The position numbers and the translations under genes were made by a program. From contig NZ_CP007201.1 of NCBI RefSeq assembly GCF_000568815.1, positions 62,001 to 126,000 of the forward strand: 64,000 nt of DNA, read 5' to 3'. The notes under the pieces are model-generated. The model was given only the letters and a program-made list of their open reading frames with translations, did no database searches and was not told the origin of the DNA. Shown here piece by piece: positions 1 through 64,000 of the stretch (its first letter is position 1; each line of letters opens with the position of its first letter). This stretch comes from Sulfurospirillum multivorans DSM 12446. GTDB lineage: Bacteria; Campylobacterota; Campylobacteria; Campylobacterales; Sulfurospirillaceae.

Positions 1-1
1 C

Positions 2-64
2 CGCGATCCTAGGCGCACCAAGCCTGAGAATTTGCGTACCGAGATTTATGTTCCTATCGCGTAA
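2..64 (+). CDS. 3' end of an unidentified gene, possibly GyrI-like effector-binding domain
   Basis: An open frame enters from the left edge and ends at the TAA at 62-64. The last 20 codons end in LRTEIYVPIA. A C-terminus with Arg-Thr-(Asp/Glu)-x-Tyr-(Val/Ile)-Pro-(Ile/Leu) is common in GyrI/AraC-effector-binding-type domains, so that is my guess, but too little is visible for a firm call. It converges on the flavoprotein gene that ends at 105. Confidence 0.4.
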   Translation, partial: RDPRRTKPENLRTEIYVPIA

Positions 65-82
65 CTTCATCGTTACGCGATA
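55..82. repeat. Perfect 11-bp inverted repeat between convergent genes
   Basis: TATCGCGTAAC at 55-65 pairs exactly with GTTACGCGATA at 72-82, with a 6-nt loop. It covers the stop codon of the left-edge gene. It is followed by A residues on the plus strand and has no U-tract 3' of the stem on either strand, so it is not a classical intrinsic terminator, although it sits where a bidirectional one is expected. Confidence 0.7.
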
Positions 83-104
83 AAAAATAGCGTTACATGT
101 AAGG

Positions 105-1673
105 CTATAAATCCCCCAATCCAATGAGTGTATTGGTTTTAAATTTTCGATCTTTTTCAGGATAATCTATGCGAAAATGCGACCCCCTGCTCTCTTCTCG
201 AAGCAGGGCTGATTTGGCAACTGCTTTTGCCACCACGAGGACATTTATCAGCTCAAGTATGCTTTTGATGGTTGAGGGCTTATCGCTTTGCATTGTTTCC
301 ATAGACTCTTCCATTTCTTCAAATCGTTTCAAGGCACTTTGAAGGTCAGCCTCCGTGCGGATAATGCCAATTTTTTCAAACATGATCTGCCCTATTTCAT
401 TGCGAAGGGCGTTGGCATCGACATGCTTAGCAAGCGCTTCTAGCCGCTCGACCAAATGAATGTCATTGGTGATGTCATAATAATCCACGCCGTTAAACTT
501 TTTCATCTTGTTGGCAAATTTGATAGCCTCATACGCTGAAATCTTTCCGAAAACAGCTCCTTGGCTGAGTGAATTTCCCCCAAGTCTATTGGCACCATTC
601 ACCCCATTGTCGCCTGCTTCTCCGATGATAAACAGCCCTTTGATACTGGTTTTTCCGATCACATCGGTTTGAATCCCACCCATGGTATAGTGTGCCACAG
701 GGGTAACGGGAATCAAGTCTTTGCTTGGATCTAGTTTTTTAAGGGTGTAAACCCTTTTTTTGATGCTGACAAGCTTTGTATCGATAACCTCAGTGGGCAC
801 ATCGCGTAAATCCAAATAGACTTTATTGCCTTTTTGCATCTCTTTAAAGATGGCACGTGTGACGAAGTCTCTGGTATTGAGCTCATCGACAAAAGAGTCG
901 CCATTTTCATCGACCAATTTACCACCCTCCGCGCGTGCGGCTTCACTGAGTAAAAAATTGGTTCCTTCCAAGCCCGTAGGGTGAAACTGAACAAACTCCA
1001 AATTCATCGCTTTGAGTCCCGCACGAAGTCCTATTGCGATGGCATCTCCTGTAGCGTCTTTGACATTGGATGTGTAGTTTCTGTACAAAGAGCCAAACCC
1101 ACCCATGGCCAAAATAATGCTTTTGCCTTCACACACAACCACTTTTTGACTCTCTTCATCAAAAAGCGTTATCCCTGAAATAATGTTGTTTTTCATAATA
1201 AGGTTAATCGCCATATGATTTTTGATAATATCAATTTCATACTCTTTAATCACCTCATACAGAGCCTTCATGATGGCAGGTCCCGTTTCATCGGAGGCAT
1301 ACACGGTGCGTTTAAATTTTGAGCCCCCAAAAGGGCGTTGCGCAAGTTTGCCACTCTCAAGCCTGCTAAACTTGACACCATAGCCCACCAGTTCACGCAC
1401 CGCCGCAGGGGCTTGTTCACAAAAGATACGAATCGATTCTTCATTCCCTATATCAACAGAGCTTTTAAGCGTCTCGTTGATGTGCTGAAAAATGTTGTCG
1501 TTATCGCCCATGTTTCCAAAAGCGGCATTAATGCCACCCTTTGCCATAAAGGAATTATTGGCCGATGGGGAAGACTTTGTTATCAGAACCACATTGGCAC
1601 CTAGCTCTTTTGCCTCAATGGCAGCTCTCATTCCTGAGATACCACTGCCAACCACAATGACGTCGTATTTCAT
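105..1673 (-). CDS. FrdA/SdhA-family FAD flavoprotein (fumarate reductase-like), orphan
   Basis: The 522-residue soluble flavoprotein opens with an FAD dinucleotide-binding motif (GSGISG near residue 9) and has the family signatures FHPTG (~231), RDFVTRA (~267), HYTMGG (~328) and GANRLGGNSL (~358). These fit fumarate reductase/succinate dehydrogenase better than L-aspartate oxidase, a close relative and the main alternative. It is shorter than typical FrdA (about 570-660) and has no signal peptide or Tat motif. No iron-sulfur or membrane-anchor subunit gene lies beside it. It diverges from mdh-aclBA, so a role in fumarate/succinate conversion of the reductive TCA cycle is plausible but inferred. 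AAAGG precedes the ATG. Confidence 0.8.
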   Translation of the reverse strand: MKYDVIVVGSGISGMRAAIEAKELGANVVLITKSSPSANNSFMAKGGINAAFGNMGDNDNIFQHINETLKSSVDIGNEESIRIFCEQAPAAVRELVGYGVKFSRLESGKLAQRPFGGSKFKRTVYASDETGPAIMKALYEVIKEYEIDIIKNHMAINLIMKNNIISGITLFDEESQKVVVCEGKSIILAMGGFGSLYRNYTSNVKDATGDAIAIGLRAGLKAMNLEFVQFHPTGLEGTNFLLSEAARAEGGKLVDENGDSFVDELNTRDFVTRAIFKEMQKGNKVYLDLRDVPTEVIDTKLVSIKKRVYTLKKLDPSKDLIPVTPVAHYTMGGIQTDVIGKTSIKGLFIIGEAGDNGVNGANRLGGNSLSQGAVFGKISAYEAIKFANKMKKFNGVDYYDITNDIHLVERLEALAKHVDANALRNEIGQIMFEKIGIIRTEADLQSALKRFEEMEESMETMQSDKPSTIKSILELINVLVVAKAVAKSALLREESRGSHFRIDYPEKDRKFKTNTLIGLGDL

Positions 1674-1800
1674 TTTGTGCCTTTATGTTTCAAATATACA
1701 CATAATTGTATCTTGAAGAGTTTATTAAAAGATTATTTGAGTGTAATTTTGTATCAAACTAACTAAATAAGTTACAAATATACTCTTTATTTATATAAAA

Positions 1801-1832
1801 CATACAAAATTTGTATGATTAGGTGCTATACT
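1801..1832 (+). promoter_or_regulatory. Candidate mdh promoter with a 17-bp palindromic operator
   Basis: CATACAAAATTTGTATG at 1801-1817 is a perfect palindrome around one central base. Ten bases downstream is a -10-like TATACT (1827-1832), so the palindrome would cover the -35 to spacer region, a typical repressor or activator position. Transcription from here would give mdh a leader of about 220 nt holding the hairpin array described next. The remainder of the gap from 1674 to 1800 is AT-rich and shows nothing else that I recognise. Confidence 0.45.
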
Positions 1833-1838
1833 GCAAAC

Positions 1839-2039
1839 GTGCTTTGGCGCACTGCTAGAGCAAACACAGCGTTAGCGTAGTTTTTTCACAGAAACTTCGT
1901 TTTGAGCTTTGCTCTAAAAGCGTGTCAAAAGTTCTGCAAGAACTTCAGTAAAAGCGCCATAGGCGCGTGGGCTCACTGCCGAAGTGAACACAGCGTTAGC
2001 GTAGTTTTTAGAGCTCTGCTCTAAAAGCGTGTCAAAAAT
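1839..2039 (+). repeat. Hairpin-rich leader of mdh with two copies of a related unit
   Basis: Unit A (about 1850-1930) and unit B (about 1973-2038) share CACTGC, ACACAGCGTTAGCGTAGTTTTT and the 3' end CTAAAAGCGTGTCAAAA; A carries an extra insert. Stems visible in order are GTGC/GCAC (1839-1852), GAGC-TTT-GCTC in A, GTTCT-GCA-AGAAC, GCGCC-ATA-GGCGC, and TTTAGAGC-TCT-GCTCTAAA in B. A shorter relative precedes aclB. The arrangement suggests a transcribed structured leader or a local repeat family; no known riboswitch class is recognisable. Confidence 0.7.
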
Positions 2040-2060
2040 AAAAAAACAAGGAGGCATAGC

Positions 2061-3032
2061 ATGGGGAAAAGTAAAAGAGTTGGCATTGTCGGTGTTGGCA
2101 ATGTGGGTTCAACCGTTGGTTACTCGATAGCTATGCGAGGTTTAGCACATGAAGTCATCTTGTGTGATCACAAAGTTGAACGTGCTAAAGGGATGGCTCT
2201 TGATATGAGTCAGTCCGCTCAAGCGGCTAGAATGAGTACATCTGTCAAAGTTGCTGAAACACCTGCACAGTTAATAGATTGTGATTTGGTGGTGGTGACA
2301 GCGGGAAGCCCAAGGCTCCCTGGAATGAATCGAAATGATTTGCTCATAAAAAATGCTCAAATCATGAAAGAAGTTGTGCGTGATATTAAGACGTATTCAC
2401 CCAACGCGATTATCATCCCTGTTTCAAACCCACTGGATGTAATGGTCTATGTGGCACTTAAAGAGACGGGGTGGGAGAGAAGCAGGGTTGTAGGAATGTC
2501 AGGCATTTTGGACAGCGCTCGAATGGCACATTATATTCAAGAGGCAATTTTTAATAAACATAAGATTGAATTTGGCGGTCAAGTAAGGGCACAAGTCATC
2601 GGTGGACACGGCGATACGATGGTTCCATTGCCTCGCTTTACGACGGTTGCGGGCTTACCTTTAACCGATTTTTTGGATTGGAATGAGATCAATGAAATTG
2701 TCTCCAAAACGAAAAATGGTGGCGCTGAAATCGTGGGATATTTGCAAACAGGCTCAGCCTATTATGCCCCTGCAAAGGCAACTTCACTGATGGTTGAGTC
2801 TATTTTGCAAGATAAAAAACTGGTCTATCCTTGTGCCGTGATGCTTGAGGGTGAATATGCGTATGAAGATGTTGTCAGCGGTGTTCCTGTCATGTTGGGT
2901 GCACGAGGGGTAGAACAGGTATTTGCCCCAAGCTTAGACGCCGAACAAGACAGACTTTTTGCCGAATCCATACGCTCAGTCAGAGAATTAATTGACGTCC
3001 TTAATCTCAATAAGTTTTTTGAGACAAAGTAA
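2061..3032 (+). CDS. mdh: Malate dehydrogenase (LDH-like)
   Basis: The 323-residue enzyme interconverts malate and oxaloacetate with NAD(H) in the cytoplasm. The Rossmann motif GVGNVG lies at about residues 11-16, with an acidic residue ending the second strand (CDHK), which favours NAD. The catalytic loop PRLPGMNRNDL carries the Arg diagnostic of malate rather than lactate specificity, and the active-site His is in GGHGDTM (~181). A strong AAGGAGG (2048-2054) precedes the ATG. Its position directly upstream of aclBA implies work in the reductive direction of the TCA cycle, and the shared leader repeats suggest common control. Confidence 0.95.
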   Translation: MGKSKRVGIVGVGNVGSTVGYSIAMRGLAHEVILCDHKVERAKGMALDMSQSAQAARMSTSVKVAETPAQLIDCDLVVVTAGSPRLPGMNRNDLLIKNAQIMKEVVRDIKTYSPNAIIIPVSNPLDVMVYVALKETGWERSRVVGMSGILDSARMAHYIQEAIFNKHKIEFGGQVRAQVIGGHGDTMVPLPRFTTVAGLPLTDFLDWNEINEIVSKTKNGGAEIVGYLQTGSAYYAPAKATSLMVESILQDKKLVYPCAVMLEGEYAYEDVVSGVPVMLGARGVEQVFAPSLDAEQDRLFAESIRSVRELIDVLNLNKFFETK

Positions 3033-3060
3033 TTTCTACTGGGTGCCAGATAACTTTTGA

Positions 3061-3226
3061 AGCTTTACATGTAAAGCATGGTAACGACAGCTTCTGCCTC
3101 GAAAGCGTCTAAAGTGTAAAAACAATAAGCACTAAAAAATGCTTAAGCCTCTGCCTCGCACGAGGCAAGCTTTAGCGCCTAGTGCAACGTAGCTTTTTAG
3201 GCTTTGCCTAAGAAGCGTGTAAAAAT
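3061..3226 (+). repeat. Hairpin-rich leader of aclB, related to the mdh leader
   Basis: Contents in order: the 16-bp palindrome GCTTTACATGTAAAGC (3062-3077), AAGCA/TGCTT, GCCTCG-CA-CGAGGC, and TTAGGC-TTT-GCCTAA. The 3' part, CGTAGCTTTTTAG to AAGCGTGTAAAAA, matches the end of the repeated unit in the mdh leader. As at mdh, the unit ends about 20 bases before the gene start. No clear separate promoter is visible between mdh and aclB. Confidence 0.65.
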
Positions 3227-3247
3227 GAAAAACAGGAGAAGTAGCAG

Positions 3248-4564
3248 ATGGCACAAAGGGGAATTTGTGAATACGATGGCAAAGCTATTTTTTCGAAACA
3301 TTGGGGAAAATACTTTAGCGGATTTCACTATGGATTTAGATCGGTCTCAGTTAGCAGTGGCGATGCGTTGCGCACAAAAGCCAATGAGCATGGTTTTGAG
3401 TGGCTCAAACAAGTGCCTTTGGTTGCAAAGCCCGATATGCTCTTTGGTAAACGTGGCAAAAATAACCTCGTTTTATACAAAACAAAAAAAGTAGGCGATG
3501 TGACGCTTGAAGATGCGGCAGCTTGGATTGATGAGAAGATTTCGTATAAGACGATTCTTCTCTCAGGTCAAAAAGGCACGTTAAATCGCTTTATTGTAGA
3601 GCCATTTACGCCACACAGCGAAGATCAAGAGTATTACATTAGTGCCACAACGGTGGGGGAGGATGATGTACTGTACCTCTCTGCTGAGGGTGGAATGGAA
3701 GTGGAAGAGGGATGGGAGAGTAAGGTAAATGAGGTGGTGGTTCCTATCATGATGGATGAAGCCAACATCTCGCATCTGATTCGAGCCAATGTGCCTGAGG
3801 GCATTCCCGCTGAAAATAAAGAGCGATTTATCACATTTGCAGAGCAGTTTTATACCTTTTATCGTGATATGAATTTTGCGTATCTTGAGATCAATCCTAT
3901 CGTAATGATTGGCAATGACATGCACATTATGGATGTGGTGGCACGGTTGGATGATACGGCGGGATTTATGATGAAAGAGGATTGGTGTGGTGCAGAATTT
4001 CCAACCGCTTTTGGTATGGAAGACCAATCCACAGAAGAAAAAGCCATTGCTGATGCGGACGCTAAATCGGGAGCTTCCTTGAAACTGATCGTGCTCAATC
4101 CTATGGGGCGCATCTGGACGATGGTTGCAGGGGGTGGTGCTTCGGTGGTGTATGCCGACACGATTGCTGATTTGAGTGGTAACGTGAGCGATTTGGCAAA
4201 TTATGGCGAGTATTCAGGTGGCCCTACCACGGATGAAACACGCTTTTACGCTGAAACGGTTTTGGATTTGATGACCCGTCATAAAGACCCAAAAGGGCGC
4301 GATAAAATTTTAATTATCGGAGGTGCCATTGCCAATTTTACGGACGTAGCTAAGACGTTTACCGGCATTATCCAAGCCCTTGAGGTGTACGCCGATAAAA
4401 TGAAAACGATTGGTACACGCATCTATGTAAGGCGTGGCGGGCCTAATTATGAAAAGGGTTTAAAAGAGATCAAAGAAGCGGCGGATCGTTTGGGTCTTTC
4501 TATCGAAGTTTACGGACCTCAAACCCATATCACGGATATCGTGCGTATGGCACTTGAACACTAA
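3248..4564 (+). CDS. aclB: ATP-citrate lyase small subunit AclB
   Basis: The 438-residue protein corresponds to the citrate/ATP-grasp (succinyl-CoA synthetase beta-like) half of ATP-citrate lyase, which cleaves citrate with CoA and ATP to acetyl-CoA and oxaloacetate. The N-terminus (AQRGICEYDGKAIF) and the Gly-rich segment MVAGGGASVVYADTIADL (~295-313) are typical of prokaryotic two-subunit enzymes, as is DETRFYAETVLDLM. An AGGAG lies at about 3234. AclA follows after 10 bases. ATP-citrate lyase is a hallmark of the reductive TCA cycle in autotrophic campylobacterotes such as Sulfurimonas. Confidence 0.93.
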   Translation: MAQRGICEYDGKAIFSKHWGKYFSGFHYGFRSVSVSSGDALRTKANEHGFEWLKQVPLVAKPDMLFGKRGKNNLVLYKTKKVGDVTLEDAAAWIDEKISYKTILLSGQKGTLNRFIVEPFTPHSEDQEYYISATTVGEDDVLYLSAEGGMEVEEGWESKVNEVVVPIMMDEANISHLIRANVPEGIPAENKERFITFAEQFYTFYRDMNFAYLEINPIVMIGNDMHIMDVVARLDDTAGFMMKEDWCGAEFPTAFGMEDQSTEEKAIADADAKSGASLKLIVLNPMGRIWTMVAGGGASVVYADTIADLSGNVSDLANYGEYSGGPTTDETRFYAETVLDLMTRHKDPKGRDKILIIGGAIANFTDVAKTFTGIIQALEVYADKMKTIGTRIYVRRGGPNYEKGLKEIKEAADRLGLSIEVYGPQTHITDIVRMALEH

Positions 4565-4574
4565 GGAGACAAAG

Positions 4575-6392
4575 ATGAGCGCTTTATTTACCCAAGAGAC
4601 ACAGGCCATTTTTTGGAATCTCAATACCAGTGCTATTCAAAGAATGCTTGATTATGATTACAGTGTCAATCGCATGAAGCCCTCTGTGGCGGCGATTGTA
4701 GCACCTACATCCAACAACAAATTTGAAAAGTTTTTTTACGGTGCTGATGAGATTATGGTGCCAATTTTTAGAAACACTATTGATGCCGCAAATGCCTATC
4801 CGCAAGCAGATATATTGCTTAATTTTGCTTCGTTTCGTACCGCGTATGACGTAACGATGGAGGCGATTGGTATCCGAGGGCATTTTAGGATGATTATGGT
4901 CACAGCAGAGGGCATTCCTGAGAGGCTTGCTCGAAAGATGAACCAAGCAGGGCGTGATGCAGGCGTTGTGATTATAGGACCTGCTACGGTGGGTGGCATC
5001 GCTCCGGGGGCATTTAAAATCGCCAATATCGGGGGAACGATTGAGAATATCATCGCTTCAAAGCTGCATCGAGGAGGTTCATGCGGACTTGTGACCCGTT
5101 CAGGTGGGCTTTTTAACGAGCTTGGCAATATTATTGCGATGCACGCGGATGGTATTGCTGAGGGCATTGCTATTGGTGGAGATCGTTTTGTTGGCTCTGT
5201 TTTTATCGACAATCTTCTTCGCATGGAAGACAATCCCAATGTCAAATACTTGGTGCTTCTAGGCGAAGTGGGAGGATTGGAAGAGTATAAAGTCATCGAG
5301 GCGGTCAAATCAGGTCGCATCAAAAAGCCTGTAATTGCGTGGTGTATCGGAACGATTGCGAAGTATTTTAGCTCAGGCGTGCAGTTTGGACATGCGGGGG
5401 CTTCTGCTAATGCGGATGCTGAAACGGCAGGGGCTAAAAACAAAGCGATGGCAGAAGCTGGCTTACATGTACCAGCAAGTTTTAATGATTTGCCACATAC
5501 CATTGCTAAAGTCTATACCATGCTTTGCGAGCAAGGTGTGATTGAAAAAATCATCGAGCCTGAGCTTAGAATCATCCCTAAAATCCGTCGAGGAAAAGAG
5601 TTTATCTGTACGATTTCAGACGACAGGGGCGATGAAGCGACCTATGCAGGCTATCCTATTAGCTCTTTAGCAACGCCTGAAACGGGCTTTGGCATTGGTG
5701 ATGTGATTGCGCTTTTATGGTTTAAAAAACGCTACCCCAAATGGGCAACGGATTATATTGAAACCGTTTTAAAGACGGTTGCGGATCATGGTCCTGCTGT
5801 TTCTGGAGCGCACAATGCCAAGGTAACTGCACGCGCAGGAAAAGACATGGTAAGCTCACTTGTGAGCGGTCTTTTAACCATAGGTCCTCGCTTTGGTGGG
5901 GCGATTGATGATGCGGCACGCTATTTTAAATACGCAAACGATAACACGATGAGTGCCAGTGAGTTTTTGGACTATATGAAAAAAGAGGGTAAAACGATCT
6001 CAGGCATTGGTCATCGTGTCAAGTCGGTACGCAATCCCGATTTGCGGGTCTCAGGCTTGAAAAAGTACGCAAAAGCGCATTTTCCGCAGACTTCATTGCT
6101 TGAATTTGCCCTAGAGGTCGAGGCGATAACGACCTCTAAAAAAGACAATCTCATCTTAAATGTTGATGGAACCATCGGTGTTTTGATGGTTGATATGTGG
6201 CGTTCACTAGGGTATGCGGAGCATGAAATCGATAATTTTATCGAAGCAGGAACACTCAATGCGCTGTTTGTTTTGGGACGATCCATTGGATTTATAGGGC
6301 ACATCTTGGATGAAAAACGCCTTGGAATGCCGATGTATCGCCATCCAACGGATGATATTTTGTACAACGTAGCGCTTGCAGACGAGATCTAA
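4575..6392 (+). CDS. aclA: ATP-citrate lyase large subunit AclA
   Basis: The 605-residue subunit joins a succinyl-CoA synthetase alpha-like half to a citrate-synthase/citryl-CoA-lyase-like half. The phosphohistidine site is in FGHAGA (~272-277). The C-terminal half shows GPAVSGAHNAKVTARAG (~405) and GIGHRVKSVRNPD (~478), which resemble the citrate synthase active site. I start at 4575 because GGAG (4565-4568) is spaced correctly; an upstream in-frame ATG at 4554 overlaps the end of aclB and lacks a site. AclA and AclB form the complete enzyme in the cytoplasm. A stem-loop follows the stop. Confidence 0.93.
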   Translation: MSALFTQETQAIFWNLNTSAIQRMLDYDYSVNRMKPSVAAIVAPTSNNKFEKFFYGADEIMVPIFRNTIDAANAYPQADILLNFASFRTAYDVTMEAIGIRGHFRMIMVTAEGIPERLARKMNQAGRDAGVVIIGPATVGGIAPGAFKIANIGGTIENIIASKLHRGGSCGLVTRSGGLFNELGNIIAMHADGIAEGIAIGGDRFVGSVFIDNLLRMEDNPNVKYLVLLGEVGGLEEYKVIEAVKSGRIKKPVIAWCIGTIAKYFSSGVQFGHAGASANADAETAGAKNKAMAEAGLHVPASFNDLPHTIAKVYTMLCEQGVIEKIIEPELRIIPKIRRGKEFICTISDDRGDEATYAGYPISSLATPETGFGIGDVIALLWFKKRYPKWATDYIETVLKTVADHGPAVSGAHNAKVTARAGKDMVSSLVSGLLTIGPRFGGAIDDAARYFKYANDNTMSASEFLDYMKKEGKTISGIGHRVKSVRNPDLRVSGLKKYAKAHFPQTSLLEFALEVEAITTSKKDNLILNVDGTIGVLMVDMWRSLGYAEHEIDNFIEAGTLNALFVLGRSIGFIGHILDEKRLGMPMYRHPTDDILYNVALADEI

Positions 6393-6407
6393 ACAGTAGA
6401 CTTTTAA

Positions 6408-6436
6408 CCGTAAGAGCTCTTAAAAAACTCTTACGG
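6408..6436 (+). terminator. Stem-loop after aclA
   Basis: CCGTAAGAG (6408-6416) pairs with CTCTTACGG (6428-6436) across an 11-nt A-rich loop, 16 bases after the aclA stop. The following sequence is TCTCTTCACA, only weakly U-rich, so termination efficiency is uncertain. Apart from this and the two hairpins below, the gap 6393-6738 contains only AT-rich sequence and one TTACATGTAA. Confidence 0.6.
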
Positions 6437-6652
6437 TCTCTTCACATATGGCTCTTTACACCACAAAAATAGTGCGAATTAATCTTAAGTGTTACTAATT
6501 TACTCTTAAAATAGTTCAATTTTAGGTACTAGTTCAAAAAATATAAAGAAATTAAAATATTGTGTTAAAAATAAGTTACATTTCAAAACATGAACGCTTT
6601 TCTAGGGTAAATTTATCGCCATTTTAGCGTTACATGTAAAGAATTTTTACGC

Positions 6653-6673
6653 AAAAAAAGCTCTTCTAAAGAG
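6653..6673 (-). terminator. Intrinsic terminator on the minus strand
   Basis: On the minus strand CTCTT-TAG-AAGAG (6673-6661) is followed by C and a run of seven U (6659-6653). It would end the leftward operon amrA-amrS-amrB-methyltransferase, whose last stop codon is at 6739. Confidence 0.65.
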
Positions 6674-6702
6674 GAATAATTGGTTAAGGTGTGGGTGAAG
6701 TT

Positions 6703-6730
6703 GTTGTGAAATGTGGGAGCATTTCACAAC
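6703..6730. repeat. Perfect 11-bp hairpin just after the methyltransferase gene
   Basis: GTTGTGAAATG (6703-6713) and CATTTCACAAC (6720-6730) are exact reverse complements around a 6-nt loop. It lies 9 bases beyond the methyltransferase stop and upstream of the U-tract terminator, so it may protect the 3' end of the mRNA. Confidence 0.6.
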
Positions 6731-6738
6731 AGAGTCTT

Positions 6739-7353
6739 TTACTGCTTGCGTGCGGTGAGTAAAAAGATGGGGTAGTCTCCATAAGGTTTTTTCGCCACGC
6801 TGACAATTTCGATAGAGACATCCTCAAATCCTGCATTTTGAGCCCAAGTAGCAAACACTTCTTGGTCAAAACCAAAGTGAAACACGCCCATATCTTCGGT
6901 GTGAAAACTGCCATCTTCTTTGTCCAAATCCGCCAGCGCAATGGTACCTCCACGGTTGAGCAAGCGATGAAATTTGTGAAAGAGGGCTTGTACATCTTCG
7001 ACATGGTGAATCGTCATCGAAGAGATGATACCATCAAAGTTCTCATCCAGCTCGCTACTGACCAAGTCAAGCTCTAACATGTTCAGCTCACACCCGAGTT
7101 GCTCTTTCTTGGCACGAAGCGCTTCGTTCATCGAAGGAGAAATATCAATGGTGGTCATTTTGCGCACAAAGGGAGCGATCTGTTCGGTCAAAAGCCCTGT
7201 GCCTGAGCCAAAATCCATCACATGGGTTGTCGTTTTATCATACGTTAGTCTCTCTAAAATAGCTTCACCAATGTTTTTGACGTTGTTGGTGCGCGCAGCT
7301 TCTTTTTCATACTGTTTTGATTTTTCATGAAAATAATCTTTTTTAGGTTGCAT
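6739..7353 (-). CDS. Class I SAM-dependent methyltransferase
   Basis: The 204-residue Methyltransf_11/25-type protein has the SAM motif I VMDFGSGTGLL (about residues 46-56), an acidic residue after strand 2 (TIDIS), and the post-motif segment IISSMTIHHVED. The substrate is unknown. I start at MQPKKDYF (7353), preceded by an AAAGG-like site; an upstream ATG at 7419 would add a basic, unconserved-looking stretch overlapping the neighbour. It lies 74 bases after the Memo gene and may be the last cistron of that operon. Confidence 0.75.
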   Translation of the reverse strand: MQPKKDYFHEKSKQYEKEAARTNNVKNIGEAILERLTYDKTTTHVMDFGSGTGLLTEQIAPFVRKMTTIDISPSMNEALRAKKEQLGCELNMLELDLVSSELDENFDGIISSMTIHHVEDVQALFHKFHRLLNRGGTIALADLDKEDGSFHTEDMGVFHFGFDQEVFATWAQNAGFEDVSIEIVSVAKKPYGDYPIFLLTARKQ

Positions 7354-7427
7354 TAATAGCCTTTGAGTGTGAATGCGAAAGTATAACACAGGCCGTCGAG
7401 GAAGAAAATTAATGCACACAACTAACC

Positions 7428-8222
7428 TTATCCCAGCACAAACGAGGCATAACCGACCACGCGACTCGCATCGTTACTGCGTGCAAAACTTGTGCGGTAA
7501 TCTAAAAAATGGGCTTGAAAATTGCGTGTAAGTGCGCTTTGAACCATTGCTTTTACGCCTGTTATGCCACACGCTTCACAGCCGTGCGTTAGGGCGTGAA
7601 GATCAAGATGTGAGATAGCATCGATGCAAGCCTGATCAAGCGCATTGGCTTCCTCTTCGGTGTAAAAATGACTCAGATCAGTGCTGATGACCAGAAGTGT
7701 TTTTTCATCTTTGAGTAGCGCATCGATCAAGCGAGAGAGTTCTCCAGAGGTAACGTCGCCATAGACGATTTCAACGACTTTGGCGTGTTTAAAGTAGTGG
7801 CGAATCAAGGGCATCTGCACTTCGGTGGAGTGCTCTTCGTGTGCGAGCGGGTTGAAGCTTAGAAAAGCGAACTGTTTTTCAAGCGCATGGCTGAGTTCGA
7901 GGTCTATTTCGATTTCACCGCACGGTGTGTGATAGCTCTCAAACAAGGCGATGGACGCACCCGCAATGTAGATACGATGACTTGGCCCTAGCACGACCAC
8001 ACGCTCGATGTCGGAGCGTTTTGAAGCGGTGTAGTGATAGGCAAGATTGGCGGTGTATCCGCTGTAAATGTAGCCTGCGTGGGGCACGATGAGTGCGCGA
8101 GGCAGGACATCCAGTTCCAACGGAGGCATTGCTTTAGTAAAATGGTCGATAAAGTGTTTGATCTCACTGCAGTTATCGGGATAAAACATGCCTGCAACGG
8201 CACTTTTTCGGTGTTTATTCAT
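7428..8222 (-). CDS. amrB: AmmeMemoRadiSam system protein B (Memo family)
   Basis: The 264-residue Memo-family protein is related to extradiol dioxygenase LigB-like folds. Conserved metal-type histidines are visible in VPHAGYIYSG (~46), GPSHR (~80), HSTEVQMPL and STDLSHF. Its biochemical role is unsettled; in humans MEMO1 is a redox and metal-binding protein. I start at MNKHRKSAVAGMFYP (8222), where ATG overlaps the stop of the upstream radical SAM gene by 8 bases, implying translational coupling. An alternative ATG at 8267 lies deep inside that gene. It is the third gene of the amrA-amrS-amrB set. Confidence 0.9.
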   Translation of the reverse strand: MNKHRKSAVAGMFYPDNCSEIKHFIDHFTKAMPPLELDVLPRALIVPHAGYIYSGYTANLAYHYTASKRSDIERVVVLGPSHRIYIAGASIALFESYHTPCGEIEIDLELSHALEKQFAFLSFNPLAHEEHSTEVQMPLIRHYFKHAKVVEIVYGDVTSGELSRLIDALLKDEKTLLVISTDLSHFYTEEEANALDQACIDAISHLDLHALTHGCEACGITGVKAMVQSALTRNFQAHFLDYRTSFARSNDASRVVGYASFVLG

Positions 8223-9207
8223 CAAAAACTCCTGCGAGTTTGGTTTTACATGTAGGACAGCGCGCATCTTTGATCAGATGGTTTTCCATCACATCAAAGC
8301 GGTAGCGCTTAATCAAAACCGCGTTACATGTAACGCACCGTGTTGGGTTCTCAAGTCCGGCATTGCCGATGTAGATGTGTTTGAGCCCTGCTTCTTTGCC
8401 GAGCGTTTCGGCGCGTTTGAGCGTCTCTATCGGTGTGGCGGAAAGAGAAAGTTCGTGGTAATCGGGATGAAACGCGCTGATATGCCACGGCGTCTCTTCT
8501 CCCAACTCTTTGGCAATAAACGAAGCGATGGCGCCTAGCTCTGCGTCTGAGTCGTTTTTTGATGGAATGATCAGCGTGGTCACTTCGACCCAAATGCCGT
8601 TACGCTTGAAATGTTTGAGGGTTTCTAAAACCGTTTCAAGCCCTCCTCCAAGCTCTTTTTTGTAGTAGTCGTGGTTGAATGATTTTAGATCGACATTTGC
8701 CGCGTCGATGATGCCTTTCATGTCGTCAAGCACTTCGGATGATTCAAAACCGTTCGTAACGAAGATATTTTTGATGCCTCGTTCATGCGCCAAAAGAGCG
8801 ATATCATGGGCGTATGGGTAAAAAATGGTTGGTTCATTGTAGGTGTAGGCGATGGAGGCACATTCGTATTTGAGCGCCATCTCTACGATTTGCTCTGGGG
8901 TAATAAACTCTTTTACATGTAACTTTTTTTCTTGGGAAATACTCCAATTTTGACAAAAAGGACAGACGAAGTTACAGCCAATGGTTCCTAAGGAGAGCGC
9001 TCGGGTGTCGGGTAAAAAATGGTACAGCGGTTTTTTCTCAACAGGGTCAACATACAACGCCACAGGAAAGCCGTACACCAGATTTTTGATGGCGCCGTCT
9101 ACGTTTTTATTGACACCACAGATGCCGCTTTGTCCCTCTTTGAGGTGGCAGTAATGTGCGCAGAGCAAGCAAACTAAACGTGAACCTTCCGTTTTAAAGT
9201 AGTTCAT
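8215..9207 (-). CDS. amrS: AmmeMemoRadiSam system radical SAM enzyme
   Basis: The 330-residue radical SAM protein binds a 4Fe-4S cluster through CNFVCPFC (about residues 79-86). An N-terminal Cys cluster (CLLCAHYC and GICG, residues ~13-32) and a C-terminal CVTC/CPTC pair look like extra zinc or iron-sulfur sites. The family resembles PFL-activase-like enzymes but its substrate is not established. The ATG overlaps the amrA stop (TAATG) and its own stop overlaps the amrB start, so the three proteins are probably made in fixed ratio. Confidence 0.92.
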   Translation of the reverse strand: MNYFKTEGSRLVCLLCAHYCHLKEGQSGICGVNKNVDGAIKNLVYGFPVALYVDPVEKKPLYHFLPDTRALSLGTIGCNFVCPFCQNWSISQEKKLHVKEFITPEQIVEMALKYECASIAYTYNEPTIFYPYAHDIALLAHERGIKNIFVTNGFESSEVLDDMKGIIDAANVDLKSFNHDYYKKELGGGLETVLETLKHFKRNGIWVEVTTLIIPSKNDSDAELGAIASFIAKELGEETPWHISAFHPDYHELSLSATPIETLKRAETLGKEAGLKHIYIGNAGLENPTRCVTCNAVLIKRYRFDVMENHLIKDARCPTCKTKLAGVFDE

Positions 9208-9749
9208 TATTTCACCTTTTTAACCCTGTAACGTGAAATGTCAGGATGGCTTTCTAAGCAATGTGCGTCCAGTCCTGCTTTTTGGCAGAGATGGGAAAAA
9301 AAGAGTTCAAACGTAGGCAGTTGCTCCCAAACTTGGGGTAAAAAAGTCGCTTTTCGCGCCCCTTTTTGAAGAATAATGCCATCTTCTCCCACGGTAATTT
9401 TGGATTTGAGATCGGTTGTATCGCTGTATTCCACGCTTTCTGGCGCACTTAAAAGCGAGACTTCAATGCTTACATGTAAAAACTCTTCAGAACTGAGTGG
9501 ATAAAAACGTGGGTCATCAAACGCGGCGGCTTTGGCGTTGTAAATGAGGTCGTCCAAAAAGGGTCGATGCGCGATAAGTGAGCCGATGCAGCCACGAAGC
9601 TGACCATCAAGAGTAAGCGTTACAAAGGTCGCTTTGGGTTTGGAAAATTCAGGGTAGTGTTTCAGAAGGGCGTTTGTATCGATAGTCGAAGTGTGCTCCA
9701 AGCCGTCTTTGATGGCTTGTTTTGCAATAGATAGGATCACGTTTTGCAT
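9207..9749 (-). CDS. amrA: AmmeMemoRadiSam system protein A (AMMECR1 domain)
   Basis: The 180-residue protein carries the hallmark hexapeptide LRGCIG at about residues 51-56, with downstream family segments DPRF and GEDGIIL. The function of AMMECR1 proteins is unknown; joint occurrence with Memo and a radical SAM enzyme in archaea and bacteria is well established and suggests a shared modification pathway. It is the first gene of the leftward operon. AAGGAG lies upstream of ATG 9749. The 70-bp region to the divergent gene at 9820 must hold promoters in both directions. Confidence 0.92.
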   Translation of the reverse strand: MQNVILSIAKQAIKDGLEHTSTIDTNALLKHYPEFSKPKATFVTLTLDGQLRGCIGSLIAHRPFLDDLIYNAKAAAFDDPRFYPLSSEEFLHVSIEVSLLSAPESVEYSDTTDLKSKITVGEDGIILQKGARKATFLPQVWEQLPTFELFFSHLCQKAGLDAHCLESHPDISRYRVKKVK

Positions 9750-9819
9750 GGTATCTCCTTGTGGGAGCTTTATTATATGATAAAATGGCTGATAGGTTAT
9801 AGCTCAAGGAGTCTTTAGG

Positions 9820-10314
9820 ATGATGGCGATTTTGGAGCACACCCCATTGTGGGTTTATTTTCTTTTTAGCGTGTTAGTGATTTTAGGATGGATGCAGAGC
9901 AAGGATCGTATTGTGCCCTATTTTCGCGCATTCATCGTGCCTTGCATGATGATGCTTTTGTCTATTTATGGGGTTGTTTCCGCCTTTGGGATGAGTATGG
10001 GCATTGTGGCGTGGAGTCTTGGAATGATCATTGTGCTAGCACTTGGCATTCGCGTCAGGATTTTGTATAACGCTATTTTTATGGAAGAGCGTAATGCGTT
10101 TGCGGTGAAAGGCAGTTGGTTTTGGCTTTGCGTGATGATGGTGATCTTTGGACTCAAATTTGCGGTGAGTGTTGCCTTCGCGAGAGAGTTAGCCATGGTG
10201 TATGAGCCTTGGTTTATGCTGAGTATCAGCCTGTGTTATGGACTTTTGAGCGGTCTTTTTCTTGTGCGCATGGTGATTTTATGGAAGATCAAAAGCTTAC
10301 ATGTAAAACATTAA
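9820..10314 (+). CDS. Four- to five-helix inner-membrane protein, possibly DUF6622-like
   Basis: The 164-residue, strongly hydrophobic protein has segments at about 10-25, 35-52, 57-75, 102-122 and 132-152 and a basic C-terminus. The motif SIYGVVSAFGMS in the second helix resembles DUF6622 proteins as I remember them; the match is tentative. No transport or enzyme motif is visible. AAGGAG (9806-9811) precedes ATG 9820, with a second ATG one codon later. A -10-like TATGAT lies just upstream. The last codons contain one of the TTACATGTAA palindromes. Confidence 0.65.
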   Translation: MMAILEHTPLWVYFLFSVLVILGWMQSKDRIVPYFRAFIVPCMMMLLSIYGVVSAFGMSMGIVAWSLGMIIVLALGIRVRILYNAIFMEERNAFAVKGSWFWLCVMMVIFGLKFAVSVAFARELAMVYEPWFMLSISLCYGLLSGLFLVRMVILWKIKSLHVKH

Positions 10315-10357
10315 CACTGTTTTGCTAGACTACCGTATAATTTTTAAGGAGCAATGG

Positions 10358-10759
10358 ATGAAACAGTGGTTGGTCATCGTGATGAGTGTTGCATTTTTTT
10401 CAGGCTGTAGCATGAGTTTTAATTATAATTTTTGGAGCCAAAAAGCCCCTGAAACGCCCGCTCCTACTGTTGTGACAGAAGCTAAAATCGCACTACCAAG
10501 TACTGTTTTGATGTACGATCTTGATATTACCGATCGCCCTTACACCAGCCTTGGTGAAGTCAGCGTGACACTGACCAAACTCAATCCGTGGGGCGAAGAG
10601 CCGACCCAAGCGGAAGCGGAAGCGAAGCTCAAAGATGAAGCGGTGAAAAAGGGTGCGGACGCGCTCATTTACGTGCGTTACACCAAACTTGGTGCCTCGT
10701 GGAATCGACTGAGCGGCATCGAAGGCAAAGCGCAAGCGGTGAAATTTACACGCTATTAA
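10358..10759 (+). CDS. Small lipoprotein of unknown function
   Basis: The 133-residue protein has a lipoprotein signal: a hydrophobic stretch then FFSGC, with the lipidated Cys at about residue 17. The mature part is a single domain ending KGADALIYVRYTKLG, which recalls YbjQ/DUF4156-type stress lipoproteins, but I cannot assign a role. I start at 10358 because AAGGAGC (10346-10352) sits 5 bases before it and the signal peptide begins there. Confidence 0.7.
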   Translation: MKQWLVIVMSVAFFSGCSMSFNYNFWSQKAPETPAPTVVTEAKIALPSTVLMYDLDITDRPYTSLGEVSVTLTKLNPWGEEPTQAEAEAKLKDEAVKKGADALIYVRYTKLGASWNRLSGIEGKAQAVKFTRY

Positions 10760-10785
10760 AAGCACAATTGCGTTATACTTTTGCC

Positions 10786-11586
10786 ATGAAAACCACGTTA
10801 CTCAGCGACACGGCGTTTGAAAATATCGCCGATTCGACCAGTAGTTTTTCCTGCCACTTTCACGACACCTACACGATTGGGCTAACGCATCATGGCATGT
10901 TTACGTCTCTTCATGAGCATAAAATCACCCAAGCCTATGAGCGTTCGGCGCGCATCATTAACCCTGGTGAAATTCACGGTGGGGATTCACACGCGTGGCA
11001 ATACACCAATTTTTACCCCAGCATTGAGCTCTTAAGCACGCTTTACGAGCAGATGTACGGCGAGAAAAAGATGCCGATTTTTGAGAAACACATCATCCAA
11101 GATGATGAACTCTACGCTCGATTACTCCTCTTTTTTCAAGCGGTTTATGCTAACGAAACGGCGATGCTTTTGGAGTCCAAGCTCATCGCCGCCCTCTCCT
11201 ATCTCATCGCGCATTACGCGCATCAAACCTCGCCTTATCCTTTTACATGTAAAGATCCCAAAGCGATGTCTATGGTGGTGGAGTACATTCACGACAACAT
11301 CGCTTCCGACATTAGTTTAGACGCACTTGCTGGAACAGCAAAGGTGAGTAAGTACCATTTTCTAAGGCTTTTTACCCATCACACAGGGCTCACCCCGCAC
11401 CAATACATCTTAGCACAGCGCGTCTGCAAAGCCAAAACGCTCGTACTCGAAGGCGAATCATTAAGCCTTGCAGGACTGCATGCCGGCTTTAGCGACCAGT
11501 CCCATTTCATCCGCACGTTTCGCAAAATTTACGGCTATTCTCCCAAAACACTGCTTCAAAAAAGCAATTTTATTCTATACACCTAA
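10786..11586 (+). CDS. AraC-family transcriptional regulator
   Basis: The 266-residue regulator has an N-terminal cupin-type effector domain (HFHDTYTIG near 23; NPGEIHGG near 62) and a C-terminal double helix-turn-helix (SLDALAGTAKVSKYHFLRLF and the GFSDQSHFIRTFRKIYGYSP signature, ~232-251). It starts at 10786, downstream of the lipoprotein stop. It precedes an EamA-family exporter by 37 bases, so local control of that exporter is a reasonable inference. The effector is unknown. Confidence 0.88.
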   Translation: MKTTLLSDTAFENIADSTSSFSCHFHDTYTIGLTHHGMFTSLHEHKITQAYERSARIINPGEIHGGDSHAWQYTNFYPSIELLSTLYEQMYGEKKMPIFEKHIIQDDELYARLLLFFQAVYANETAMLLESKLIAALSYLIAHYAHQTSPYPFTCKDPKAMSMVVEYIHDNIASDISLDALAGTAKVSKYHFLRLFTHHTGLTPHQYILAQRVCKAKTLVLEGESLSLAGLHAGFSDQSHFIRTFRKIYGYSPKTLLQKSNFILYT

Positions 11587-11623
11587 ATTTAAAAAGAGTA
11601 CACTTTGCGCCAAGGAGTTGGCT

Positions 11624-12523
11624 ATGACACATAAAAATCTTTTCTTCTTTTTACTCTTCATCGCGATGCTCGCGTGGGGTGGTTCGTGGGTGAACGTGAA
11701 AATTTTAGGGCACTATATCAGTGCGTATGAGATGATCTTTTTACGCTTTGGCATCACTGCCATTACGATGGTTCCGATCATTATTTGGCTGAAACATTCG
11801 TTCAAAATTGACCTCAAAAGCTTTGGGTTGGTTGTTTTAGTCGCCCTTGCGCTGATCTTTTACAACAAATACTATTACCTTGGTACGAAGTTTGGAACCG
11901 CCTCTTTGGGTGGGGCGATGGTGACCACGATGATTCCCATCTTAACCTTTGTTTTACTCGCTTTGATGGGGGTTAAAAAGGTGAGTTCTAAAGATTTGTT
12001 TGCCCTTGCTTTGGGGGCTGTGGGTGTTTTGACGATGCTTCATATTTGGACATTTGATCTCGCACACATTTTGCTGATCCAAAATCTTTACTTTATCATT
12101 GCCGCTTTTTTATGGGCGATTTTGACGATTATCAGCTCCAAATCAACGAAGATTTCGCCGATTGTTTTTACGTTTTACATGTACATTATGACCGTTGTGT
12201 TGGATTGCGTTTTGTTAGTGGATGTGAGCGCGATGCCTTTTGAAACGTTTGATGGCATCTTTTGGATTAACATGCTTTTGATCTCCCTCGCTGCTTCCAC
12301 CTTTGCCAATACCATTTTCTTTTTAGGAATTGAAAAATTAGGCGCAGCCGAGGTGAGCTCTTTTGTCTTTTTAGTACCGTTTTCTGCGATTGGGCTCAGT
12401 GCCATTTTCTTAGACGAAAAAGTGGATCTTTTCATCATCATTGGAACGATCTTAACGCTTTTTGCCGTTAAGATGCTCAATAATATTACAATTTTAAAGC
12501 GACGCCGAAAAAGCGTTGAATAG
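11624..12523 (+). CDS. EamA/DMT-family transporter
   Basis: The 299-residue inner-membrane protein consists of two EamA repeats with about ten transmembrane helices. Features include AWGGSWVNVKILG near the N-terminus, the RFGITAI segment, and in the second repeat EKLGAAEVSSFVFLVPF. Members export amino acids, drugs or metabolites; substrate cannot be read from the sequence. AAGGAG at 11612-11617 sets the start at 11624. The 3' end overlaps the convergent esterase gene by 38 bases. Confidence 0.88.
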   Translation: MTHKNLFFFLLFIAMLAWGGSWVNVKILGHYISAYEMIFLRFGITAITMVPIIIWLKHSFKIDLKSFGLVVLVALALIFYNKYYYLGTKFGTASLGGAMVTTMIPILTFVLLALMGVKKVSSKDLFALALGAVGVLTMLHIWTFDLAHILLIQNLYFIIAAFLWAILTIISSKSTKISPIVFTFYMYIMTVVLDCVLLVDVSAMPFETFDGIFWINMLLISLAASTFANTIFFLGIEKLGAAEVSSFVFLVPFSAIGLSAIFLDEKVDLFIIIGTILTLFAVKMLNNITILKRRRKSVE

Positions 12524-13052
12524 TCTCAAAATGGCGATCCAGCCCTTCAAAGCTGTGATTGCCACCCTCTTCCACGACCATCTTCGCTCCCTCTAAAAAA
12601 TCAAGCGCCTCTTCATAATCTAACACCTCATCGCCTTTTTGCAAAAGCAGTAAAAGATTTTCAAGATTGGGCTCTTCAATCTCATAACTCTCAAGCATCT
12701 CCAAATGCGATGCGTTCCATTCGTACGTGCTGTTATCGTAGTAATTCACCCCATGCCCAATGGCGCGCTCAAGCGTCTCGGACGCATTCACCGCAGGATT
12801 GATAAGCACGGCTTTAAGGTTGTACTTATCGCTGAGATAAAGCGCGTAATACCCACCAAGCGATGAGCCCATAAGATACACTGGCTCTTGATACGATTCG
12901 ATCAGTTCACTGAGTGTTTTAATCGCAAGATCGGGAATCGTAGGCAAAGATGGCGCAATGAAAGCAATGCCTTTTTCGTGGCAATAGGCACGAAGCAATT
13001 TCGCTTTACTCGCCTCGCCACTGGAGCCAAATCCGTGAATGTAAAGTATCAT
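12486..13052 (-). CDS. YqiA/YcfP-type alpha/beta-hydrolase (esterase)
   Basis: The 188-residue compact hydrolase shows an oxyanion segment LYIHGFGSS at the N-terminus, nucleophile elbow GSSLGG (~63-68), an acidic residue region (KGDEVLDY) and the catalytic His in EEGGNHSFEG (~165). The UPF0227 (YqiA/YcfP) family acts as thioesterase/esterase on small acyl substrates. The ATG overlaps the stop of the FAD dehydrogenase gene (ATGA), and AAAGGAG precedes it, so it is co-translated with that gene. Confidence 0.85.
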   Translation of the reverse strand: MILYIHGFGSSGEASKAKLLRAYCHEKGIAFIAPSLPTIPDLAIKTLSELIESYQEPVYLMGSSLGGYYALYLSDKYNLKAVLINPAVNASETLERAIGHGVNYYDNSTYEWNASHLEMLESYEIEEPNLENLLLLLQKGDEVLDYEEALDFLEGAKMVVEEGGNHSFEGLDRHFETIQRFFGVALKL

Positions 13053-14335
13053 ACGTTCTCCTTTAAAATACCGTGTGCGGCGCGAATGCCTGAAGCCCAT
13101 GCGGCGGTGATGCCTCTGCTGGTTCCTGCGCCGTCTCCGATGATGTAGTAGCCTTCTTTGACGCAAAAGTGTTTATTAATAAACGCTGGTTTATTCGAGT
13201 AGGTTTTAATTTCGGGGTAGTAAATGATGGTTGAGGGGTGAAGGACGCCTGGGATGATCGTGTCAAGCATCTTGAGTGATTTCCAAATGTCTCGTAAGAT
13301 CTTTGCGGGCATGCACAAAGACAAATCCCCTGCAACCGCACTTTTTAAGGTGGGTTCAAAGTCGTACAAATCGTTGTTAAACGTCTCCGCCTTAGAGCGT
13401 GCTCCCATGCGAAAATCCCCCACGCGCTGCATGATGACAGAGCCACCGCTGAGTTGCATCACCATCTCGCCCAAAATCTTTCCAAATTGCTGACCGCTGA
13501 CGACGGGTTCGGTGAGGCGAATGGTTTTGAGCATCGCAAAATTGACTAAATTGTTGCGTTCGTTTTCACGTGAGAGCGAATGACCATTGATGGAGTAGTA
13601 GCCTTTGTATTTTTCACGCACGATATGCGCACACCCTGAGTTGGTACAAAAGGTGCGTACTTTTCCTGGAAAGAGAATCTTAGGGTCATAATAATCCCGC
13701 ACAATGGGGTAATTTTCCTCTTTCGTTTCGATCCTCACACCAATGTCCACGATATTGTCGCTGTAGGTTACACCCAGCGTGTCCATCTGCTCTTGCAACC
13801 AATCATAATCGGCACGGCCTGGGGCTAAAATGAGGTGATTAAAGGAGATGCGGGTGTCATCTTCAAGCAAGATGGTTTTCTTCTTGGCGTGAATGCTGTG
13901 CACTTCTGTTTTAAGCGCGACGTTTACATGTAAGACTTTGAGCGCATCAATCAAGTTCCCAATCAGCTCTGAGGATTTGTCAGTTCCGACATGTGCTTGG
14001 TCGATACTGAGGATTTCAACCCCAATTTTTTTCGCACGTGCCGCGTATTTTTCAATGTTAATTTTTGTTTCAATTGTAGGGTTCAGATGAGAAGCGACCT
14101 CTTTGAGCAACTCCTCCGCCTCTTCTTTGCTCCAATGCTCACACGGAAAACCCACGGGATACGTGTAGTTTTGCTTGCAGTCGTTGCGCAAGCCGCCTGA
14201 GCTTATCTTCTTTTTTTCAACGAGTAAAATGGAGTGTTGAGAATTTTCAGCAAGCTTAAATGCTGCACCTAGACCTGCAGGTCCTGAGCCTACGATGATG
14301 ACATCGTAATGTGAGTTGAGTCTGTTTTTTTCCAT
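13049..14335 (-). CDS. FAD-dependent dehydrogenase (COG2509-like)
   Basis: The 428-residue flavoprotein has an N-terminal FAD motif VGSGPAGLGAA (about residues 15-25), a mid-protein NHLILAPGRADYDWL, a central CTNSGCAH pair of cysteines and a C-terminal FAD-binding YYIIGDGAGTSRGI. It matches the NAD(FAD)-utilising dehydrogenases of COG2509, whose substrate is poorly defined. It is the first gene of a two-gene leftward unit with the esterase. It diverges from the formate-dehydrogenase-like gene pair. Confidence 0.82.
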   Translation of the reverse strand: MEKNRLNSHYDVIIVGSGPAGLGAAFKLAENSQHSILLVEKKKISSGGLRNDCKQNYTYPVGFPCEHWSKEEAEELLKEVASHLNPTIETKINIEKYAARAKKIGVEILSIDQAHVGTDKSSELIGNLIDALKVLHVNVALKTEVHSIHAKKKTILLEDDTRISFNHLILAPGRADYDWLQEQMDTLGVTYSDNIVDIGVRIETKEENYPIVRDYYDPKILFPGKVRTFCTNSGCAHIVREKYKGYYSINGHSLSRENERNNLVNFAMLKTIRLTEPVVSGQQFGKILGEMVMQLSGGSVIMQRVGDFRMGARSKAETFNNDLYDFEPTLKSAVAGDLSLCMPAKILRDIWKSLKMLDTIIPGVLHPSTIIYYPEIKTYSNKPAFINKHFCVKEGYYIIGDGAGTSRGITAAWASGIRAAHGILKENV

Positions 14336-14366
14336 GGAAAAGAGTATAGCAAAAGATTCGTTAGGC

Positions 14367-14372
14367 TATAAT
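14367..14372 (+). promoter_or_regulatory. -10 element TATAAT for the FDH-like operon
   Basis: A perfect TATAAT in the context GGCTATAATACG lies 28 bases before the ATG of the 94-residue companion gene. No convincing -35 is seen, as is common for the vegetative sigma factor of this phylum. Confidence 0.6.
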
Positions 14373-14399
14373 ACGCGCAATTACTTATAAGAGGTTACT

Positions 14400-14684
14400 A
14401 TGAAATTACAAGAATTGGAAGCACGAAAAATCATCCAGATGGTGATGGGTGAGTCGCGTCCCCTCACCAAAAATGATGAAGAATTGGCACTGCTTCTCAA
14501 AAAGAGATTGACCAAAAAAGAGTGTGAAGTCTTAAATGCACAAGCACGTGGCAAAGACAAAGAAGCGCTTATGAACGAGCAAAAAATAGATGCAACACGT
14601 TACGATGCGCTGATGATGAGTGCGACTAAAAAGATCAAAAATGAGTTCGTTCATGGAGACTTTTTCTATACCAAAGGTGAATAA
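14400..14684 (+). CDS. Small helical protein preceding the molybdoenzyme
   Basis: The 94-residue charged protein is predicted to be largely alpha-helical (Lys/Glu-rich, LALLLKKRLTKKECEVL; KEALMNEQKIDATRYDALM). It has one Cys and no signal peptide. It lies two bases upstream of the FDH-like gene and is served by AAGAGG, so the two are surely co-expressed. A role as chaperone, partner subunit or maturation factor for the molybdoenzyme is inference only. I do not recognise its family. Confidence 0.75.
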   Translation: MKLQELEARKIIQMVMGESRPLTKNDEELALLLKKRLTKKECEVLNAQARGKDKEALMNEQKIDATRYDALMMSATKKIKNEFVHGDFFYTKGE

Positions 14685-14686
14685 AT

Positions 14687-16756
14687 ATGGAACACGTTGA
14701 AGTCATAGACAGCGTCTGTACCTATTGTGGTGTGGGGTGCGACATCGCCGCCAATGTCAAAGATAATAAAATCCAAAGCATTTTCGCCCATCCTGAAGGT
14801 GTGGTCTCAGAGGGAAATCTGTGTGTCAAAGGCAAATATGGCTTTGAGTTTGTGGATGCTCCTGATCGTCTCAGAATCCCACGTATTCGTAAAAGCTTTT
14901 TGGCTCAAAACCCTGTAATTTACGAAGCGATTTCTTTACATGTAAACGATTTGGATGAGACGTGGGTTGAGACAACACTCGATGCTGCAACCACCGCGGC
15001 GGCGATGAAGCTTCAAGAGATTCAAGCAAAGTATGGACGAACAAGTGTCTGCTCCATCGGAGGAGCACGAACCTCGTGTGAAAGTTCGTACCTACTTCAA
15101 AAATTTACCCGTCATACGCTGAACTCTCCCCATGTCGATAACTGCGCGCGCATTTGTCACTCTCCAAGCCTTAAAGGCATGCGCACGACCATCGGCGAGG
15201 GTGCGGCGACCAATCCTTACAATGACATCTACAACGCCGAATTTATGATCGTTTTTGGCTCCAACACCACCGAAGCGCATCCGATTATCTCCAACCGCAT
15301 CGTCGATATGGCAAGCAAACACGATAATCTAGCCGTGTTTGATGTGCGAGAAATTACCTTGCACCGCTTTGCCAAATACAAAGGCATCATCCCTCACGAA
15401 GCCAATTTGCTTGTTTTGAATATGATGGCGTACGTCATTATCACCGAAGAGCTTTACAATGAGCATTTTCTCTCAGATCGCACCAAAGGTTTTGAAGCGT
15501 TTAAAACAAAAATACTCAATGATCCGTATGCTAATCCAAAGTATTTTGAAAGCATTGAAGGCTATGAAAGCCTAAGTAAACTCATCCCCAAAGTGGCGCG
15601 TGAATACGCACTTAAACGATCGATGATCTTTTGGGGATTGGGCATTACAGAACACATCGATGGTTCGTACGCTGTTATGGCGATAACGCATTTAGCGCTT
15701 ATGACAGGTAACATTGGAAAACAAGGTGCAGGGCTTATGCCGCTTCGTGGGCAAAACAACGTCCAAGGTGCGTGTGATATGGGTATGCTGCCTTACTACG
15801 ACCCCGATTATCAAACACCTAAAGAGATAGGGTTGATGACGCCACAGTTGGTCGATGAGATGCTAGAGGGTCGCATGAAAGCAATCATCAATATGGGAGA
15901 AGACCTCACCCACGTTCACCCCAACAGTAACAAAGTCAATCATGCGCTTGATAATGTAGAATTCATTATGGTGCAAGAGCTTTTTATGACAGAAATCGCT
16001 AATCGAGCGGATATTGTCATCGGCGTGAAATCTGCCTATGAAAAAACAGGTGTTTACGTCAACGCCATGCGCCGTCTTCACCTTTCGCAACCGCTTGTAA
16101 AGTCTGACTTGCCCGATGACTGGGAAGTGATCAAACTGCTGGGTAACAAAATGGGCGGAAGCTACGCGTATGAAGACTCCAAACAGATTTGGGATGAAGT
16201 ACGCGAAGTGGCTTACCGACGTTTTTCGGGTGCAAGCTACAACAGACTAGAGCGCCACCGCGTGCGTGGACTACAATGGCCCGTACACACCGAGGATACA
16301 CCGATCTTGCATCAACTAGACTTTAGAACCGAAGATGGTTATGGTGAGTTTCACTACCATCCCTATCAGCTTCGTGGAATGGTGCAAGAGATACAGGAGA
16401 AAAGACTCACAGGCTATCATCTTACCACTGGAAGAACCTTAGCTCAGTACAACAACGCTTCGCAAACCAGTCGTTGTGAAAAGCTCAATAAACGCTACGA
16501 TGAAACGATTTTGTTAGTGCATGAAGAGGACGCGGCAGATTTTACCAGTGAAAAAGTCATACTCAAAACCGAGTTTGGGCAAAGTGCGCCACTTACGGTT
16601 AAATTTACCGACAAAGTAAAGCAAAAAACGCTTTTTTGCACCTTTCATCACGCCAAATCAAAAATCAATAATCTGTTTGGCGACAGATGTGATGAACTCA
16701 TTTTAACGGCAGCCTTTAAGTCGATCAAAGTGGAAATTGTAAACGCGTTAGATTAA
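14687..16756 (+). CDS. Molybdopterin oxidoreductase, formate dehydrogenase-like
   Basis: The 689-residue protein belongs to the DMSO-reductase superfamily. A 4Fe-4S motif (CTYCGVGC at residues 11-18, with a further Cys in GNLCVKGKYG) is followed by the predicted Mo/W-ligand Cys in NCARICHSPSLKG (~150), the place that holds selenocysteine in E. coli FdhF; the next residue His is the FDH-type proton acceptor. It has no Tat signal and no adjacent electron-transfer subunit, so it is cytoplasmic and its partner is unknown. Other FDH-like oxidoreductases are possible. Its stop overlaps the convergent gene at 16753. Confidence 0.82.
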   Translation: MEHVEVIDSVCTYCGVGCDIAANVKDNKIQSIFAHPEGVVSEGNLCVKGKYGFEFVDAPDRLRIPRIRKSFLAQNPVIYEAISLHVNDLDETWVETTLDAATTAAAMKLQEIQAKYGRTSVCSIGGARTSCESSYLLQKFTRHTLNSPHVDNCARICHSPSLKGMRTTIGEGAATNPYNDIYNAEFMIVFGSNTTEAHPIISNRIVDMASKHDNLAVFDVREITLHRFAKYKGIIPHEANLLVLNMMAYVIITEELYNEHFLSDRTKGFEAFKTKILNDPYANPKYFESIEGYESLSKLIPKVAREYALKRSMIFWGLGITEHIDGSYAVMAITHLALMTGNIGKQGAGLMPLRGQNNVQGACDMGMLPYYDPDYQTPKEIGLMTPQLVDEMLEGRMKAIINMGEDLTHVHPNSNKVNHALDNVEFIMVQELFMTEIANRADIVIGVKSAYEKTGVYVNAMRRLHLSQPLVKSDLPDDWEVIKLLGNKMGGSYAYEDSKQIWDEVREVAYRRFSGASYNRLERHRVRGLQWPVHTEDTPILHQLDFRTEDGYGEFHYHPYQLRGMVQEIQEKRLTGYHLTTGRTLAQYNNASQTSRCEKLNKRYDETILLVHEEDAADFTSEKVILKTEFGQSAPLTVKFTDKVKQKTLFCTFHHAKSKINNLFGDRCDELILTAAFKSIKVEIVNALD

Positions 16757-19392
16757 ATAGTCATAACCCTGTTTCTTCCTGTCGTTTTAGCGGCATAAAG
16801 TGCTTTATCTGCACGGATAAACATGCTGTCTTTGGTGTCATTCTCTTGATACTGGCTAACACCAAAGCTGCATGTTTGAAAAATACGCGTTCCAAAAGAG
16901 TGCTCTTCGATGATAAGGCGCAGTTTTTCTGCCAAACGAGACGCCTCTTTTTGCGCGGTGTTCGGACAGATAATCAAGAACTCTTCGCCTCCCCAACGTC
17001 CAAAAATATCGATGGATCTAATATGCAGTTTGATCAATTGTGCCAGCTCCACCAAAATGGTATCGCCCATAGTATGACCGTAAGAGTCGTTAATGTCTTT
17101 GAAATAGTCAATGTCGATTAGGATCAGCGAAAAGAGATTGGTGGGAGAACGAGAAGCGCGTAAAAGCTCTTTTTGATAGTGTTGATCCAACGAGAGTCGG
17201 TTGTAAATTTGAGTCAATTGGTCGGTTTGCGAAATCTCTTCGATACGCTTTTTGTCGGTAATGTCTACTCTAAAACTGTTATAGCCTTGAATCGTTCCAT
17301 CTTTGGCAACGATAGGTGAAATACGCGCATGAACCCAATAAATCACGCCATTTTTTTTGATGCTTTTAAGCTCACCTTCCCATGTTTGAGCTTTGAGAGC
17401 TGCTTTTAAAGCCGTTTCAAACAGTTTTGTCGAAACATCAGGATGGTTTAAAATCGTTTCCGATTCTCCCATCAACTCCTCTTTGGTGTAGCCACTTAAT
17501 TGACACAGCGCTTCACTGACATTGGTAATGATACCTTCGTTATTGGCACTGATGAAAAGCACGTACTGATCGATCACTTCGATGTGTTTTTTGATTTTGG
17601 TGTTGTAGCGTTGCATGACTCGGTAGCGATACATGAGCAGTATAAAAAGTAGGAGTACAATAAAAGCCAATTGCCAAAAAAGAGCATAGTCAAATCCATT
17701 TTCATAGCGAATGTTAACCCATTTGGTTGTAATGGACTGTTGGGTATTTTCATCAAGGGTACTCAGTACTTTTTCCAAAATCTGTGCAAGCTCAGGCTCA
17801 TCATTGCGTGCAGCAAAGCCCATATCCCATGATTGGTTCATTTTCCCCGCAATTTTTAGCATATTGGGGTACTCTTTTTGGATCATATAGCCCACCGTCA
17901 TCAAGCTATCAACAAAACCGTACAGCTCGCCTCTGGCTACTTTTTCAAGACCTTCTTTGATGTTTTTGACTTCAACGAGCTGGATTGTGGGGTAGTCCGT
18001 CTTTAATAATGCTACGAGCGAATAACCCTTTACCACACCTATTTTTTTATCCAGAATATCTTCCGCTTTAGCAATAAAAAATTTATCATTGGTGGTTGCT
18101 ATAACGATCGGCGTTGAGAGATACGGTCGGGTATAGATCATATAGCGCTCATTTTCAGGAGTGCTCATGGCGAGTGAAAAAATGTCGCATTTGCGCTCTT
18201 TGGCATACCGTAAAGACTCTTCCCAGCTAGCGGTTGGAACAAGGGTAAAGGGTATGCCCGTGATAGGCTCTATAAGATTGAGATAATCCACACTCAGACC
18301 CTTAAGTTTGCCATTTTCAATTTTTTCAAAGGGCATCCAATTGGGATCTGAACAGACTTTTATCTCTTTCTTTGCTTCCAAATAGGCTTTTTCTGTGTCA
18401 CTTAGCTCACCAAAACGGTCTTGCACAAAATCCTCAATCTTCATTTTGGTGGGAATATACCCCATGACATTGTAGAGGTCATAAATTCTCTGAAGCTTGT
18501 TTTTATCCATTTTACCGAGCGTTTCAGTTTTATAATAAGAGAGTTTTTTAAGCTCTTCCCCTTCATAGATTAACGCTTCTTTAGAGAGATTTTGAGTGTT
18601 GTATTTTTCCAAGATAAGCTCGGCACTCTCTTCAATATGAGCGTAAGCGTATTGCCATCCTTTGAGAGAGGCTTGCTTAAATGCTTCAACGAGCTTTGGA
18701 TTTTTCTTGATGAGCGCTTCGTTGGTGTATAAAAAATCACTGTACATATCAAACCCATACTCTTTGGGATGAAAAATCGTGTACGAAATCCCTTTTTCTT
18801 TCAAATCAAAGGGCGCTTTTGAGAGATACGCGGACATAATATCGACTTTTCCATCGATCAAATCGTTAATCGTGTGGCTATGTTCGATAAAGGCATAATC
18901 TTGAGGCTTCAGATGGTACGAGTTGAGCATGGCTTTTAAAGAGACTTCAGAAGAGTCGTTCAATGTTGCCATGAGGCGTTTGCCCGCAAAATGGTGTAAA
19001 GAGTTAATGGCAGAAGATTCTTTGGTGATAAAAATCAAAGGCGAAGTTTGAAACAGAGCATAAAGGGCGACAATCTTTTGATTGAGCGCTCGCTCTACAA
19101 TCAAGGTCTCTCTTCCAATGGCAAAATCCGTTTTCTGTGCTACAACGTCATGAACGCTGTTTGCCCCAAATTGAAAAGGTAGAATCTCAACATCAAGCCC
19201 CGCCTCTTTGTAGTACCCTTTTTCTTTTGCGATATAGTAGCCCGCAAATTGGAATTGATGAAACCAAGAGAGTTGCAATGTCACTTTCGTAGGCTCACCA
19301 TTAAAGGCAGAAGCATACGTCGATAGAAGAGAAATCCCTACCATACATTTGACACAAAAAATGATAAAACGAACTTGAGGTTTCATACGCAT
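16753..19392 (-). CDS. Membrane diguanylate cyclase with two periplasmic binding-protein sensors
   Basis: The 879-residue sensor has, in order: a signal peptide; an NMT1/THI5-like solute-binding domain (VTLQLSWFHQFQFAGYYIAKEKG) to ~340; an SBP_bac_3 domain (WMPFEKIENGKLKG) to ~590; one membrane helix (~600-620); a PAS/PAC domain (~640-750); and a GGDEF domain. The active motif is GGEEF, preceded five residues upstream by RSID, an intact RxxD inhibitory site, so it should make c-di-GMP with product feedback. The first domain resembles pyrimidine/thiamine-precursor binders; the ligand is unknown. The start is 19392 or 19386. Confidence 0.88.
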   Translation of the reverse strand: MRMKPQVRFIIFCVKCMVGISLLSTYASAFNGEPTKVTLQLSWFHQFQFAGYYIAKEKGYYKEAGLDVEILPFQFGANSVHDVVAQKTDFAIGRETLIVERALNQKIVALYALFQTSPLIFITKESSAINSLHHFAGKRLMATLNDSSEVSLKAMLNSYHLKPQDYAFIEHSHTINDLIDGKVDIMSAYLSKAPFDLKEKGISYTIFHPKEYGFDMYSDFLYTNEALIKKNPKLVEAFKQASLKGWQYAYAHIEESAELILEKYNTQNLSKEALIYEGEELKKLSYYKTETLGKMDKNKLQRIYDLYNVMGYIPTKMKIEDFVQDRFGELSDTEKAYLEAKKEIKVCSDPNWMPFEKIENGKLKGLSVDYLNLIEPITGIPFTLVPTASWEESLRYAKERKCDIFSLAMSTPENERYMIYTRPYLSTPIVIATTNDKFFIAKAEDILDKKIGVVKGYSLVALLKTDYPTIQLVEVKNIKEGLEKVARGELYGFVDSLMTVGYMIQKEYPNMLKIAGKMNQSWDMGFAARNDEPELAQILEKVLSTLDENTQQSITTKWVNIRYENGFDYALFWQLAFIVLLLFILLMYRYRVMQRYNTKIKKHIEVIDQYVLFISANNEGIITNVSEALCQLSGYTKEELMGESETILNHPDVSTKLFETALKAALKAQTWEGELKSIKKNGVIYWVHARISPIVAKDGTIQGYNSFRVDITDKKRIEEISQTDQLTQIYNRLSLDQHYQKELLRASRSPTNLFSLILIDIDYFKDINDSYGHTMGDTILVELAQLIKLHIRSIDIFGRWGGEEFLIICPNTAQKEASRLAEKLRLIIEEHSFGTRIFQTCSFGVSQYQENDTKDSMFIRADKALYAAKTTGRNRVMTI

Positions 19393-19608
19393 TTGATTCC
19401 AGTATCGTGTAAAATCTTGCTCAATAGTAGCTAAAATTGAATAAAAATTACAGAATCCCACCAATAGGCACTTTTAAAATACTATGAATCCTAAGAAATG
19501 GAATTTATTCTCATGTGAGGTATAAAATCATTTGGTATAAGAAAGAGAAAGATATGTTACATGTAAAGAGGGAATATTGAAAGATGCATGCGTGAATCTA
19601 AGATAAAG

Positions 19609-19989
19609 CTACCTAACGCGTTTTTTAGGTACGAGAATATTCGCTTTGACATCTTCAATTTGTTCTTTAACGGTTGGACGCAATAATGCTTCTAATTCTT
19701 CCAATCGGCCAAATGTTCGCATAACCTTGATAAAATTTGCTAGAGAAATGATTCCTTTTTGTTCAAAATTTGCATACGTTGTTGGTGAGCTGAGCTCTGC
19801 TTCTGTACTAAATTCTCTTTGTTTCTTATCCTGCTTTATTCTCAACTCTTTAGCTCTCATCGCTATAACTTGAGCTATCTCATCATCGGTAAGTGTTGCA
19901 AATGTACTCGTAGGGGTCAATTTTCTTTTTACGATTTTCTTTGCGTTTTGCTGTGAGTGTTTTAACTTTTTAAGGAGTTCACTTTGCAT
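19609..19989 (-). CDS. HipB-like antitoxin (XRE-type helix-turn-helix)
   Basis: The 126-residue protein has a helix-turn-helix in its middle (DDEIAQVIAMRAKELRIKQ to SPTTYANFEQKG, ~40-85), followed by SLANFIKVMRTFGRLEEL, which is typical of HipB-like regulators. It follows hipA with TAATG overlap, so the toxin is encoded first, the reverse of E. coli hipBA. It probably binds the inverted repeat at 21248-21298 upstream of hipA. The C-terminal tail is basic. Confidence 0.8.
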   Translation of the reverse strand: MQSELLKKLKHSQQNAKKIVKRKLTPTSTFATLTDDEIAQVIAMRAKELRIKQDKKQREFSTEAELSSPTTYANFEQKGIISLANFIKVMRTFGRLEELEALLRPTVKEQIEDVKANILVPKKRVR

Positions 19990-21230
19990 TATAATGCTCC
20001 CATGAATGTTCTTTTGTTTACGGCATCTAAAATCTGTTCTTGTTTTGGAGTATCTACGTTGTACTCTTTTAAAAGCTTTGGTAATTCAATGTCTCGCGTT
20101 TTTTTCATCGTTTCCAAAGATAAAGCAACAAATTCCATATCAATAGAAAATTCCGTTCCTAAAGCTGCGATTTCATCCAGGCCAATTTCAGATAGTGGTT
20201 TACCGTAAAGGGATAATTGATGCTCTACTGTTTGTCCACCACCTTTCGCAAAAGTAAGATCATACGCTGGAGTTGCTCGCCATTTAAAATCTTTGTCACA
20301 CATAAACGAGAAATTTCGACTATGATCATCTTGGTTAACGAACATATAATTGAACACCATTTGCAGAAAGAGTTGCTTTAAACTATTATGAGCACCTAAT
20401 TGAACAGCCGTTCTCAAGAGATCCTCATATCCTATTGCACGTGGGATATTATAATCTAAGTGCAAGAGCCCGGCAAGCGAATGAACATGGTATCTTTTTG
20501 CATTTGGCTCAATATCAAATCGCTTTGTTATAAAATGATGCTTTCCATCCGCTTCCAAGAGATAACTATCTGTCATAGTAAGCCCACATTGCTTTGCCAG
20601 GCAGTAATAGATATATTCAACTTTTGAATAAACTGACTTTTTCTTGTCAGAATCATCGTATTTAATAATGACATGCGTTAAGCCGTCTTCTAGTGGTTTT
20701 GTACGATCACCTAAGAATACAGTTTTTGTATCAAGATTTATCGCGCAAACAGCTTTGCTTCTTGCTCCTCCCACAAAAGAGTGTGCACTTACCAAAAAGA
20801 CATCTTGCAGAGCGTGATAATGTCCACCACGTTGAATTTCCCGTGCTTGTTCAAACATACTCTTAAGCGAGAGCGTATGTTCTGTGTAGTCTTCTTTTAT
20901 AACGGATGGTTCAAATGTAAGTGCACCAAGCCCACGATTGCCTATAAAAAGTAGCTTATCACTCACCGTAGGATTTGAGCGATGATTTTGGAGGAAAAAA
21001 TTCTTTAGAATTTCATTTCCAAAGTTACCAGGTAATGAATCACTGATAAAGCCGGCCACTTTTTCCAGATGTACCAATGTTGTTGTATCAATCTCTTTGA
21101 TGGTCGGAGATAATCGTAGAGGGCTTACTTTATGGCACATATCATTAACCTGTTCTAAAAATATGCGATCATCATTTTGATACATATCAGCCACATGTTG
21201 GTCAAAAATATTAATGGATACTTTTTGCAT
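19989..21230 (-). CDS. HipA-like Ser/Thr kinase toxin
   Basis: The 413-residue protein is a HipA-family kinase. The catalytic segment NQDDHSRNFSFM (~302-313) and the PAYDLTFAKGG metal-binding segment (~325) are intact, and HFITKRFD (~233) resembles the conserved strand before the hinge. E. coli HipA phosphorylates glutamyl-tRNA synthetase and causes persistence; the target here is unknown. It is the first gene of a hipA-hipB operon. The upstream AT-rich 17-bp inverted repeat is a likely autoregulatory operator. Confidence 0.85.
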   Translation of the reverse strand: MQKVSINIFDQHVADMYQNDDRIFLEQVNDMCHKVSPLRLSPTIKEIDTTTLVHLEKVAGFISDSLPGNFGNEILKNFFLQNHRSNPTVSDKLLFIGNRGLGALTFEPSVIKEDYTEHTLSLKSMFEQAREIQRGGHYHALQDVFLVSAHSFVGGARSKAVCAINLDTKTVFLGDRTKPLEDGLTHVIIKYDDSDKKKSVYSKVEYIYYCLAKQCGLTMTDSYLLEADGKHHFITKRFDIEPNAKRYHVHSLAGLLHLDYNIPRAIGYEDLLRTAVQLGAHNSLKQLFLQMVFNYMFVNQDDHSRNFSFMCDKDFKWRATPAYDLTFAKGGGQTVEHQLSLYGKPLSEIGLDEIAALGTEFSIDMEFVALSLETMKKTRDIELPKLLKEYNVDTPKQEQILDAVNKRTFMGAL

Positions 21231-21247
21231 GGTTTTTATCCTAAAAC

Positions 21248-21298
21248 ATATATATTTGTAATTATAGCACTATTTGTTTGTTAATTACAAATATATAT
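21248..21298. promoter_or_regulatory. 17-bp inverted-repeat operator upstream of hipA
   Basis: ATATATATTTGTAATTA (21248-21264) is the exact reverse complement of TAATTACAAATATATAT (21282-21298), separated by 17 bases. Half-site centres are 34 bases apart, about three helical turns, compatible with two HipB dimers on one face. It lies 18 bases upstream of the hipA start codon, over the expected promoter. Confidence 0.75.
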
Positions 21299-21423
21299 GA
21301 ATTATTTACAGTCGTTGGAATGTATGTTTTGACTAGTAGAAACTTAGTAATAATTTGGCAAAATGATAGCTCAGGATAAATATTAGCGCAGCATGTCGCT
21401 ATAAAATATAGAGGAAATATAAA

Positions 21424-21606
21424 ATGGAAATTACATCCATAAGAACTGAAAAAGATTATATATTAGCGTTACAAAGAATTGATACGCTCATGGACGCAAA
21501 GCCTAATACTAAAGAATTTGATGAACTAAATAGTTTAGTTCATCTTGTGGAAGTCTATGAAGAGAAACATTATAAAATTGATGCACCGAGTCCAATATTT
21601 ATGTAA
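21424..21606 (+). pseudogene. HigA antitoxin remnant lacking its DNA-binding domain
   Basis: The 60-residue frame matches the N-terminal part of HigA-type antitoxins (IRTEKDYILALQRID; LVEVYEEKHYKIDAPSPI). Full HigA proteins continue for about 60-70 more residues with a Cro/C1 helix-turn-helix; here a stop follows directly and the next base pairs belong to another gene on the opposite strand. No HigB toxin precedes it. GAGGAAAT and a TATAAA box upstream mean it could still be expressed. Confidence 0.7.
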
Positions 21607-21611
21607 ATTTT

Positions 21612-21887
21612 TTATTTGATTTGTAGAGTAAATCCCATTGCATTCATGACGCTAACAATAGTGCTGAATTCTGGATCAGCACCCTTCTGAAAAGTTTTAT
21701 CAAGACTTTCTATATCAAGGCCAGTTTCTTTTGAAATTTGTGTCATGCCTTTTACTTTTACAAGATATCCTAATGCTCGTAAAAATTCATCTTGATCTCC
21801 TCTTTCAAGGACTTGAGATAAATATTCCATTATTGCTTCTTGGTTATCAAGATATTCTGACATATCAAAATCTGTTAATTTTTGCAT
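21612..21887 (-). CDS. Orphan addiction-module antidote protein (HigA2/RelB-like HTH)
   Basis: The 91-residue protein fits the putative addiction-module antidote family: MSEYLDNQEAIMEYLSQVLERGD near the N-terminus and a helix-turn-helix GMTQISKETGLDIESLDKTF. These are normally the second gene after a ParE/RelE-like killer. The 219 bases upstream, before the tRNA cluster, hold no such toxin gene, so the antidote is solitary. It converges on the HigA remnant with 5 bases between. Confidence 0.75.
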   Translation of the reverse strand: MQKLTDFDMSEYLDNQEAIMEYLSQVLERGDQDEFLRALGYLVKVKGMTQISKETGLDIESLDKTFQKGADPEFSTIVSVMNAMGFTLQIK

Positions 21888-22106
21888 TTGAGTGCCTTGT
21901 CTTTAATTAAAGATGTATCTTAAAAGGCATATTTTAGCAAAGAAAATTATAAATTATGGGATGAAAAATACAGCTGAATTGACCGTTAAAAGCTATGTAT
22001 GTTTTTGTGATTGTTGGAAATAGGTTGGAAAGAAGCTTTTTTTATTTTTCTTAAATTGTTTTAGAATATCGATAAAATGGGAGTTTTGAAGGAGTTTAAG
22101 TATTAG

Positions 22107-22194
22107 TGGCCGGGAGAGAGGGATTTGAACCCCCGGAGGTATAACCCTCAACGGTTTTCAAGACCGCCGCATTAAGCCGCTCTGCCATCTCCCG
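22107..22194 (-). tRNA. tRNA-Ser (anticodon UGA)
   Basis: The cloverleaf reads on the minus strand with acceptor stem CGGGAGA/TCTCCCG, long variable arm, anticodon loop CTTGAAA (TGA), TTC arm GGTTCAAATCC and encoded CCA. It is the last of four tRNA genes transcribed leftward. Confidence 0.93.
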
Positions 22195-22228
22195 ACAGAA
22201 AATTTGTAGATGATACATAATACAAAGG

Positions 22229-22302
22229 TGGAGGCGACACCCGGATTTGAACCGGGGATCAAGGCTTTGCAGGCCCATGCCTTACCGCTTGGCTATATCG
22301 CC
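22229..22302 (-). tRNA. tRNA-Cys (anticodon GCA)
   Basis: Acceptor stem GGCGATA/TGTCGCC with two wobble pairs, anticodon loop CTGCAAA (GCA), T arm GGTTCAAATCC, discriminator U and encoded CCA. It is the third gene of the cluster. Confidence 0.93.
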
Positions 22303-22323
22303 ACCGTATTCTCTATATCGAGG

Positions 22324-22410
22324 TGGTGCCCGGAGCCGGATTTGAACCGGCACACCCAAACGGGCGAGGGATTTTAAGTCCCTTGCGTCTACCAGTTTCG
22401 CCATCCGGGC
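22324..22410 (-). tRNA. tRNA-Leu (anticodon UAA)
   Basis: Acceptor stem GCCCGGA/TCCGGGC, anticodon loop CTTAAAA (TAA), a long variable arm, T arm GGTTCAAATCC and encoded CCA. It is the second gene of the cluster. Confidence 0.93.
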
Positions 22411-22439
22411 AACGCGTTTCTTTTTAAGATTAAACTAAA

Positions 22440-22514
<75 letters not shown>

Positions 22515-22611
22515 ATCTAAAAAAGAGATGAGAGTATAGCAGTTTTTTTTCGCAATGTAAAGTGCTATAGGCTAAATTCTTTACATGTAAGCTTTTTTAG
22601 AGCGGTTTTGC

Positions 22612-22617
22612 TATAAT
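22612..22617 (+). promoter_or_regulatory. -10 element TATAAT for ilvD
   Basis: TATAAT in the context TTGCTATAATCTA lies 27 bases upstream of the ilvD start, with a TTACATGTAA palindrome 22 bases further upstream (22581-22590). Confidence 0.6.
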
Positions 22618-22643
22618 CTAAGAAAATTTTTAAGGAATAATTG

Positions 22644-24323
22644 ATGCGTAGTGATCAAGTCAAAAAAGGGTACAACAGAGCACCACACCGAAGTTTGTTT
22701 CGAGCAACAGGTTTAAAAGATGAAGATTTTAACAAACCATTCATTGGAGTCGCAAACTCATATATTGATATTATTCCTGGTCACTTTTTCTTACACGAAT
22801 ACGGACAAATCATTAAAGATGAGATTCGCAAGAACGGCTGTGTGCCATTTGAGTTCAACACCATTGGTGTCGATGATGGCATTGCGATGGGGCATGATGG
22901 TATGCTCTACTCTCTTCCAAGTCGTGAATTGATTGCTAATTCCATTGAAACAATGATGAACGCGCATATGTTGGACGCGATGATTTGTATTCCTAACTGC
23001 GACAAGATTGTTCCTGGTATGATCATGGGAGCACTTCGTGTCAATGTCCCAACGGTCTTTGTGAGCGGTGGACCGATGAAAAAGGGGTATACCAAAGAGG
23101 GAACACCGATTGACTTAACCACGGCTTTTGAAGCGGTGGGGAAATTTGAAAAAGGCGACATTAACGAGGCCGAACTCAATGACATTGAGTGTAATGCCTG
23201 TCCAAGTGGTGGTTCATGTTCTGGTATGTTTACCGCCAATAGTATGAATACATTGATGGAAGCAATGGGAATTGCCCTTCCTGGTAATGGCACGATTCCA
23301 GCATTAACGCCTGAACGTGAAGTGCTTTTACGCGCTGCTGCGAAGCGCATCTGTGAGATTGCCATCGATGATCGCTTTAAACTTCGTAATATTCTCAATG
23401 AAAAAGCGGTACGCAATGCCTTTGCTGTTGATATGGCGATGGGTGGAAGTTCTAACACTGTTTTACATATGTTAGCGATTGCCAAAGAAGCAGGTGTTAA
23501 CTTTGCGATCAAAGATATTAATGAGATCAGTAAAAACGTTTCACATATCGCCAAAATTGCCCCTTCACTTTCAACGGTTCACATGGAAGACATTAACCGA
23601 GCTGGAGGCGTGAGTGCGGTGATGAAAGAGGTCAGTCGTCGTGATAACGGCATTTTACATTTAGATAATTTAACCGTGACAGGTGAAACGATTGGTGCAC
23701 GCATTGCCAATGCTGAGATCAAAGATACGACGATTATTCACACGCTTGAAAATCCTTATTCAAAAGTGGGCGGGCTTGCGATCTTGTTTGGTAATTTAGC
23801 AGAAGAAGGGTGTGTTATTAAAACGGCTGGTATTGTAGGGGGTCGTCAGTTCATCGGTAAAGCGGTCTGTTTTGACTCACAACAAGAAGCGCTTGCGGGC
23901 ATTATGGGTGGAAAAGTCAACAAAGGAGATGTTGTTGTTATTCGCTATGAAGGCCCAAGGGGTGGCCCTGGTATGCAAGAGATGCTTGCTCCTACGAGTT
24001 TAATCATGGGTATGGGACTCGGTGCTGATGTGGCACTGATCACCGATGGGCGCTTCTCTGGAGCAACCAGAGGGCTTAGCATTGGTCATGTAAGCCCAGA
24101 GGCGGCTGAGGGTGGACTTATCGGTCTTGTGCAAGATGGCGATACCATACAGATCGATGTGGATGCCTATACGATTGAGGCGTTGATTGATGAAGCAGAA
24201 TTGGCGCGTCGCAAAGCGGCCTTTAAACCCAAAGTAAAAACGATTCAAGGAAGTTGGTTGAAACAGTACCGTCAACTGGTCACCAATGCAAGCAGTGGCG
24301 CTGTTTTAAAGACTGATGAATAA
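22644..24323 (+). CDS. ilvD: Dihydroxy-acid dehydratase
   Basis: The 559-residue cytoplasmic enzyme dehydrates 2,3-dihydroxy acids in valine, isoleucine and leucine synthesis. Iron-sulfur ligands are in PNCDK (~114) and [13 protein letters not shown] (~185); [23 protein letters not shown] and [11 protein letters not shown] are classic family blocks. I start at ATG 22644, seven bases after AAGGA; a TTG one codon earlier is less likely. It overlaps marC as TAATG. Confidence 0.97.
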
Positions 24324-24961
24324 TGGCTGAATTTTTTAATTTATTGCTACAACATACCATCACAATGATGGCGATTGTTGATCCTTTAGGCGTGAGTGCG
24401 ATTATGCTCTCGCTTCTGCCTCAAAGTACCACCAAAGAGCATATCGATAAAATTGCATGGAAAGCTACGATGACAATCATCGTAGCTTTCTTTGTTGTCC
24501 TTTTAACAGGTAATTTTTTGCTCAATCTTTTTGGCATTGAAATCGATTCACTGAAAGTGATGGGCGGTATTATCTTACTTTTAACTGCGATTAAAATGGT
24601 ACAAGGCTCAATGGAGTCGAAAAATCAAACCGAGGAAGAACGCGAAGAGGCGATCAAAAATGATGAATTCTCCGTCATTCCTCTAGGTGTGCCGATTACC
24701 TTTGGTCCTGGTATTTTTGCAACGATCATTATTTTGCGTGGGCACAGCGAAGGCATTGCTTCGATTGCAGCACTGATTATTGCCTATCTCATTGTCGCAC
24801 TGAGCGTTTATCTTGCGTTTAAAAACAGCATTTACATTCGTCATTACCTTGGCATTACGGGGCAAAAGATCGTGAGTCGTTTGATGGGACTTATTGTCGG
24901 AGCGATTGCAGTGCAGTTTATTGTGGGTGGTGTGAGTGTGCTGGCGAAACATTACATGTAA
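24323..24961 (+). CDS. MarC-family (UPF0056) inner-membrane protein
   Basis: The 212-residue protein has six predicted helices with the family segments MAIVDPLGVSAIMLSL (~15-30), KVMGGIILLLTAIKMVQG and PLGVPITFGPGIFATIIIL (~121). MarC proteins have no proven function; an early link to multiple antibiotic resistance has not held up. It is translationally coupled to ilvD. Its last codons CAT-TAC-ATG-TAA include one of the TTACATGTAA palindromes, so the palindrome supplies the stop codon. Confidence 0.88.
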   Translation: MAEFFNLLLQHTITMMAIVDPLGVSAIMLSLLPQSTTKEHIDKIAWKATMTIIVAFFVVLLTGNFLLNLFGIEIDSLKVMGGIILLLTAIKMVQGSMESKNQTEEEREEAIKNDEFSVIPLGVPITFGPGIFATIIILRGHSEGIASIAALIIAYLIVALSVYLAFKNSIYIRHYLGITGQKIVSRLMGLIVGAIAVQFIVGGVSVLAKHYM

Positions 24962-24970
24962 GGATTTTTC

Positions 24971-25183
24971 ATGAATCAAGGTGGTTGGAGCTGTCCTCAT
25001 GATGTGGAAGGAATTTGTGATATTATTCACAAAGAGTGTGATCCGGGAGATCGCGGATGTGTGTTGTATGGAAAAGCAAAATTTGCCTGTGAAGACTCCC
25101 CTTCCAATGAAGCCTTTGAAAAACGCATGGAGCGCAAAATGCGTGAAATGTTAGGCGAGAGTCCAAAAGGCCCTAGCACCTAA
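24971..25183 (+). CDS. Small cysteine-rich conserved-looking protein
   Basis: The 70-residue protein has five cysteines in its first 40 residues (8, 16, 23, 30 and 40), plus GWSCPHD and DRGCVLYGK, suggesting a metal or iron-sulfur site. The C-terminal half is charged and helical. It follows marC by 9 bases and is probably in the same operon. I do not know its family or role. Confidence 0.7.
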   Translation: MNQGGWSCPHDVEGICDIIHKECDPGDRGCVLYGKAKFACEDSPSNEAFEKRMERKMREMLGESPKGPST

Positions 25184-25195
25184 CATTTTTATCGC

Positions 25196-25722
25196 TTACC
25201 AGCCGCGTGAATACGCCTTTGCACACTCAATGCAGACAGTTTTGCCCTCTTCTAATCGCATTTTGTGCTCAGGGGCACTCTCACCGCATTTCTCACAGAT
25301 AACAGACGTAAAAATCCGTGCTTCTTCTGGAAGTTCAAAAGAGGGCTCTTTAAGATCAAAAAGTTCATCCAGTGGTGCACTCAAGATATGCTCTTGGAGT
25401 TGCTGGCGTTCGAAATTGGGATTGAGCGGACGCTTAAACACAATGCGCCCTTTTTTACCATTTTTACGATCAAAAAAACTGAAAGCCTGTTTGCCCGTAT
25501 CTTTGTAGATAAGATTGCCTTTTCCCATACTGCAACCAAGAAGCACTTGAATGGCATGACGCCACAAGCATCATTTTCGGTGACACACACTAACTCCTCA
25601 TCTTGGCTAAATCCAATCATTCCAAGCCACGTGTGTGCCGCTTCTGCTGCCCTAAAACCAATCGCTAGTCCTGGACACGCATGTCCATGAAATGCGATAC
25701 ATTTTTCCCATAAGTGTTGCAT
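25196..25722 (-). pseudogene. FmdE-family protein with a one-base frameshift
   Basis: Two minus-strand frames together make one FmdE-type protein of about 175 residues. The first (from 25722) has FHGHACPGLAIGFRAAE and ENDACGV; the second (to 25196) resumes at AIQVLLGCSMGKGNLIYKDTG and ends with a C4 zinc finger CEKCG...CIEC. Restoring one G (GTC-ATGCC to GTC-GATGCC, near 25558) rejoins the conserved DACGVDAIQVLLGC block. FmdE domains occur in molybdenum/tungsten formylmethanofuran dehydrogenases and in metal-related bacterial proteins. Its ATG overlaps the TonB receptor stop. Sequencing error versus true mutation cannot be told here. Confidence 0.85.
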
Positions 25723-27940
25723 TAGAAATGTACCCCCATTGTTAACATAACGGTGCGCGGAGCACCTTGGTAATAACTGGCTGCGCCATCCATTGTATCG
25801 TCCGAAGCATTAATCACTGAAATATACTCCTTATCAAAAATATTATTGATTTCAAGTGCCACTTTAAGTTTTGCTTTGTCGTAAAAATTCTTTTGCGTAT
25901 AGACAATTTGCCCATCAAATAACCAACACGCATCTACTTTATTATTGTTAGTAGCATCCCCATACCGTTCACCCAAATAGCGCGCCATTGGAATGATCTC
26001 AAAAGGACCTACTTTATAGATAAGACCCGTGCGCGCCATCCATTTAGGCGTATCTACGATCTGATTATCTTTGGTAGCCATGGTAGCGCCTAGGTACGTG
26101 ATCTCGTCATCGTAGGTAAAGTGGCTGTAGGTTGGATTGACAAAGAGGGTTAGGGAATCACTCATATAAAGATTGATCTCTGTCTCTAGTCCATAACTGG
26201 TCGCTTTCCCAATATTTTGTTGGTAATTGATAGGCTTACCGCCTGAGAGTACTCTGCTATCGGAAATAGTGGTTAAAAGGTCTTTGTGTTTGCCATAAAA
26301 GAGTGTTGGGAGATCTCAAAGAGATCTGCTTTGTAACGAATTCCTACATCAAAGTTATCGGATTTTTCAATGCCATAACCATCAAACAGGTCTTGCGCAG
26401 TTACACCTGCTGCTTGAAACTGTGTTCTGTAGGTATTGTAGGTGTTCATAAGGGGCATATAAGAGTAAGGACGAATAAAATTTTTGCCATAATTTGCATA
26501 GAGTTGCCATGCTTCATCCATATCGTAAGAGGCTCCAATCGTTGGAAGGACAATGGTATAATCCGTTGCATCCCGATCCAAATCAGAAGCACGCTCTAAC
26601 GCATACGTTGTGCTGTTAGTTGTGTAGCCTAAGCTCTCTGAATCTTCAAATTTGAAGTATTTTACCCCACCTTGCCAGTTAAAATCTCCCTGTTTTCCTG
26701 AGACTTTCATATACGGCGTGTTAATGTACGTCGTTCCTGATGTTCCCACAACGCCATAACCACGATACGAAAGACCTGAGCTTGTGATGGCATAGTTTTG
26801 GGTGGAGATGTCCATGGATGAGTTTTCATAGTGGTAGCCTAAAACCGCTTTCATATCGCCAAACGTAGCCTCAACTTCACTTAAAATACCATAGCGCTCT
26901 ATATCGCGTGTACGTTTTTGAATGCGGCCTCCATTGGAGGTCACCCCTTGATAAATTTGCGTATCTTCGGAGGAGTAGTACGGTTTGAGATTAAGGGCAA
27001 ACGTGTCGTCAATGTGGTATGTTATAACCGATAAAAAATCATCGTTTTTATAGGTTCCTTTATTGTAATCGTAATAGTAAATATCCTTGGAAGCGACACC
27101 GCTTAATGCGCTATTATAATCTGTTTTGTAGTTTGAGGAGAGATTGCCGTTACTGATTTGGCTATAGGTGAGGGGGCGATAGAGATGTTGTTCTTGATCA
27201 TTGTGGTTGTACCAGAGTTTAATCGTTGCTTTATCGCCTACGGGTTGAACAAGGGAGACATTTCCATTGACACGAGGTCCTAGTTCGCCCTCCCCTCGAA
27301 ATTTATCCGCCTCAGCGTAAGAGAGAGAGCCCGAAAAACGTGTACCACTTTCATTGAGTATGCCACTATCAAGCCTAAAATAGCTTTTGGTGTAATCATT
27401 ACTGCCGATGCTTTGGCTGACATCAAATCCAAACTCTTTTTCCGCCCATCTTGGATGCAACGTAATAGCCCCGCCACGAGAGCCAACGCCCGTGCCAATA
27501 TCTGCAGGAACGCCCCCTTTGTAGATGGAGATCGATTCCATATTTTCCATATCGTAAAGATAATCCCTAGGGCCTATGGGATTGCCACCATAATTGGGCA
27601 CACCTTCAACGCTGAGTGCTCCCATAGAGCTTTTAACTCCTCGCACGCGCACGCTACTTTGCTCAATGGCAAGTCCACTGCTATCGGGTGTTTCGACACT
27701 GATACCTGGCAAAAGACCAATCGCTTCATAGACGTTTGTGGTCGCTTTTGTTCCTTGGAGCTCCATACCTTTTTGGGTGACTTCGCTGCCCGTGTAGACC
27801 GTTTCGTTCGCCTGCATCGTTGGCGTTATCAACCTGTCCGCCTCAACTTCAATTTTTTCAAGCTCAACAGCGTGAAGAGACACGGCTAGTAAACCGATTG
27901 CTACGTAAGGCGAAAGCGATGTTTTTTGAAAATAGATCAC
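25722..27940 (-). pseudogene. TonB-dependent outer-membrane receptor with a one-base frameshift
   Basis: The first frame (to 26273) has a signal peptide, TonB-box region, plug domain (TNVYEAIGLLPGISVE; VRVRGVKSSMGALSVEGVP) and most of the barrel. It shifts at the GGG run 26308-26310: restoring one base converts QHSFMANTKTF-stop into PTLFYGKHKDLLTT and continues through SYGLETEINLY into the frame ending at 25722 with a terminal aromatic (VHF), as barrels require. The protein would be about 740 residues. GTG start at 27940 follows AAGGAG. It is the outer-membrane partner of the ABC importer just upstream. Confidence 0.85.
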
Positions 27941-28043
27941 CACAGCACTCCTTAATAATCAGTAATTTTAATAAATAATTCGTGTTACTATAGAGTTTTT
28001 AAGCTGTAATACAAATTAATTTTTATTAATATTTAAAATAGAT

Positions 28044-28859
28044 TTATTGATTATTCTTAGCGATTGTAAAGGTATGTGCGTGCTTGTGGGGCGTCTCATC
28101 GTGCGCATGCCCATAATAGACAAAGGTGTGTCCCTCTTTTACATGTAAGCTTGCTTCGACATCAAAAAGCTCTTGAATCATCGATTCACTCAGAGTTTTG
28201 GTGGGGACATGATGCAGAATCTTTCCCTGTTTGAGCAGCACCAGCGCATCGGTGTAGTGGATCGCATGTTGGATGTCATGCAACACAATAAGAGTTATCA
28301 ACCCTTTTTCACGGGTCACATGGCGCACGGCGGAGAGCATTTCAAGCTGATTTTTAGGATCAAGATGGGAGATGGGCTCATCTAAGAGGAGAATTTTGGG
28401 CTCTTGCAACAGTGCACTTGCGATCAATACTTTTTGTCTTTCTCCTCCGCTGAGTGTCTCAATTTCCTCTTCCAAAAGAGGTGCGAGTTCAAAGTGCTCA
28501 ACGATGGTTTCAATTTTTTCTTTATCGCTCTTGCTGAGTCGCATACCACTGTAAACCCTCCTTCCAAGCTCTAACACCTCTAAAACCGTTGCATGAGAAG
28601 GGGTGTTAAATTGTGAAAGATACGCAATATGCGAAGCCAATGCTTTGGCATCCAGACTGCTAAGATCTAACGCGCCTAGTGTGATGCTTGAAGCAGGGCT
28701 TCGTAAAATACCTGCAACATGTTTTAACAGGGTGCTTTTACCTGCACCGTTTGGTCCGATGAGTCCCAAAACTTCATTGGGAAATGCTTGAAGGGTGATG
28801 TTCTCAAGCAGATGGCGTTTTTTAACCTGAAAATGAAGATGGTTGATGCAAAGATTCAT
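28044..28859 (-). CDS. ABC transporter ATPase, FecE/BtuD type
   Basis: The 271-residue ATPase has Walker A GPNGAGKST (~36), signature LSGGERQKV (~137), Walker B ILLLDEP and the H-loop HDIQHA. The C-terminus is unusually His-rich (HAHDETPHKHAHTF), possibly metal-binding. I start at 28859, where ATG overlaps the permease stop (ATGA). It energises import of a chelated metal or cofactor with the permease and binding protein encoded upstream. Confidence 0.92.
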   Translation of the reverse strand: MNLCINHLHFQVKKRHLLENITLQAFPNEVLGLIGPNGAGKSTLLKHVAGILRSPASSITLGALDLSSLDAKALASHIAYLSQFNTPSHATVLEVLELGRRVYSGMRLSKSDKEKIETIVEHFELAPLLEEEIETLSGGERQKVLIASALLQEPKILLLDEPISHLDPKNQLEMLSAVRHVTREKGLITLIVLHDIQHAIHYTDALVLLKQGKILHHVPTKTLSESMIQELFDVEASLHVKEGHTFVYYGHAHDETPHKHAHTFTIAKNNQ

Positions 28860-29896
28860 CGCATTTTTCCTTGGCTGACAAGAAGGTAAAGCAGTAAGGG
28901 CGCTCCAATAAATGAGGTAAGAATCCCCACAGGCAGTAAGGAAGGGTACAGAAGCATCCGTGCTGCTAAATCTGCCCCCAAAAGTAAAAATCCACCGCAC
29001 AATGCCGAGAGCGGAATTAACGCGCTATGTGCGCTTCCAAGGATGAGACGCACCATATGTGGAGCAATCAAACCGATGAAGCCAATAATGCCAAAAAATG
29101 CCACAGCAATAGCCGTACAGAGTGCGGAGAGAAGAAGCACTAAAGGGCGAAAAGAACGTGCATTGACCCCTTTGTTGAAGGCACTTTCATCGCCAAAAGC
29201 AAGGGCGTCAAATTTCCAATGCACCATGCCTAAAAAAAGAAGCGATGGTAAAAGAATCGCACTCATCAGCCAAAGATTGAGCGTGGTTGCTTTGCTGAGA
29301 TCTCCAAACGTCCAAAACAGGGTTGCGGCGGCGTTAATTTCGGTTGTAAAATACTGTAAAAACATTGTTCCTGCATGAAACAGTGAGCCCAAACCTACAC
29401 CCGCTAAAATCAGTGAACTAGGGCTCATGCCCACTTTTTTGCCGATCCAGACGATCATCAGCGTGCAGAGCATACTTGCCCCAAACGCAAATAGCACGAT
29501 ATTAAATTTTGCCATTAATGGGTTGGTAAAACTCTCTGGATGGCATACAATGATGGCAAATGTCGCCCCAAATCCAGCGGCTTGCGAGATGCCTAAGGTA
29601 AAAGGCGAGGCAAGAGGATTGCGTAAAATGCCTTGCATCGTAGCACCCGAAAGTCCCAAAAGCATTCCAACCAAGATAGCCGCTAAGGCTCGTGGAAGTC
29701 GTATGGATATGACGATCATCGAAAAGCTATCGGACGTAGACCCCAGTGTGAAAAGTCTAGCCGTATCGGCTAAAACAAGATGGCCCGCGCCACTGATAAG
29801 CGTTGCCCATGTGAGCACGATAATGCCCATAAGCAAGAAGCTTCCCAAAAGAAGGCGTTTACGGGTTCGCGCGCGGTACGCTTTGTGTACGCTCAT
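28856..29896 (-). CDS. FecCD-family ABC permease
   Basis: The 346-residue permease has about ten helices and FecCD/BtuC family segments: ARLFTLG, IRLPRALAAILVGMLLGLSGATMQGILRNPLASPFTLGIS (in part) and FFGIIGFIGLIAPHMVRLILG. It forms a homodimer for uptake of iron chelates, heme, cobalamin or, in the Haemophilus MolB case, molybdate. It overlaps both neighbours by four bases, so the importer is a tightly coupled unit. Confidence 0.93.
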   Translation of the reverse strand: MSVHKAYRARTRKRLLLGSFLLMGIIVLTWATLISGAGHLVLADTARLFTLGSTSDSFSMIVISIRLPRALAAILVGMLLGLSGATMQGILRNPLASPFTLGISQAAGFGATFAIIVCHPESFTNPLMAKFNIVLFAFGASMLCTLMIVWIGKKVGMSPSSLILAGVGLGSLFHAGTMFLQYFTTEINAAATLFWTFGDLSKATTLNLWLMSAILLPSLLFLGMVHWKFDALAFGDESAFNKGVNARSFRPLVLLLSALCTAIAVAFFGIIGFIGLIAPHMVRLILGSAHSALIPLSALCGGFLLLGADLAARMLLYPSLLPVGILTSFIGAPLLLYLLVSQGKMR

Positions 29897-30924
29897 GGTT
29901 GATTCAAATGGTAAGGAAGTTTGGTAAGCAATGCGTCTGCTTTTTCACCGTAAAACGTGGTAAAAATCTCTTTTGCTTTGCTGTTGATGTCAACAGGAGC
30001 TCCAAGGGCGTGCGCTACTTGCCATGCAATCACAAAGAGATTTTCGATATTGGTACTGTAGTAGTTGTACCCAATCACCTCTTTGACATTTCCTTTTTGA
30101 TACGCTTGAAGACTCTCAAAAAGAGGCTTTTTCTCCGCATACTCCTCTTCAACTTTTGCTTTACCAAAAAGATCAACAAAAATAATCTCAGGATCAGCTT
30201 TTAGAAGAGCCTCTAATTCGATAAATTGGTGACCTTTGGCATCGGTGTTTGCAAACACACTGTTTTTCAGTCCGAGCAGTTCAAAAGGAGGATAATTGGC
30301 TTCCGTACTCGTCATTCCCTGAACTCCTTTGTAGCCGATACCTCCTACGTAGAGTGTTTTAGGGCTTAGTTTCAAAGCCGAAAGTCCTTTCTCTTCATTT
30401 TGCATAAAGGCAGTTAATTTTTGGGCACGCGCTTTGGTTTGGGTCACCTCTCCTAGTAAAAGCAGTGATGCCTTAATCTCTTCAAGATTTTTTTGACTGC
30501 TTCCTCCATACGAGGCGCCATAACTCACCGCAAGAATGGGAATAGTGGTTTTAGAAGCAATGAGGTCAATCTGATTTTGATCAACGAATGAGGTGATGAT
30601 CAGATCAGGTTTCAAAACAATCAACGCTTCAAGATCAGGCATTTTTCCAGGACCTCCTGGTCCTACAAGGGGTAGTTTAGCGATCCATTCTTTGCCTAAG
30701 AATGTACGGTAAGGAGAAAGAGGTGAAGCATCATTTTCCGTTTTTTCGATGCCGACAAGACGCTCTTCAAGCCCCAAATAAACACCCAAACGCAAGGCGC
30801 CTGGTCCTAAAAAAACCAATTTGGAAGCGCTCTTGACTTCAACATGACGCCCCAGCATATCGGTATAAGTTTGGGCACAAAGGCTGCCTAGAAGGATGAG
30901 CGTGCAAAGGATTATTTTTTCCAT
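29893..30924 (-). CDS. Periplasmic metal-chelate/cobalamin-type binding protein
   Basis: The 343-residue protein has a signal peptide (LCTLILLGSLCAQ) and the class III (BtuF/FhuD-like) fold: TYTDMLGRHVEVK, then LIVLKPDLIITSFVDQ and ADPEIIFVDLFG. Ligand identity is unresolved; iron chelate, corrinoid and oxyanions such as molybdate remain possible, the last because an FmdE protein is encoded in the same locus. It overlaps the upstream methyltransferase by 13 bases. Confidence 0.87.
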   Translation of the reverse strand: MEKIILCTLILLGSLCAQTYTDMLGRHVEVKSASKLVFLGPGALRLGVYLGLEERLVGIEKTENDASPLSPYRTFLGKEWIAKLPLVGPGGPGKMPDLEALIVLKPDLIITSFVDQNQIDLIASKTTIPILAVSYGASYGGSSQKNLEEIKASLLLLGEVTQTKARAQKLTAFMQNEEKGLSALKLSPKTLYVGGIGYKGVQGMTSTEANYPPFELLGLKNSVFANTDAKGHQFIELEALLKADPEIIFVDLFGKAKVEEEYAEKKPLFESLQAYQKGNVKEVIGYNYYSTNIENLFVIAWQVAHALGAPVDINSKAKEIFTTFYGEKADALLTKLPYHLNQP

Positions 30925-31664
30925 GAGATGAGTTCTACTCCTATATTGGTTTCAAACGCAATGGTGTTGTTATGATTTAGCGGGGCTAAAAGCTCTTGAA
31001 TGCGCTCTAATTGAGGAAGGGTTTGGTTGATCTCTAAGTGCCATAAAACAGAAGCAAGCGCTTCTTCATAAGGCTTTACATGTAAACGTTTCTCTTCGAT
31101 GTATTCGCGCTCATAATCAATTTTTTGATCGTGTAACCATGCTTTGAGAGGTTCGGCTCCTGGAGGTGCTTTTAGGGGTAAATCGTGTGCTTGAAAGATG
31201 GGATCTAACAGTGTTGACTCACGTTTTCCTGCCCAACCAAGATAGATACAGTGTTCGTGTGCGAGGTCATGAAATTTTTGAAAATCCGCATCATTTCGTA
31301 ATGCAGGTGACATGGAACAAAAAAGAATCTCAAATGTTTCGGGCGCTTCAAACGCTTCCCATGTTTTACATGTAAGGGTCAGTTTGGAGCAAAGTCCTTC
31401 GTGTTTGGCATCTTCGTTTAAAAGTGCGAGCATTTCACCAGAGAAATCAAGCGCGTTTACATGTAACGCTTCTTGGGCGATATGAAGCGTGTAAATACCT
31501 GTGCCACAGCCAACATCTAAAACGCTCTTGTCATGAAAATGAATACCGCGTGCTGCTATTTTAGAGAGAATTTGCTTTTGAAAGCTGTTTTCATGGTGTG
31601 AAAAGCGTCCGTACTGCGAAGCTTTTTTATCCCACATCTGTGGTTGAGAGGCTTGAGTGAACAT
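30912..31664 (-). CDS. SAM-dependent methyltransferase of the uptake operon
   Basis: The 250-residue class I methyltransferase has motif I VLDVGCGTGIYT (~49-60) and NALDFSGEML after strand 2. It contains three of the TTACATGTAA palindromes (31076, 31366, 31458). As first gene of the operon it may modify or release the imported ligand (a chelator or corrinoid), but that is inference. The start ATG follows a weak AAAGG. An imperfect inverted repeat lies 25 bases upstream. Confidence 0.82.
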   Translation of the reverse strand: MFTQASQPQMWDKKASQYGRFSHHENSFQKQILSKIAARGIHFHDKSVLDVGCGTGIYTLHIAQEALHVNALDFSGEMLALLNEDAKHEGLCSKLTLTCKTWEAFEAPETFEILFCSMSPALRNDADFQKFHDLAHEHCIYLGWAGKRESTLLDPIFQAHDLPLKAPPGAEPLKAWLHDQKIDYEREYIEEKRLHVKPYEEALASVLWHLEINQTLPQLERIQELLAPLNHNNTIAFETNIGVELISWKK

Positions 31665-31688
31665 TTTTTATGCCTTTGTGTAATAACA

Positions 31689-31714
31689 CTAAGTTAATAT
31701 TTTTATTATCTTAG
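31689..31714. promoter_or_regulatory. Candidate operator of the metal-uptake operon
   Basis: CTAAGTTAATA (31689-31699) and TATTATCTTAG (31704-31714) form an 11-bp inverted repeat with one mismatch and a 4-nt centre. On the minus strand it contains GATAATA, loosely similar to Fur-type AT-rich sites. Its place 25 bases before the methyltransferase start fits metal-responsive repression. The rest of the 31665-32090 gap holds the 34-codon gene below and AT-rich sequence. Confidence 0.45.
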
Positions 31715-31807
31715 CAGTAAAAGTTTAAAGCATAACTGAAGAGGAGGGATGGTTCTGTTTAGAGTCCAAAACCATCGGTGTGCATAAAAAAAGAGGTTTT
31801 TAATCTA

Positions 31808-31912
31808 TTAAAATGATTGAGATTGTGCCAAATATACAAAACCCAGGGCAAATAAAACAGCGTTAAGAAGTGTCATCACTAATCCAACTTTTGCAACGTT
31901 TAACTTTTTCAT
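31808..31912 (-). CDS. 34-residue single-helix membrane protein
   Basis: A short frame from ATG 31912 to TAA 31808 encodes a basic N-terminus (MKKLNVAK) and one hydrophobic helix (VGLVMTLLNAVLFALGFVYLA) with a short polar tail. A near-ideal AAAAGGAG lies eight bases upstream of the ATG, which strongly supports translation. Such one-helix proteins often act as small subunits or regulators of membrane complexes. I do not recognise this one; it stands alone between the uptake operon and an MCP gene. Confidence 0.65.
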   Translation of the reverse strand: MKKLNVAKVGLVMTLLNAVLFALGFVYLAQSQSF

Positions 31913-32090
31913 CGTTATAACTCCTTTTTTGTATTTTCGGAATTATATGTATATTAAACTTAAAACTAAGTAAATAAAATAAGAATAATTTTAAGTATTG
32001 AAAATTGGTAACCTTTCTACACTTCAGTTTGAATGAAAATACCTTAATTAATCATATAAATTAAGCTATTTATAAGTAGAATAGACGTAG

Positions 32091-33761
32091 TTACGCTTTG
32101 GGTTTGTAGCCTATTCTAAAGCCACCCCAATGACGCCCCTTAATGTAGATGGGGATCGAAATATCATGCATAACATCGCCATTTTCCCGACGATAGGTCT
32201 GAAGTAGCACGCGCTTTTCATGGTTCGCACCTCTAATACCACTGTCGGTGAAGATGCGTTTGGAGCGGTTGCCAAAGAGATCTTTTTCATAATTGCCTGT
32301 AAGCGGTGCACGCGCGTTATGGGTGGAGATGTAGCCTGATGTGTGCATGGCGACCGCGTAAAAAAGCGTTTGCGTATTCTCTTTCATCAACGTATCCACA
32401 ATATCGGGGAAAGTTTGGTCGGTAAACGCATCGTATGCGGTCGTGTATTTTTGAGGATTGGTATTGGGGATTGGTTTAAAACGGGTATCAAAAATGGCTT
32501 CAAGGGTGAGTTTTCCACTCTCAATGGCATTTTCAAAAAGCGCTTCAACGCGCGTTTTGGCATTTAAACAACGCTGATACATTTTTTCATGGTACTCATC
32601 CATCGCAAATGCGCTGAGGTTTTCATGCGCCTCTTCAGATCCTAGGATGATCGCTTGTGTCTGTCCTGAGATGGCTTTCATCTCTTGAGTACCCGATTCG
32701 AGCTGTTCACGCATCTTTAAGATCATCTCTTTAATGTCCAGCAACTGCTCGCTGTTATAATCTGAACTCTGTGCAATGGTTCCGATTTGGTGCTCAATCT
32801 TTTCTGCATTGCTAATAAAATGTTTAATCTCATCGCCCACATGTTGCACGGTATGGGATGCTTGTTCTATCTCTTGGCGCAGGGTTTCGATGCTAGTGTA
32901 TACTTCATTGGTGTCGTGTTGAATCTGTTTTATAATGAGGGTGACTTCACTGGTTGATTGGGAGGTGCGCTCTGCTAGATTGCGCACTTCATCCGCCACC
33001 ACGGCAAAACCACGCCCATGCTCACCTGCACGTGCTGCTTCGATGGCGGCATTGAGTGCAAGCAGGTTGGTTTGATCGGCAATATCATCAATGACAGTCG
33101 TGACATTGTGAATGGTGATCGATTTTTCTTTCAGATCATTGACTTTGGATGAAGCGTCCGCCGATTGGGCATTAATATGTTTCATACGGGTGATAATATC
33201 GTTGAGTTCTGCAATGCTTTGTTGGCTCTCTTTCATGGAAAGCTTGGCAAATGAAGAGGCTTCTTGCGCGTTAGAGCTGACTAAATGCACGTGTTCAAAA
33301 ATGTTTTGAGTTGCGTTTGAAATTTCTGCAATGGAGTGTGCTTTTTCTTCAAGCTTCTTCGACATAGCGTCGATTGAATACATCAGTTGTGCCGTTGCAA
33401 TGGAATTTTTGCCCGCACTTTGTGAGTAGTTCTCACTCAAATAGGTTAAGAGTGTCACAAGCGTATAGATTCTAGGAAAAAGTGTGCTCAGTAACGTGTT
33501 CTGTTCGGTTACATGTAAAAACTTTTTTTGGTAGCCCTCGCGCACGGTTTTGTCTCTTGCATCAAATTGAGACAGGAGTTCTAGGGCATTGGAAAGGGGT
33601 TGAATGATGATTTTAAAGAAGATGATTAGAAGCACACACAAAGAGATCACTGCAAAGAGTGCAACCCAAAAAGGCTCTGAAACACGCCATGTAACAAGAA
33701 AAAGTGCGATGCTTAAGAGAATCATAACAGCGCTGATTTTAAGAAAGTAACGTTGAAGCAT
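32091..33761 (-). CDS. Methyl-accepting chemotaxis protein with a C-terminal sensor domain
   Basis: The 556-residue MCP has two adjacent membrane helices (~10-28, 33-52) with almost no periplasmic loop. The signalling hairpin is intact ([38 protein letters not shown], in part, ~220-260). The sensor domain follows the hairpin (~400-556) and ends with [13 protein letters not shown], a PAS/Cache-like segment found at the C-terminus of some cytoplasm-sensing MCPs; the ligand is unknown. I start at MLQRYFLK (33761), preceded by AAGGGA. Confidence 0.88.
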
Positions 33762-33929
33762 GGTGTCCCTTGAAATGAAGATGTATGAGCGTAACATATT
33801 TAAATGACAAAAGTATAAAAACACGTAAGCGTTGAAAAAAAATGAGTTTAAATGTTTAGATTTGCTACTCATGAAAAAAAGAGCAAAATTAAGCTAAAAT
33901 TGCACATTTAAAACCTCAGGAGCGATACA

Positions 33930-34799
33930 GTGTCGAGTATCTCAAAATATAGCAAAATTAATAGTTTAAAATCCGTCAAAAAATGCCTTTTCCCAGCCGC
34001 AGGCTATGGAACACGCTTTTTACCAGCCACCAAAGCGATGCCAAAAGAGATGTTACCCGTTCTTACCAAGCCTTTGATTCAGTATGGTGTTGAAGAAGCC
34101 GTGAGTGCGGGTATCGATACGATGGCGATTGTTACAGGTCGTGGTAAACGAGCGATTGAAGATCACTTTGATGTGAGTTATGAGTTGGAACACCAAATCA
34201 AGGGAACCTCGAAAGAGAGTTACCTGACTGAAATTAGAAATTTGATCGATAATTGTACGTTTAGTTACACCAGACAAGTGGAGATGAAAGGTTTGGGTCA
34301 CGCGATCCTTACAGGCAAAACGTTGATTGGAGATGAGCCGTTTGCGGTTATTTTGGCGGATGACTTATGTGATAATAACGATGAAGACCCTGTGCTTAAA
34401 CAGATGGTCGAAGTGTATGAAAAATACCGTTGTTGTGTCGTTGCCATTGAAGAAGTGCCTAAAGAAGAGACGAATAAATACGGTGTGATTGATGGCAAAA
34501 TTGTGGATGGCAATGAGTCCGTGCTTCGTGTTTCCAACATGGTGGAAAAACCAGATCCTAAAGATGCGCCAACGAATTTGGCGATCATTGGTCGTTACAT
34601 TTTAACGCCCGATATTTTTGATGTGATTGAAAACACCAAACCGGGAAAAGGTGGCGAAATTCAGATCACCGATGCACTTTTGGAACTGGCACAACAAGGT
34701 AAAGTTATTGCGTATAAATTCCAAGGAAAACGGTTTGATTGTGGCTCCATCGAGGGCTTTGTTGAAGCAACCAATTACTTCCACGATAAAGCAAAATAA
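33930..34799 (+). CDS. galU: UTP-glucose-1-phosphate uridylyltransferase
   Basis: The 289-residue enzyme makes UDP-glucose for surface polysaccharide and lipooligosaccharide. The nucleotidyltransferase motif AAGYGTRFLPATKAMPKEMLP (part, ~23-43) is complete, with ILADDLCDN, EKPDP and KGGEIQITDAL further on. The start is GTG at 33930, six or more bases after AGGAG. It is followed by a TTACATGTAA at 34813 and lies upstream of pyrG. Confidence 0.94.
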   Translation: MSSISKYSKINSLKSVKKCLFPAAGYGTRFLPATKAMPKEMLPVLTKPLIQYGVEEAVSAGIDTMAIVTGRGKRAIEDHFDVSYELEHQIKGTSKESYLTEIRNLIDNCTFSYTRQVEMKGLGHAILTGKTLIGDEPFAVILADDLCDNNDEDPVLKQMVEVYEKYRCCVVAIEEVPKEETNKYGVIDGKIVDGNESVLRVSNMVEKPDPKDAPTNLAIIGRYILTPDIFDVIENTKPGKGGEIQITDALLELAQQGKVIAYKFQGKRFDCGSIEGFVEATNYFHDKAK

Positions 34800-34910
34800 C
34801 GTTTTTAAATCGTTACATGTAAGCCTCTTGACCCCATAATAAGAGGCTTTCCGCGCGTATTCACTTTTCTTCACCGCTTGGGAATAAACCCTTTATTAGC
34901 TTACATGCGT

Positions 34911-34916
34911 TATAAT
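34911..34916 (+). promoter_or_regulatory. -10 element TATAAT for pyrG
   Basis: TATAAT in the context GCGTTATAATCAAGG lies 32 bases before the pyrG ATG; the extended context matches those before ilvD and the FDH-like operon. Confidence 0.55.
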
Positions 34917-34927
34917 CAAGGCATTAA

Positions 34928-38165
<3,238 letters not shown>

Positions 38166-38174
38166 CAAAATGTA

Positions 38175-38834
38175 CTAAAACTCACGACCATCTTGCACGG
38201 GCACAAAGAGGCAATCGCCGATTGTCTCTTTGTGTATGCCCTCTTCTGTTTTGATAAAACGGGTAATGATCTGTTTATTCCCTTTTTCAATGGGCGCAAC
38301 CAAAATCCCCCCTACTTTTAACTGTTCAAAGAGTCTTGGCGGTACTTCAGGCGTTGAGGCTGAAAAGAGGATGCGATCGTAGGGAGCAAACTCTCTCCAC
38401 CCATTTTGCCCGTCGTCAAAACGCGTGTGAATGTTAGAAATTCCCAAGAGTTTAAAACGCTCACGCGCCTCTTTAAGTAATCTTTCAATGCGCTCAATCG
38501 TAAAGACTCTGCGGATGATTTTACTGAGAATAAGCGCTTGGTAGCCACTACCACAGCCGATCTCCAAAACACTGTCCGCACCTTTACATGTAAGCGCTTC
38601 GGTCATTTTAGCAACCGTTAAAGGCGAGCTGATCCATTGATTCGCAGCCAAGGGCAGAGCGTCGAGTTTGTAAGCGTGCATGCTCATGCCTTGTGGCACA
38701 AAAAGCTCTCTCTCACTCTGACAAAACGCATCGTAGACGTTAGGGCTGATGGGACATATTTTGGCGATTTCATCTGCCATTTTCTTGTGTTTTTGAAAAC
38801 TAATTTTCTCTTTAAAGTGAGCCGTTTGCGGCAT
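38175..38834 (-). CDS. pcm: Protein-L-isoaspartate O-methyltransferase
   Basis: The 219-residue repair enzyme methylates isoaspartyl residues in damaged proteins. The SAM motif VLEIGCGSGYQALIL (~88) and the N-terminal PLAANQWISSPLTVAKM (family form 'G..ISqP..vA.M') identify it. It overlaps the nitrilase-family gene by 23 bases and converges on recJ with 9 bases between. Confidence 0.92.
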   Translation of the reverse strand: MPQTAHFKEKISFQKHKKMADEIAKICPISPNVYDAFCQSERELFVPQGMSMHAYKLDALPLAANQWISSPLTVAKMTEALTCKGADSVLEIGCGSGYQALILSKIIRRVFTIERIERLLKEARERFKLLGISNIHTRFDDGQNGWREFAPYDRILFSASTPEVPPRLFEQLKVGGILVAPIEKGNKQIITRFIKTEEGIHKETIGDCLFVPVQDGREF

Positions 38835-39567
38835 TATGGTTTAATCCTATGTCAAGGTATCGTCGCATTTTTTTGATCTCGTTCGTATCAAAAGAGTGCA
38901 GTATTACAGTAGCGCTATCATCGCTCGTTACGTCGCCAAATGGGGAGATAATCGCACTTCCTTTTGCCATACTTTCATCCGCTCCATTGGCACACAGCAC
39001 ATAGGCTTGATTGGCAATGGCGAGCGCGGTTGTAAGTATTTCAAAGTGCTTTTTGCGAAGCGTGCCCCAGTAGGCTGGGACTAAAATAAGATCTGCCCCT
39101 TTGATTTGCTCCCACAGTTTTGGGAAGCGAAGTTCAAAGCAGATAAGTACAGCAATTTTTATTCCATCCACGTCGATGATGCCAATCTCTTCAGGGTTTC
39201 CTGCTTGAAAATAGTGCTCTTCTTCGCCTAAGGGGAACAATGTTGCCTTTGCGCGCGAGAAAATAAGCGCTCCGTGGTGAAACAGTTTGAAGTTATTCAC
39301 ATAGCCAGTCTCTGTTTTTTCAATTAAGGTGAGACCAACTGTTTTACATGTAGAAAGTTTTTCAAGTTTTGGAATGACCAAAGCCGAAAAGGCTGCGGCT
39401 TCTTCCATCGTGTCGTAACTGTACGCACTTAGACAAAGTTCTGGCGCTAACGCGATGCACTTCTCGGGTGTTTGCTCGAGAAGTGCTTGCAAGGTTGCAA
39501 AATTCTCCTCAAAGCTTCGGCCTTCATAGGCAAATTGTAAAGCGCAGAGCATGGGTTTAGAAGTCAT
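38812..39567 (-). CDS. Carbon-nitrogen hydrolase (nitrilase superfamily)
   Basis: The 251-residue amidase-type enzyme has the catalytic triad visible: Glu in APELCLSAY (~43), Lys in SRAKATLFP (~111) and Cys in VLICFELRFP (~142). Likely substrates are small amides such as omega-amides or carbamoyl compounds; no specific reaction can be assigned. It starts inside the last codons of nrdB (11-base overlap) without a strong ribosome-binding site, so it depends on nrdB translation. Confidence 0.87.
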   Translation of the reverse strand: MTSKPMLCALQFAYEGRSFEENFATLQALLEQTPEKCIALAPELCLSAYSYDTMEEAAAFSALVIPKLEKLSTCKTVGLTLIEKTETGYVNNFKLFHHGALIFSRAKATLFPLGEEEHYFQAGNPEEIGIIDVDGIKIAVLICFELRFPKLWEQIKGADLILVPAYWGTLRKKHFEILTTALAIANQAYVLCANGADESMAKGSAIISPFGDVTSDDSATVILHSFDTNEIKKMRRYLDIGLNHNAANGSL

Positions 39568-40579
39568 CGAACGTCAGACTTCCTTTGCTGTAGTTGGAGA
39601 CATTGCCTTCAAAAAAGTTCGTTTTTTGGTCATTAAATTTCGAGAAGTCATCGACCCATTTGATTGGATGTTTGGCATTGTAAAGCTTTTCAAAACCTAC
39701 GGCGGTTAAACGATCATCAATGAGGTAGTGAATGTACGTCTCGATGATGTCATCGGTGAAGCCCATAATTTGATTTTGGGTGATGTATTTACCCCACTCA
39801 ATCTCAAGATCGCCTGCTTTTTGGAACATATCGTAGACTTTGGCTTTGAGTTCCGTGGTGAAAAGATCAGGTCGCTCTTTTTGAACGGAATTAATCATAT
39901 TTTGAAAGATCAGAAGGTGCGTAATTTCATCGCGTTGGATAAAACGAATCATCTGCGCACTGCCAAGCATTCTTCCCGCACGGGCAAGCGCGTAAATCGC
40001 CGTAAAACCAGAATAGAAGTAAATCCCCTCTAAGATTTGGTTGGCAAACATCGCTAACACAAGTTTTTCATCGGTCACATCACCGGCTAATTCTTCGTAA
40101 ACACTGGAAATATAGTCATTTTTACGACGCAACACTTCATCGTGTTTTTCCATCTCGTAAATCAAATCGGTGTTATCGCAAATCGCTTCGACCATAACGG
40201 CATACGATTTTGAGTGGTTCGCCTCTTCGTAGGATTGACGTGAAAGACACGCGTTGATCTCGGGTGCGGTGATGTAAGGGTTGATGTTATCGGTTAAGTT
40301 ATTGGTTTGGAAACTGTCCATGCTGATCAGTTGTGACCACACCAGATCGTACATCCGTTTTTCGGCATCGGTGAGGTTGCGGTTGTAGTCGATGACATCT
40401 TTAGTCGTATCGACCTCTTTAGGAAACCAGGTATTGGCCTCCATCATATCCCAAAGTTTGAGTGCCCATGTGTATTTTGCTTTGGTAAAATTTAAAATTC
40501 CGTGTGGATTTCCGCCAAAGACTCTGCGATCATTGATGCTCTCATCTGAGTTTGGGTTGTAGATTTTCTTGCGCTCCAT
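39557..40579 (-). CDS. nrdB: Class I ribonucleotide reductase, radical subunit
   Basis: The 340-residue subunit carries the diiron-tyrosyl cofactor. The ligand block EEANHSKSY has Glu, His and a Tyr four residues on, equivalent to E115-H118-Y122 of E. coli R2, so it should use a tyrosyl radical; RDEITHLLIFQNM holds the second Glu/His set. I prefer ATG 40579 because AGGA is six bases upstream; ATG 40585 is directly next to it. Its catalytic partner nrdA lies 5.4 kb away on the same strand. Confidence 0.94.
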   Translation of the reverse strand: MERKKIYNPNSDESINDRRVFGGNPHGILNFTKAKYTWALKLWDMMEANTWFPKEVDTTKDVIDYNRNLTDAEKRMYDLVWSQLISMDSFQTNNLTDNINPYITAPEINACLSRQSYEEANHSKSYAVMVEAICDNTDLIYEMEKHDEVLRRKNDYISSVYEELAGDVTDEKLVLAMFANQILEGIYFYSGFTAIYALARAGRMLGSAQMIRFIQRDEITHLLIFQNMINSVQKERPDLFTTELKAKVYDMFQKAGDLEIEWGKYITQNQIMGFTDDIIETYIHYLIDDRLTAVGFEKLYNAKHPIKWVDDFSKFNDQKTNFFEGNVSNYSKGSLTFDDF

Positions 40580-40775
40580 TGCCATTCCTAATACGTTAAT
40601 CTAGGAACTATTTTATCGAAAATTTCTTAATTCTATGGGCAGTGGAGGGTTTAGTTGGCTCACATCAAACTGATTTTGTTGCTCTTTTGTTGCTTTTACA
40701 TGTAAATCATTTTAAAGATGCTAAACTCCCATAAATACAGTTTTTAACGCACTTTTTGGGAGAACGTCACATACG

Positions 40776-42125
40776 ATGAAACAGCACGCAAAACCGCATA
40801 ACGATGAAATCGACGCTTTATGGGAACAAGCGCTAAAATTTCATAAGCTTTCACACGACGACGAGGCTCAAAAACTGTATGAGAAACTCTTAACCATTCA
40901 GCCGCATGCGCACGCTTATTACAATTTAGGCACGATTTTTCAAAAACAAGAGAAGCTTGAAGAAGCCATCGAAATGTATGAAAAAGCCATCGCATTGCAA
41001 CTGAATCATGCGAATGTTTACTACAATTTAGGCGTTATTTTGAAAACACAAAATAGATTTGAAGAAGCTGCTACATTCTATGAAAAAGCCATCGCATTGA
41101 GTCCAGATCATGCCAATGCCTACACCAATTTAGGCAATATTCGCAAAGAGCAAAACAGACTTGAAGAAGCCATGGCACTCTATGAAAAAGCCATTGCTTT
41201 AAATCCAAACAATACCAATGCGCACCTTAACAAATCGCTCATTCTTTTGGCAAAGGGCGATCTTTTAGAGGGGTTTGCGCTGTATGAAAAACGAAGGCCT
41301 GTAAGATCGTTTTCAAAGCCTGCTTGGACAGGTGCGGAATCGTTGGAGGGTAAAACCCTTTTGATCTATTCTGAGCAAGGATTTGGCGATACGATTCAGT
41401 TTTGCAGGTATATTGAGATGGTTGCAAAATTGGGTTGTACCGTCATTTTTGAAGTCGCCAAACCACTTTTGCCGCTTATGCGTCAATTACGCGGCGTTTC
41501 TTGCTTTGTGGAAAAAGGTGAAGCTTTACCCCCATTTGATCTTCATTGTTCCCTTTTAAGCCTTCCTTTTGCGTTTCAAACCACGTTGGAGAGTATTCCT
41601 TCAAAAGAGCGTTATTTGACTGCAGATCCTCAAAAAGTTGCTGATTGGCAGAAGGTATTAAATGGGACAAAACCCAAAGTCGGGTTGGTTTGGAGCGGTA
41701 GCGAGACCAATAAGGGTGATGTGTATCGAAGTATTTTTTTAGAAACATTGCTTGCATCTCTTCCCAAAGGTTTTGAGTATATTTGCTTGCAAAAAGAGGT
41801 GCGACAGAGTGATCACACTGCTTTAGAGAATTCTCCGATACGTTTTTTAGGAGAATCATTACATGATTTTAGCGATACCGCAGCGGTCTGTTCTCTTATG
41901 GATTTGGTTGTAAGTGTCGATACGAGTGTTGCGCATTTAGCCGCGGCTTTGGGTAAAAAAACTGTGGTGCTTCTGCCGTTTGCTCCTGATTGGAGGTGGC
42001 TGCTTGAGCGAAACGATAGCCCTTGGTATCCTACGATTCAGCTTTTAAGACAAGAGACAATGGATGATTGGGAACGTGTGTTACAAAAGCTCAGCCAAAT
42101 ATTGCTTAATTTCGAAAAGCAATAG
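40776..42125 (+). CDS. TPR-repeat glycosyltransferase (heptosyltransferase-like)
   Basis: The 449-residue protein has four TPR units in its N-terminal third (AYYNLGTIFQKQEKLEEAIEMYEKAIAL and repeats, ~15-160), with matching DNA repetition (TATGAAAAAGCCATCGCATT recurs). The C-terminal half resembles ADP-heptose:LPS heptosyltransferases (GLVWSGS; VSVDTSVAHLAAALGKKTVVLLPF, in part; DWRWL). Such TPR-GT9 fusions are common in bacteria; acceptor unknown. Its 3' end overlaps the convergent nrdG by 20 bases. Confidence 0.82.
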   Translation: MKQHAKPHNDEIDALWEQALKFHKLSHDDEAQKLYEKLLTIQPHAHAYYNLGTIFQKQEKLEEAIEMYEKAIALQLNHANVYYNLGVILKTQNRFEEAATFYEKAIALSPDHANAYTNLGNIRKEQNRLEEAMALYEKAIALNPNNTNAHLNKSLILLAKGDLLEGFALYEKRRPVRSFSKPAWTGAESLEGKTLLIYSEQGFGDTIQFCRYIEMVAKLGCTVIFEVAKPLLPLMRQLRGVSCFVEKGEALPPFDLHCSLLSLPFAFQTTLESIPSKERYLTADPQKVADWQKVLNGTKPKVGLVWSGSETNKGDVYRSIFLETLLASLPKGFEYICLQKEVRQSDHTALENSPIRFLGESLHDFSDTAAVCSLMDLVVSVDTSVAHLAAALGKKTVVLLPFAPDWRWLLERNDSPWYPTIQLLRQETMDDWERVLQKLSQILLNFEKQ

Positions 42126-42837
42126 GGATAAGGGTTAAAAGCTCCGTTTGATCAAAAGTGCGTGTTGGTGGTGCTGTATGCCCCATTGTTTCGTTTACAT
42201 GTAAATAATTTTGGAGGTAATACGTTCCTGTATAGCCTTTTACATGTAAATCTTCTATGATCGTATTGATGTTAGCAGTTGTGAGCAGATCAGGGTGAAG
42301 TGTGGTTCGAACTTCAAACGGAAATGAGCGTTGAATAAGCATGCTCAGACTCTGCTCAAAGCGTTCAAAGTGACGGTAATGCGTTAGGGTCTCATACTGC
42401 TGCTTTGGGGCTTTATAATCAAGGGCGATGTAGTCCACAAGCTTTTTTTCGATTAAGCGGGTGAGAAGCTCTGGATTGGTGCCGTTGGTATCGATTTTGA
42501 TCTTATAGCCTAAGGCTTTAATCGCTTCGCAAAAGGGTTCAAGATGTGGGTAAAGGGTACACTCGCCGCCGCTTAAAACGACACCATCCAAACGACCTTG
42601 GCGGCTGTGTAAAAATTGCAGGGCAAATTCGAGGTCAATCGTTCCATTGTCTCGTACGATGTGAGGATTGTAGCAATATGGACACGCCATATTGCACTTG
42701 GCAAACCAAAAAATAGACGCTAGATGATGGGGATAATCCAGCGTCGTAAATTTGGTAATGCTGTGGATTGCCTTATCGGCAAGAGCATTTTTCAACAAAT
42801 TGAATGCGCTCCCTATGTTCGCCTGTTTTACCAACAT
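42106..42837 (-). CDS. nrdG: Anaerobic ribonucleotide reductase activating protein (radical SAM)
   Basis: The protein (up to 243 residues) contains the radical SAM cluster motif CNMACPYC (~48) and GGECTLYP, and the typical opening FTTLDYPHHLASIFWFAKC. It installs the glycyl radical on NrdD in the absence of oxygen. The ATG at 42837 gives a longer N-terminus than usual and overlaps the upstream small gene by 65 bases; an internal TTG near codon 14-15 could be the true start. Confidence 0.87.
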   Translation of the reverse strand: MLVKQANIGSAFNLLKNALADKAIHSITKFTTLDYPHHLASIFWFAKCNMACPYCYNPHIVRDNGTIDLEFALQFLHSRQGRLDGVVLSGGECTLYPHLEPFCEAIKALGYKIKIDTNGTNPELLTRLIEKKLVDYIALDYKAPKQQYETLTHYRHFERFEQSLSMLIQRSFPFEVRTTLHPDLLTTANINTIIEDLHVKGYTGTYYLQNYLHVNETMGHTAPPTRTFDQTELLTLIPIAFRN

Positions 42838-42937
42838 TAAAACTCTCTACGGGTCTGTGGTAGCCCATAACACGGGTGTAGACGATACATTTGGTACGTT
42901 TTTCTTTCAACTTCTCTAAAATTTCGGTTTGACTCAC
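42773..42937 (-). CDS. Separate 54-residue glycyl-radical C-terminus of NrdD
   Basis: From GTG 42937 to TAA 42773 the frame encodes a protein whose core, TKCIVYTRVMGYHRPVESFN, matches the C-terminal glycyl-radical segment of class III ribonucleotide reductases (RVxGYxRPV...N.GK). The glycine at about residue 25 would carry the radical. The main nrdD frame stops just before it at the point where this tail should follow. AAAAAAGGAG lies seven bases upstream of the GTG, and the GTG overlaps the nrdD stop. It is either a genuine split subunit or a frameshift in nrdD. Confidence 0.8.
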   Translation of the reverse strand: MSQTEILEKLKEKRTKCIVYTRVMGYHRPVESFNVGKTGEHRERIQFVEKCSCR

Positions 42938-45039
42938 GATACTTCTCCTTTTTTGAATTGTTCGACTAATTCTTCATCGCATTTCGGGCAAAATTCATGC
43001 TCACCACTGATGTAGCCATGCTTCTCACACACCGAAAAAACCGGCGTGATCGTAAGATATGGCATACGGTAGTTCGTAATCACGTTTTTCACCAACTTTT
43101 TGCACGCTTCACTGGAACTAATGCGCTCTTTCATGTAAAGATGCAGAACGGTTCCGCCTGTGTAGGAGCATTGAAGGTCATCTTGGAGATCCAATGCTTC
43201 AAAAGGATCATCGGTAAAATTCGCAGGAAGTTGAGAGGAGTTGGTGTAGTAGACATTTTTTCCCGATCCTGCTTGGATGATCTCAGGGTAGCGTTTTTTA
43301 TCTTCTTTGGCAAAACGGTACGTTGTTCCTTCTGCTGGGGTTGCTTCAAGGTTGTAGAGATTTCCACTCTCTTCTTGATAGGCGACCATTTTGTTGCGCA
43401 CAAATTCTAAGATTTCGTGAGCAAATTCCATTCCATACTCATCGGCAATCGTGTGCTTGTCATCTGTAAAGTTACGAATCATCTCGTTAATGCCATTCAC
43501 ACCAATCGTTGAAAAATGGCTGTTAAACCCTGGCAAATAACGTGCCGTATACGGGTAAAGTCCACGGTTATACATTTCTTGAACAAAGACACGCTTTTTC
43601 TCTAACGTTGATTTTGCCAAATCCATCAGGTACTTAAAACGCTCCATCAACTCAGTTTTATTGCCTTTGTACAGATAACCAAGGCGCGCCATATTGAGCG
43701 TAACGACACCGATGCTTCCGGTCATCTCAGCGCTTCCGAAAAGGCCACCACCGCGTTTTAGAAGCTCTCTAAGATCGAGTTGTAAACGACAACACATCGA
43801 GCGTACATGACCGGGCTTATAGGCTTTGGGGTTTTCAACGAGTTTTCCATCCGCATCTCTGACATATTGACTTCCGATGAAGTTTTGAAAGTACGAAGAG
43901 CCAATTTTGGCAGTATTTTCAAAAAGGAGTTCGGTGTTCTCTCCATCCCAATCAAAATCTTCGGTGATATTCACGGTCGGAATTGGGAAGGTAAAGGGTT
44001 GACCTGTTTTATCGCCTTCGGTCATCACTTCATAGTAGGCTTTATTGATCTGATTCATCTCTTTTTGGAAATGTTTATAGGTCATCGCTTCCAGTGAATT
44101 TACACCGCGTTTTTTTGCCTCTTCAATCAGCTCTGCATCGTTAATCTCTTTAAAAAGATGGTGTTGGCTTGACGTTGGAATTTGATCGGCTAAATCGGTC
44201 GGCACGGTCCAGTCAATCGTAATGTTAGTAAACGGACTTTGTCCCCAACGTGCAGGAACATTGAGGTTGTAAATAAAGCTACGAATCGCTTTTTTGATCT
44301 CTTTGAATGAGATTTTATCTTTAAATGCGTACGGCGCTAAGTAGGTGTCAAACGAGCTAAATGCTTGCGCACCTGCCCATTCGCTTTGTAAAATGCCTAA
44401 AAAATTTGCCATCTGCCCGAGTGCTTCTCTAAAGTGCATTGGAGGACGACTCTCCACGCGACCGCGAACACCGTTAAAGCCTTCATCTAAAAGGACGCGA
44501 AGGCTCCAACCCGCACAATAAGCGGTTAAACAATCCAAATCATGAATATGGTAGTCTCCATTACGGTGCGCTAAGCCCTCTTCTTTAGAATAAATTTTAT
44601 CAAGCCAGTAGTTAGCGATGACTTTGCCTGCGGTGTTGTTCACAAGCCCTGCATTGGAGTAGCCTGTGTTAGAGTTTGCCTTAATTCTCCAATCGCTTTT
44701 GCCAATATACTCTTCAATCGTTTGGCTGGAATTGACATAGGTTGTATCTTCACTTAGCCCGTAAATATGCTCGCGTTGCATTTTGTGGGTATGGCGATAG
44801 AGAATGAATGAACGCATAACGTCAAAATAGCGTGATTTGTAAAGCTCTTGTTCGATCATATCTTGGAAGTCTTCGACCGCTGCTACCCGTTTCTTCTCGA
44901 TCCGCTTTTGAATCTCTTTGAAAATGCTTTCATCGTACGTGACACCTTCACTTTTAAAGGCCTTCTTGATGGCGTCTTCGATCTTGTAGGGTTGAAATTC
45001 TTCGGTTGTACCGTCGCGTTTGAGAACTTTGGTGAGCAT
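42934..45039 (-). CDS. nrdD: Anaerobic (class III) ribonucleotide reductase, large part
   Basis: The 701-residue protein begins with an ATP-cone (VLKRDGTTEEFQPYKIEDAI) and carries the catalytic-core cysteines in RSMCCRLQLDL (~393) and the GGGLFGSAEMTGSIGVVTLNM region. It ends with the zinc-site CEKHGY...CPKC and then stops at EVS, without the glycyl-radical motif, which is encoded on the next frame (42773-42937). It makes dNTPs without oxygen, complementing the class I enzyme. Confidence 0.93.
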   Translation of the reverse strand: MLTKVLKRDGTTEEFQPYKIEDAIKKAFKSEGVTYDESIFKEIQKRIEKKRVAAVEDFQDMIEQELYKSRYFDVMRSFILYRHTHKMQREHIYGLSEDTTYVNSSQTIEEYIGKSDWRIKANSNTGYSNAGLVNNTAGKVIANYWLDKIYSKEEGLAHRNGDYHIHDLDCLTAYCAGWSLRVLLDEGFNGVRGRVESRPPMHFREALGQMANFLGILQSEWAGAQAFSSFDTYLAPYAFKDKISFKEIKKAIRSFIYNLNVPARWGQSPFTNITIDWTVPTDLADQIPTSSQHHLFKEINDAELIEEAKKRGVNSLEAMTYKHFQKEMNQINKAYYEVMTEGDKTGQPFTFPIPTVNITEDFDWDGENTELLFENTAKIGSSYFQNFIGSQYVRDADGKLVENPKAYKPGHVRSMCCRLQLDLRELLKRGGGLFGSAEMTGSIGVVTLNMARLGYLYKGNKTELMERFKYLMDLAKSTLEKKRVFVQEMYNRGLYPYTARYLPGFNSHFSTIGVNGINEMIRNFTDDKHTIADEYGMEFAHEILEFVRNKMVAYQEESGNLYNLEATPAEGTTYRFAKEDKKRYPEIIQAGSGKNVYYTNSSQLPANFTDDPFEALDLQDDLQCSYTGGTVLHLYMKERISSSEACKKLVKNVITNYRMPYLTITPVFSVCEKHGYISGEHEFCPKCDEELVEQFKKGEVS

Positions 45040-45194
45040 GGTTATCCTAGATTTAAAAGTAGAGAAGATTATAGTAAGTCTAAAGTTTAAAGAAACTTAA
45101 TAATTAACCTGAAACACTTATGTCACAGCTAACAAGTAAAGCTTTTTTGATGAGTTTTATTAAAGCAATAAATCCCTAAATTATGGGATTATAC

Positions 45195-45232
45195 TTAACT
45201 TTATGCTTTAAAATATTAAAATTTAAAGTTAA
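45195..45232. promoter_or_regulatory. 9-bp inverted repeat upstream of nrdD
   Basis: TTAACTTTA (45195-45203) and TAAAGTTAA (45224-45232) are exact reverse complements 20 bases apart. They lie between the racemase stop (45249) and nrdD. The position, 150 bases before nrdD, could suit a regulator, but it is very AT-rich and may be chance. I see no NrdR-type box here. Confidence 0.3.
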
Positions 45233-45248
45233 TTTTTATTCCAAGTTA

Positions 45249-45953
45249 TTATGGCGTGAGTGCGCGCCGAAGCGCTGCATTTACATGTAAAACGGTTGTG
45301 TCAAACAGCGGTAAAGGGGAGCTTTTTTGATCCAGTAAAAGACCAATTTCTGTGCAGCCTAAAATAACCGCATCAATCGCTTTATCATGGACTTTCAGCG
45401 CATCGATGATGTTTATAAAGATCTCTTTGGAGGCTGTTTCAATTTTACCAACACAAAGCTCATCAAATATAATGCGATTGATCTTTTTGATAGACGTAGT
45501 ATCGGGGATAACAACCTCAATCTGATGGGCATTTAAAACCTCTGTGTAAAATGTCTCTTGCATCGTAAACGTGGTTCCAAGTAAAATAGCTTTACGCGCA
45601 CCTTGTGTACGAAGCGCGTTTGCAGTCGCTTCGGCAATGTGTAAAAAAGGTGTTTTTACATTGGGCGTGATGAGTGGAAGAATTTTGTGCATCGTATTGG
45701 TGCACAGGAGTATAAAATCTACTCCTGCGCGTTCCAGTGAAAGTGCTGCTTCTTGGATAAGCTCAGCCGCCTCTTCCCATTTACCTTCGCTTTGAAAGCG
45801 TGCAATCGGTGCAAAATCAACAGAATAAAGGATGATCTTGGCGCTATGAAGTCCACCGCAGTGTGCTTTGACACCCTCGTTTAAAAGTGTGTAATAACTC
45901 TGCGTGGACTCCCAACTCATGCCGCCGATCAATCCTATTGTTTTCATTTGCAC
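45249..45953 (-). CDS. Aspartate/glutamate racemase family protein
   Basis: The 234-residue PLP-independent racemase has both catalytic cysteines: LLCTNTMHK (~83) and LGCTEIG (~197), and the typical start IGLIGGMSWEST. The arrangement fits aspartate racemase-like (YgeA type) proteins more than MurI. It lies 21 bases after nrdA on the same strand with a TTACATGTAA between, and may be cotranscribed. Confidence 0.88.
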   Translation of the reverse strand: MQMKTIGLIGGMSWESTQSYYTLLNEGVKAHCGGLHSAKIILYSVDFAPIARFQSEGKWEEAAELIQEAALSLERAGVDFILLCTNTMHKILPLITPNVKTPFLHIAEATANALRTQGARKAILLGTTFTMQETFYTEVLNAHQIEVVIPDTTSIKKINRIIFDELCVGKIETASKEIFINIIDALKVHDKAIDAVILGCTEIGLLLDQKSSPLPLFDTTVLHVNAALRRALTP

Positions 45954-45974
45954 CTTTACATGTAAAACATTTTT

Positions 45975-48341
45975 TTATTGACAACCCTCGCACTCAATGC
46001 TACGATCTGCCACTTCGAGCTTATTCTCAGGCGATTGAGAGCGTAGGTAATAGGTCGATTTAATACCGAGTTTCCATCCAAGCATATAGATGTCATTGAG
46101 GTACTTTCCGCTGGCTTTATCAAGGGTGATAAAGATGTTAAGGCTTTGCCCTTGATCGATCCATTTTTGACGAATCGCACCTGCTTTAATGAGCACTCTT
46201 TGATCCAGTTCGTAAGCGGGTGTGTAAAAATTCCACGTATCGGGACTCAGGTTTGGAACGACCACAGGGATCATGCCAGAGAGATTCTCTTCAAACCATT
46301 TACGTTTGTACACAGGCTCTATCGTTTGCGTTGTGCCCACTAAAATGGAGATAGAACTCGTTGGGGCAACGGCCATCAAATAGCCATTGCGCATACCATT
46401 TTTTTTCACTTTTTCTCTCAAACTATCCCAGTCGTACATGTAACCAAACAGTCCACCACGATCGACCAATTTTTTTGCCTCTTCATTGGCAGTGTCGATT
46501 GGGAAAATACCTCGGCTCCATTTAGAGCCTTCAAATTCAGGGTACATCCCTTTTTCAATCGCAAGATTGGAAGAGGCAAGAATAGCGTTGTAACTCACCG
46601 CTTCCATCACTTCATCGATTTTGCTAAAGTGCTCGTAGCTTCCCCACGCAATGTGTTGTTCTGCCAGCATTTGGGCTTCGCCCATGACGCCCAACCCAAT
46701 GGCACGTGATTTGAGGTTGGTGTGTTTGACTTTGGCATGCGGGTAGAAGTTCAGATCAATCACGTTATCGAGCATGCGAATTGCAATTGGAACGGTTCTT
46801 TCAATATCTTCTTTGGTATGAATCAGTGAGAGATTGACACTGGCAAGGTTACACACGGCAGTTTTTCCCTCAACCATCTCTTTTTCAACAATGAAAATAT
46901 CTTTGCCATTGATGCTATCCAGCGCCGTTACTTTTTTCGCCTCTTTGGTTACGCCACTATCGACTTTGACCAAGTCGCTCTCTTCATAGGTATCAATGCT
47001 CTGGTCATTGTAAACAATCTTGATTTTATAATGATTCGGTGCCGTATTTTGAAAAATCTCGGTGCATAAGTTGGAGCTTCGAATGATACCTGTATGATCA
47101 TTGGGGTTAGCACGATTGGCATTGTCTTTGAAACAGAGGAACGGACTGCCGCTTTCAAAGTAACTGGTTAAGATTTTTTTCCACAACTCTTTTGCAGGTA
47201 CATACTCTTTAGAAATAGCATCGTTTTGCTCATATGCAGTGTAACGACGCTCAAACTCTTCGCCGTACACTTCAGCAAGATCACCTGCTTCAGCAGGATC
47301 AAACAGTGTCCACATCGCATTGGCTTCAACACGTTTCATAAAGAGATCATTGATCCATAGTGCTGGGAAAAGATCGTGTGCACGACGTCTCTCTTCACCC
47401 GAATTTTTCTTAAGGTCTAAAAAGTCAGAGATGTCCATGTGCCATGGTTCCAAATAAACCGCAATCGCACCTTTACGCGTTCCGAGTTGATCAACGGCAA
47501 TGGCGATGTCATTGGTGATTTTAAGAAAGGGTATCACGCCACCTGCGGCATTTTTATGCCCATCAATCATGCCACCCATTGACCTAACCAAGTTCCAATC
47601 CCAACCAATGCCGCCACCAAATTTACTCAGCAGTGACATCTCTTTGTAAGAGTCAAAAATACCTTCGATATTATCAGGGGTACTTCCGATGTAGCAGGAA
47701 CTGAGTTGATGACGTGTGGTTCTTGCATTGGACAGTGTTGGCGTTGCGAGCATCACTTCAAATTTACTAATCACATCGTAAAACTTTTTCGCCCAATCTT
47801 GTGAGTTCAGCTCATTTTGCGCTAAAAACATTGCAATCGCCATAAACATATGCTGTGGCAATTCAATCGGCCTGCCTTGTCTGTTTTTAATAAGGTAACG
47901 ATCGTGAAGGGTTTTAATCCCAAGATAGGTAAATTGAAGATCGCGTTCTGGTTTGAGGTGCGCTTCAAGGTCGTTAAGATCGTATTTGGCTTTCATACCA
48001 AGCGCGATACGTCCCTCTTTTTCACCACGATCCAGATACTCAGCAAAGCTTCCATAACCCGTAAAGCCATTGACTTTATGGTAAAGATCATACAAAAACA
48101 GGCGTGCGGCAACAAAAGTCCAGTTGGGACGATCAATATCGATCTTATCTACTGCTGTTTTGATCAATGTCTTTTGAATCTCTTCCGTGGTAATTTGATC
48201 GCGAAACTGAATCTTCGCATCAACCTCAAGTTCACTTTGAGAGACGTTGTCCAAACCTTTGATGGCAGAGCTGGTGTATTTTTGAATTTTAGAGATATCT
48301 AGTGGCTCAATGCGACCATTACGCTTTTGGACGGTTAACAT
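45975..48341 (-). CDS. nrdA: Class I ribonucleotide reductase, catalytic subunit
   Basis: The 788-residue subunit has an N-terminal ATP-cone (LTVQKRNGRIEPLDISKIQ), redox-active Cys in QLSSCYIGS (~217), the radical Cys in SSNLCTEIF (~425), a second redox Cys in AVCNLASVNL and the C-terminal swinging pair CEGC at the very end. It reduces ribonucleoside diphosphates with NrdB. Its ATG overlaps the purB stop (TAATG). Confidence 0.96.
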   Translation of the reverse strand: MLTVQKRNGRIEPLDISKIQKYTSSAIKGLDNVSQSELEVDAKIQFRDQITTEEIQKTLIKTAVDKIDIDRPNWTFVAARLFLYDLYHKVNGFTGYGSFAEYLDRGEKEGRIALGMKAKYDLNDLEAHLKPERDLQFTYLGIKTLHDRYLIKNRQGRPIELPQHMFMAIAMFLAQNELNSQDWAKKFYDVISKFEVMLATPTLSNARTTRHQLSSCYIGSTPDNIEGIFDSYKEMSLLSKFGGGIGWDWNLVRSMGGMIDGHKNAAGGVIPFLKITNDIAIAVDQLGTRKGAIAVYLEPWHMDISDFLDLKKNSGEERRRAHDLFPALWINDLFMKRVEANAMWTLFDPAEAGDLAEVYGEEFERRYTAYEQNDAISKEYVPAKELWKKILTSYFESGSPFLCFKDNANRANPNDHTGIIRSSNLCTEIFQNTAPNHYKIKIVYNDQSIDTYEESDLVKVDSGVTKEAKKVTALDSINGKDIFIVEKEMVEGKTAVCNLASVNLSLIHTKEDIERTVPIAIRMLDNVIDLNFYPHAKVKHTNLKSRAIGLGVMGEAQMLAEQHIAWGSYEHFSKIDEVMEAVSYNAILASSNLAIEKGMYPEFEGSKWSRGIFPIDTANEEAKKLVDRGGLFGYMYDWDSLREKVKKNGMRNGYLMAVAPTSSISILVGTTQTIEPVYKRKWFEENLSGMIPVVVPNLSPDTWNFYTPAYELDQRVLIKAGAIRQKWIDQGQSLNIFITLDKASGKYLNDIYMLGWKLGIKSTYYLRSQSPENKLEVADRSIECEGCQ

Positions 48342-49669
48342 TATTTGAACACCCTTTGAAAGATTTTGTCGACATTTTTTGTATAGTAAGCATAGTCAAA
48401 ACACTCTCTGATTTCTGTTTCGTCCAGTTTGGCTCTGAGGTCTTCATCGCCTAGCAAGTTTTGAAGGTACAAACTTTCGCCATCACTGTTAAGAGCAGGT
48501 TTTCCATGTTGAAGATCTTCCCAGACTTTCATCGCATTACGTTGAACGATTTTGTAGGCATCTTCGCGTGATACATTTTTGAGTGGAAGTTCAAGTAAAA
48601 TGCGTTGAGAGAAAACAAGACCGCCCGTAAGATTAAGGTTGCGCATCATATTGTCTGGATAAACCACCAGTTTTGAGATAACGCTATTGAGTCGGTTGAG
48701 CATGAAATCGGTCGTGATAAACCCATCCGGTAAGATAAAACGTTCAACCGAGCTATGACTGATGTCGCGCTCATGCCATAATGCCACATTTTCCATAGCT
48801 GGGATCGCGTAGGATCGTATCATACGGCAAAGCCCCGTAATGTTCTCACTGAGGACGGGATTGCGCTTGTGAGGCATTGCAGAGCTTCCTTTTTGCCCTT
48901 TTTCAAAGAACTCTTCACATTCATACACTTCGGTGCGTTGATAATGACGAACAGCCACAGCAATTTTTTCACAACTGGAAGCTAAAAGTGCGAGTGCATT
49001 CATTAAAGCAGCATAACGATCGCGCTGAATAACTTGGTTGGAAACTGGAGCAGGTGTGAGTCCAAGATCAGCACAAACATACTCTTCAAGTTCGATCGGA
49101 GAGTGCGCCATATTTCCCATAGCGCCACTGATCTGCCCTACCGAAATCACTTCCATAACATTTTCAAGATTTTTGAGGCTGCGTTTGATCTCTTCGTACC
49201 AAATAGCAAGCACCAAACCAAAGGTAATAGGCTCACCATGAATGCCGTGACTTCGTCCGACCATTAAGGTCATCTTGTGTTCCATCGCTCTTGTTTTTAA
49301 AGATTCCATCAATGTTTTAACATCTTCTATGATTACATGTAAAGAGTCTCGCATCTGAAGTGCAACGGCGGTATCGATACAATCGGAACTGGTCATGCCA
49401 TAATGCACCCATCTGCTCTCTTCGCCAAGGCTGTCCGCAACGCTGGTTAAAAAAGCGATAACATCGTGTCGTGTTACTTTTTCGATCTCATCAATGCGGT
49501 CAATATTAAATTTGGCATTCTTAACGATCTTCTCACAATCACTATCTGGAATGAGCCCTAATTTATTCCATGCTTTGGTTGCGGCTTTTTCGACTCTGAG
49601 CCATGCGTCGTATTTTGCCTCAATTGTCCAATGCTTTTTCATCTCTTCTCGTGCGTAGCGCTCTACCAT
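48341..49669 (-). CDS. purB: Adenylosuccinate lyase
   Basis: The 442-residue enzyme acts twice in purine synthesis (SAICAR to AICAR; adenylosuccinate to AMP). The fumarase/aspartase signature GSSAMPHKRNP (~263) and TSSDCIDTA, GRSHGIHGEP blocks are present. I start at MVERYAREE (49669), seven bases after AAGGA; upstream in-frame ATGs lack a site. Coupled to nrdA, linking two nucleotide pathways; this gene pair and order matches C. jejuni as I recall. Confidence 0.96.
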   Translation of the reverse strand: MVERYAREEMKKHWTIEAKYDAWLRVEKAATKAWNKLGLIPDSDCEKIVKNAKFNIDRIDEIEKVTRHDVIAFLTSVADSLGEESRWVHYGMTSSDCIDTAVALQMRDSLHVIIEDVKTLMESLKTRAMEHKMTLMVGRSHGIHGEPITFGLVLAIWYEEIKRSLKNLENVMEVISVGQISGAMGNMAHSPIELEEYVCADLGLTPAPVSNQVIQRDRYAALMNALALLASSCEKIAVAVRHYQRTEVYECEEFFEKGQKGSSAMPHKRNPVLSENITGLCRMIRSYAIPAMENVALWHERDISHSSVERFILPDGFITTDFMLNRLNSVISKLVVYPDNMMRNLNLTGGLVFSQRILLELPLKNVSREDAYKIVQRNAMKVWEDLQHGKPALNSDGESLYLQNLLGDEDLRAKLDETEIRECFDYAYYTKNVDKIFQRVFK

Positions 49670-49786
49670 TCTCATTCCTTGTCTGTTTGTGATTTTTCTG
49701 TGATAAAATACGGTGAATTTATCTATCATTGCGTGTTTTATGTAATGATTTATTTTAACAATATCGGACTAAAAAAGGGTTGAATT

Positions 49787-50695
49787 TTGGCGTATACTTT
49801 GAAAAAGTTTGTTCTTGAAAAACCAACACTAGCCTTTCGTTTCTTGATGGATACCTTTGAGATTCGTATGGGTGAAGCACAAAAGATGATTGACAAACGA
49901 CGTGTTTTTGTCGAAGGCGAACAGCTTCTGAAAAAATCAACAGTGATCGTAGGTAATATTAGTGTGGTCGTTTTTGAAGGCGAATCCAGAGGGTTGGCTC
50001 CTGTTTTTGAGACAGAAGATTTTGCTGTATTTGAAAAGCCCAGTGGCGTGATGATGCACCCACGAAAGCGCAGTGATGGTTATACACTCAATGATGAGAT
50101 AAAATCATTGTATGGGAATGATGCCAATGCGGCGCATCGTATTGATAAAAGTACGAGCGGATTGGTTTTGGTTGGTAAACATAAACAAGCCGAAATTGAG
50201 CTCAAACGTCTTTTTGCCACGAGACAGGTTCAAAAAAGTTATTTGGCGTTGGTTCATGGGAAAATGGATGATGTGCTGATGATCGATGAAAAACTCAAAC
50301 GCGATGTTGAAACCAGTCAAATTCGCCTCAAAGTCCATGTGGATGAGAGGGGCAAATTCTCTCAAACAAAAATAACCCCGCTCCACTATTTTAAAGATAA
50401 AAATGCCACGTTGGTTGAGGCGATTCCTTATACAGGTCGGCAACATCAAATCAGGGTGCATTTGTTCCACGTGAAACATCATATCGTTGGTGATCCCATT
50501 TATGGTGTTGAAGAAGAAGATGCTGAACGCTTTTTAGACGGCACAATGTGCCTTGATGAGCAAATCACCCTGACCCACAGTTCCCGTCTTCTTTTGCATG
50601 CACAAACCTTAGCATTTGAATATAAAGGGATTTTTTATAAGATAGCATCACAATTTGATGCTAAAATTGAATTTTACACATTGATGAAAGGTTAG
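49787..50695 (+). CDS. RluA-family pseudouridine synthase
   Basis: The 302-residue rRNA/tRNA-modifying enzyme has an N-terminal S4-like part (MGEAQKMIDKRRVFVEGE) and the catalytic Asp in AHRIDKSTSGLVLV (~119), then the YTGRQHQIRVHL block. The start is TTG 49787 after AAAGGG. A parS-like site lies within the codons that follow RVHLF (50463-50478). Target uridine unknown. Confidence 0.9.
   Translation: MAYTLKKFVLEKPTLAFRFLMDTFEIRMGEAQKMIDKRRVFVEGEQLLKKSTVIVGNISVVVFEGESRGLAPVFETEDFAVFEKPSGVMMHPRKRSDGYTLNDEIKSLYGNDANAAHRIDKSTSGLVLVGKHKQAEIELKRLFATRQVQKSYLALVHGKMDDVLMIDEKLKRDVETSQIRLKVHVDERGKFSQTKITPLHYFKDKNATLVEAIPYTGRQHQIRVHLFHVKHHIVGDPIYGVEEEDAERFLDGTMCLDEQITLTHSSRLLLHAQTLAFEYKGIFYKIASQFDAKIEFYTLMKG
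50463..50478. promoter_or_regulatory. parS-like ParB-binding site 1
   Basis: TGTTCCACGTGAAACA matches the bacterial parS consensus TGTTNCACGTGAAACA at every position. It lies inside the RluA-family gene, as parS sites often lie in coding sequence near oriC. The flanks match site 2 over about 20 bases. Confidence 0.88.
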
Positions 50696-50697
50696 AG

Positions 50698-51312
50698 ATG
50701 AAAACAGTTGTTTTTGATGGTATACGCGTTGCCCCAAGCAAGGTTGTTTGTATTGGACGAAATTATGTTGAACATATCAAAGAGTTAAATAATGAGGTAC
50801 CAACCTCGATGGTTCTTTTTATGAAGCCTAACGCAGCACTTAGTGGTGAGTTAATAACAGGTGCACAAACACCGCTGCATTATGAAGGTGAAATCTCTTT
50901 TTTAATCAAGCAAGGAAAGATCTGTGCTGTTGCTTTTGGACTCGATTTGACTAACCGTGAACTTCAGAGTGAGCTTAAGGCAAAAGGGTTGCCATGGGAG
51001 CGTGCAAAGGCTTTTAATGGTGCTGCTGTTATGAGTTCGTTTGTCAGTATTGATGAATCTGATGTCAACAAACTCTCGATGCAATTATGGATTAACGGTG
51101 TGTTAGTACAAGAAGGAAACATCGATCTGATGATTCACAAACCTTTGGCTGTTATTGCTGAGATTAACTCCTTTTCAACACTGATTGATAATGATATTGT
51201 AATGAGTGGAACACCAAAAGGGGTAGGGAGTTATGTCAAAGGAGATTTGTTTATTGGTAAGATTTTTATTGGTGATAGAGAAATCATTTCTCAGGAGTGG
51301 ATAGCAAAATAA
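50698..51312 (+). CDS. Fumarylacetoacetate hydrolase-family protein
   Basis: The 204-residue FAH-fold enzyme shows VCIGRNYVEHIKEL (~18), FMKPNAAL and metal ligands in HYEGEISFLI (Glu pair, ~64) and a later GTPKGVG loop. Relatives (YcgM/FAHD1) are acylpyruvases or oxaloacetate decarboxylases; the exact substrate is uncertain. Two bases separate it from the upstream pseudouridine synthase gene. Confidence 0.88.
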   Translation: MKTVVFDGIRVAPSKVVCIGRNYVEHIKELNNEVPTSMVLFMKPNAALSGELITGAQTPLHYEGEISFLIKQGKICAVAFGLDLTNRELQSELKAKGLPWERAKAFNGAAVMSSFVSIDESDVNKLSMQLWINGVLVQEGNIDLMIHKPLAVIAEINSFSTLIDNDIVMSGTPKGVGSYVKGDLFIGKIFIGDREIISQEWIAK

Positions 51313-51373
51313 AATAATAGCGCTTAGGATTTTACTAAGCGCTATTCTAAAATACGCTTTACATGTAAAGCTA

Positions 51374-51472
51374 TTACTTCTCTTTTTTAAAGAGGACGGT
51401 TACCAATCCCCCTACTCCTACAATAACAACGATAATTAAAAATCCAAGTTGAAAAAGATCAAGCATTGTCAT
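51374..51472 (-). CDS. 32-residue hydrophobic protein coupled to rlmN
   Basis: ATG 51472 to TAA 51374 encodes a single hydrophobic helix ([20 protein letters not shown]) with a KKEK tail. AAGGAG sits seven bases upstream, and the start overlaps the last 14 bases of rlmN. C. jejuni, as I recall, also has a tiny hydrophobic protein gene next to rlmN (Cj1714), so this may be conserved. Function unknown. Confidence 0.65.
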
Positions 51473-52535
51473 TTTTTTGCTCCTTATCTTTAAGTTGACC
51501 ACAAGCGGCGCTAATGTCTAAGCCTTTGGATTGACGAATAGTACAAAGCACTCCGTGATCCACAAGATACTGTTGAAATGCAACCATATCTTTCTCTAGC
51601 GGTCGTCCAAATTCACTTCCTGGATGTGGGTTAAAATAGATAAGATTAACTTTCGATTTTATGCCGTGTAGGAGCTTCACCAGCTTCTTTGCACTCTTCT
51701 GGTCATCGTTTACCCCTTTCATCACCAAATATTCAAACATGACGCGTTTACGTGCGTCTATGGGGAATGCTTTGACGGCGTTGATAATGGACTCAATATT
51801 ATAGGCTTTATTGATGGGCATCAGTTTTTGCCTAAGATCATCATCCACTGCATGCAGTGAAATAGCTAACAGTACCCCTAAATCCATAAGGCCGAGTTTT
51901 TCGATTTGCGCACTCAGTCCACTGGTAGAAATGGTTTGTCTACGAGGTGAGATGGAAAGACCATCAAGATCGTTAAAAATGCGTACCGCTTTACTCACGT
52001 TAGCAAGATTGTCCAATGGTTCACCCATCCCCATATAAACGATATTAACACGTCTGTTTTCGGCAATAGCATTGTCTCTTTTAATCATGAGAATCTGGGT
52101 TGTTATCTCTCCAGCAGTTAGGTTGCGTTTAAAGCCACTTTTCCCTGTAAGACAAAAGGCACAGCCTATTTTACATCCGACTTGGGAAGAAATACAGATC
52201 GTGTAGCGTGTATGGTGAAGTAACTTTCCCTCTTCATCTGTTTGTTCTTGTTTCATAGGAAGAAGAACAGATTCGACGGTATTGCCATCTTTGAGCGCAA
52301 AGAGATACTTCTTGGTACCATCTCTACTCTCTTCAATTTTATCGATCGAAAGAGGATCAAGATAATAATGTGTATTGAGCTGCTTTTTGAGCTCTTTGGG
52401 TAAATTTTTCATCTCATCAAAAGAATTCACATATTTTTGATACAGCCATTGGTAAATTTGCTTTGCTCTAAAGGCAGGTTTAATGACTTCCGATAACTCT
52501 TCTTTGGAGAGATCAAATATATTTTGTTTTTCCAT
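51459..52535 (-). CDS. rlmN: 23S rRNA/tRNA adenine-C2 methyltransferase
   Basis: The 358-residue radical SAM enzyme methylates A2503 of 23S rRNA and A37 of some tRNAs. The cluster motif is CKIGCAFC (~120) and the family block [14 protein letters not shown] follows; the acceptor Cys is in the C-terminal [17 protein letters not shown]. It is six bases after the nucleosidase gene in the leftward hisF operon. Confidence 0.96.
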
Positions 52536-52541
52536 AATACC

Positions 52542-53090
52542 TCAAATTTTCATATTTTTTTCTACATGTAAAGTGATTAGCGCTTTTGCTTGAGCATGAT
52601 TTTTTATAAAATCACTATGTGCATTTTCATCGCAATAGTTGGTAACAACAAAAAGTCCAGAACAAGGTATTCTAAATTGGTTAGCAACGCTCACAATGGA
52701 AAAGAACTCCATATTTTCTAGTTCAATATTTTTTGTAAGCATTTCATTTGCCAACGTTGCATCGGTAGTAATGTAATTACTTGAATTCACACAAGGAGAG
52801 GAATGATTTGTTCCACGTGAAACATAGATTGTGTCTGCTTCAATTTGGTTTTGTAAAGGGGTATAACATTGATTTTGTAAATATCCAAGTTCAATATTGG
52901 CGGCACGATGACTGTAAATGAGATCAAGTGGCTGATGGTTCCCATAACTTCCTGCAGTACCTACAAAAAATAAAAAGGCAGGTTTTTCCTCAAGCACAAG
53001 TTTTGTAAGGTTGATGGCACTTTCTATCAGCCCAACGCCAATAGGTTTGGCAAAGTCAAATGTTTCATTTCGCCCCGCGCAGAGAATCAT
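52542..53090 (-). CDS. Nucleoside phosphorylase/nucleosidase-family protein
   Basis: The 182-residue protein resembles the PNP/MTA-SAH nucleosidase fold: [10 protein letters not shown] (~40), then [20 protein letters not shown] (the MExA..a..A segment) and [14 protein letters not shown] (purine-binding Asp region). It is shorter than MtnN (about 230), with a truncated N-terminus ([12 protein letters not shown]). Substrate uncertain. Its ATG overlaps the hisF stop (ATGA). Contains parS-like site 2. Confidence 0.75.
52809..52824. promoter_or_regulatory. parS-like ParB-binding site 2
   Basis: Second copy of TGTTCCACGTGAAACA, 2.3 kb from site 1 and inside the nucleosidase-family gene. Two perfect copies this close argue against chance. 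Confidence 0.88.
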
Positions 53091-53845
53091 AACCGTACTG
53101 CAATCCCCTCATTTCTGAGGTAACGTTTAAGATCCATAATATCAATCTCTTTGAAGTGAAAGATAGAAGCAGCCAAAGCCGCATCAGCACCATTTAAAAA
53201 CGCATCTTTAATATGCTCCATCGTTCCTGCTCCACCACTGGCAATCACAGGAATATCAAGCATGCCACTCATTTGAGAAGTAAGAGGAATATCATAGCCA
53301 TTTTTTGCACCGTCGCAATCCATTGAGGTTAAAAGTATTTCTCCCGCGCCTCTTTCTTGAACTTCTTTAGCCCAAGTAAGCGCATCAATGCCTGTATCAA
53401 TTCTTCCGCCATTGATGAAGACATGCCACGAATCACCTGTGCGTTTAGCATCAATTGCCACAACAATACATTGTGACCCAAATCGTTTGGAGGACTCATC
53501 TATAAAATGAGGATTAGCAATTGCCGGAGAGTTGATGCTTACTTTATCACAGCCTACATGTAAAAGGCTATAAATATCATCTAATGTTCGAATCCCTCCA
53601 CCAACGGTTAGGGGTATAAAAACTTCACGTGCGACTTTTTCAACAATCTCAACAATGGTGCCACGCCCTTCATGACTCGCTGTAATATCCAAAAATGTGA
53701 GCTCATCTGCACCTTCTTCGTTGTATCGTTTTGCTATTTCAACAGGATCGCCTGCATCTTTGAGTCCAACAAAATTAACACCCTTAACAACACGTCCATT
53801 TTTGACATCCAGACAAGGGATAATACGCTTAGCAAAATGCTCCAT
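53087..53845 (-). CDS. hisF: Imidazole glycerol phosphate synthase subunit HisF
   Basis: The 252-residue cyclase subunit of histidine synthesis has the catalytic Asp in [15 protein letters not shown] (~10) and VVAIDAKR (~128), with TVGGGIRT and [10 protein letters not shown] phosphate-binding loops. I start at [10 protein letters not shown] (53845). An upstream ATG at 53878 adds an unconserved-looking extension. HisH is not nearby. Confidence 0.95.
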
Positions 53846-53993
53846 AAGGCTCTCTTTTTTAGGTAAATATAGGCACAAATGATAGCGAAAGAATTAAAAA
53901 AAACTTCTGAATACTAAGATTAATTAAGACTATAACTCTTTTATAAGTAAAGGTTAGCTACAATCGGTTAAATTTTAGAAAACAGGGTACAAA

Positions 53994-54839
53994 TTGATAG
54001 AGGCAAAAAAGAAATTTGGCCAAAATTTCTTAAAAGATAGCAGTGTTTTAAGTAAAATCATCCAAGCGATGCCCCAAAACGATCGAAAACTCGTTGAAAT
54101 AGGGCCTGGCTTAGGTGATTTGACGCAAGAACTACTGAAGGTTAAGCCTTTAGTAGCATACGAGGTCGATGAAGACTTGTGCGTTTATTTGAGAAAGAAA
54201 TTCTCAAAAGAGATAGATCAGGGGAGCCTGACATTGGTCCACGCCAATGTTTTAAACCAATTTGAAAAAGGGTCATTGCTCAACGAGCCCTATGATTTGG
54301 TGGCGAATTTACCCTATTATATTGCGACAACCATTATTTTGGAAGCCTTAGAAGATCCTTATTGTAAATCAATGGAGGTGATGGTTCAAAAAGAGGTTGC
54401 AGAGAAATTTGCAGCAGCTCCAAAAACCAAAGAGTTTACTTCTTTAGCGATTTTAACCCAAAGTATTGGTACTGCAAAGTTACTTTTTGATGTCGATCGA
54501 ACATCGTTTGATCCACAGCCTAAAGTGGTCTCTTCTATTCTCAAAATTGATAAACACAAAGAGTTTGTTGAAGGATCCTTTGCGGGTATCTTTGAAACCA
54601 AAGAGCAATTGCAAAAATTTAAAAAATATTTGCGCTGTTCCTTTCAAAGTCCGCGAAAAACTTGGTTGAAAAATATTTCTTCTGAGTTTGATAAGCAGTC
54701 TGTTCAAGATTTGATGCAGATGCATGATCTTCCAATAACCATTCGTCCTCATGAAATAAGCGTCTTGTCTCATCATCTACTATTTAAACATTTAAGGTTG
54801 AATGATGCAAGAAAACGAAGTAACGCAACAACAGAATAA
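53994..54839 (+). CDS. rsmA: 16S rRNA dimethyladenosine transferase
   Basis: The 281-residue KsgA-type enzyme dimethylates two adjacent adenines near the 3' end of 16S rRNA. Motifs: KKFGQNFLKD, VEIGPGLGDLT, VANLPYYIAT. The start is TTG 53994. It overlaps the RNase J gene by 38 bases in another frame. Confidence 0.95.
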   Translation: MIEAKKKFGQNFLKDSSVLSKIIQAMPQNDRKLVEIGPGLGDLTQELLKVKPLVAYEVDEDLCVYLRKKFSKEIDQGSLTLVHANVLNQFEKGSLLNEPYDLVANLPYYIATTIILEALEDPYCKSMEVMVQKEVAEKFAAAPKTKEFTSLAILTQSIGTAKLLFDVDRTSFDPQPKVVSSILKIDKHKEFVEGSFAGIFETKEQLQKFKKYLRCSFQSPRKTWLKNISSEFDKQSVQDLMQMHDLPITIRPHEISVLSHHLLFKHLRLNDARKRSNATTE

Positions 54840-56805
54840 CAGTAACGAGAAGCCTAGAGAAAATACTCCAAAACTTTCAGGTCAATCTAAACAAACTCCC
54901 CACCCGAATAACAGAACTCAGGTGAACCCTAACCAAAATCCAAACCCGAATGCACCCAAAGATGCTTCTGGTGAGCCAAGTGAGAAAAAGCCACGCAATA
55001 ATAGAAGACGCAAAAGCAATAAATCTCCTACCGCAACCATTGAGGGGAATGAGCCTTGGCAACGTGATATGAAAAAGGCAATTGAAGCCAACCAAAAAAT
55101 GCACAAAGATAGGTTAAATCGCTCAAATTTGCTTGACCAAACATCCAAAGGAAAGATTAAAATCACACCTCTTGGAGGATTGGGTGAAATCGGCGGAAAC
55201 ATCTGTGTTTTCGAGACTGAGACATCAGCCATTGTTCTTGATGTTGGTATGAGCTTTCCAAGTGAAGATATGCACGGTGTGGATATCTTAATACCTGATT
55301 TTAGCTATTTGCGCCAAATTAAGAAAAAAATAGCTGGAATTATTATTTCACATGCCCATGAAGATCATATTGGCGCACTGGCTTATTTATTCAAAGAGAT
55401 GCAGTTTCCACTCTATGCGACGCCATTGCCTCTTGGTATGATCGCAAATAAATTTGACGAACACGGTCTTAAAGGTCACAAAAAATATTTTAGACCTGTT
55501 GAAAAACGCAAAATCTATAAAATTGGTGAGTTTGAAGTAGAGTGGATACACATTACGCACTCAATTATTGACGCTTCTTCTATTGCCATTACCACAGAAG
55601 CTGGAACAATCATTCATACGGGTGATTTTAAGATCGATCATACCCCCATTGATGGTTATGTAACGGATCTTAACCGCTTTGCCTCTTACGGTGAAAAAGG
55701 GGTTCTTTGTTTGATGAGTGATAGTACCAACTCTTATAAAGAGGGCATTACGCGTAGCGAAAGTACTGTTGGAAAAACATTTGATTCTATTTTTTCCAAG
55801 GCAAAGGGTCGTGTTATTATGTCTACTTTTTCGTCAAATATTCATAGGGTTTATCAAGCGATTGATTACGGTTTAAAATACGGCAGAAAAGTCTCAGTTA
55901 TTGGTCGTTCAATGGAGCGAAATCTCTTTACGGCAATTGATCTTGGGTATATAGAGCTGGATAAAAGTATCTTTATTGATCCACATGAGGTCAATAAATA
56001 CCCTGATAAAGATGTTTTGATTGTCACCACAGGAAGCCAAGGCGAGACGATGAGTGCACTGTACCGAATGGCTACGGATGAACACCGACATGTTAAAATT
56101 AAGCCAACCGATCAGATCATCATCTCTGCAAAAGCGATCCCAGGCAATGAAGGGAGTGTCTCAAAGGTTCTCAACTTTTTGCTTAAAAGTGGTGCGAACG
56201 TAGCGTATCAAGATTTCAGTGAAATTCACGTGAGTGGACACGCCGCGCAAGAAGAGCAAAAGCTCATTTTACGTTTGGTTAAGCCACGCTTTTTCCTCCC
56301 CGTTCACGGCGAATACAATCACATCACCAAACACAAAGAGACAGCGATGCAATGTGGTATTTCTGAGCGAAATATCGTCTTAATGAGCGATGGTGATCAA
56401 ATTGAAGTGTGTTCAAAATACATCAAAAAGATTAAAACCGTCAAAACAGGCAAGGTGTTTATTGATAACCAAATCAATGAGCAGATTGCAGATGACGTTG
56501 TGATTGATCGTCAAAAATTAGCAGATTCTGGTTTGGTTATGTTAGTGATTCAGCTCGATAAGAGTGATCATAAACTTATTTCTAAGCCAAAAATCATTAG
56601 TTATGGTTTGGTGCCTGATCGTGACGACAAAGCATTCTCCATTGAGATGGAAGGTGTTATTGATCAATTTGTTGCGAATGCCAAAAAAGAGCTTCTTGAG
56701 AATGCACGAGCCCTTGAAAATGAAGTACGCCAAGTGGTGCGTAAACATATCTATCGTACAATGAAAAAATACCCAACGATCGTTCCAACGATCTTTATGA
56801 TGTAG
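54802..56805 (+). CDS. rnj: Ribonuclease J with low-complexity N-terminus
   Basis: The 667-residue enzyme has a metallo-beta-lactamase core with HAHEDHIG (~190), the beta-CASP domain (STFSSNIHR) and HVSGHA (~475). It acts as 5' exonuclease and endonuclease in mRNA decay and rRNA maturation. The first ~115 residues are rich in Asn, Pro, Gln, Lys and Arg and look disordered, like the extension known from Helicobacter pylori RNase J. Start at ATG 54802 or 54805. Confidence 0.94.
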   Translation: MMQENEVTQQQNNSNEKPRENTPKLSGQSKQTPHPNNRTQVNPNQNPNPNAPKDASGEPSEKKPRNNRRRKSNKSPTATIEGNEPWQRDMKKAIEANQKMHKDRLNRSNLLDQTSKGKIKITPLGGLGEIGGNICVFETETSAIVLDVGMSFPSEDMHGVDILIPDFSYLRQIKKKIAGIIISHAHEDHIGALAYLFKEMQFPLYATPLPLGMIANKFDEHGLKGHKKYFRPVEKRKIYKIGEFEVEWIHITHSIIDASSIAITTEAGTIIHTGDFKIDHTPIDGYVTDLNRFASYGEKGVLCLMSDSTNSYKEGITRSESTVGKTFDSIFSKAKGRVIMSTFSSNIHRVYQAIDYGLKYGRKVSVIGRSMERNLFTAIDLGYIELDKSIFIDPHEVNKYPDKDVLIVTTGSQGETMSALYRMATDEHRHVKIKPTDQIIISAKAIPGNEGSVSKVLNFLLKSGANVAYQDFSEIHVSGHAAQEEQKLILRLVKPRFFLPVHGEYNHITKHKETAMQCGISERNIVLMSDGDQIEVCSKYIKKIKTVKTGKVFIDNQINEQIADDVVIDRQKLADSGLVMLVIQLDKSDHKLISKPKIISYGLVPDRDDKAFSIEMEGVIDQFVANAKKELLENARALENEVRQVVRKHIYRTMKKYPTIVPTIFMM

Positions 56806-56813
56806 GAACGTGT

Positions 56814-57779
56814 ATGGAAGATTTTAAAGCAATAGCGAAAGAAGTGTTAGAACTTGAAGCCAAAGAGCTTCTCAGTGCCGCTCAAATGATTGGCGAAGAG
56901 ATGAGTGAAGCAACGAATTTAATTGCTAACATCAAAGGCAAACTGATTGTTACAGGCGTGGGCAAAAGTGGACTTATTGGGGCAAAAATTGCCGCAACGC
57001 TAGCCAGTACGGGAACCAGTAGTTTTTTTCTTCATCCTACTGAAGCCATGCACGGTGATCTTGGCATGGTTGGTAAAGACGATGCGGTGCTTGCCATTAG
57101 TTACAGTGGTGAAAGTGAAGAGCTGATCAAGATATTACCGCATATTAAGCGCTTCGAGATTCCTCTCATTGGAATGGCACGTTCATGTGACTCTTCTCTT
57201 GGGCGTTACAGCGACATTTTTATCCCTTTACATATAGAAAAAGAGGCATGTCCATTGGATGCGGCACCAACGTGTTCAACGACACTCACCCTCGCATTGG
57301 GTGACGCGTTAGCAGTTTGTTTGATGAAGAAGAAAAACTTTCAAAAAGAAGATTTTGCATCCTTTCATCCAGGTGGAAGTTTAGGTAAGCGTCTGTTTGT
57401 TAAAGTAAAAGACTTGATGCTAACAGACGAACTTCCGATCGCACATGAGACAACAAGGCTTAAAGATGCCATCATCACGATGAGTGAAGGCAGACTTGGC
57501 AATGTTCTTATAACCGATAAAGATAACAAATTGTTAGCTATTTTAAGCGACGGGGATTTACGTAGAGCACTGATGCGAGATGATTTTAGCATGGATGCAA
57601 CGGCATTCGAGTATGCTTCTAAAAATCCAAAAAAACTAGACGACGAGACGCTTTTAGCCAGTGACGCATTAGCTTTCATCGAAAAACATAAAATACAACT
57701 TTTAGCCATTACCGATAAAATTGGAACGCTTAGAGGTGTTTTACATATCCACCATTTAGTGGAAGCAGGAATAAAATAA
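56814..57779 (+). CDS. kdsD: Arabinose-5-phosphate isomerase (KpsF/KdsD)
   Basis: The 321-residue enzyme starts Kdo synthesis for lipopolysaccharide. It has an SIS domain (TGVGKSGLIGAKIAATLASTG, in part; HPTEAMHGDLGMV) and two C-terminal CBS domains (from ~200). It follows RNase J by 8 bases. Confidence 0.93.
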   Translation: MEDFKAIAKEVLELEAKELLSAAQMIGEEMSEATNLIANIKGKLIVTGVGKSGLIGAKIAATLASTGTSSFFLHPTEAMHGDLGMVGKDDAVLAISYSGESEELIKILPHIKRFEIPLIGMARSCDSSLGRYSDIFIPLHIEKEACPLDAAPTCSTTLTLALGDALAVCLMKKKNFQKEDFASFHPGGSLGKRLFVKVKDLMLTDELPIAHETTRLKDAIITMSEGRLGNVLITDKDNKLLAILSDGDLRRALMRDDFSMDATAFEYASKNPKKLDDETLLASDALAFIEKHKIQLLAITDKIGTLRGVLHIHHLVEAGIK

Positions 57780-57780
57780 T

Positions 57781-58590
57781 ATGGAATTAATGAGACTCAA
57801 TAAAATGATTTCGCATAACACGCACTTTTCTAGGCGTGAGGCGGATGAACTGATCAAAGCAGGGCAGGTCAAAGTCGATGGTGCCGTTGTGCAAGATCTC
57901 TCAACGCAGGTGAGTTTTAAAAATAAGATCGAACTCAATGGTAGAGCCCTTTTTGAAAAACACGGTTATTCTGTAATTGCGTATCACAAACAAAAAGGCG
58001 AGTTAGTGAGTAAAAAAGATGATCGTGGTCGAAAGACCATATACGATACGCTTCCTGCGCAATTTGGGCATTATCTCAGTGTAGGAAGACTCGATTTTGC
58101 GAGTGAAGGGTTGCTACTTTTGTGCGATTCTCCCTCCGTCGTTTCAGCGTTGATGCATGGCGATTTAGAACGTGTCTATTATGTGAAAATCAATGGCATG
58201 ATCACACCCGCAATGGAAAAAGCGATGCAAGAAGGGCTTTACCTTGAAGATGCCCGTAAAGGTGGACACTCGCGCAGTGAAATTCATTCTATGGATTTTG
58301 CACCGTTTCTCTCGTACCGCATTATTAAAAACAGCCCAACATTCTCAACGATTAAAGTGATGATTAACGAAGGCAAGAACAGAGAGCTTAGACGCTTTTT
58401 CGGCTATTTTGATGTTGATGTCGTGGATCTCAAGCGCGTGAGTTATGGTAAAATCGATTTAGGCATGCTTAAACCTGGAAAACATCGCTATTTCACGGGG
58501 AGTGAATACTCAGCGCTGAGAGACTATCTTGAGTATATGAAAAAAGGTAAAGAGAAGGTTAACGAGATTGAAGAGGATGATGATCAATAA
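57781..58590 (+). CDS. rluB: RsuA/RluB-family pseudouridine synthase
   Basis: The 269-residue enzyme has an N-terminal S4 domain (MRLNKMISHNTHFSRREADELI) and catalytic Asp in VGRLDFASEGLLLL (~103), then EGKNRELRRFF. Members of this subfamily modify 23S (RluB, RluE, RluF) or 16S rRNA (RsuA). One base separates it from kdsD. Confidence 0.88.
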   Translation: MELMRLNKMISHNTHFSRREADELIKAGQVKVDGAVVQDLSTQVSFKNKIELNGRALFEKHGYSVIAYHKQKGELVSKKDDRGRKTIYDTLPAQFGHYLSVGRLDFASEGLLLLCDSPSVVSALMHGDLERVYYVKINGMITPAMEKAMQEGLYLEDARKGGHSRSEIHSMDFAPFLSYRIIKNSPTFSTIKVMINEGKNRELRRFFGYFDVDVVDLKRVSYGKIDLGMLKPGKHRYFTGSEYSALRDYLEYMKKGKEKVNEIEEDDDQ

Positions 58591-59776
58591 CTTCGCCCTC
58601 TTCTTTCGTCCTCAAGCGATTGAAGAGTTAGCCGGGCAAAAACATCTTAGTGGTGAGCGTAGCCCTTTTCGTAAACTTCTTAAGTCTGGCTCCATGAGCC
58701 ATTCGCTTTTCTTTGGTCCTGCCGGTGTAGGGAAAACGACGTTAGCCCGTATTGTGGCTAACGAGTTAGGACTTCCTTTTTACGAATTAGATGCGACAAG
58801 TGTTAAAGTCGAAGAGATTCGCAAGATCCTTTCACAACACCGCGGCGCTCTTCAAAAACCACTTATTTTTATCGATGAGATTCACCGTCTCTCTAAAACA
58901 CAGCAAGAAGTACTCTTGCTCCCCATGGAAAATCATGAAGCGATTGTCATTGGTGCTTCAACCGAAAACCCCTACTTTGTTCTTAGTTCTGGCATACGTT
59001 CACGTATGATGCTCTTTGAATTTTATCCCCTTGAAGAGGATGATCTCAAAGCCATTATTGAACATGTTCGCGAAAAAGTTACGTTTGAGATTGATGATGA
59101 TGCCATAGCCTATTTGATCAGTTCAAGTGCAGGAGATAGCAGGGCACTCTTGAATTTACTTGAATTTGCGCTCAAAGTGGATTTACATGTAACGCTCGAA
59201 ACCCTTAAAATGCTGCGCCCTAGTGCGCTTAAAGATGGTGTAAGCTCCGATAACACACACTATAACTTGATTAGCGCGATGATTAAAAGCGTGAGAGGCT
59301 CTGACGTGGATGCGGCGCTGTATTATCTTGCGCGTCTCATTGATGGTGGAGAGAGCCCTGATTTCATCGCTAGGCGGCTTGTCATCCTTGCAAGTGAAGA
59401 TATTGGCAATGCTAACCCTAACGCGCTTAATTTGGCCTCTAGCACGCTTGCAAGCGTAAGTAAGATTGGTTATCCTGAAGCGCGTATTATTTTATCGCAG
59501 TGTCTGATCTATCTAGCATGTAGCCCCAAGTCTAACAGTGCTTATATGGCGATCAATAATGCGTTAGCCTATGTTAAAAATGAAAAAGCACTGAAAGTCC
59601 CAGCACATCTTAAAAGCCCTTCGCCTAAAGGGTATCTCTATCCACATGATTTTGGTGGCTGGGTGGAGCAGAAATATTTGGAAAAGCCCCTTCATTTTTA
59701 CGATAATTTGCCGATAGGGTATGAGAAAACACTTGCTGAGTGGCTTGTGAAAATTAAGACAAAAGATACTAAATAA
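58577..59776 (+). CDS. rarA: Replication-associated recombination protein A (AAA+ ATPase)
   Basis: The 399-residue MgsA/RarA protein acts at stalled forks. Walker A FGPAGVGKTT (~49), Walker B FIDEIHR, sensor STENPYF and the C-terminal tetramerisation part ending YLYPHDFGGWVEQKYL are typical. I start at ATG 58577, after GAAGAGG, overlapping rluB. Confidence 0.95.
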   Translation: MMINNFALFFRPQAIEELAGQKHLSGERSPFRKLLKSGSMSHSLFFGPAGVGKTTLARIVANELGLPFYELDATSVKVEEIRKILSQHRGALQKPLIFIDEIHRLSKTQQEVLLLPMENHEAIVIGASTENPYFVLSSGIRSRMMLFEFYPLEEDDLKAIIEHVREKVTFEIDDDAIAYLISSSAGDSRALLNLLEFALKVDLHVTLETLKMLRPSALKDGVSSDNTHYNLISAMIKSVRGSDVDAALYYLARLIDGGESPDFIARRLVILASEDIGNANPNALNLASSTLASVSKIGYPEARIILSQCLIYLACSPKSNSAYMAINNALAYVKNEKALKVPAHLKSPSPKGYLYPHDFGGWVEQKYLEKPLHFYDNLPIGYEKTLAEWLVKIKTKDTK

Positions 59777-59778
59777 CT

Positions 59779-59937
59779 GATGTTACGCAATGTGCGTAAC
59801 GGTATCTTCAACAATGAGTAAAACCCATTGTTGAAGGTCAGGGATAAATCCCCGACACCTCCTAAAGCTTCATAAAACAAGTTTTATGAGAAATAAAAGG
59901 TGAGATGTTGCGCTCTTTTGAAAAAGTGCGTAACATC
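59779..59937. mobile_element. 159-bp MITE-like element with 11-bp terminal inverted repeats
   Basis: GATGTTACGCA (59779-59789) and TGCGTAACATC (59927-59937) are exact reverse complements at the ends. Inside are three more stems: TTCAACAATG/CATTGTTGAA (59807-59835), GGGA-TAAA-TCCC and CATAAAAC/GTTTTATG; the left end also folds on itself (GTTACGCA-ATG-TGCGTAAC). TAAATAA occurs close outside both ends, a possible but weak target duplication. It starts three bases after the rarA stop. No coding capacity. Could instead be a structured 3' UTR. Confidence 0.5.
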
Positions 59938-59994
59938 CATAAATAATCGTAAAAAGGCACGGACTATGATAGTGTGTGGCACAAAGGTGTTTTA

Positions 59995-61725
59995 ATGGAC
60001 ATTTCAACGACGTCACTGCTTGCAAATCAGCTCCAAACGCTTGACCCAAAAGCGACAGCCAAAGAGAATGCCACAAAGATTATCCAAAACAGTGCCGATA
60101 TTCCGTTATCGCTTACCGCTCAAAAAAGCACAACAACGCCAAGTAATGCCCAAGAGGTCATTGGTCAACTGTTAGGATCTGCTGTGAGTGAAGCCAAATC
60201 GAAAAGTACTATTTTTGAGATTTTACAAAACAATCAACTTTTTAAAAACATGGGAAATTTTGCCGAAGATATTAAAAATCTAAGCTCTATCGTTAAGATG
60301 GATTCAACCATTGCACAACCTTTAGCCCTTTTGCAGATTTTTTCCAAGAGCATTGATCAGATTGATACGAAGATGCTTCAAACACAAGTGCAAAACTCAG
60401 GTGTTTTTTTTGAATCAAAGTTAGCGAACATTGTGACTCAAAAAGGAGTTGCAGAGAGTATTCAAACACTCCTGTCCGAGCTTCAAACCCATCTTGAGGG
60501 AACCAACAAAGCCATTGCTCCCCTGGCAAAAGAGATAACGGCGATTATGGATCGTCTGAATGCGTCACAAGATCTCTCCTCTAAAGAAGCGCAAACAAGC
60601 CTGAAAAGTCTGTTAGATCTTTTCCGTCAAAGTGTAAAACAAGAGATCGCAAGTGAGGGAGTGGCTGCGTTTAAAGGTGTTTATCAAAACGTTCAAAAAC
60701 TTAATTATGCGATTGCTCAGATGGATTTGATCCATTCTAAAGTAGAGAATTATGCTACCAATATGAAAGTGGAAGAGCATTTTACAACACAAGTGAAAGT
60801 TCTTTTAGAGATGCTAAAAGAGAACCTCAGTGCCTTGCAACTGGATGAGTTGCAACCTCAAATCGATCAGCTACTCAAAAAAGAGACATTGTTAAAAGCG
60901 CCTTCCACTGCGGCGTTATCTTTGCCTTTAGCTGAAGGGTTAGAAGAGGTCGTTTTAGCCACAAAAACAGTGCAAGAGAGCTCTTTAGCAACCGCAATGA
61001 GCAAAACTTCTATGCCTCCTGCAACAGTAGAAGAAGCGCTTCAGATGGTGGTGAACCGCATTAAACAACAGATTGAAATTCTAGACAGTAAAACGATTCA
61101 GCAAGCAGACTTCCTTGATAAGAGTAGTACGTTAGAGCAAAAGATTCACAGCCTGATTAAGCCTGAGCTTTTTGTGGGCAAAGCCATTGCGCAAAAACTC
61201 TCACTTGATCCTACAGATGTAGAGTTGCTCAGCGATATGAAAGGCGTTTTAACCAAACTGAGTGATCATCTTCAAGCATCGGGGCAAAACAAAGAAGCCC
61301 TAGAAATTACGAATCGTCTGCTAACACAAATCGAGTACCATCAGTTAGTCTCCTACGTGAGTAGTTCGACACATCTGTATGTTCCTTTTAGTTGGGATGG
61401 ACTCAAAGGTGGTTCCATGATGATGAAGCAAAGTAGCGATGATAAATTCCATTGCCAAATAGACCTTGATCTTGAAGCCTATGGAAAGCTTAATATGATG
61501 CTGGTGCTTTCAGGCGAGAAGTATATTGACATTACCATTGCATCGCAGAAAAAAGAGCTAGGAGAGAAGATTACACAGCAACTTGCAAAACTCAAACGTG
61601 CTCTCAACGAGGTGGGCCTTATCACAGGAACGGTGAAAATGTTGGAGTATAAAGACGTCAGTGTTGTCAAAAATGACTATTTTAGCGGTGAAAAACTTCA
61701 ATTTGGGATTAATATAACAATATGA
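59995..61725 (+). CDS. FliK-like flagellar hook-length control-type protein
   Basis: The 576-residue, Gln/Ser/Lys-rich and mostly helical protein has a compact C-terminal domain (FHCQIDLDLEAYGKLNMMLVL; YIDITIASQKKELGEKI) resembling the FliK/YscP substrate-specificity domain. I start at MDISTTSLL (59995), after AAAGGTG. It overlaps flhX by four bases, which supports a role in the flagellar export switch. Sequence in the N-terminal two thirds is unremarkable. Confidence 0.72.
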   Translation: MDISTTSLLANQLQTLDPKATAKENATKIIQNSADIPLSLTAQKSTTTPSNAQEVIGQLLGSAVSEAKSKSTIFEILQNNQLFKNMGNFAEDIKNLSSIVKMDSTIAQPLALLQIFSKSIDQIDTKMLQTQVQNSGVFFESKLANIVTQKGVAESIQTLLSELQTHLEGTNKAIAPLAKEITAIMDRLNASQDLSSKEAQTSLKSLLDLFRQSVKQEIASEGVAAFKGVYQNVQKLNYAIAQMDLIHSKVENYATNMKVEEHFTTQVKVLLEMLKENLSALQLDELQPQIDQLLKKETLLKAPSTAALSLPLAEGLEEVVLATKTVQESSLATAMSKTSMPPATVEEALQMVVNRIKQQIEILDSKTIQQADFLDKSSTLEQKIHSLIKPELFVGKAIAQKLSLDPTDVELLSDMKGVLTKLSDHLQASGQNKEALEITNRLLTQIEYHQLVSYVSSSTHLYVPFSWDGLKGGSMMMKQSSDDKFHCQIDLDLEAYGKLNMMLVLSGEKYIDITIASQKKELGEKITQQLAKLKRALNEVGLITGTVKMLEYKDVSVVKNDYFSGEKLQFGINITI

Positions 61726-62000
61726 ATACACCCTCCCCTAAACCTCAAAAAGCGGTTGCGCTCAAATATGACCGAGAGAAAAAAGGTGCCCCTCGGGTTG
61801 TTGCTTCGGGTAAAGGTGAAGTGGCAAACAACATCATCAAACTAGCGCAAGAGCATGACATCTTCATCAAAAAAGATGCCGATTTGGTCGAGCTGCTCTC
61901 AAAAATTGAACTCAATAAAGAGATCCCGCCCATGCTGTATAAAGCCGTGGCAGAAGTTTTTAGCTTTATCTATAAAATTACGGGCGATAAACGCAAATAA
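61722..62000 (+). CDS. flhX: FlhB C-terminal homologue FlhX
   Basis: The 92-residue protein resembles only the cytoplasmic C-terminal domain of FlhB/EscU (AVALKYDREKKGAPRVVASGKG; IFIKKDADLVELLSKIEL), beginning after the NPTH autocleavage point. In campylobacterotes FlhX can stand in for the cleaved FlhB fragment in type III secretion. ATGA overlap with the FliK-like gene. Confidence 0.87.
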   Translation: MNTPSPKPQKAVALKYDREKKGAPRVVASGKGEVANNIIKLAQEHDIFIKKDADLVELLSKIELNKEIPPMLYKAVAEVFSFIYKITGDKRK

Positions 62001-62015
62001 TCTTTACATGTAAGC

Positions 62016-62801
62016 CTAAATCCCTCGAAGTTTTAAACTCAACAACCCAACATATTCATGCAGTGCAATGTAACTTTTGTAAAACGAGTGCGCATTTGGA
62101 AGGTAATCCCAAGTATCTTTGGCTCTGTGATTGATTTTAAAGTTCGTCGCAGCAGGAATGACGTTGAAGCCAAAGTGCTCATAAAGGCGGATAGATCGTC
62201 TCATGTGATACGCAGAGGTTACAAGGTAAATGGTCGGTGTAGCCAGTCCTGCTTTTTCAAACGCAACTTTGCAAAACTGTGCATTTTGATAGGTATCGAG
62301 GCTTTTATCTTCTACATGTAAAGAGAACTCTTTGGATCCTAAGCTTTTAGACGTGGGTGTTGGGATTTCGAGGTAGAGTTTTAACTCTTTAAGGCTATCC
62401 AAAAAGGCATCGCTTTCCAAATACTCTTTTTGCATACCGCCGCCGCTAAATAAAAGTGGCACATTGTTCGACTTTGCAACCATCAATCCCCACATCATAC
62501 GCTTATACGCATCGCTGCTCAGTGGTAAATTGGCAACCCCTTGCGTGTGCCCTCCTCCAAGGACGATCACCGCGTCTACGGGCGCTTTGGTGATATTTTG
62601 GTTAAAAGGCTCTTCCAGAGGTTTTAAAAGCCAGTCGGCGACATAAGCGTTGCTCAAAAGATAAAAAATGACAGCATTGGCTACAAAGAAAAGACGAAAA
62701 CGTTTGGCATAGAATGAGGCAACTAAAAAGAGGATAATAAAAATACCTGGCGGTAAAACCAGGTATGTAAAAAGCTTTGAGAAGAGGTAAACGTTACTCA
62801 T
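62016..62801 (-). CDS. YdcF/DUF218-family membrane protein
   Basis: The 261-residue protein has two N-terminal helices (~12-30, 36-52) and a DUF218 domain (VDAVIVLGGGHT; PLLFSGGG; YLVTSAYHMRRSIRLYEHFG). Relatives such as ElyC/SanA act on cell-envelope intermediates; function here unknown. TAATG-type overlap with purM by one base. Confidence 0.87.
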   Translation of the reverse strand: MSNVYLFSKLFTYLVLPPGIFIILFLVASFYAKRFRLFFVANAVIFYLLSNAYVADWLLKPLEEPFNQNITKAPVDAVIVLGGGHTQGVANLPLSSDAYKRMMWGLMVAKSNNVPLLFSGGGMQKEYLESDAFLDSLKELKLYLEIPTPTSKSLGSKEFSLHVEDKSLDTYQNAQFCKVAFEKAGLATPTIYLVTSAYHMRRSIRLYEHFGFNVIPAATNFKINHRAKDTWDYLPNAHSFYKSYIALHEYVGLLSLKLRGI

Positions 62802-63796
62802 TAGAGCATAATGGCACTACGTTCGCCAGCTTTAAGTTCCCCGATGACATAGCCATCACTGTTTGCAAGGACATCATCGACATTCTCAGGACTGACCACG
62901 AGAATCATTCCTACGCCCATATTGAACGTGCGGTGCATTTCGCTCTCTTCGACGTATTGACTCATAAAGTCAAAAATGGGGAGGGTTTTGATTTTAGATT
63001 TATACACCTGCGCTTGTAATCCCTCAGGAAGAACACGCGGAAGGTTCTCAACGATGCCACCGCCTGTGATATGTGCTAAAGCGTTGATCTTGGGTTTAAG
63101 CGCTTTAAAGAGTTTCACGTAGATACGTGTGGGGGTTAAAAGCGTCTCGATAAGTGGTTTGCCATCAAACTCTGTCTTAAAGGTGTAGCCTAATTTGTCA
63201 AAAAACAGTTTACGAACGAGTGAAAAACCATTAGAGTGAACACCTGAACTTGGAAGTGCTATAAGAACATCACCAGCTTTAACGTGTGGAAGACGGTTCA
63301 TTTCATCTTTTTCAGCGATTCCAACTGCAAAACCTGCAAGATCAAAATCTTTACCGTGATACATGCCTGGCATTTCAGCCGTTTCGCCACCAATGAGAGA
63401 ACATTCGGCTTGAATACACCCTTGCGCAATACCTTTGACAATGTTCACAGCAGCATCGATCTCAAGCTTGCTCATTGCATAGTAATCCAAGAAGAAAAGT
63501 GGCGTTCCAAAGTTACAGATAAGATCGTTCGCACACATAGCAACTAAGTCGATACCAACAGTATCATAAATCCCTGAATCGATTGCCAGTTTAAGTTTGG
63601 TTCCAACGCCATCGGTTGCGCCTAAAATAACAGGTTTTTGATACCCCAAAGGTAGCTCATAAGCACCTGCAAAAGAGCCAATGCCTCCGATAACATTTTT
63701 ATCAAAAGTGGACTTGACGAGTGGTTTAATATTTTCGACAAATTGGTTTCCCGCGTCTATATCGACACCAGCGTCTTTGTAGCTGACAGTGCTCAT
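62801..63796 (-). CDS. purM: Phosphoribosylformylglycinamidine cyclo-ligase
   Basis: The 331-residue AIR synthetase of purine synthesis has GGIGSFAGAYELP, ATDGVGTKLKLA (~75-86), IGGETAEMPGMY and HITGGGIVENLPRVLP. Full length and intact. It diverges from coaE; the 94-bp gap holds both promoters. Confidence 0.97.
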   Translation of the reverse strand: MSTVSYKDAGVDIDAGNQFVENIKPLVKSTFDKNVIGGIGSFAGAYELPLGYQKPVILGATDGVGTKLKLAIDSGIYDTVGIDLVAMCANDLICNFGTPLFFLDYYAMSKLEIDAAVNIVKGIAQGCIQAECSLIGGETAEMPGMYHGKDFDLAGFAVGIAEKDEMNRLPHVKAGDVLIALPSSGVHSNGFSLVRKLFFDKLGYTFKTEFDGKPLIETLLTPTRIYVKLFKALKPKINALAHITGGGIVENLPRVLPEGLQAQVYKSKIKTLPIFDFMSQYVEESEMHRTFNMGVGMILVVSPENVDDVLANSDGYVIGELKAGERSAIML

Positions 63797-63890
63797 GGAT
63801 ATGCCTTTAGTGAGGTTATTTATTGTTTAATAGATTTTAACAAAAGTATGTTAAAATCGTTATAAAAATAGCAAAAGGTGTTAGGATTCT

Positions 63891-64000
63891 ATGGCGTATG
63901 AACATGCGATTGTTTTAACGGGTGGGATTGCCACTGGCAAAAGTACGGTCTCGTCAATGCTAAAATCACATGGTTTTGATGTGATTGACGCGGACGTCAT
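63891..64000 (+). CDS. coaE: Dephospho-CoA kinase, 5' part
   Basis: The first 36 codons are visible before the window ends: P-loop VLTGGIATGKSTVS and FDVIDADVI, the CoaE start pattern. It catalyses the last step of coenzyme A synthesis. A TATAAA element lies about 30 bases upstream. Confidence 0.88.
   Translation, partial: MAYEHAIVLTGGIATGKSTVSSMLKSHGFDVIDADV

Follow-up and report, generated by a model that had tools for sequence, protein, structure and literature searches.

A known AmmeMemoRadiSam cassette and an apparently independent methyltransferase neighbour in Sulfurospirillum multivorans

Results

Identity and layout of the cassette

We analysed a 64,000-nt stretch of the Sulfurospirillum multivorans DSM 12446 chromosome (called the window here) and found that its adjoining AMMECR1, radical SAM (rSAM) and Memo genes form, as judged from sequence, what is an ordinary AmmeMemoRadiSam cassette of a kind already known, while the methyltransferase gene downstream looks like an independent neighbour rather than a fourth cassette member. 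We consider it probable that the locus is an ordinary AmmeMemoRadiSam operon followed by an unrelated methyltransferase gene with its own predicted promoter, and that the system works by a mechanism in which Memo is the hub. The cassette is assigned to the known kind because all three proteins exceed the curated NCBIfam AmmeMemoRadiSam cut-offs: AMMECR1 scores 194 bits against TIGR04335 (cut-off 99), the rSAM protein 361.3 bits against TIGR04337 (cut-off 220) and Memo 253.4 bits against TIGR04336 (cut-off 26). The rSAM cysteine motifs and the co-occurrence of the three genes across genomes further match the known system, and no difference from it was found within the cassette; the adjoining methyltransferase, by contrast, falls outside the three families.

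Table 1. Features of the cassette and its neighbour (positions in the window)
Feature	Position	Strand	Details
Predicted cassette promoter CTATCAGCCATTTTATCATATAAT	9772-9795	(-)	motif only; last base 23 nt before AMMECR1 ATG
AMMECR1 (AmmeMemoRadiSam protein A)	9207-9749	(-)	180 aa; TIGR04335, PF01871
AMMECR1/rSAM junction	9207	(-)	TAATG, 1-bp overlap
Radical SAM enzyme (AmmeMemoRadiSam rS)	8215-9207	(-)	330 aa; TIGR04337
rSAM stop/Memo start ATGAATAA	8215-8222	(-)	8-bp overlap
Memo (AmmeMemoRadiSam protein B)	7428-8222	(-)	264 aa; TIGR04336, PF01875; start set at the homologous ATG (8267 in ORF list)
Extended -10 motif TGTTATACT, predicted methyltransferase promoter	7380-7388	(-)	TATACT begins 32 nt before ATG
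Class I SAM-dependent methyltransferase	6739-7353	(-)	204 aa; Methyltransf_11/23/25; start taken as ATG 7353 (7419 in ORF list)

The overlaps between the cassette genes reported in the first-pass annotation are confirmed by direct reading (Table 1). Its statement that a methyltransferase follows holds for position but not for close coupling, as a 74-bp gap separates Memo from the methyltransferase gene where the three cassette genes instead overlap. We also counted copies of TTACATGTAA in this genome, which number 1,484 (control, 2). The only PADLOC matches in a search for membership in a defence system were to a viperin-like radical SAM protein (27.3 bits) and to a mad2 methyltransferase domain (55.7 bits), and such membership was rejected.

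Distribution, gene loss and fusions

Co-occurrence of the three proteins, which the first-pass annotation had stated, is borne out by the genome surveys. Among 397 Campylobacterota genomes (an even draw from the larger phylum, in which related genomes are not independent), 131 have all three genes, 15 have AMMECR1 and Memo, five have AMMECR1 only, one has rSAM and Memo, and 245 have none; the all-three class includes G340, which fell below the rSAM threshold of E<=1e-60 and whose rSAM-Memo ORF (L165) is interrupted by unknown bases. For a view beyond the phylum we took the best 80 of 590 confirmed rSAM stretches and used 48 of these loci, whose non-Campylobacterota status rests on record titles that can be wrong for assembled metagenomes; the 32 left out were mostly Campylobacterota-like or short, with a few lacking a recorded reason. 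ORF selection missed the rSAM ORF in six of the 80 loci, three of them among the 48. AMMECR1 was found in 43 of these 48 rSAM-holding genomes, all 43 also having Memo, and Memo in 47, with AMMECR1 or Memo beside the rSAM gene in only two of the stretches (L120 and L126). Four of the 48 lack AMMECR1 while holding both other genes (G419, G440, G448, whose Memo is weak, and G463), some perhaps as incomplete assemblies. Control genomes gave AMMECR1 without Memo in Haloferax volcanii and Memo without AMMECR1 in Thermus composti.

Fusions occur between different pairs of the proteins. Memo and AMMECR1 form a single ORF in 20 of the 48 genomes, and within Campylobacterota they are fused in both orders (L170, L178); rSAM and Memo form single ORFs in five Campylobacterota genomes (L165, L172-L175). 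Loss in Campylobacterota looks nested, with rSAM lost first, Memo second and AMMECR1 last.

Transcription and the status of the methyltransferase

Within the genus, all 17 cassettes have the 1-bp overlap of AMMECR1 with rSAM, and all 17 overlap rSAM with Memo, by 8 bp in 13, 11 bp in one and 14 bp in three. TATAAT is found at the cassette-promoter position in 15 of the 17. Before the methyltransferase, TATACT is found in 11 of 13 distinct genomes (12 of 14 rows before L072 was left out), including all three in which the gene has moved away. A consensus promoter scan listed neither predicted promoter and found no promoter excess (4 vs 5.2 expected). We propose that AMMECR1, rSAM and Memo would share a single transcript on which their translation is coupled, and that the methyltransferase gene would be transcribed separately from its own predicted promoter. 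The fixed stoichiometry that had been read into the overlaps is not supported, since sister lineages have the same genes unlinked or lack the rSAM gene; in the single-contig genome G014, AMMECR1 and Memo lie at 32-33 kb and rSAM at 620 kb, and in the single-contig G010, AMMECR1 lies at 692 kb and rSAM/Memo at 1.68 Mb.

The first-pass annotation had presented the methyltransferase as an added member of the cassette and had suggested asking whether it is kept beside the cassette in relatives. It is adjacent (24-148 bp away, in the same direction) in only 10 of the 17 genus cassettes, separated by 1.3-3.6 kb in three and missing nearby in four. Where both genes are in the stretch, the gap from Memo ranges from 24 to 3562 bp, the value for L034 being based on a split Memo gene in a 78%-complete assembly. 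As far as sequence can test, the gene is unlinked in some close relatives and predicted to be separately transcribed, the two things that the annotation itself had named as fatal to its proposal. Among the best 25 of its 31 NCBIfam matches, the methyltransferase exceeded no family cut-off.

We rejected it as a fourth member because its linkage is not kept, it is absent from some genomes that hold the cassette and it has a promoter motif of its own, and we consider it highly improbable that it truly belongs to the system as a component that acts on the cassette product, although the ten adjacent cases would agree with such a role, as would its presence (E<=1e-20) in 20 of 37 AMMECR1-positive but one of seven AMMECR1-negative genomes of the family. 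At the same threshold it is absent from G008, G010, G014, G018 and G020, which have all three cassette genes, and G017, with an rSAM protein of 94% identity, carries a gene encoding a HEAT/LRV-repeat protein of 896 aa between the cassette and the methyltransferase gene. A different methyltransferase gene directly precedes the rSAM gene in 11 of 80 loci of other groups, which would also favour a fourth member, but its similarity is generic (best BLAST E 0.002; UbiE-like below cut-off). Because of the ten adjacent cases, a loose link between methyltransferase and cassette may still exist.

Memo and AMMECR1

Aligned by profile with human MEMO1 over nearly its full length (E 3e-36), the window Memo has His48, His82 and Cys218 as predicted iron ligands; they align at the PHAGY, GPSH and CG positions with H49, H81 and C244 of MEMO1, and these His, His and Cys residues are kept in 58/58 homologues. 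We know of no activity for Memo or for the bacterial AmmeMemoRadiSam system, of no reaction for AMMECR1 and Memo although they occur in archaea, bacteria and humans, and of no rSAM partner for MEMO1 in humans. The part of the MEMO1 study cited here gives H49, H81 and C244 as its Fe ligands, ascribes to the protein a function in cancer-cell iron homeostasis, reports no activity with standard dioxygenase substrates, and names MHO1 as the yeast Memo homologue (PMC11081632). According to the same part, MEMO1 shares its fold and the position of its iron site with class III extradiol dioxygenases such as LigB and DesB (PMC11081632). The third ligand of those enzymes is Glu, whereas MEMO1 and the window Memo have Cys, so that Cys218 occupies the place of the Glu or Asp of a 2-His-1-carboxylate site.

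AMMECR1 carries an LRGC motif in which Arg52-Gly53 is invariant; Cys54 and Arg81 are nearly so. Cys54 is kept in 55 of 56 homologues, the lone exception (G240, L158), where Arg81 is lost too, coming from a genome in which both rSAM and Memo are gone. The AMMECR1 model matches the solved structures of its family (1zq7, 1vaj, 1wsc) at Z 19.6-20.4; the next row past these entries is at Z 4.6, and nothing about the substrate was concluded from the fold. Yeast has an AMMECR1 homologue, YOR289W. The part of a 2019 review cited here finds AMMECR1 in 429 of 524 archaeal genomes and ranks it as a top-priority uncharacterised archaeal protein (PMC6393860).

The radical SAM protein

The rSAM protein has the CxxxCxxC motif as Cys78/82/85. 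The first-pass annotation had also pointed to extra Cys pairs at both ends of this protein as possible additional metal sites. These are real (Cys13/16/20/30 and Cys291/294/317/320) but a whole-family trait rather than a peculiarity of this locus, being kept in 128/129 and 122/129 homologue rows, a set in which some rows are distant paralogues and each of at least two pairs of rows (L072/L039, L076/L175) is a single genome counted twice. The closest fold to that of residues 44-280 is peptide-bound pyruvate formate-lyase activase (3cb8; Z 22.2, rmsd 2.6 over 223 residues), the next family following at Z 17.4. The likeness consists of this fold and the CxxxCxxC motif; the extra four-Cys segments set the window protein apart, and its scores, 46.1 bits against PFLA (TIGR02493, cut-off 231.75) and 51.9 bits against PFLE_PFLC (TIGR02494, cut-off 174.35), are far under the cut-offs.

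Discussion

In our reading Memo serves as an iron-binding hub, AMMECR1 is the partner that it usually has, and the rSAM enzyme is a dispensable extra. In the mechanism that we propose, Memo would be an Fe(II) oxidoreductase-like hub with a site of two His and one Cys. AMMECR1 would dock on it, and the two would make up a core that some genomes keep in the absence of the rSAM protein; the rSAM enzyme, lost in some lineages, would carry out a radical step of its own, either on the same substrate or on a core protein. A more specific form, in which Memo and AMMECR1 are an ancient two-protein iron enzyme with Cys54 and Arg81 acting on a substrate going to or from the Memo iron site, and with rSAM dispensable, we hold only tentatively, having lowered our estimate slightly because the order of loss at times fails outside the phylum (Thermus, and the four of the 48).

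One possible objection is that the rSAM enzyme serves as a maturase of Memo or AMMECR1, modifying the protein as an activase acts on a protein backbone. Its core fold, nearest an activase with bound peptide, fits this, as do the glycyl-radical activases giving its best NCBIfam scores after its own family and the existence of rSAM-Memo fusions. We nevertheless judge a maturase unlikely, because in genomes lacking the rSAM gene the Memo ligand set HHHDHC is present in 13/13 rows (the 15 AMMECR1 and Memo genomes minus G379 and G230, the latter with Memo split at L157) and AMMECR1 Cys54 in 18 of 19 rows, AMMECR1-only genomes included; with these residues persisting, an unmodified Memo-AMMECR1 pair seems useful. 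The rSAM gene is also often apart from both the Memo and the AMMECR1 gene.

As for the substrate, gene neighbours offered several differing contexts with none dominant, and they were rejected as a guide to it. Our first guess, which we would not press, is a nucleobase in RNA; an isoprenoid quinone or other metabolite comes next and is somewhat less likely. That the system acts specifically in the biosynthesis or modification of an isoprenoid quinone (menaquinone) is more doubtful again than a maturase. Genes for a UbiE-like methyltransferase, rSAM, an MqnP-like UbiA and a UbiX-like protein are consecutive in L103 and L149 (families read on L103 only), UbiA lies directly behind rSAM in four of 80 loci, and Burroughs 2019 (J Biol Chem) reportedly names isoprenoid modification in its abstract as one context. 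Quinone-type contexts are nonetheless few among the 80 loci and were not seen beside the window cassette, and Campylobacterota that lack the system still need menaquinone.

Returning to the Memo hub reading, setting the methyltransferase aside removes a false lead, and the fusions and loss pattern suggest a simpler first assay target: the Memo-AMMECR1 pair without the rSAM enzyme, in bacteria that have only the pair.

The cassette and the methyltransferase behind it

The window (positions 62001-126000 of the genome's single contig of 3,175,729 bases) contains an operon of known kind, in which AMMECR1, a radical SAM (rSAM) protein and Memo score well over the NCBIfam AmmeMemoRadiSam cut-offs; for the methyltransferase that follows, no family was over its cut-off among the matches listed. 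The first-pass annotation had described this arrangement exactly, as gene coordinates and families confirm, along with the TAATG junction and the 8-bp overlap (ATGAATAA) found in the window sequence.

Genes of the cassette and the adjoining methyltransferase (window coordinates)
Gene	Position	Strand	Assignment
AMMECR1	9207-9749	minus	above NCBIfam AmmeMemoRadiSam cut-off
Radical SAM gene	8215-9207	minus	above NCBIfam AmmeMemoRadiSam cut-off
Memo	7428-8222	minus	above NCBIfam AmmeMemoRadiSam cut-off
Methyltransferase	6739-7353	minus	generic class I SAM methyltransferase

The same annotation proposed the methyltransferase as an added member of the cassette, a type already known without it, and this addition is not supported: its linkage is loose within the genus, it is missing from many genomes of the family that have AMMECR1, and it has a −10 motif of its own. 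Seventeen same-genus cassettes each lay within one stretch (the window and loci L033-L048). AMMECR1 and rSAM overlap by 1 bp in all 17, and rSAM and Memo by 8 bp in 13, 11 bp in one and 14 bp in three. When we asked, as had been suggested, whether the methyltransferase is kept beside the cassette in these relatives, it adjoined Memo in 10 (24-148 bp behind it), stood apart in three (by 1261, 2926 and 3562 bp in L037, L033 and L046) and was outside the fetched stretch in four (L038, L042, L043 and L045). L033 belongs to the closest relative, whose rSAM protein shares 94% identity with the window's; there an 896-aa ORF with HEAT/LRV repeats separates the two genes. Genome-wide, the methyltransferase was found at E ≤ 1e-20 in 21 of the 44 family genomes (20 of the 37 with AMMECR1 and one of the seven without), the matches in G021 and G025 having only 36-37% identity.

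A TATAAT box lies upstream of AMMECR1 in 15 of the 17 genus cassettes. Of 13 distinct genomes, 11 have a TATACT with extended −10 at 23-32 nt upstream of the methyltransferase start, among them the three in which the gene is relocated; L047 and L048 have neither box. A consensus promoter scan had neither motif among its matches. Given the overlaps kept in every cassette, the variable methyltransferase linkage and the separate −10 motifs, the three genes appear to form a single unit and METHYLTRANSFERASE (methyltransferase) another, predicted to be separately transcribed.

Conserved residues

Extra Cys pairs at both ends of the window's rSAM protein had been noted as suggesting additional metal sites; they are general. 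Among 129 aligned rSAM rows, CxxxCxxC is present in every one, the N-terminal Cys13, 16, 20 and 30 in 128 (one gap), and the C-terminal Cys291, 294, 317 and 320 in 122 (seven gaps). Two genera of the family account for five shortened sequences (L055-L059, ~275 aa) that lack the C-terminal four-Cys segment; a small HIT-like gene (named by eye) adjoins each. The AlphaFold model of rSAM (mean pLDDT 78.3) aligns to pyruvate formate-lyase activase (Z 22.2) across residues 44-280. This leaves both Cys-rich ends beyond the aligned core, where they could plausibly bind metal.

Memo His48, His82, His131, Asp182, His185 and Cys218 are present in 58/58 rows, and His48, His82 and Cys218 align to the human MEMO1 iron ligands reported in PMC11081632. 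AMMECR1 Cys54 is present in 55 of 56 rows. The sole exception (L158, genome G240), which also has Ser for Arg81, comes from one of five genomes lacking both rSAM and Memo; the other four retain Cys54, and this single case gives a hint that Cys54 loss is tied to loss of both partners.

Loss and fusion

AMMECR1, rSAM and Memo were each tallied in 37 of the 44 family genomes (tallies that take in two short rSAM fragments and one weak Memo fragment), often unlinked. On the single contig of G014, AMMECR1 adjoins Memo with rSAM ~590 kb off; on that of G010, rSAM adjoins Memo with AMMECR1 ~1 Mb off. In 397 phylum genomes of 90% completeness or higher, the full set occurs in 131 (130 by tallies, plus G340, whose rSAM-Memo ORF is broken by unknown bases), AMMECR1 with Memo in 15, AMMECR1 alone in five, rSAM with Memo in one (G242), and none of the three in 245. 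A recheck at E ≤ 1e-5 of the 21 genomes scored without rSAM recovered it in one, G340. Ten of the 15 AMMECR1/Memo genomes are assembled in one or two contigs, so the absence of rSAM there is not an assembly gap; 11 of the 15 are members of a single family (f7), probably that of Arcobacter. Two sets of genomes speak against loss in a fixed order: the controls Haloferax volcanii (AMMECR1 match, no Memo match) and Thermus composti (Memo match, no AMMECR1 match), and the outside genomes, where AMMECR1 is missing at E ≤ 1e-10 in five of 48, four of which have Memo.

In 20 of these 48 outside genomes Memo and AMMECR1 form a single ORF (same contig and same open frame), as they do within the phylum in L170 (AMMECR1-Memo) and L178 (Memo-AMMECR1). 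A single rSAM-Memo ORF occurs in five genomes (L165, L172-L175; L076 and L175 seem to be one and the same contig). Among the loci whose ORFs were examined, none showed rSAM fused to AMMECR1. Memo is thus the partner common to both fusion kinds. Elsewhere, at L187:4052-5131 (genome G226), an AMMECR1 domain is fused to a SnoaL-like domain; the same genome carries a distinct AMMECR1-Memo pair (L186).

Other features of the window and genome

The palindrome TTACATGTAA has 29 sites in the window (e.g. 6630, 8324, 8913, 9470) versus 0.12 expected, and 1,484 copies in the 3.18-Mb genome versus two of the reversed pattern. Genomes of the genus have between 49 and 1,496 copies, those of the family's other genera between 6 and 733. 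Of 156 sites in 21 stretches, 47 lie outside ORFs of at least 100 aa, which span 90% of bases; alignable sites are identical in 7/7, 5/6 and 3/5 cases in three relatives. The motif is reminiscent of HIP1, a cyanobacterial palindrome. Literature matches listed for the string concerned subjects unrelated by title, and a term search of a HIP survey (PMC4390886) gave no mention of the window's group or the motif.

Two genes overlap at 3248-6392 (plus strand), one a 438-aa ORF, the other coding for 612 aa with CoA-ligase and citrate-synthase domains. They resemble the paired subunits of ATP citrate lyase and would be a sign of the reverse citric acid cycle. A second, distant rSAM paralog of ~593 aa (G000:C1:2776388-2777347, plus strand; L069-L071) is fused to a periplasmic-binding-protein-like domain (Pfam from the L070 copy only), and its neighbors are bacterial-globin-like, periplasmic binding protein and methyltransferase genes.

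Genomic neighborhoods

In other groups the rSAM gene mostly stands away from AMMECR1 and Memo, either of which was within the fetched stretch in two of 48 outside loci (L120, L126). Two further loci (L176, L177) have AmmeMemoRadiSam-type rSAM genes in tandem duplicate, with no AMMECR1 or Memo within the fetched stretch. Recurrent neighbors within five genes of rSAM were counted in the best 80 of 590 stretches, with UbiE-like, UbiA and UbiX-like families read on L103. A UbiE-like methyltransferase is immediately upstream in 11 loci, UbiA immediately downstream in four, and a UbiX-like gene nearby in three; archease occurs in five, RtcB in four and endonuclease III in five. We rejected the UbiE-like gene as the window's methyltransferase (best BLAST E 0.002). 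Protein-isoaspartate-methyltransferase-like genes (named by eye) occur in seven of all loci clustered. At Arcobacter-type AMMECR1/Memo loci a DUF218/ElyC gene recurs (15 loci), as does ferrochelatase (10 loci). Burroughs 2019 reportedly names two themes in its abstract, nucleotide base modification and isoprenoid modification; the rSAM, AMMECR1 and Memo neighborhoods resemble both and favor neither.

The present analysis adds the patterns of gene loss and of fusion and a predicted promoter belonging to the methyltransferase alone, none of which we found in the openly licensed literature searched.
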